From a virus: 23,732 bases of DNA. Shown here piece after piece: positions 1 to 23,732 of the stretch. The stretch is from positions 1 through 23,732 of the IMG/VR virus record IMGVR_UViG_3300042868_000075; one strand, 5' to 3'. A program made the translations under genes and the position numbers. A model generated the notes under the pieces. It worked only from the letters and a program-made list of their open reading frames with translations, was not told the origin of the DNA and made no database searches. Each line of letters starts with the position of its first letter. Position 1 is the first letter of the stretch.

Positions 1-20
1 TTAAACCTTTTCTCCCCTAC

Positions 21-48
21 TTGCAAGTCTATTTCATGGTGATATACT
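21..48 (+). promoter_or_regulatory. Sigma70-like promoter with extended -10
   Basis: A -35-like TTGCAA (21-26) lies 16 bases before TATACT (43-48), which matches the TATAAT consensus at five of six bases. TG at 40-41 makes it an extended -10 (TGnTATACT). Transcription would start near 55 and read into the first gene at 160. No other stretch of 1-159 looks as promoter-like. This suggests the cluster is read by host RNA polymerase. It is a motif call only. Confidence 0.6.
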
Positions 49-85
49 TTTAACCGTTGGCTCTCACCGGGAAAGTAGCCCAATA

Positions 86-118
86 GATTCTAGGACAGTA
101 CCTAGAATCAATCCTAGG
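86..118 (+). promoter_or_regulatory. Perfect inverted repeat plus a third half-site
   Basis: GATTCTAGG (86-94) and CCTAGAATC (101-109) are perfect 9-base inverted copies separated by six bases. A third related element, CCTAGG followed by AAT, lies at 113-121 in the same orientation as the second arm. There is no T-run after the stem, so it is not a standard terminator. It lies downstream of the predicted promoter and within the leader of the first gene. It could be an operator cluster or an RNA hairpin near the 5' end of the transcript. Confidence 0.5.
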
Positions 119-159
119 AATTGGGGTGCTTGGGAGCCAACACCTTAAACGGGGGGAAA

Positions 160-318
160 ATGACAGTAGAGGATTTGTTGCATGGCTTTGTGTTACAGCT
201 ACTCAGACGTGGGTTTACCACGGAACAGGTGGCTGAGGCTTTAGCCTCACAGAAGGTGAAGATGATGCAGGCTGACGAATACCTGCAAGCTGTTAAAGAA
301 TCAAAACTACAACCATAA
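160..318 (+). CDS. Small hypothetical phage protein (52 aa)
   Basis: The function is not recognised. The chosen start is ATG 160, preceded by a G-rich ribosome site (GGGGGG, 151-156). An upstream in-frame TTG at 121 would add 13 residues but lies inside the inverted-repeat region. The protein looks mostly helical: residues 4-16 alternate leucines and valines with LLRR, followed by a segment with TTEQVAEALASQ that reads like a small helix-turn-helix or three-helix bundle. It is the first gene after the promoter and is followed 9 bases later by the SSB-like gene. It may be a small DNA-binding or regulatory protein, but nothing in the sequence proves this. Confidence 0.55.
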   Translation: MTVEDLLHGFVLQLLRRGFTTEQVAEALASQKVKMMQADEYLQAVKESKLQP

Positions 319-327
319 GGGGTGAAC

Positions 328-621
328 ATGGATAAGTACGTACCTAAGCCGGGTTATGGCTCGGTGTTTAAGAACGACAAAAAGACGGAAGACTGGCACG
401 GAGACTTTAAGGGCAAAGTCGTGCTGCCAGACGGTAACGAGCACTACGTAGACATCTTCAACGTTAATACCAAAGATGGCCAGCCATACTTTAAGATGAA
501 GATTGGCAAGCCCGTGGCGAACAAAGCTGGGGAATACTCAGCCGCACACAAGCCATTTCCTGCCAAACAAAAAGCACAACCATCCGGGTTTGACGACGTA
601 GACTCAGACGTACCGTTCTAA
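328..621 (+). CDS. SSB-like small protein with acidic C-terminal tail
   Basis: This 97-residue protein belongs, as far as I can judge, to a small phage family with the pattern GSVFKNDKK near the N-terminus (11-19), followed by beta-strand segments (28-61) such as GKVVLPDG and YFKMKIGKP. It ends in FDDVDSDVPF (88-97), close to the acidic tip with terminal phenylalanine of bacterial SSB (DDDIPF) and reminiscent of T7 gp2.5. In those proteins the tip recruits replication and repair partners. The start is ATG 328 with AAGGGG six bases before; GTG 322 is less likely. The stop overlaps the next start (TAATG). Single-stranded DNA binding is an inference from the tail and the likely small beta fold. 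No OB-fold signature was proven. Confidence 0.6.
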   Translation: MDKYVPKPGYGSVFKNDKKTEDWHGDFKGKVVLPDGNEHYVDIFNVNTKDGQPYFKMKIGKPVANKAGEYSAAHKPFPAKQKAQPSGFDDVDSDVPF

Positions 622-1091
622 TGACCGCCGCCAAAGGGCAGACACAAATGCCCAACCTCAAGAACTGGGGTGGGGTACGTTCCGTACAAAAAAGGCTTAC
701 TCGTTCCAATACCCTGTACGCCAATCAGGAAGCCATTGCCTACTCGCTTTTGTCAATGGCCAATACCAAGATTACGGACATCATGGAATGGGACGAAGCT
801 GGCAACGTACGGGTAAAGGCTTCGTCTAAGATACCCGAGCACGCTCTAAACGCCATTAAGAAGGTTTCGGTTAAAACCGATAAGGATGGCAACTCGGTAT
901 TGGATATTGAGCTATACGACAAGGTGGGTGTGCTGCGCTTACTGGCCAAAGCTGCCGGGATGCTAGAGCCAGAACAATCCGAGTCTGACAGGCCAAGCGT
1001 TATTGGCATTAACGTTAAAGCCCCAGACATGATAGATGTAACTGAGGAACCAATTGAGCAACCAGAAAGAGCGCAGCCAGAAGGCGCTTAA
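621..1091 (+). CDS. terS: Terminase small subunit-like protein
   Basis: This 156-residue protein lies directly before the large terminase, the usual place for the DNA-recognition subunit. Residues 48-116 resemble the C-terminal half of Terminase_2-type small subunits: ITDIMEWDEAGNVRV, then IPEHALNAIKKVSV, then a beta segment ending in DIELYDKVGVLRLLAKAAGM. The usual N-terminal helix-turn-helix (residues such as NATQAAIRAGYS) is absent; instead the first 35 residues are short and basic. The start ATG 621 overlaps the previous stop; ATG 648 is an alternative. The 3' end overlaps the large subunit start by 38 bases. I am fairly sure of the family and less sure that it binds pac or cos DNA by itself. 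Confidence 0.72.
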   Translation: MTAAKGQTQMPNLKNWGGVRSVQKRLTRSNTLYANQEAIAYSLLSMANTKITDIMEWDEAGNVRVKASSKIPEHALNAIKKVSVKTDKDGNSVLDIELYDKVGVLRLLAKAAGMLEPEQSESDRPSVIGINVKAPDMIDVTEEPIEQPERAQPEGA

Positions 1092-2616
1092 CGGAGCTGG
1101 GCTAGACCTAGACTTCTCTACCAGCCCAGTCGTCTACAACTTCCTGCAAAGCAATGCTTTTGTACGTGGATTGATGGGGCCGGTGGGGTCTGGCAAGAGC
1201 TATGCGTGCGCCGCTGAGATAATGTTGCGTGCCGTTAGGCAAAAGCCTTCCCCTATCGATGGCATCCGATATAGCCGTTGGGTTATTGTACGAAACTCTT
1301 ACCCAGAACTCAAAACGACCACAATCAAGACGTGGCAAGACTTATTCCCAGAGAACACCTTTGGGCCAATGCTCTATACTCCACCGATTACCCACCATAT
1401 CCGCTTGCCTTCCCGGGGCGATGCGGCGGGTATTGACTGCGAAGTTATCTTTCTAGCACTTGACCAACCCAAAGACGTGCGAAAGTTGTTGTCCTTAGAG
1501 CTTACCGGCGCTTGGGTCAACGAGGCCCGAGAGCTGCCAAAAGCAGTTATCGATGGCCTCACCCACCGGGTCGGTCGATACCCGACCAAGCGAGATGGTG
1601 GCGCTAGCTGGCATGGTATTTGGATGGATACAAACCCAATGGACGATGACCATTGGTGGCATAGACTATCCGAGAAAGAAAAGATGACCGGGGCGTACGC
1701 TTGGAAGTTTTATAAGCAACCCGGCGGTGTAGTTGAAGTAGACCCTAAAGACCTACCAGATAACCCAGAAGCCAATGACCATCTGTTTTCTGCCGGACGC
1801 TGGTGGAAGCTAAACACCAAAGCCGAAAACGTACGTAACCTACCGGCTGGTTACTACCAGCAGATGTTGCTTGGTAAGAACCTAGACTGGATTCGGTGCT
1901 ATGCCGAAGGCAAGTACACCTACGTTCAAGAAGGTAGACCAGTCTGGCCAGAGTACGATGACCTACTAATGACGGCTGACTTGGAACACGACCCAACCAT
2001 TCCAATCCAAGTAGGGCTAGACTTTGGTTTGACGCCTGCCGCCGTTATAGGACAACGTACGCAAAGTGGTACGTGGCACGTACTCCACGAGATTGTCACC
2101 TTTGATATGGGGCTTGAGCGATTTGGACAGCAACTATTGGCTGAGCTCAATGCCCGTTATCCAAAAGCCGAAGTGATGGTCTGGGGCGACCCCGCTGGTA
2201 TGGCTAGGGACGCCATATATGAAGTAACCGCCTTTGACTACCTAAGAACATTGGGGCTTCGTGCTCAGCCTACGCCAAGTAACGATTTTAAGGTTAGGCG
2301 AGAAGCGTCTGCCGCCCCGATGCAGCGGCTTGTGGCTGGTAAGCCCGGGCTGCTAGTCAATAGGAGCTGTAAGCTACTTCGCAAATCCTTGGCTGGTGGC
2401 TACCACTTTAAGCGGATAGCCGTTGGCGCAGGGCAAGAAAGATTCAGAGATACGCCAAATAAAAACGAACACTCCCACGTTGGCGACGCCTTTGGCTACC
2501 TATTGTTGGGTGGCGGGGAGCACAAAAGGATGACCAAATCAAACTCTGGGCAGTCACGTACATTTACCGCACAAACCGTAGTCAATACAGAATTCGATGT
2601 CTTTGGACATTCTTAG
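1054..2616 (+). CDS. terL: Terminase large subunit (packaging ATPase-nuclease)
   Basis: This 520-residue motor pumps DNA through the portal and cuts it. Walker A is GPVGSGKS (42-49); the Walker B and catalytic glutamate lie in LTGAWVNEARELP (E157). Motif III is MDTNP (191-195). The C-terminal RNase H-like nuclease has its acidic residues in GLDFGLTPA (D323), VWGDPAG (D379) and SHVGDAFGYLLLG (D478). All are intact, so it should be active. The start is TTG 1054, with GAGGA at 1044-1048. The next in-frame ATG lies at residue 41, just before the Walker A motif, and would remove the N-terminal 40 residues, so TTG is preferred. Its size suits the large-subunit family. It overlaps the small subunit gene, suggesting coupled translation. 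Confidence 0.95.
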   Translation: MSNQKERSQKALNGAGLDLDFSTSPVVYNFLQSNAFVRGLMGPVGSGKSYACAAEIMLRAVRQKPSPIDGIRYSRWVIVRNSYPELKTTTIKTWQDLFPENTFGPMLYTPPITHHIRLPSRGDAAGIDCEVIFLALDQPKDVRKLLSLELTGAWVNEARELPKAVIDGLTHRVGRYPTKRDGGASWHGIWMDTNPMDDDHWWHRLSEKEKMTGAYAWKFYKQPGGVVEVDPKDLPDNPEANDHLFSAGRWWKLNTKAENVRNLPAGYYQQMLLGKNLDWIRCYAEGKYTYVQEGRPVWPEYDDLLMTADLEHDPTIPIQVGLDFGLTPAAVIGQRTQSGTWHVLHEIVTFDMGLERFGQQLLAELNARYPKAEVMVWGDPAGMARDAIYEVTAFDYLRTLGLRAQPTPSNDFKVRREASAAPMQRLVAGKPGLLVNRSCKLLRKSLAGGYHFKRIAVGAGQERFRDTPNKNEHSHVGDAFGYLLLGGGEHKRMTKSNSGQSRTFTAQTVVNTEFDVFGHS

Positions 2617-2656
2617 CCTAAACTCTGAAATCAAGAACAGAAACGGGGTTTTGCTG

Positions 2657-3082
2657 ATGCCGTACTCCCCGCTTCATGCGATGGAGATTGAGGTATCCAA
2701 TCCAGAGATTCTAAGTTCGGGCCAATCCGCCGCCGAGCACATGAACTGCCAAGCAGCACTTGGGCCTGCCGTAACAGCGGTGGTCAATAATTCACCACTA
2801 GCCGTGTTCGGATTTATACACTATTGGAACGGCATGGCTGAGTTTTGGTCTATGTTTGATGACAGGGCTAGGCGCTACCCAAAGACCATGACTTTAGTTG
2901 CAAAACAATTTCTGTATATCGCAGAGGTATCAGAAGGATTGCACCGGCTACAAATCACAGTAAAATCTGATGACACAAGGGCGTATCGGTGGGCTAAAGC
3001 GTTAGGTTTTGAAGAAGAAGGTCTAATGCGGAAGTTTTTGCCGGACGGGTCTGATTCATACATGATGGCGAGGATTAAATGA
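2657..3082 (+). CDS. T7 gp13-like GNAT-fold internal virion protein
   Basis: The protein is 141 residues from ATG 2657, which has GGGG at 2645-2648. An upstream in-frame ATG at 2597 would overlap the terminase by 20 bases and lacks a ribosome site. The length is close to T7 gp13 (about 138 residues), and the layout fits: a central LAVFGFIHYWNGMAEFW segment (48-64), then a helix, then TRAYRWAKALGFEEEGLMRKF (108-128). The last part is the typical GNAT end, where a helix leads to a strand in LGF. In T7 this protein is needed for virion assembly, and acetyl transfer has not been shown. The position between terminase and portal, rather than after gp12, is unusual for T7. A true acetyltransferase remains possible. 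Confidence 0.72.
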   Translation: MPYSPLHAMEIEVSNPEILSSGQSAAEHMNCQAALGPAVTAVVNNSPLAVFGFIHYWNGMAEFWSMFDDRARRYPKTMTLVAKQFLYIAEVSEGLHRLQITVKSDDTRAYRWAKALGFEEEGLMRKFLPDGSDSYMMARIK

Positions 3083-3321
3083 GTGGACTATTTTCTAAAC
3101 CAGATACAAGCGCAGCCGAGCGCCAGATTGCTGAACAGCGCAAAGAAAACGAAAGACTGCGCCAAAAGGCAGAAGAAGAAAAGCGTGACATGATGGAATC
3201 CGAGGCGTCCAAGCGTAGGGCTAGGACGAGTGGTGGCTCACGTATGTTGTTGTCTGAGGCACGTATAGCTCCGGAAACAGGAATTCAAACATTGGGTGCT
3301 ACTGGCACAGAAAGGGTGTAA
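3079..3321 (+). CDS. Small basic coiled-coil protein, T7 gp7.3-like (copy 1)
   Basis: This 80-residue protein begins with MSGLFSKPDTSAAE, continues with a highly charged coiled-coil helix (about 12-45), and ends in a basic and serine-rich tail containing SKRRARTSGGSRMLLSEAR (44-62) and an ETGIQTLG motif. The basic-then-serine tail resembles the end of T7 gp7.3, a small virion protein needed for tail assembly and adsorption. Its start overlaps the previous stop (ATGA). The next gene encodes a protein with the same architecture, so the two look like tandem paralogues. A role as a small virion or tail-assembly protein is inferred. Confidence 0.6.
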   Translation: MSGLFSKPDTSAAERQIAEQRKENERLRQKAEEEKRDMMESEASKRRARTSGGSRMLLSEARIAPETGIQTLGATGTERV

Positions 3322-3323
3322 TC

Positions 3324-3560
3324 ATGGGTGGAGTCGTTAGAAAAGTTACCGGCGAAGATGAAAAGCGCAGAATGGAAGAAGCAGCCCGTAAAGCTGAAGC
3401 AGAAAGAGTAAAAGCAAAAAACGAGCGTAATGAACAAATGAGAACTGCCGGAGAGGCCGCAGCCTCATCTGTACGAGCACGCCGTCGCCGTAGTGGTTTA
3501 CTTGAAACCGCTAGTGTTATTGGTGGAGAGCAAACTCTAGGTTCAGGCACGGCTTTATAA
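3324..3560 (+). CDS. Small basic coiled-coil protein, T7 gp7.3-like (copy 2)
   Basis: This 78-residue protein starts two bases after the previous stop. Residues 10-45 form a charged helix rich in Lys, Arg, Glu and Ala. The tail contains SVRARRRRSGLLETASVIGGEQTLGSGTAL in short segments that parallel the basic-Ser-Leu-Leu and ETGIQTLG pattern of the upstream gene. This tail form recurs in small podovirus proteins next to the portal and in T7 gp7.3. It is probably a paralogue of copy 1, divided by drift rather than by frameshift since both genes are complete. Function inferred as small virion protein. Confidence 0.58.
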   Translation: MGGVVRKVTGEDEKRRMEEAARKAEAERVKAKNERNEQMRTAGEAAASSVRARRRRSGLLETASVIGGEQTLGSGTAL

Positions 3561-3570
3561 GGAAACAAAA

Positions 3571-3729
3571 ATGCCAGATAAAGACAAAATGCAAAAGAAA
3601 GTTGCAATGGTTATGCGTGAATACTCTAAGGGCAAGCTGAAATCTGGCTCTGGCCAGAAGGTCAAAAGCGAGCAGCAGGCAAAAGCCATTGCCATGAGCG
3701 AAGGCCGCAAGGCAGCGGGGTACAAATGA
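3571..3729 (+). CDS. Small basic protein, DUF6496-like (52 aa)
   Basis: This short gene has a good ribosome site (AAGGA, 3559-3563) eight bases before its ATG. The 52-residue product has many lysines and the core VMREYSKGKLKSGSG followed by KSEQQAKAIAMSEGRKA. That matches the small family I know as DUF6496, typical of phage contigs, in which a VM-x-E-[YF] helix is joined to a K-x-A-I-A helix. No function has been established for the family, to my knowledge. The compact basic composition fits a DNA- or capsid-associated protein. Its stop overlaps the next start (ATGA). Confidence 0.68.
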   Translation: MPDKDKMQKKVAMVMREYSKGKLKSGSGQKVKSEQQAKAIAMSEGRKAAGYK

Positions 3730-3878
3730 AACCCGGCCTCTATGCCAATATCCATAAAAAGCGTGAGCGCATAGCCGAAGGTTCTGGCGAGAAGATGCGC
3801 AAGCCCGGCTCAGCAGGAGCCCCAACAGACGAGGCTTTTAAAAAAGCGGCTAAAACCGCAATGAAGCCTAAGAAGTAA
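3726..3878 (+). CDS. Small basic phage protein (50 aa)
   Basis: This 50-residue protein starts on the stop of the previous gene (ATGA) and ends on the start of the next one (TAATG), so translation is probably coupled on both sides. The sequence LYANIHKKRERIAEGSGEKM, then RKPGSAGAPTDEAFKKAAKTA, is a conserved pattern in many phage genomes near the portal gene. I do not know a demonstrated role. It is strongly basic (13 Lys or Arg) with no membrane segment. It belongs with its three small neighbours in a cluster between terminase and portal. Confidence 0.65.
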   Translation: MKPGLYANIHKKRERIAEGSGEKMRKPGSAGAPTDEAFKKAAKTAMKPKK

Positions 3879-4465
3879 TGGCTACCCAGTACGTCAACAG
3901 GGAGTCGATGAACACGAAGTCACGTCATGTGACTTTGACGTACATGGATAAAGACGAAGGCCAAAGAGTAGTTGGATCTCCTGACCCGTTGCCAATGGCC
4001 GACATTAACCATGTGAGGCTGCACGAAGGTAGAGCCTTCTATGCATATTTTTTAAATGGCGACGCAAATCAATTAGCTGATGACGCATCTATTAACATTG
4101 CTGCCGCTTGGGCTGCTGGCAAATATCCCCACCTAGTATTTGATGTTAGATGTGGCGGTGATGCAGAGTTTACTATTTTTGAAAATGCAACTGTAACTGG
4201 CGGCACATCGTTTACCGCTATCAATCGTTATAGGTCATCGACCAATACAAGTTCAAGTGCGATACTAATTAACCCAACAGTTACCACTACTGGAACCGCA
4301 ATAACTGGCGAATTTCTTGCTGGCGGTTCTGGTGGTCAAGCTGGTGGAGCTGCGGCATTTTCATTTCAATATGTTCTTGCCCCATTAACAACATACTTGT
4401 TTAGGCTGACAAATAGAAGCGGTCAGGCGCACATGGCCCATGTAATGATTGAGTGGTACGAGTAA
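3878..4465 (+). CDS. Putative virion decoration or structural protein
   Basis: The 195-residue product starts on the previous stop (TAATG). It is beta-rich with few charged residues in the centre. Visible features are RLHEGRAFYAYF (47-58), a strand pair around HLVFDVRCGGDAEFTIFENATV (85-106), then INRYRSS (115-121) with a Ser/Thr-rich segment, a glycine-rich loop (148-158), and a C-terminal TTYLFRLTNRSG...IEWYE. This is the plan of a widespread phage structural family found beside portal or tail genes, in which the repeated strands suggest a jelly-roll or Ig-like domain. A head-surface or tail-associated role is inferred; no enzymatic motif is seen. Confidence 0.6.
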   Translation: MATQYVNRESMNTKSRHVTLTYMDKDEGQRVVGSPDPLPMADINHVRLHEGRAFYAYFLNGDANQLADDASINIAAAWAAGKYPHLVFDVRCGGDAEFTIFENATVTGGTSFTAINRYRSSTNTSSSAILINPTVTTTGTAITGEFLAGGSGGQAGGAAAFSFQYVLAPLTTYLFRLTNRSGQAHMAHVMIEWYE

Positions 4466-4737
4466 TGGTACAAAAAAAATATCAAAATCCAGAAGGCGGC
4501 CTTAACGAGGCTGGAAGAAAACACTTTGAGCGCAAAGAGGGTGGCAACTTACAGTCCCCAGTAAAGTCTGGGACTAACCCAAGACGGGTTAGCTTTGCTG
4601 CGAGATTTGGCGGCATGGCTGGGCCTCTCACAGACGAAAAAGGCAGGCCGACTAGGCTAAAGCTAGCCTTGAAAGCATGGGGCTTTGGAAGCAAAGAAGC
4701 TGCACGCAATTTTGCGATGCGTCATAAAAAGGATTGA
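4465..4737 (+). CDS. DUF6321-like small protein
   Basis: This 90-residue protein starts at ATG 4465, overlapping the previous stop; a start at 4453 is possible but lies inside that gene. The order GGLNEAGRKHFERKEGGNLQ, SPVKSGTNPRRVSFAARFGGMAGPLTDEKGRPT, then KLALKAWGF is the pattern I know as DUF6321, a family of unknown role in tailed phages. It is basic and glycine-rich without membrane segments. The gene lies two bases upstream of the portal start, and its stop sits beside the portal ribosome site. A role in head or DNA maturation is plausible only from position. Confidence 0.7.
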   Translation: MVQKKYQNPEGGLNEAGRKHFERKEGGNLQSPVKSGTNPRRVSFAARFGGMAGPLTDEKGRPTRLKLALKAWGFGSKEAARNFAMRHKKD

Positions 4738-4739
4738 AC

Positions 4740-6290
4740 ATGGCACGACTAAAGGCTGAAGAAGTATTAAAACGACACGACGTTGCACTTCGCAAAAAAG
4801 ATGATTTCAAAAGTCTTTACGAGGACGCCTACGAGTTTGCTTTGCCGCAGCGCAACCTATACGACGGATATTGGGAAGGCAAGGTAGGTGGCGCCAAGAA
4901 GATGGGCCGTGTGTTTGATTCCACGGCCATCAGCTCGACCCAGCGTTTTGCCAACCGTCTTCAGTCTGGCATTTTTCCGCCGCAGCGTAAGTGGTGCAAG
5001 CTAGAGCCGGGGCCGGACATTCCTGACGAGCGCCGTGCTGAAGCACAGTCTGCGCTAGATGTCTACAACGAGAAGATGTTTGCCGTACTCAAGCAGTCAA
5101 ACTTTGACATTGCTATTGGCGAGTTCTTGCTAGACCTATCTGTTGGCACAGCCGTTATGATGGTTCAGCCGGGAGATGACGTAGCTCCAGTAAACTTCGT
5201 TCCAGTTCCACAATACCTTGTGGCCTTTGAAGAAGGCGCCAATGGGCAGGTCGATAATGTTTATCGGCGCATGAGAATCAAAGCAGAGGCAATTGCAAAC
5301 CAATGGAAAGATGCGGTAGTACCTGAGAATAGCCAGCTTGCTCGCTTGGTTAGGGATAAACCCACCGAAGAAGTCGAGTTTATTGAGGCAACAATTGTTG
5401 ATGTTAAGCGTGGCGACTTTGGGTATTACGTTATCCACAAAGAGTCCAAGCAGGAGATTGTCTATCGTAAGATAAAGACTAGCCCTTGGATTGTAGCCAG
5501 ATACATGAAGGTGGCCGGTGAGATATATGGACGTGGCCCGTTACTAACTGCCCTTCCAGATATTAAGACACTCAACAAAACAAAAGAGTTACTTCTCAAA
5601 AACGCCAGCCTTGCTATTGCCGGGGTCTATACCGCAGCCGATGACGGCGTTCTCAACCCCAACACGATTCGTATTGTTCCGGGTGCGATTATCCCGGTTG
5701 CACGCAACGGTGGGCCGCAGGGTGAGTCATTAAAAGCCCTGCCACGCTCGGGAGACTTTAACGTAAGCCAGTTGGTTATCAACGACTTGGTACAGAACAT
5801 CAAGCGAATCCTGCTAGACGAGTCCTTGCCACCAGATAACATGAGCGCACGGTCGGCAACCGAGATTGTTGAGCGAATGAAGGAACTGGCTCAGAACCTA
5901 GGCTCGGCATTTGGTCGCCTTATTAACGAGACAATGGTTCCAATAGTATCCAAAATCTTACAGGTTATGGATGACCGTGGAATCATTGACCTGCCGTTAC
6001 GGGTCAATGGGCTTGAAGTGCGTGTCTCCGCAGTATCACCGCTGGCTATGGCTCAGAATATGGAAGAAGTGGACTCTGCCCTCAAGTTCTTCCAGATTGC
6101 AAGCCAAGCTGGGCCAGAAGGCCAAGTCGCAGTTAAGGTGGGCGAGATGCTCGACATCATTGCAGACAAGCTGGGAGTTCCAGCCGCTATGCGTGCATCA
6201 CCAGCAGAGCGTGCCGACAAGATGGAGCAAACAATGGCTATGGCTCAACAACTAGCCCAAGCCCAAGCACAAGCCGAACTACCGGCATAA
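4740..6290 (+). CDS. Portal protein (head-tail connector, T7 gp8-like)
   Basis: The 516-residue protein has about the size of T7 gp8 (536). It forms the ring at the capsid vertex through which DNA enters and leaves and on which the tail is built. The start is ATG 4740 with AAAAAGGA just upstream; TTG 4734 is less likely. Conserved landmarks include the N-terminal FKSLYEDAYEFALPQRN, GRVFDSTAISSTQRFANRLQSGIFPP, GEIYGRGPLLTALPDIKTLN (starting near 260) and SATEIVERMKE (372-382). The C-terminus is a Gln/Ala-rich helix (MAMAQQLAQAQAQAELPA). The order before scaffold and capsid is standard. Confidence 0.94.
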   Translation: MARLKAEEVLKRHDVALRKKDDFKSLYEDAYEFALPQRNLYDGYWEGKVGGAKKMGRVFDSTAISSTQRFANRLQSGIFPPQRKWCKLEPGPDIPDERRAEAQSALDVYNEKMFAVLKQSNFDIAIGEFLLDLSVGTAVMMVQPGDDVAPVNFVPVPQYLVAFEEGANGQVDNVYRRMRIKAEAIANQWKDAVVPENSQLARLVRDKPTEEVEFIEATIVDVKRGDFGYYVIHKESKQEIVYRKIKTSPWIVARYMKVAGEIYGRGPLLTALPDIKTLNKTKELLLKNASLAIAGVYTAADDGVLNPNTIRIVPGAIIPVARNGGPQGESLKALPRSGDFNVSQLVINDLVQNIKRILLDESLPPDNMSARSATEIVERMKELAQNLGSAFGRLINETMVPIVSKILQVMDDRGIIDLPLRVNGLEVRVSAVSPLAMAQNMEEVDSALKFFQIASQAGPEGQVAVKVGEMLDIIADKLGVPAAMRASPAERADKMEQTMAMAQQLAQAQAQAELPA

Positions 6291-6300
6291 GGGGTAATCA

Positions 6301-6558
6301 TTGAGTTGGGAAGAACTTGAAGCAATACCGACCGACATAAGAGATGTCGCTCAGAAATCTGAAGACTTAGACAAGCTGTGCCTACGAGTCTTTAGCACCG
6401 AAGATGGCCAAGAATTGATGGCGTGGCTTAGGCTTACGCTACTAGAGCAACCCGTCGCCGTGCCGGGGAGCGACCCGTCCTATGGGTTCTACCGAGAGGG
6501 ACAGAACAGCGTAGTAAGGGACATTGAAGCACGGATTAAAAGAGCGAGGAAACTTTGA
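6301..6558 (+). CDS. Bbp19-like head-region protein
   Basis: The 85-residue protein starts at TTG 6301, with AAGGGG six bases upstream; no ATG is available before residue 40, so the TTG start is required. The core VFSTEDGQELMAWLRLTLLEQP, then PGSDPSYGFYREGQNSVVRDIEARI, matches the Bbp19 family named from Bordetella phage BPP-1. Such genes stand between portal and scaffold. Exact role is unknown; a part in head assembly is inferred from its fixed place. Its stop overlaps the start of the scaffold gene (TGATG). Confidence 0.8.
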   Translation: MSWEELEAIPTDIRDVAQKSEDLDKLCLRVFSTEDGQELMAWLRLTLLEQPVAVPGSDPSYGFYREGQNSVVRDIEARIKRARKL

Positions 6559-7346
6559 TGGAAACCCAAGAAACCCAACCCAGCAGCGGGGGAACCCAAG
6601 AAGCTGGCCTATTGGATTCGGCGGTAGTAACCGATAACCAAGAAAGCCAGAGCCAAGATACTTCCAAGACCACTATTCAACACCTAGAGCCCAAGGAAGA
6701 CGACGGGCCGCTAGAGCGCCCGGACTGGTGGCCAGAGAACTTCTGGAAGAAAGACGACTCGGCGCCAGACCTAGAGGGGATTGCTAAGTCATGGATGGAC
6801 TTACGCAAGCAAATTAGCCAAGGCAAGCATAAAGCTCCTGAAGACGGCAAATATGACATGAGCGCCTTCGCCCAGATTCCAGACGATGACCCTGTTCGTG
6901 GCCATGTGTCTAACTGGGCTAAAGAGTTTGGAGTTAGCCAAGCCGCCTTAGACGCCTTAGTTGGCCCTGTTGTTGCAATGCAAGGTGAACAGCAACAACA
7001 AGTCACAATGAGCATTGAGCAAGAACGCAAGTCTTTAGGCCCAAATGCAGATGCCATTATTAAAGGCATGGGCGAATGGGGCGCAGGCTTAGTCCGCAAG
7101 GGAGTTCTCAGCAAGGACGACTTTGAGGAATTTAAGTACATGGGCGGCACGGCCAACGGGATTCGGGTTCTATCCAAGTTGCGGGAAGCATTTGAAGGAA
7201 CTAGAATACCTACACAATCTGTCCCATCAGAAGGCGCTCCAAGCAAAGAAGAACTGTATCAGATGGTGGCAGACCCGAAATACAAGACAGACGTTGCCTA
7301 TCGCCAAAAGGTAGAACGTATGTTTTCGCAGGCTTTCTCTGAGTAA
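6558..7346 (+). CDS. Capsid scaffolding protein (T7 gp9-like)
   Basis: This 262-residue protein fits a scaffold, which helps the capsid subunits assemble and then leaves or is digested. The N-terminal 50 residues are acidic, Gln/Ser/Thr-rich and disordered in appearance. RPDWWPENFW (54-63) is the usual scaffold motif after this tail. Residues 70-190 are mixed helical, and the C-terminus (about 220-262) is basic, with KEELYQMVADPKYK...VERMFSQAF, as expected for the part that binds the coat protein. The start is ATG 6558 with AGGA seven bases before; TTG 6555 is also in frame. It is followed by a strong terminator at 7377. Confidence 0.88.
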   Translation: METQETQPSSGGTQEAGLLDSAVVTDNQESQSQDTSKTTIQHLEPKEDDGPLERPDWWPENFWKKDDSAPDLEGIAKSWMDLRKQISQGKHKAPEDGKYDMSAFAQIPDDDPVRGHVSNWAKEFGVSQAALDALVGPVVAMQGEQQQQVTMSIEQERKSLGPNADAIIKGMGEWGAGLVRKGVLSKDDFEEFKYMGGTANGIRVLSKLREAFEGTRIPTQSVPSEGAPSKEELYQMVADPKYKTDVAYRQKVERMFSQAFSE

Positions 7347-7376
7347 CCCCCTCTCCAACCTTCAAGCGGAGACTTG

Positions 7377-7407
7377 CCCCCGGCTCAAAAGGCTGGGGGT
7401 TTTTTTT
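7377..7407 (+). terminator. Rho-independent terminator after the scaffold gene
   Basis: CCCCCGGC (7377-7384) pairs with GCTGGGGG (7392-7399), including one G-U pair, around a seven-base loop. Eight T residues follow (7400-7407). It lies 30 bases after the scaffold stop and before the capsid gene. The GC-rich stem and T-run are clear; its efficiency is unknown. Confidence 0.88.
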
Positions 7408-7584
7408 GCGTAAACCTATTGCATCGCCAAAATTAGTGTTGTAAAAAGACGTCATAGGCCAATCCTTTGCGACCCTATCCGCTGTGGATGCAGACGACCG
7501 GCTCCCGTAAGGGGCAAGCATACGGCCCAAATCACCGGCTAACCGAAGCGACGAAAACTTTTTTTAACTTTCAAGGAGATACAA
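7408..7584 (+). promoter_or_regulatory. Structured 5' leader of the major capsid gene
   Basis: This 177-base stretch holds no convincing gene. It contains nested short inverted repeats: TGCATC (7420-7425) with GATGCA (7487-7492), and inside it ATAGG (7454-7458) with CCTAT (7474-7478). Next is a hairpin at 7501-7515 whose arms close on the GNRA-type tetraloop GTAA, which competes with CCGTA (7505-7509) pairing TACGG (7521-7525). CCGGCT occurs twice (7498-7503 and 7535-7540). A weak promoter candidate is TTGCAT (7419-7424... inexact) then TAAAAA, 17 bases apart. A capsid ribosome site, AAGGAG, lies at 7573-7578. The structure is seen by eye and was not folded. Confidence 0.5.
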
Positions 7585-8427
7585 ATGTCCGTTTCATTAT
7601 CGAACGCCTTTGTAACGCTCTTTGATGCTGAAGTTAAACAGGCTTATCAGGGCGTAGCCCAATTGGTAGGTGCGGTTCGTCAGCGTCGGGGTGTTGAAGG
7701 CTCAACTGTTAAGTTTCCCAAAGTCGGCAAGGGCGTAGCTACATCACGTGTTCCCCAGTCCGATGTTACCCCTTTGAACGTATCGTTTTCAAACGTAACC
7801 TGCACGCTCCAAGACTGGAACGCCGCAGAGTACAGCGACATTTTCAACCAAGCTAAGGTCAACTTTGACGAGCGTAATGAGCTTGTTCAGGTTGTTGCCA
7901 ACGCTATCGGCCGTCGTCAAGACCAACTTATTCTGGACGCACTTGCAGGTTCGAGCACCAGCCTTATCGTGACCGAAGACGAAGGTGGTACAGATACGGG
8001 TCTGAACGTAGCCAAGCTGCGTGCTGCCAAGAAACTGTTGGATAAAAACAACGTTCCTATGGACAACCGCCATATCATCATCCACGCAAACAGCTTGTCG
8101 AGCATTTTGTCTGAGACTGCCGTAACTTCGGCTGATTTCAACACCGTGCGTGCGCTGGTTTCTGGTGAGCTCAACACGTTCTTAGGCTTTACCTTCCACA
8201 CCATTGGTGATCGTTCGGAAGGCGGATTGCCCGTTGCTTCGTCCGAGCGCAAACTGTGGGCTTTCCACCGTGACGCTATCGGCTACGGCGAGGGCATTGC
8301 ACCACGCACCGAAATCAATTACATCCCTGAGAAGACTAGCTGGCTGGTAAACGCAGTATTCTCGGCAGGTGCAATTGCTATTGATGCCGAAGGTATTGTC
8401 GAAGTCCAAACAACTGATTCAGTCTAA
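7585..8427 (+). CDS. Major capsid protein (HK97-fold type)
   Basis: The 280-residue protein follows a perfect AAGGAG ribosome site and sits after scaffold, the standard place for the coat protein. It begins MSVSLSNAFVTLFDAEVKQAYQG and has the expected beta-rich body with alpha segments: ELVQVVANAIGRRQDQLILDALAG (about 98-121), a helix with LRAAKKLLDKNNVP, then HIIIHANSLSSIL and a long C-terminal strand array near KLWAFHRDAIGYGEG. The pattern resembles the coat proteins of BPP-1-like podoviruses (Bbp17) and the P22-like superfamily. No proteolysis signal was identified. It has its own leader and ribosome site, suggesting high expression. Confidence 0.9.
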   Translation: MSVSLSNAFVTLFDAEVKQAYQGVAQLVGAVRQRRGVEGSTVKFPKVGKGVATSRVPQSDVTPLNVSFSNVTCTLQDWNAAEYSDIFNQAKVNFDERNELVQVVANAIGRRQDQLILDALAGSSTSLIVTEDEGGTDTGLNVAKLRAAKKLLDKNNVPMDNRHIIIHANSLSSILSETAVTSADFNTVRALVSGELNTFLGFTFHTIGDRSEGGLPVASSERKLWAFHRDAIGYGEGIAPRTEINYIPEKTSWLVNAVFSAGAIAIDAEGIVEVQTTDSV

Positions 8428-8438
8428 GGAGAACGACA

Positions 8439-8717
8439 ATGGCATATAACAAAGACGGTTTGAACCTCGTAAACGGTTCTAAGGCTGGCAATTCGCCTCA
8501 GATTTGGACGTATCAATCTGCTGATGCAATTGGCGACATTGACGGCGCAGGCTACTTCAACTCTGCCGCATCAATCCTCAAAGTTGGCGACCTTATGTAT
8601 GTCTACTCTGGCGTTGGCGGATCTGCTGCTTTCGGCTTTGTAGTGGTCAATGCTAACGACGGCACGACTGTTGACGTTACCAGCGTAACAACTGTTGGCA
8701 CTATCGACAGCGACTAA
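8439..8717 (+). CDS. Small head protein, possible decoration or cement protein
   Basis: The 92-residue protein starts after TAAGGAG, eleven bases past the capsid stop. It is beta-rich with few charges: WTYQSADAIGDIDGAGYFNSAASILKVGDLMYVYSG followed by FGFVVVNANDGTTVDVTSV. The aromatic-rich D-x-D-G-A-G-Y-F-N motif is typical of a small head family in this position. In related phages the protein next to the coat often acts as a cement or decoration protein (Bbp16 in BPP-1 is the comparable case by position). The role here is inferred. Confidence 0.7.
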   Translation: MAYNKDGLNLVNGSKAGNSPQIWTYQSADAIGDIDGAGYFNSAASILKVGDLMYVYSGVGGSAAFGFVVVNANDGTTVDVTSVTTVGTIDSD

Positions 8718-9323
8718 TTGCCTGTCGAGTACGCAGTAAAGCATAGGGGTTGTGCCATTATATGTGGCGCAGCCCCTTCTCTTTTTGAAGACCTAGAAGC
8801 CGCACGCAAGTTGCGGCCAGACGCAGCCACCCTAGGCGTTAAGTATGTAGCCGCAATTGTCCCCGAAATTGAGCACGTCTGGACTCAGCACGGCGAGATG
8901 TCCATAAAAATTAAGGCTTCTGTGGACAGGCCAATTAAGATACACGCCAGACCTAAAATCCTACAAACACCAAAGGGAACTTTATGGCATATTCCGTATG
9001 CTAGAGAGTCGTTTGATGCGATTGACTACGTCTGGCCGGGTCTATCCTTTGCCGTTGGCTCTAGTGGCGTGGCCGGTGCTATGTGGGCTAGACACGGCAT
9101 GGGGTTTGAGGAAGTCATAATGGCTGGCATAACCCTGTCTGGCGACGACCAGAAATATGCCCAAGGATACCCAAACAAGTATAGCCAGCACGCAGGCTAC
9201 GCTAGGGCAGACCAGATAGACAACTGGTTTCGGGTGCTCAAGCGCCACCAAGAGGAAGGCTTGACTATGGGAATCTACTCAATGTCCGGAAGAACCAAAG
9301 ATTTGCTAGGAGCCCCAGAATGA
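8718..9323 (+). CDS. Phage MptE/DUF115-like protein, Rossmann-type
   Basis: The 201-residue protein starts at TTG immediately after the preceding TAA, with no clear ribosome site, so translation is probably coupled. CAIICGAAPSLFEDLEAAR (12-30) forms a beta-loop-helix like a nucleotide-binding start. GSSGVAGAMWARHGMGFEEVIMAGITL (114-140) is a second glycine turn with a helix and strand, and MSGRTKDLLG (189-198) is the common C-terminal motif. I recognise a phage family with this plan, loosely like MptE or DUF115 proteins, which handle phosphate or sugar groups. The substrate is unknown. It overlaps the glycosyltransferase-like gene next to it, suggesting a joint task, perhaps virion glycan modification. 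Confidence 0.6.
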   Translation: MPVEYAVKHRGCAIICGAAPSLFEDLEAARKLRPDAATLGVKYVAAIVPEIEHVWTQHGEMSIKIKASVDRPIKIHARPKILQTPKGTLWHIPYARESFDAIDYVWPGLSFAVGSSGVAGAMWARHGMGFEEVIMAGITLSGDDQKYAQGYPNKYSQHAGYARADQIDNWFRVLKRHQEEGLTMGIYSMSGRTKDLLGAPE

Positions 9324-9961
9324 TTACGGTTGCTTGCGTGCTAAAGTCTGGCGGCAGATACAAGCCAGATGACGTGGCCAAGCTGAGTCGCAATGTAGCT
9401 CAAAAACTGAGCCTGCCCCATAACTTTGTATGCCTTTCTGACATCCCAGTACCGTGCGAACGTATTGCTTTGCAACATGACTGGTCTGGGTGGTGGTCAA
9501 AGATTGAGCTATTTAGGCCAGATGTACTACCGCCCAATACCATCTACCTTGACCTTGATACCGTTGTACTGGATGACTTTTCGGACATTGCCGAGTGCGG
9601 ATACGACTTTGCCATGATGCAAAACCTAAAGCGTCCGCACATGGTTTCGTCTGCCCTTATGTGGTTCTATCATAAAGCCCCTGTTGAAGTCTATAAAAGA
9701 TTTGTGGTAAACCCAGATTATTGGGTAAAATATCACCAAGATAACAAGGACGGCCCATATTTGGGCGATCAGGCGTTTATCTGGGATGCGTTAGATAGAA
9801 ACGTGCCGGTATTAGAAACCAAGAAATACGGAGTCTATTCATACCGCCTACACGTAAAAGACCGAGGCAAACCGCCTGACGGGTGTAGGATTGTTGATTT
9901 TGGTGGGCAATACAAACCAAACAACGTTGACGCCGAGTGGCTACGTGCCATTCGAGGATAG
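9320..9961 (+). CDS. Glycosyltransferase-like protein with DxD motif
   Basis: The 213-residue protein starts on the previous stop (ATGA). WWSKIELFRPDVLPPNTIYLDLDTVVLDDF spans about 58-87 in short pieces; D78 and D80 form the DxD motif that binds metal and the sugar nucleotide in GT-A fold enzymes such as GT8. GDQAFIW (149-155) is the usual second motif with an acidic residue before the acceptor site. The fold agrees with nucleotide-diphospho-sugar transferases, seen in many phages. Donor and acceptor are unknown. With the upstream partner it may decorate capsid or tail proteins. I am confident of the class and not of the substrate. Confidence 0.78.
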   Translation: MITVACVLKSGGRYKPDDVAKLSRNVAQKLSLPHNFVCLSDIPVPCERIALQHDWSGWWSKIELFRPDVLPPNTIYLDLDTVVLDDFSDIAECGYDFAMMQNLKRPHMVSSALMWFYHKAPVEVYKRFVVNPDYWVKYHQDNKDGPYLGDQAFIWDALDRNVPVLETKKYGVYSYRLHVKDRGKPPDGCRIVDFGGQYKPNNVDAEWLRAIRG

Positions 9962-9969
9962 GATAGATT

Positions 9970-10584
9970 ATGGCTGCCGGTGATTCTGCTCTTTCAATAT
10001 GTTCTGACGCCTTGCAAATGTTAGGCGCCAAGCCAATCTCGTCCTTCACAGAAGGAACCGATGAGGCAAATGTTGCCGATTCCCTGTACCAAGACATCAA
10101 AAAGCAAGCTCTCTTGGTTTACCCTTGGTCTTTTGTATACAAAAAGATTGCGTTAGCGCAATTGCTGACTGGGCCAACAACTGAGTATCGCTATGCCTAT
10201 CAACTACCCGGCGACCGTATTGGCCCACCACGCTCCGTAACCACTAGCGCAACACCAGGTTCCGGAACTATCCGTAACTACCGGATATTTGGCGACCAGC
10301 TTTTAACTAACGAAACAACGATATACATAGACTATCCCTATGACGTACAAGAGTACGAGATGCCCGTGTACTTTATTCAGCTTATGAAGTACATGATGGC
10401 TTGGCATCTGTCTTTGCCCATTACAGACCAGATGGACAAGACGCAATACTGGCAAGGCGTGGCTATTGGTGCGCCATCAGAAAATGGTCGTGGTGGATAT
10501 ATGCGTACCGCCACCACTATTGATGGCCAAGGTCAGCCAATTTCTGTTATTGAAGATTACAGCTTAATTGACGTGAGAAACTGA
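9970..10584 (+). CDS. Tail tubular protein A (T7 gp11-like)
   Basis: The 204-residue protein has the length of T7 gp11 (196). It forms the gatekeeper ring between portal and tail nozzle. ALSICSDALQMLGAKPISSF (7-26) and the motif YPWSFVYKKIALAQL (about 50-64) are family hallmarks. EYRYAYQLPGDRIGP and YPYDVQEYEMPVYFIQLMKYMMAWHLSLP follow in the usual order. AGGAT just before the ATG acts as the ribosome site. Its stop overlaps the start of gp12, as expected for partners in one ring assembly. Confidence 0.92.
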   Translation: MAAGDSALSICSDALQMLGAKPISSFTEGTDEANVADSLYQDIKKQALLVYPWSFVYKKIALAQLLTGPTTEYRYAYQLPGDRIGPPRSVTTSATPGSGTIRNYRIFGDQLLTNETTIYIDYPYDVQEYEMPVYFIQLMKYMMAWHLSLPITDQMDKTQYWQGVAIGAPSENGRGGYMRTATTIDGQGQPISVIEDYSLIDVRN

Positions 10585-12806
10585 TGGCACGTTTTACGTC
10601 AATCCAAACTAACTTTTCGACCGGGGAATTAGACCCTTTGTTGAGGGCTAGGGTTGACCTTGCGGCTTATGGAAATGCCTTAGAGGAAGCTACTAATGTA
10701 GTGGTTCAGCCACAGGGCGGAATCCGTCGCAGGCCCGGAACAAAGTATATTATGAGTCTGCCGAACAGCAGCTCTGAATCGGCTGGCAATGGCGTGCGCC
10801 TAGTGCCGTTTGAGTTCTCAACCAGCGACTCATATATGTTGTGTTTTACCCACAACCGTATGCACGTCTTTAAGAACAATGCTCAGGTCTTAGACATCAA
10901 TGGCGGCTCACTAGACTATTTAGACACAAGTAGTGTTGGTTTAATAGGCTCTCGTTTGGGAACAATTAACTGGACGCAGTCTGCCGACACGCTCATTGTT
11001 GTCCACCCAGATATTCAGCCAATAAAGATTGTGCGTGGCGCAACAGACGCAAGTTGGACTGCATCTACAATCACCTTTGAAAATATCCCAAGATACGCAT
11101 ACACCGTAACAACAGATGCTGGCCGTGCTGTAACGCTAACCCCGTCTGCCGTATCTGGCAAAGTAACCCTGACTGCAAGTGCTGCGGCGTTTCACAACGG
11201 ACTAACTGGAACGGCAGCGGCAGGTGGAGCCAGCACAATAACTTTGCCTGCGGCGGCTATTGCGACAGATGACATTTATAACGGGTCAACGATAACCATT
11301 ACCAGCGGAACTGGCGCCGGTCAGACGAGAATCATTAGCGATTACGTTGGCGCAACAAAGGTTGCAACTGTATCTGTGGCGTGGGCTACGCAACCAAACA
11401 ATACTTCTGTATTTACAATATCAGACCTTATTGGGCAGTATGTCAACGCCGAGCCACAGGGTCGGGCCAAGATTGTTTCTTACACCAGCACAACGGTGGT
11501 CAAGGCAATCACAGAGTTCCCGTTTTTTAATACAACAGCCATTGCCGCCGCCGATTGGTCGTTTGAGCTTGGCTACGAAGATGTATGGTCGAGCACTAGA
11601 GGCTGGCCGCTATCGGTGACTTTCCATGAGGGCCGGTTATATTTTGGCGGTTCAGATTCTAGGCCATCAACTATTTGGGGTTCTAGGGTTGGAGACTTTT
11701 TCAATTTTGAACCGGGCGAAGGCTTGGACGATGAGTCAGTAGAGGCAACGCTAGATACCAACACCTTTAACTCAATCGTAGATATTACTTCCGCTAGAGA
11801 CTTGCAGGTGTTTACGACTGGCGGTGAGTTCTTCTGCCCGCAGCAAGGTCTTGAGCCAATTACGCCAACGTCATTCTTTATGAAGGGCGTTACTAGAAAC
11901 GGTGCAAAAGTTGGAATTAGGGTGTTGCAATTAGAATCTAGCACGCTCTACATCCAGAGACAGGGTAAGTCGCTAGATGAGTTTTCTTACACCGACACTC
12001 AAGCAACTTATGTTTCTTCAAAAATATCCTTACTGTCTGGGCATTTATTAAAGTCGCCAACACGGATGTCATTACGCCGGTCTGTGGCAACAGATGAAAA
12101 TGATTTGCTAATGATAGTCAATGGTGATGGCGGCAGCATGGCGGTGTTCTCTTTGCTGCGCTCGCAAAACGTTATTGCCCCATCTGAGTTTATTACTTCT
12201 GGTGAGTTTATTGATGTTGGCGTTGACTTGACAACAATTTATACGGTTGTCAAAAGAACGGTCAACTCAGCAACTGTTTATTATGTGGAAATCTTTGACA
12301 ACAATTTTCAGACTGATTGCGGCGTATCTGGTGGTGCTGCCGCTTCCGCTAGCTTATCTCATCTGGTTGGCAAAACAGTTGACATAATACTTGATGGTTC
12401 GGTTCAGGCTCAACAGACAGTTCCGGGCGGCGGAACGGTAACTTTTAATCGTTCATCTACAACATCGTATCAGGTCGGGATGGATTACAGCGTTCAAATT
12501 AAGACAATGCCAGCAGAACTAAAACTTCAGTCTGGCACACGCATTGGATTCCGCAAGCGAATTCTTGAAGTAAATCTGTTGGTTAAAGACACACAAGGTA
12601 TGTCTGTCAATGGTATCGAGGTTCCGTTTAGGGCTCTTGGCGCTGGAATATTAGACGAGGCAATAACTCCGTTTACAGGAACAAAAACAGTAAGCGGAAT
12701 ACTTGGGTATACCCAAGACGGGCAAATCACGATTCAGCAAAACGACCCGCTGAAAATGATTTTATTGGGTATGGAATATAAAGTTTCAGTATATCCGGGG
12801 ACATGA
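10584..12806 (+). CDS. Tail tubular protein B (T7 gp12-like nozzle)
   Basis: The 740-residue protein compares with T7 gp12 (794) and forms the tail nozzle. The N-terminus has the conserved FSTGELDPLLRARVDLAAYG and GGIRRRPGTKY (11-55). WPLSVTFHEGRLYFGGS with LYIQRQGKSLDEFSYTDTQ belongs to the central propeller part. Residues about 207-281 form a separate Thr/Gly/Ala-rich domain with ITITSGTGAGQTRIISDYVGAT, of a type found as an insert in several phage virion proteins. The stop is one base before the next ATG. No protease motif is seen. A nozzle role is confident; the insert function is open. Confidence 0.92.
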   Translation: MARFTSIQTNFSTGELDPLLRARVDLAAYGNALEEATNVVVQPQGGIRRRPGTKYIMSLPNSSSESAGNGVRLVPFEFSTSDSYMLCFTHNRMHVFKNNAQVLDINGGSLDYLDTSSVGLIGSRLGTINWTQSADTLIVVHPDIQPIKIVRGATDASWTASTITFENIPRYAYTVTTDAGRAVTLTPSAVSGKVTLTASAAAFHNGLTGTAAAGGASTITLPAAAIATDDIYNGSTITITSGTGAGQTRIISDYVGATKVATVSVAWATQPNNTSVFTISDLIGQYVNAEPQGRAKIVSYTSTTVVKAITEFPFFNTTAIAAADWSFELGYEDVWSSTRGWPLSVTFHEGRLYFGGSDSRPSTIWGSRVGDFFNFEPGEGLDDESVEATLDTNTFNSIVDITSARDLQVFTTGGEFFCPQQGLEPITPTSFFMKGVTRNGAKVGIRVLQLESSTLYIQRQGKSLDEFSYTDTQATYVSSKISLLSGHLLKSPTRMSLRRSVATDENDLLMIVNGDGGSMAVFSLLRSQNVIAPSEFITSGEFIDVGVDLTTIYTVVKRTVNSATVYYVEIFDNNFQTDCGVSGGAAASASLSHLVGKTVDIILDGSVQAQQTVPGGGTVTFNRSSTTSYQVGMDYSVQIKTMPAELKLQSGTRIGFRKRILEVNLLVKDTQGMSVNGIEVPFRALGAGILDEAITPFTGTKTVSGILGYTQDGQITIQQNDPLKMILLGMEYKVSVYPGT

Positions 12807-12807
12807 T

Positions 12808-13374
12808 ATGGAATTTGTAGCGATAGCAGCAACAGTAGTTAGTGCCGTTGGTTCAATCCAAGGTGGCAAAGCGCAAAAGCAAATGTACAACTTGCAGGCT
12901 TTGCAAACCACGGCTCAGTCTGAGCGCAAGGCATTGCAATACGAATTGCAGGCAAACGAGATATTGCAACGCAAAAGGCAGGCTAATGCAGCCATAGCTG
13001 CACGTTCGTTTGCCGGTGGAGTGGATGCGTTTAGCGGGTCGCCAGACATACTGCGTTCCGTTAATGATACTGTTGCTGGCCGTGAATTTATGTTTGCCCT
13101 AGATAATGCAAATGCTGCAATGTCTTTTGGGGACATTGAAGCTAATATGCTTCGGGCGGCTGGTAAGCAAGCGGAAAAAGCTGGCTACTTTGATGCTGCT
13201 GCAAAACTTGGAATGGCTGCTGCAACATACGCCAAGATGCCTACTCCTGCCAAAACGGATTACAGCATTACGGCTGGCGCAACATCGGCAACAATGGGAA
13301 GCCAAGGATTAAGTGCCAGCTCTCTTGGACAAGAATTCACCGGCGCAGGCGGAACGGGAATAAGGTTAAGATAA
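12808..13374 (+). CDS. Internal virion protein, T7 gp14-like
   Basis: The 188-residue protein begins with a hydrophobic segment, FVAIAATVVSAVGSIQGGKAQ (3-23), suited to insertion in the host outer membrane. The middle is a long Ala/Gln/Lys helix with coiled-coil features (LQTTAQSERKALQYELQANEILQRKRQANAAI), followed by an AARSFAGGVDAFSGSPDIL motif and a glycine-serine C-terminus. This order agrees with T7 gp14 (196 residues), which is ejected first and forms the outer-membrane part of the channel. Placement directly after gp12 and before gp15 and gp16 matches the T7 order with gp13 moved elsewhere. Confidence 0.84.
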   Translation: MEFVAIAATVVSAVGSIQGGKAQKQMYNLQALQTTAQSERKALQYELQANEILQRKRQANAAIAARSFAGGVDAFSGSPDILRSVNDTVAGREFMFALDNANAAMSFGDIEANMLRAAGKQAEKAGYFDAAAKLGMAAATYAKMPTPAKTDYSITAGATSATMGSQGLSASSLGQEFTGAGGTGIRLR

Positions 13375-14939
13375 TGGCAGAACTTCCACGCTACCAACGG
13401 GCTGGCAATATGCCAGCCGACATACCGCAGCTAAGTTTTGCAAACGTCAAAGAGGCGGCTAGGTTGTCTTCCAACATGGGGGCGGCATTAGATAAGGTAT
13501 CCGCTTTTGCGTTAGGTGCGGTCAAAGAGCGCATCGACGAAGAAAACAAGATTGTCGGTATTCAAATGCGTGGTGAGCTTGAGCTATTAGCCAATGAAAA
13601 GATGGCTGAGTTTAAGCAAAAGCTACAAACAGGCGGGTATCAGAGCCACGAGGATATGCGGCAAGATGTGTTATCCCTGCAAGGCTTATGGAAGGGCTTG
13701 GCCAAGGTAGACCCAAATCAGGCAAGCGGTCTGGCTAACTCAATCAATCAACAGTCACGCACGTTAGTTGACTTGAGCGCAGAAACGTTTACCAAGGCTT
13801 ACTTGGCTGACGCAGAAAACCAAATGAACTCCGTGGCCGGTGGGCTACAAACCCAAGTCTCAGACATCTTAAAAACTGCGGTTAATCCTGATGACGCAAA
13901 TCTTAGAATTGCCCAACTAGAAGCAACACTTGGCGGAGCAATTGCTACAAAGAACCGTACGCTTGTTCCCAAATGGATAGAGAAATCTACCAAAGCAAAA
14001 GACGCTGGAATATCTGCTTTTGCCTCAGAGTTTATCCGTGATTCTGGCGACATCAACAAAACCTACTCTGCAATTATTTCCGGCAATACTGGCAATGCAG
14101 TAATGGATTCAATGCTTAAAACCGACAAGCGTGCAATTATTGTAGACGCAGCCAAGAAACAAATGGATGAGTTTCGTGATGCAGAGCTTGCACGTGAGAC
14201 AACTACCAAGCGGCAAATCAACACCCTTACGGCAGACTTTAGCCTTGCGGTTGCAGCTAATAACAAGCCAGAGCAAGATAAGATTCTTGACCAGCTCTAC
14301 TATCTTGACCGAAACAAGTACCGTGAGATGGTTAAAGTACGTGACGAAGGTGGCGGTATGTTTGCCCAGTATGACCACGGCTTTGCTATTGGAGCATTGT
14401 CATCAAAGATTGGCAGCGTTACCGGCAAGGTACTGACCGTAGAAGACGTAGAGGCAAACCGGAAATATCTGACGCCCTCTACCTACACCGAGTACATGAA
14501 TAAGGCTCGGATACTGCAAGACGCACAAATGTCAGAAGTGATGCGACGCACCAAAGCTGAACTTGGGTTGCTGATTGGCAACCCAATGAATTCATCTGCG
14601 GCAAAAAATCAAAACGAACTTATTGCAAACCAAGTCGTTACTAAGTGGGCGGCTGATAAACAGGCCAATCCTAATATTGACCCGACACAATGGGTCGCAG
14701 ATAACGTGACTGTCATTGCTAACACGGTACGCAAATCAGATACGGCAAATCTTGCCGATGTTGTGGTTAGTCGCCCAATTAGAACAATACAGGGTTACGA
14801 CGACGCAATCCGCAAAGCAATCAATGCTAACGATAAAACACTTCAGACAAAGTTGATTAGCGAAAAGGCTCAGTTACAAGAAGCAATTAAAGGTGGTTTG
14901 GTTGACCAAAACGGCAACAAGATTGGCGGGACACGATGA
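13374..14939 (+). CDS. Internal virion protein, T7 gp15-like
   Basis: The 521-residue protein is shorter than T7 gp15 (747). It is largely helical with long charged coiled-coil stretches, e.g. KERIDEENKIVGIQMRGELELLANEKMAEFKQKLQTGGYQSHEDMRQDVL, and begins with PRYQRAGNMPADIPQLSFANVKEAARLSSNMG, typical of these proteins. The start overlaps the gp14-like stop (TAATG) and its stop overlaps the next start (ATGA). In T7 gp15 and gp16 form the channel through the periplasm during DNA ejection. Assignment is by order, length and composition; no enzyme motif is visible. Confidence 0.82.
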   Translation: MAELPRYQRAGNMPADIPQLSFANVKEAARLSSNMGAALDKVSAFALGAVKERIDEENKIVGIQMRGELELLANEKMAEFKQKLQTGGYQSHEDMRQDVLSLQGLWKGLAKVDPNQASGLANSINQQSRTLVDLSAETFTKAYLADAENQMNSVAGGLQTQVSDILKTAVNPDDANLRIAQLEATLGGAIATKNRTLVPKWIEKSTKAKDAGISAFASEFIRDSGDINKTYSAIISGNTGNAVMDSMLKTDKRAIIVDAAKKQMDEFRDAELARETTTKRQINTLTADFSLAVAANNKPEQDKILDQLYYLDRNKYREMVKVRDEGGGMFAQYDHGFAIGALSSKIGSVTGKVLTVEDVEANRKYLTPSTYTEYMNKARILQDAQMSEVMRRTKAELGLLIGNPMNSSAAKNQNELIANQVVTKWAADKQANPNIDPTQWVADNVTVIANTVRKSDTANLADVVVSRPIRTIQGYDDAIRKAINANDKTLQTKLISEKAQLQEAIKGGLVDQNGNKIGGTR

Positions 14940-15526
14940 AAGACATTGACGAACAGTATCTATTGACCTTGACGCTAAGGGATGCTGGTGGGCAGCGCCA
15001 AGTCTATTACAAAGATAATCGTGTCAACGAAACCGCCTATGTTGAGGAGTTTCTTGAATCTGGCGGAATGACATTGCCAGAAGACCAAAAACCAATGTCT
15101 ATGTCTACGTTTGGAAAGATGGCTGCTGACGTTCCTGCTGGTCTAGCCAAGGGTGCGATTCAGGGTACGGTTGGGATTGGTGGCGATATAGAGTCTTTAG
15201 TCTACGGCGTGCGTGAGATTATTAAACGTGGTGCTGGTGAAAGCGCATTAGATGCTTTTATCAGGGGGCTTGAGTCCGACACTATTCTTCCAAAGACAGA
15301 GGAAATTAAGAAGTGGTTAGACACTAACATTGGCCAGTTGATTCCTGCTGGCGAAATTGATGAGGAACGCAAGGAAGCCGCTAAAGTATCCGAGTTTGTT
15401 GGCGAGCTAGGTGGTGCTGGCAAAACTGTTACTGCCGCAACCAAAGCTGTTGCACGTAGCAAGAAAGCATTGACTGGCGCTACTGCTGCGGTAGCCCCGG
15501 CAGCAAAAGAAAAAGGTGAGAAATAA
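14936..15526 (+). CDS. Small internal virion protein of unknown role
   Basis: This 196-residue protein is placed between the gp15- and gp16-like genes, with ATGA and TAATG junctions on both sides. The N-terminus has polar ITDEQYLLTLTLRD-type strands (about 1-50). Residues 62-95 contain a glycine-rich hydrophobic segment, PAGLAKGAIQGTVGIGGDIESLVYGVRE, of a kind seen in large internal virion proteins and likely membrane-active. The C-terminus is Ala/Lys-rich. I see no transglycosylase signature. It may be the separated N-terminal part of a gp16-type protein, or an extra ejection factor. Function is inferred from context. Confidence 0.66.
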   Translation: MKDIDEQYLLTLTLRDAGGQRQVYYKDNRVNETAYVEEFLESGGMTLPEDQKPMSMSTFGKMAADVPAGLAKGAIQGTVGIGGDIESLVYGVREIIKRGAGESALDAFIRGLESDTILPKTEEIKKWLDTNIGQLIPAGEIDEERKEAAKVSEFVGELGGAGKTVTAATKAVARSKKALTGATAAVAPAAKEKGEK

Positions 15527-18500
15527 TGGCTATTAAGTCAATTGACCAACGCATAGATCAACTGGCTATACCAGATGGCCCTCAGCAAGAAATGCCTGCG
15601 CCAATTGAGCCGGTAACACCAGACCCATCATTAACCCTAGAAGACCCGCAGTTAGAGCCGGTACAGGTTGCTGGCCGTATCGAAGGGCTTACAGGAATTC
15701 TAAAAAGCGTTCAGAAGGCTACTGCACAGGTAGAAACTTCGCCTGTCAAGCGTGCTGAACAAGCCAAAGAAGTTTTGGCCAAAGACGCCGTTGACAAACC
15801 GATTGACGACATTGACGTTAGGGCAGCGGTTGGCGAGCAGCCAATCCGTGTTGAAGGCGATATGGTCATTGCCGAGCCAGTAGCTCCGGCCACAATGTTC
15901 CGTGTATTGGAGTCGATGAAGATTCAAAAGGTTGAGGGCAAGCCGCCAACGGTTCGACCAAACCTTGACCGCATCCAGTCTGAAGACGAGCTTAAGCAGT
16001 TCTATCTGGCCACGGTTGACGAATACTCAACGTTTGTAGACGAGCAGCGTAGACTTGGCCGCACATTTGAAGACATCATCAATGACGCCAAGGAAATCGG
16101 TGACGTACAGATTCTTCAAGACTTGCTAAAGCGTGCTCCGGGCGACGACCCATTTAATGACTCACGTTCTTTTGCTGCACGGTTAGCAGTCCTAAACCTT
16201 CAGTCGGCAACTCTTTCCGCAATCAAACAAGCGGCATCTACCGGCAACGCTAAAGACATTCTGGAAGCCGGTAGGTTGATGACCCTAGATGGTCAGGCCA
16301 GCGCATCGTTGCTAGGCGTTACAGCCGAAACAGGACGTGCTCTTTCCATCAATAGAATTATCATTGGCCCAGATAAGGCAAGGGTTCGTGAGCTACGCAA
16401 AACTATTGAATCATTTGAACTAGAACAGATTGGCGAGGTTAGCGAGCAAGAGGCTGCGGCAATACTTGAGCAACTTGGCGGCAAGGACAAAATGCTTGCT
16501 GCGCTTAGCTCCTATGAACAACTGCCAAACTCTAACGCCCGTGGATTCTATTCAAAGCACATGGCCCGTGCGGTGCTAGATTCTGCGTCTGAGATTTACC
16601 AGTCGGCATTGGTATCTGGCGTACAAACCCACGCTTTTAACATCCTTGGCTCTCCTTTGCATTACGGAATGATAACGGCAGAGCGTTTTGCTTCCGCCCT
16701 TGCCGGTAAGGATGAGGCTTTGATGCAGTCAACATTTGCATCTTTGCGTGCCTTCCCACGGTATTGGTCGCAGGCATTAAGCGCCTCTGCCGAAGCGTTT
16801 AAGTCTGAGAAGACATCTGACATGGCAACCAAGTTTGCCCAAAGCAGACTGGCCACGACAGCCGAGAGTTTTAACGTAGACCCCAATTCCACACTTGGCA
16901 AGGGCATCGACTACTTTGGACAGGCTATGCGGTTTATGGGATTCCGTGTGCTAACCAGCGCAGACGAAGGCTACAAGGCTTTGTTCCGTGGGATGGAGAT
17001 GGAGTTTGCGGCAACTGACGCAGCCAGCAAAGCAGCAATCAAAGCCGTCGAGAATGGGGCAAGCCAAGCCGATGCTACCAAGGTAGCCCAAGACGTATAC
17101 AGAGCCACAATGAATTCTGACGCCGCCTTTGAGGAAGCGTCTGAGATGGCCCGTGTGATTACATTCCAAGATGCACTAGAGGGCAAGATTCTTGGAAAGA
17201 TGCAAGAAGTCATGTCTCATCCTGTGGCAAAACTTGCCGGTTTCCCGTTCTTCAAAACAGTAACTCAGATTGGACTGCGTGGACTAGAGCGCACCCCAAT
17301 GGCTATTGCTATGCCACGGTTCTTTAAGGCTATAAACTCTGCTGACCCACGTGAGCGCAATATGGCGCTGGCTAAGGTTGGGGTATCGTCTGCCATTGCC
17401 AGTACGTTTATGACAGTAGATTTCTGGACAGAGGGTGAGTTTAGGATGACTGGCTACGGCCCAAGCGACCCTAAGCAGCGCCGTGAGTGGCTTGCCAAGA
17501 ACGAGCCATATTCGTTTGGTATCAAGCAAAAGGACGGTTCATATCGTTGGCTATCCTATAAGCGGTATGAGCCGGTTGGTATGGCTCTTGGTTCTATGGC
17601 CGATGCCAGAGATACGGTATCCCATATTGATGAGCCAGAAGCAGCCGAAAACATTTTGATGCACTTGGCTCTCAGTAACTTGCAATACATGACAGAGAGC
17701 CAGCCTGCGCTGCAATTCTTTGCCGAGCTTGCTAATACTATCGGGACACGATACGAGGGTGAGGACGACAAGTTTGAGCGAATCCTGCAATTGCTGCAAA
17801 AACAGGCTACCGAGGCAAGTCTAGTAATTGGCCAATCGGCAGCCACGCTTGGGGTAGCCCCGGTTGGGATTACGAACACCATTGAAAAGATAATGGAAAA
17901 TCCCATCAAGTCCAAGATGCCAGAAAACCAGTACGCCTATGCTGAGATTCCCGGGTTTCGGATGTCTTTGCGTGGTTCGTATGAGGCTATTGCTGAGGCC
18001 AGAGCCAAGGCGTCCTACTTTACCGGCAGGGGTATCCGTGAGACTAATGACTGGTATGAGCCGGTCTACCGTGAGTTTGATAATTGGGCTTCTCCGGCCA
18101 ACGCCTTGCCAATACAGGTCAAGACCAAACGCTTTAACGGCATCAATGAGGAAATGATTAAGCTCAAGTCTGGGTTTCCGCCGATTAGCAATTCCATGAA
18201 CGAGCCCGGTATTAAGCTAAATGATATTCAAAAGGATCGTTATAAAGAGCTCATTAACTATCCGGAGCGTTCAGCTTTTGCTAAGGAATACTTTGGGATT
18301 GCCGTACCCAAGCCAATCTTGGAACAGATGGTTTCGACCATAGCCGACAAGGAAACCTACGACTTTTCTTACGACCCCAATACCGGCATCCGTAGGCCAT
18401 CCACGCCCGGAGACAGAGCACGTGCGCTTCAAAACGTCCGGGCAGTATATTCGTCTTATGCCAAAGACCTGATGCTCTTGGAGTTTCCCGAGCTCAAAAC

Positions 18501-18615
18501 CTTGGTTGACGAGCGTAAGGCGTTTGAGGACGCATTTGGCAAAACCCCGCAAAAGCTGCCATTAACACCCGATACGCTAGAGAAAATCAAGCAAGCACCT
18601 TATAATCCACGTTAG
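15526..18615 (+). CDS. Large internal virion protein, T7 gp16-like
   Basis: This 1029-residue protein is the largest in the window and stands where T7 gp16 (1318) stands, which enters the cell wall and inner membrane. The N-terminal 120 residues are proline/acid-rich. YQSALVSGVQTHAFNILGSP (about 358-378) is a conserved motif of these proteins. WTEGEFRMTGYGPSDPKQRREWLAKNEPYSFGIK (about 633-666) and YKRYEPVGMALGSMADA follow, also typical. The C-terminus is a long helical part ending in KIKQAPYNPR. The N-terminal lytic transglycosylase of T7 gp16 is absent. Start overlaps the previous stop. Confidence 0.85.
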   Translation: MAIKSIDQRIDQLAIPDGPQQEMPAPIEPVTPDPSLTLEDPQLEPVQVAGRIEGLTGILKSVQKATAQVETSPVKRAEQAKEVLAKDAVDKPIDDIDVRAAVGEQPIRVEGDMVIAEPVAPATMFRVLESMKIQKVEGKPPTVRPNLDRIQSEDELKQFYLATVDEYSTFVDEQRRLGRTFEDIINDAKEIGDVQILQDLLKRAPGDDPFNDSRSFAARLAVLNLQSATLSAIKQAASTGNAKDILEAGRLMTLDGQASASLLGVTAETGRALSINRIIIGPDKARVRELRKTIESFELEQIGEVSEQEAAAILEQLGGKDKMLAALSSYEQLPNSNARGFYSKHMARAVLDSASEIYQSALVSGVQTHAFNILGSPLHYGMITAERFASALAGKDEALMQSTFASLRAFPRYWSQALSASAEAFKSEKTSDMATKFAQSRLATTAESFNVDPNSTLGKGIDYFGQAMRFMGFRVLTSADEGYKALFRGMEMEFAATDAASKAAIKAVENGASQADATKVAQDVYRATMNSDAAFEEASEMARVITFQDALEGKILGKMQEVMSHPVAKLAGFPFFKTVTQIGLRGLERTPMAIAMPRFFKAINSADPRERNMALAKVGVSSAIASTFMTVDFWTEGEFRMTGYGPSDPKQRREWLAKNEPYSFGIKQKDGSYRWLSYKRYEPVGMALGSMADARDTVSHIDEPEAAENILMHLALSNLQYMTESQPALQFFAELANTIGTRYEGEDDKFERILQLLQKQATEASLVIGQSAATLGVAPVGITNTIEKIMENPIKSKMPENQYAYAEIPGFRMSLRGSYEAIAEARAKASYFTGRGIRETNDWYEPVYREFDNWASPANALPIQVKTKRFNGINEEMIKLKSGFPPISNSMNEPGIKLNDIQKDRYKELINYPERSAFAKEYFGIAVPKPILEQMVSTIADKETYDFSYDPNTGIRRPSTPGDRARALQNVRAVYSSYAKDLMLLEFPELKTLVDERKAFEDAFGKTPQKLPLTPDTLEKIKQAPYNPR

Positions 18616-18628
18616 GAAGGAATAAGTT

Positions 18629-20302
18629 ATGTCTGTCCCAATTTCAAATGTCACCCGCCGGGTAGTGCTCGCCGCCTCTGGCACGGGGCCATATTCGTTT
18701 ACTTTTGAAATCCTTGCCGCTACCGACATCTCGGTATACAGGGACGATACCCTTCTTACCCTGACTACTGACTATACCGTAACGATTAACACCAACGGTA
18801 CTGGTTATGTGACCCTGACGGCTACCCCAACAGGCGCTACTCAGATTGCTATTGTTGGCGACCGGGCAATCCAGCGTACCTCAGACTTTACTACTGGTGG
18901 CGACTTGTTTGCTACAACCCTAAACGACGAGCTGGATAGCATGACCATCTTTGCCCAGCAAAATGCCGAGGGTGTAGACCGTGCTCTGAAGGCTCCCCAG
19001 ACTGACCCGACCAACATTAGCATGACCATGCCACGGGCCTCTGTACGGGCTGGCAAGGTGCTCTCTTTTGATTCCAACGGCAACCCTGCGGCGGTTGACT
19101 ACATTGGTGAGAACCGTGGGAACTGGGCGGCTGGCATAGCGTACAACCAGCGTGACATTGTTAAAGACACGACCAACGACAACATCTATCAGGTTTTAAC
19201 GCCACATACTTCTACCGGTTCCCTGCCGATTTCAACCAATACAGACAGCGCCAAGTGGGCCTTGCTGGTCAATGCCGCAGCCGCCAACGCATCTGCCGTA
19301 GCTGCTGCTGCTAGCGCATCTGCCGCCTCAACGTCAGCGTCCAACGCCTCGACCTCCGCAAGCAATGCCAGCACATCTGCCAGCAATGCAGCTACCTCGG
19401 CAAGTAACGCATCTACCAGCGCAAGCAATGCGGCAAGTTCTGCCTCAACAGCAAGCACGGCAGCAAGCAATGCTCAGACCGCCGAGACAAATGCTGAGAC
19501 AGCCGAGACAAACGCTGAGACAGCGCAGGCCGCAGCAGAAGCGGCACAAGCAGCCGCCGAAGCTGCCGAGGCTGCATCTATAAACTTGGCCACTAACTTT
19601 ACCGCCACGGCTACCACGCTGTCTCCCGGCGCTAGCGCAACAGCATCTTACAACTCTGGAACTTATACCTTAACCCTCGGTATTCCAACTGGTGCGACAG
19701 GTTCAACCGGAGCGACAGGAGCAACCGGCCCGGTAGGCATGAACTGGCTTGGAGCCTACAGCGCCGGGACGTCTTATGTTGTTGACGACGCAGTCAGCTA
19801 CAACGGCTCAAGCTATATCTGTAAGCTCGCCTCAACCGGCAACGTGCCAACGAACACAACCTACTGGGATGTGCTTGCAGAGAAGGGCGCATCTGGCTCT
19901 GGTGCTGGCGACGTGGTTGGCCCGGCATCTGCGGTAAATGACCGCCTAGCTGCGTTTGACGGAACTACCGGAAAGCTGATTAAGGATAGCGGATACACCC
20001 AAGCGAGCTTTGCAAAGTACGCTGACTCAACGGCAAACTTTACCGGAACCCTGCAAAACGGCGGGCATACGGTTCTGACCAGCGCATCGGATTATCTTGA
20101 TTCAACGGACATTGGTTCAACTGTACAAGCATACGACAGCAACCTGACATCCTTTGTTAGTACATTTACTTTGCCAACAACGGATGGTACGGCAGACCAA
20201 GTATTAAAAACTAATGGTTCAGGCACGCTTTCTTTTGCAACGCCTAGTGGTGGTATTACAACTGGTAAGGCCATCGCAATGGCCATTGTTTTCGGTGGCT
20301 AA
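18629..20302 (+). CDS. Tail fibre protein with T7 gp17-like N-terminus
   Basis: This 557-residue protein mediates host recognition. Residues 1-150 match the T7 gp17 tail-attachment domain (VVLAASGTGPYSFTFEIL, DRAIQRTSDFTTGGDLFATTLNDELD, ALKAP). A first CBM5/12-like module, GNWAAGIAYNQRDIVKD, starts near 163, and a second (WLGAYSAGTSYVVDDAVSYN) near 372 ends in TTYWDVLAEKG. Between them are twelve heptads (234-317) and a collagen-like GATGSTGATGATGPVG run (about 353-369). The C-terminal GKAIAMAIVFGG is a terminal motif I know from aquatic-phage fibres. The ribosome site is AGGAAGGAA. Receptor type is unknown; the two modules suggest glycan binding. Confidence 0.88.
   Translation: MSVPISNVTRRVVLAASGTGPYSFTFEILAATDISVYRDDTLLTLTTDYTVTINTNGTGYVTLTATPTGATQIAIVGDRAIQRTSDFTTGGDLFATTLNDELDSMTIFAQQNAEGVDRALKAPQTDPTNISMTMPRASVRAGKVLSFDSNGNPAAVDYIGENRGNWAAGIAYNQRDIVKDTTNDNIYQVLTPHTSTGSLPISTNTDSAKWALLVNAAAANASAVAAAASASAASTSASNASTSASNASTSASNAATSASNASTSASNAASSASTASTAASNAQTAETNAETAETNAETAQAAAEAAQAAAEAAEAASINLATNFTATATTLSPGASATASYNSGTYTLTLGIPTGATGSTGATGATGPVGMNWLGAYSAGTSYVVDDAVSYNGSSYICKLASTGNVPTNTTYWDVLAEKGASGSGAGDVVGPASAVNDRLAAFDGTTGKLIKDSGYTQASFAKYADSTANFTGTLQNGGHTVLTSASDYLDSTDIGSTVQAYDSNLTSFVSTFTLPTTDGTADQVLKTNGSGTLSFATPSGGITTGKAIAMAIVFGG
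19328..19579 (+). repeat. Heptad repeats in the tail fibre (twelve units of 21 bp)
   Basis: Twelve consecutive seven-residue units encode residues 234-317. The first five are nearly identical (STSASNA type), then they drift to AETNAETA-like and EAAQAAA-like units. Small residues at core positions suit a compact trimeric coiled coil that acts as a rigid shaft. The number of units is what is counted directly; a trimer is inferred from fibre families. Confidence 0.75.
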
Positions 20303-20321
20303 CCCTTAAGGAGATTAAATT

Positions 20322-20696
20322 ATGGCCGCACCTAATATCGTCAACGTAACAACCATCACAGGCAAGACCGCCGTGGTTGACCTATCAACAACCAATGCCA
20401 CAGCGGTGGTCAGCAACGCCGCTTCTAGCGGCAAGGTCTTTAAGATCAACTCGCTGATTGTGTCTAACGTAGATGGCACTAGCAACGCTGAAATCACCGT
20501 TAGCCTGTACTCACAGGACGACATCGGCGGCACGGCTACCGAAATCTGCAAGACAGTAGTTGTCCCTGCTGACGCATCTCTTGTTGTTATTGACAAATCT
20601 TCTGGTATATATCTTGAGGAAGATAAGTCAATTGGAGCGATTGCTGGTGCGGCTAGTGACCTTAAAGTGGTCTGCTCATACGAGGAGATTTCCTAA
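20322..20696 (+). CDS. Fibre-associated virion structural protein
   Basis: The 124-residue protein has a full ribosome site (TTAAGGAG) before the ATG. It begins MAAPNIVNVTTITGKTAVVDLSTTNATAVV, then GKVFKINSLIVSNVDGTSNAEITVSLYSQDDI, and ends SYEEIS. This pattern is frequent in aquatic podo- and myoviruses beside fibre genes, and is annotated as a virion structural protein. It looks like a compact beta sandwich. The exact role is unknown, perhaps a fibre or adhesin trimer cap. Its stop overlaps the start of the glycine-rich gene (TAATG). Confidence 0.78.
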   Translation: MAAPNIVNVTTITGKTAVVDLSTTNATAVVSNAASSGKVFKINSLIVSNVDGTSNAEITVSLYSQDDIGGTATEICKTVVVPADASLVVIDKSSGIYLEEDKSIGAIAGAASDLKVVCSYEEIS

Positions 20697-22429
20697 TGCA
20701 GCGGGGCAACGGTGGTGTAATTGGCAAGAACAACACCCCGACGTCTTCCTCGGCGAAGGGTATTTGGTCGCTTAACGAATTGCAACGTGCGGTGCTAGCC
20801 GGCACTTGGCCCGTAACTCAATACAGCGTCATCCAAACCTTTACGGCTACTAGCACATGGACTTGTCCTACGGGTGTGTCCGAGGTTGAGTATTTGGTTG
20901 TCGCTGGCGGTGGTGGCGGCGCTTCAAACATTGGTGGTGGCGGTGGTGCGGGGGGTTTTAGAACAGGAACAGGTTTAGCCGTTACGGCGGGAACAGATTA
21001 CACAATTACCGTAGGTGGTGGCGGCGCTGGCGGCGCTAATACAGGAGAAAATAATGGAGTGGTTGGGTCTAATTCCGTTTTTTCCACAATCACATCAACG
21101 GGTGGGGGGTTAGGCGGTAAAGGTGGTGGTTCGTCTGAATCTGGTGGGAATGGCGGTTCTGGTGGTGGTGGGGGCGGGTATAGAAGTAGCCCGACAATTT
21201 CAGGTGGTTCTGGAAACACTCCATCCACATCCCCATCGCAGGGAAATAATGGCGGTGGAGGAACCGGAAATGCGTCTAATGCCGGAGCCGCTGGTGGAGG
21301 GGGTGGCGCATCAGCAGTAGGCGTGGCTGGAACCTCATCTCCTGTTGTCGGTGGTAATGGCGGTAACGGAACAGCATCTTCCATCTCGGGTTCATCTGTA
21401 ACTTATTCCGGTGGTGGTGGCGGGGGTACTTTTAATGGAACACCCGGTTCCGGCGGTACAGGCGGCGGCGGAGCAGGGGCAAACAACTCCGGCCCTAGCG
21501 GGGTTAATGCCTCAGCAGCATCTCCTGCAAATAGCGGCGGTGGAGGTGGCGGTGGTTCTGCTTTTAATGGCGGTGGTGGCGCAGGAGCCTCCGGTATCGT
21601 CATCCTTAAATACAACGCACCATTACAATCCATTTTTACATTCAAAGGCTCAACCAAGTGGGTAGCACCTACTGGCGTGACTTCTATTGATTATTTAATC
21701 GTTGCCGGCGGCGGTGGTGGTGCAACTACAAATCAAACCGCTAATCAAGGTGCTGGTGGTGGTGGCGCAGGCGGCTTTAGAACTGGAACAAGCCAAAGTG
21801 TTACGGCTGGGACGGAATACACAATTACGGTTGGCGGCGGTGGTGCTGGTGGAGCATCTACCTCTAATCCGGGGTCGACTGGTGGTAATTCATCTATTGT
21901 TGGGGGTTCCGCACCATCTGTTTTTGCTTCTCCGGGTATTGTTTCTGCTGGTGGGGGTGGTGGCGGTGCTAACGGAGGTGGTGGAGGAAACGGCGGTTCT
22001 GGCGGTGGTGGTGGAGGAAGTTTCCCAGGTGGAACTGCCGCAGGAACTGGAAACACACCATCTACTTCACCATCACAAGGAAGTAACGGCGGCGGCGGGG
22101 GTTCTAATAGCGGTGGCGGCGGTGGTGGTTCAAGTGCCGCTGGAACTGCTGGTAGTGGTAATACTGGTGGTAATGGAGGTAACGGAACTGCATCTAGCAT
22201 TAGCGGTTCATCGGTAACTTATGGTGGTGGCGGCGGTGGTTCTGCACCTACTGCCGGGAGTGCCGGTACAGGCGGCGCAGGGGCTGGTGCAGGGGCTGAA
22301 GATACAGCAGGCGGCTCTGCTTCTGCAAATTCTGGTAGCGGTGGTGGGGGAACAAGAACGGACGGCACTCCAGCCTTATCTGGCGGCGCTGGCGGTTCAG
22401 GTATCGTCATCATCAAGACCAATCAATAA
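20696..22429 (+). CDS. Glycine-rich adhesin-like tail protein, duplicated
   Basis: This 577-residue protein has an N-terminal GVIGKNNTPTSSSAKGIWSLNELQRAVLAGTWP motif (7-39), typical of aquatic-phage tail proteins, and two long glycine-rich repeats (46-311 and 313-577). Each repeat starts with a Trp-containing strand and YLVVAGGGGG or YLIVAGGGGG, then GGFRTGT, VTAGTDYTITVGGGGAGGA, a GNTPSTSPSQG segment, SSISGSSVTY, and ends in ASGIVILK or GSGIVIIK. Such sequences form polyglycine-II-like packed sheets in phage adhesins (as in T4-type gp38). A host-binding tip is therefore probable. Codon use changes little; the C-rich minus strand is only a shadow. Confidence 0.8.
   Translation: MQRGNGGVIGKNNTPTSSSAKGIWSLNELQRAVLAGTWPVTQYSVIQTFTATSTWTCPTGVSEVEYLVVAGGGGGASNIGGGGGAGGFRTGTGLAVTAGTDYTITVGGGGAGGANTGENNGVVGSNSVFSTITSTGGGLGGKGGGSSESGGNGGSGGGGGGYRSSPTISGGSGNTPSTSPSQGNNGGGGTGNASNAGAAGGGGGASAVGVAGTSSPVVGGNGGNGTASSISGSSVTYSGGGGGGTFNGTPGSGGTGGGGAGANNSGPSGVNASAASPANSGGGGGGGSAFNGGGGAGASGIVILKYNAPLQSIFTFKGSTKWVAPTGVTSIDYLIVAGGGGGATTNQTANQGAGGGGAGGFRTGTSQSVTAGTEYTITVGGGGAGGASTSNPGSTGGNSSIVGGSAPSVFASPGIVSAGGGGGGANGGGGGNGGSGGGGGGSFPGGTAAGTGNTPSTSPSQGSNGGGGGSNSGGGGGGSSAAGTAGSGNTGGNGGNGTASSISGSSVTYGGGGGGSAPTAGSAGTGGAGAGAGAEDTAGGSASANSGSGGGGTRTDGTPALSGGAGGSGIVIIKTNQ
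20831..22429 (+). repeat. Tandem duplication inside the glycine-rich gene
   Basis: Two in-frame copies of 266 and 265 residues lie side by side. They share the start (Trp-PTGV-YL[VI]VAGGGGG), the YTITVGGGGAGGA core, GNTPSTSPSQG (near 21215 and 22051), SSISGSSVTY (near 21376 and 22191), and the GSGIVI end. The DNA is only partly alike, so the duplication is old or selection at the protein level has kept it. Confidence 0.75.
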
Positions 22430-22438
22430 CGAGGACAA

Positions 22439-22717
22439 ATGGAAACCAAAATCTATCGGTTGTATGGAATTGACACCGCAATGCACCTGCTAAGACCGGG
22501 TGCAAAGTGGGAAATCTCAAACACTTATTTCTCCCGTTGGGAAGACCCAAGACCCTGCCCTACTTGGCAAGAGGTTCAGGACACAATGGAAAAGATTAAG
22601 GCGTTTGAGGACTCCATCAACACGATTTGGTTGCCAGAGCAGATTGAGCAATTCACCGGTCAGATGGAAATACAAAAGCAGGTTGATGCAATCATTGCAG
22701 AACAGAAGGCCGCATGA
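22439..22717 (+). CDS. Conserved small aquatic-phage protein
   Basis: The 92-residue protein follows a GAGGA ribosome site. Its pattern MHLLRPGAKWEISNTYFSRWEDPRPCPTW is repeated in many marine phage genomes near fibre genes, and is followed by a helical C-terminus, VQDTMEKIKAFEDSINTIWLPEQIEQF. I know no established function. It may act in fibre or adhesin assembly, given the position. The stop overlaps the start of the oxygenase-like gene (ATGA). Confidence 0.7.
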   Translation: METKIYRLYGIDTAMHLLRPGAKWEISNTYFSRWEDPRPCPTWQEVQDTMEKIKAFEDSINTIWLPEQIEQFTGQMEIQKQVDAIIAEQKAA

Positions 22718-23334
22718 TTCACAACCTCTTTCCCACTCCTGTTGGCATCTACAAGTTAGACCGTGACCTCTCGGCTAAAGAACTGTCGTTTCTAAAAAAG
22801 CAAGAGACACGGTCGAATCAGGGCAACACGACCAGTATTGACAACACGATTCTGAAAGCCAAGGAATTGACCCAGTTGCGGGACTTCATTGAAACCAGCG
22901 TGTCGGAATACTTCACCACGGTTTATAGCCCAAAGCACAAGGTCAATCTCAAGATTACGCAGTCGTGGACGAACTACACCGACAAGGGTCAGTATCACCA
23001 CAAGCACGAGCATCCAAATTCGTTTGTGTCTGGCGTGTTCTATGTTCAGGCAGACAAGGCAAAAGATAGGATTTACTTCTACCGAAACGGATACCAACAA
23101 ATTAAGTTTCCACCGTCTGATTGGAATGTGTGGAACTCAGAGTCGTGGTGGTTTGATGTTGGTTCTTGCGACTTGGTGCTTTTCCCGTCAAGCCTGACAC
23201 ACATGGTTCCAACAGTAGAATCAGAGCAGACAAGAATTAGCCTTTCGTTTAACACCTTCCCTGTCGGCAATGTTGGGGAAGAAATGGATTTAACAGGACT
23301 TCAACTAGGAGAATTAGATGGCGCATTTCGCTAA
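22714..23334 (+). CDS. 2-oxoglutarate/Fe(II) oxygenase-like protein
   Basis: This 206-residue protein matches the small phage family of double-stranded beta-helix oxygenases (2OG-FeII_Oxy_5 type). Metal-binding candidates are in GQYHHKHEHPNSFVSGVFYV (92-111: H96, H98 and E99 nearby) and H163 in LVLFPSSLTHMV (154-165). R174 in the following TRISLSFN (173-180) is the expected 2-oxoglutarate anchor. It begins INHLFPTP-like (MIHNLFPTPVG), common to this group. All key residues appear present, so it may be active. Substrate is unknown: a protein residue, e.g. a prolyl site, is the usual suggestion. The 3' end overlaps the next gene by 17 bases. Confidence 0.8.
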   Translation: MIHNLFPTPVGIYKLDRDLSAKELSFLKKQETRSNQGNTTSIDNTILKAKELTQLRDFIETSVSEYFTTVYSPKHKVNLKITQSWTNYTDKGQYHHKHEHPNSFVSGVFYVQADKAKDRIYFYRNGYQQIKFPPSDWNVWNSESWWFDVGSCDLVLFPSSLTHMVPTVESEQTRISLSFNTFPVGNVGEEMDLTGLQLGELDGAFR

Positions 23335-23683
23335 AATTGACCAGTTTGGCTACGTCGCTCAGGTGATTGTGGTTGACAACAAAGACACATCAGACGCTGG
23401 CGGTGTCGAAAAAGAAAGCATTGGTGCAGCTTTCTGTGAGCGCCTATTTGGTGGCACATGGAAACAGACCAGCTACAACGGCAAATTCCGCAAGAACTAT
23501 GCTGGCATAGGCTACAAGTATGACGCTGACCGTGATGCGTTTATCGCTCCAAAGCCTTATGCAAGTTGGGTTCTTGAAGAACTCACCTGCCAATGGCAAG
23601 CCCCCACCCCGATGCCGACTGATGGCCAGATGTATAGCTGGGACGAGAACACAACCTCTTGGGTAGTATCTGAGGTTGCATAA
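23318..23683 (+). CDS. Conserved aquatic-phage protein (MAHFAKI type)
   Basis: The 121-residue protein starts at ATG 23318 with AGGAG just before and overlaps the oxygenase by 17 bases in another frame. MAHFAKIDQFGYVAQVIVVDNKD, then GAAFCERLFGGTWKQTSYNG, FRKNYAGIGYKYDADRDAFIAPKPYASWVLE and a C-terminal WDENTTSWV are the hallmark pieces of a family that I know as very common in marine phage genomes near fibre genes. A structural or fibre-tip role is likely from the position, but no function has been shown. Its stop overlaps the next start. Confidence 0.8.
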   Translation: MAHFAKIDQFGYVAQVIVVDNKDTSDAGGVEKESIGAAFCERLFGGTWKQTSYNGKFRKNYAGIGYKYDADRDAFIAPKPYASWVLEELTCQWQAPTPMPTDGQMYSWDENTTSWVVSEVA

Positions 23684-23732
23684 TGGCAAGCATCGTTGAG
23701 GTCAAAAGCCAACTTGACACCCACGAGGCTGT
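23683..23732 (+). CDS. Partial gene, cut by the window end
   Basis: An ATG at 23683 overlaps the previous stop (TAATG), and 16 codons (plus two bases) remain before the window ends: MASIVEVKSQLDTHEA. It looks like the start of a helical protein. Small proteins with this kind of beginning occur near lysis genes (holin or spanin-like) in some phages, but the fragment is too short for any call. Confidence 0.45.
   Translation, partial: MASIVEVKSQLDTHEA

Follow-up and report, generated by a model that had tools for sequence, protein, structure and literature searches.

Between the head and tail genes of an uncultured T7-like phage, which is known from an IMG/VR virus record and belongs to the MEP301-related podophage lineage, lie two genes, here termed A and B, with transferase-like products. 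The locus raises the question of what such enzymes would modify from a position among structural genes and how their expression is set there.

Gene Order around A and B

The window, which is the whole 23,732-nucleotide stretch of DNA analysed, carries, in order, genes for terminase, portal, scaffold, capsid, a 92-residue protein, A, B, tail tubular proteins A and B, internal virion proteins, and a tail fibre. A sequence-only reading of this DNA had described two open reading frames set between head and tail genes. Both frames, A from a TTG and B from an ATG, stand at the coordinates listed in Table 1, and family matches confirm that they are flanked by head genes (portal, scaffold, capsid) and tail genes. 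Both are under purifying selection, with pairwise dN/dS values of 0.07–0.11 for A and 0.07–0.18 for B.

Table 1. Coordinates of genes and sequence features at the A/B locus (positions in the window)
Feature	Position	Strand	Match or basis
Major capsid protein gene (upstream flank)	7585..8427	+	PF19821 7.5e-75; phrog_3437
92-aa gene; TAA stop abuts TTG of A	8439..8717	+	phrog_18004 5e-16; kept 5' of A in relatives
Gene A: Maf/MptE/sialyltransferase-superfamily protein (predicted fold), 201 aa, TTG start, no Shine-Dalgarno	8718..9323	+	
Conserved 14-bp RNA hairpin in codons 10–20 of A	8745..8777	+	
U-rich tract TCTCTTTTTG 3' of hairpin; terminator-like in the window's clade only	8778..8787	+	
AGGAG, ribosome-binding site of B, inside A	9308..9312	+	sequence
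ATGA overlap of B start and A stop	9320..9323	+	sequence
Gene B: putative GT8-like GT-A glycosyltransferase, 213 aa, ATG start, phrog_1962 (P1 PmgQ family)	9320..9961	+	
DLD (DxD) motif of B, D78–D80, invariant	9551..9559	+	
Tail tubular protein A-like gene (downstream flank)	9970..10584	+	phrog_394 2.4e-30

Predicted Folds of A and B

The model of A (pLDDT 90.1, from a 25-sequence alignment) adopts a Rossmann-like fold with an N-terminal G-x-x-P-S loop, and G17 and P20 are invariant in that alignment. Among PDB structures, its fold is matched best by the Maf flagellin glycosyltransferase 5mu5 (E = 8.9e-4), the M. jannaschii MptE/HPPK structure 8sd5 (2.4e-3), and human ST8SiaIII, 5bo7 (3.3e-3). 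By its predicted structure, A is a member of the Maf/MptE/sialyltransferase fold superfamily. The closest of these structures, Maf, differs in being a 632-residue, multidomain bacterial protein with 14% identity to A. The earlier description of A as MptE/DUF115-like is backed at the level of the superfamily by the fold match, but not by its own sequence at the level of the Pfam family: PF01973 (MptE-like/DUF115) matches A of the window with 13.4 bits (E = 0.065), under the gathering score of 34.6 bits, and 15 of the 25 A homologues match it weakly (best 1.3e-4). In a viral structure library, the nearest structural relatives of A are uncharacterised phage proteins. No match to A was found in annotated phages by tblastn, a PDB sequence search with A gave nothing meaningful, NCBIfam contained no match for A or B, and the literature on MptE-like phage enzymes yielded nothing relevant. 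Because bacterial genomes yielded no relative of A in a pattern scan, the protein appears to be phage-restricted at the sensitivity of that scan.

The model of B (pLDDT 92.6) has the fold of glycogenin, Skp1 galactosyltransferase, and GT8. The phrog_1962 profile, which represents the family of P1 PmgQ, matches B over its full length (residues 3–211 of 213, 8.2e-36), and B is ~30% identical to PmgQ itself. The identification of B as a DxD type of glycosyltransferase agrees with a DLD motif whose D78 and D80 are invariant in 50 sequences, with a conserved GD, and with the GT8-like GT-A fold of the model. The assignment to GT8 is less complete, since B has the GT-A fold and the DxD motif but no match to PF01501 (GT8), which 4 of 20 relatives match weakly (best 0.0058). 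In addition, the C-terminal metal-binding His of GT8 (FHG) is replaced by Gly195 in the window's clade. Residue 195 (9902–9904) is His in 35 of the 50 aligned rows, Gly also in several capsid-linked relatives, and Ser in L047 and L048. On its model, B is a putative GT8-like GT-A enzyme in which Gly stands in place of the third metal ligand. For both proteins, the predicted folds support transferase enzymes of the glycan type.

An Exchangeable Slot Downstream of A

The region between A and the tail tubular A gene was compared in 74 IMG/VR contigs in which A and this downstream slot are complete; the contigs are partly redundant, so that the counts below are not independent events. A is constant and the slot is variable. 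It holds B in 26 of the 74 contigs, a class I methyltransferase in 27, and a methyltransferase-like ORF, judged from motifs, in 4 more. B is accompanied by a 145-residue protein with a GCG motif in 5 contigs and by a GT2, with or without a second A, in 3; a single contig carries a 4-kb cassette of a GT1-type transferase, a GDP-mannose-dehydratase-like epimerase, B, and a second A; and the slot is empty in 8. Diverged second copies of A are found at the far end of the slot in two loci (L047:6633–7220 and L048:7319–7900). Among these relatives, which were fetched with A as the query, the 92-aa gene precedes A wherever the contig extends that far. A and B thus do not behave as the conserved unit that the two coupled genes had suggested: A stays, and B is swapped for a methyltransferase, extra enzymes, or nothing.

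Sequence divergence in the cassette also greatly exceeds that of the neighbouring capsid gene. At 39 loci with a capsid at least 88% and A less than 90% identical to the window, median identity is 91% for the capsid, 79% for tail tubular A, and 65% for A, with B at 36–70%. Judged by its capsid protein (77% identical), Methylophilales phage MEP301 is the nearest relative in culture, and it shares the head-tail gene order. Unlike the window, it has neither A nor B: its tail tubular A gene is preceded by just a 66-bp gap, in which a terminator-like hairpin lies (L058, ~10139–10175). Since A and B are missing from MEP301 despite this capsid identity, the cassette is accessory. The proposal that the pair is dispensable for assembly is borne out by MEP301 and by the non-essentiality of P1 pmgQ and the analogous pmgO and pmgP (PMC10695390).

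Relatives of B in Other Genomes

Relatives of B adjoin a different capsid family (phrog_1328) in L045, L046, L053, and L109, where the neighbourhood also contains a TPR protein with a weak GT9 match. They lie directly before or near the structural phrog_2941 in L046, L050, and L055, and within sugar-nucleotide clusters in L054, L056, and L111. In P1, phiNP, and JK004, B relatives are next to or near MptE/sialyltransferase-like proteins; the proximity of an MptE-like protein to a phrog_1962 glycosyltransferase recurs in these three phages.

The pmgO-pmgP-ppp-pmgQ genes of P1 (P7 hdmD) are reminiscent of A and B in that PmgQ is a homologue of B and PmgO and PmgP are, like A, MptE/sialyltransferase-like proteins. 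They differ in that the pmg genes are not located between capsid and tail genes and a phosphatase gene lies among them. Direct homology of A with PmgO and PmgP was considered and rejected, as the hhalign alignments were not significant. In Citrobacter phage phiNP (phiNP_031/phiNP_030), a PmgP-family protein overlaps a B homologue beside the terminase genes; the context there is that of a lambda-type siphophage, and the first protein belongs to phrog_2111 rather than to the family of A. Mycobacteriophage Che8 gp110 and Corndog gp38 are phage glycosyltransferases thought or shown to modify virion proteins (cited in PMC12363180). This likeness is one of description: those phages have actinobacterial hosts and other enzymes, and their glycan has been shown. 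In the jumbo phages RAS14 and XacN1 (L113:2838–4154 and L116:2838–4154), a single protein joins a TylF-type methyltransferase to a B-like glycosyltransferase domain. At least two glycoproteins occur in XacN1 virions, and the authors attributed these to other genes (PMC5852040).

Translation Start of A and Coupling to B

The TTG start of A without a ribosome site, as first read, is confirmed. The TTG immediately follows the TAA of the 92-aa gene, with which it is in frame, and it is the sole usable start of A: residue conservation sets in at position 5, and strand 1 is preceded by no further ATG, GTG, or TTG. By a simple motif rule, Shine-Dalgarno sequences occur at A starts in 2 of 45 distinct homologues versus 26 of 26 capsid starts and 44 of 44 starts of the 92-aa gene. 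The TTG directly after the stop is retained in 47 contigs. Other clades start A at an ATG 14–33 nt 3' of the upstream stop, and single contigs use a GTG or an overlapping TTG. In L031 and L032, the TTG is kept two bases further on, in a frame different from that of the upstream gene. Retention of the TTG despite this change of frame argues for reinitiation and against stop-codon readthrough into A, which the relatives rule out. As judged from the sequence, the arrangement fits reinitiation after the 92-aa gene. The coupling of A to B is likewise upheld, with an ATGA overlap of the B start and the A stop and an AGGAG 7 nt 5' of B.

Possible Role of the Cassette

The best-supported reading, and the one toward which we lean, is that A and B are an accessory glycan-modification cassette acting on the virion. 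In the pathway we infer, both proteins would be made late, at the same time as the structural proteins; translation of A would reinitiate behind the 92-aa gene, and that of B would be coupled to A. A would most likely transfer an activated sugar, for which a nonulosonic acid is plausible, and B would most likely attach a hexose taken from a nucleotide sugar. A virion protein is the most likely acceptor. Where relatives have a methyltransferase or additional enzymes in place of or alongside B, the final glycan would be altered. Counted for this reading are the folds of A and B, the invariant DLD, and the dispensability seen in MEP301; the methyltransferase, GT2, GT1-type transferase, epimerase, and second A in the slots of relatives; the divergence of A and B relative to the capsid; and the MptE-like proteins near B relatives in P1, phiNP, and JK004. 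Also counted are the placement of B relatives beside an unrelated capsid family, before structural genes, and in sugar-nucleotide clusters, and the virion glycoproteins of XacN1, which has a B-like domain (PMC5852040). Counted against it are the PF01973 match of A under the cut-off, the non-significant hhalign result for PmgO and PmgP, the Gly of B at the metal-binding His of GT8, the non-essentiality of the P1 homologues, which does not reveal a target, and the attribution of the XacN1 glycoproteins to other genes.

The virion is favoured as the target by gene position, next to capsid genes in head modules of two unrelated kinds, and late phage-encoded glycosylation of the virion is more likely than modification of the host surface. 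A and B acting on LPS or capsule during infection, and so keeping out superinfecting phages or stopping progeny from re-adsorbing to debris, is an unlikely alternative with some points in its favour. Enzymes that glycosylate LPS and flagellin often have Maf/GT42-like or GT8-like folds, and heptose- and nucleotide-sugar genes adjoin B relatives. Phage glycosyltransferases are also known in serotype conversion (cited in PMC12619734). However, the cassette is placed among late structural genes in both head modules, a position past the point at which superinfection exclusion would most benefit a lytic phage, and no membrane-anchoring protein of the GtrA/GtrB type was seen in the slot. That A is instead an MptE-type pyrophosphokinase or other small-molecule enzyme, unrelated to sugar transfer by B, is suggested by the second-best fold match, 8sd5, but is improbable given a window and slot with no folate or pterin gene and slot partners that are glycosyltransferases, methyltransferases, and an epimerase.

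Phage-encoded virion glycosylation has so far been shown in few phages. If the cassette does act on the virion, aquatic podophages would possess a slot in which glycosyltransferase and methyltransferase genes are swapped behind capsids that are ~90% identical, virion glycans would be a diversifying trait, and such diversification would extend beyond the actinobacterial cases.

A Hairpin Embedded in A

The hairpin in the first codons of A, a feature that the sequence-only reading had not mentioned and the least expected one of the locus, was flagged by a terminator scan and, at −26 kcal/mol, is the strongest long hairpin in the window, with a fold z-score of −3.56 for the region. Four stems with at least 12 uninterrupted pairs occur in the window, versus 0.5 expected from local shuffling. 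Rfam contains no family matching the hairpin. Against synonymous shuffles, in which protein and codon content are fixed, each of the 45 distinct homologues folds better than ~95–100% of its shuffles (z −1.9 to −4.9), the tests not being independent because the homologues are related. Stem pairs number 584, versus 440 ± 8 expected. Two-sided changes are found in 26 cells versus 6.3 in the shuffles (0/500; 33 sequences), and this covariation signal is lost when the stem partner is slid out of register. In one clade, C12/A18 is changed to T12/S18 (TGT/GCA to ACT/AGT) with all three pairs kept; in L043–L048, where the stem is in a shifted register, the region still exceeds its own shuffles in stability. 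Among 119 coding windows of four genes, the hairpin is an outlier (mean z −3.2; next non-overlapping window −1.8), a scan that rules out a general tendency to structure as its cause. The hairpin is missing from the second copies of A further along the slot (z 0.05 and 1.1, two cases), which ties it to position rather than to the protein. In L088–L095, terminator-like hairpins are also present in the gap between the 92-aa gene and A, for example AAAGAGGGGGTTCGCCCCCTCTTTTTCT in L088.

The hairpin probably has a cis-acting RNA role, with reinitiation control, processing, and attenuation as candidate functions. A fuller proposal, which we advance tentatively as having nearly even prospects, is that the first codons of A double as a cis-acting hairpin whose stem is kept by the co-change of residues 12 and 18, and which at the capsid-to-tail boundary would set the expression of both the coupled transferase gene, which lacks a Shine-Dalgarno sequence, and the tail genes that follow. 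At these codons, constraint on the protein can be told apart from constraint on the RNA, and the hairpin would bear on how expression of head versus tail genes is balanced.

An intrinsic terminator or attenuator between head and tail genes is a possible but doubtful alternative. The hairpin occupies what is presumably the position of the T7 late terminator, its 14-bp stem is followed by CUUCUCUUUUUG in the window's clade, and terminator-like hairpins precede A in L088–L095 and tail tubular A in MEP301. The U-tract, however, is good in the window's clade but is not conserved elsewhere, where it is mostly not above synonymous expectation. Because both hairpins are present in L088–L095, a simple relocation of the terminator does not explain the embedded one. 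It is very improbable that the hairpin simply reflects protein sequence and codon use, despite high protein conservation at the site and the invariant G17 and P20 in the 3' arm: the excess of pairs over synonymous shuffles, seen as better folding in every distinct homologue, and the two-sided changes oppose it, and the shuffles together with the hairpin-less second copies rule out protein sequence alone as the cause.

Other Genes of the Window

Downstream of the locus, a tail-fibre-like protein with a CBM_5_12 carbohydrate-binding module is encoded at 18629–20302, and a 2OG-Fe(II) oxygenase gene (phrog_81, PF13759) lies near the window end at 22714–23334. An acetyltransferase-like protein (phrog_4177, weak acyltransferase matches) is encoded 3' of the large terminase at 2597–3082, and MEP301 has an annotated acetyltransferase at the equivalent place.
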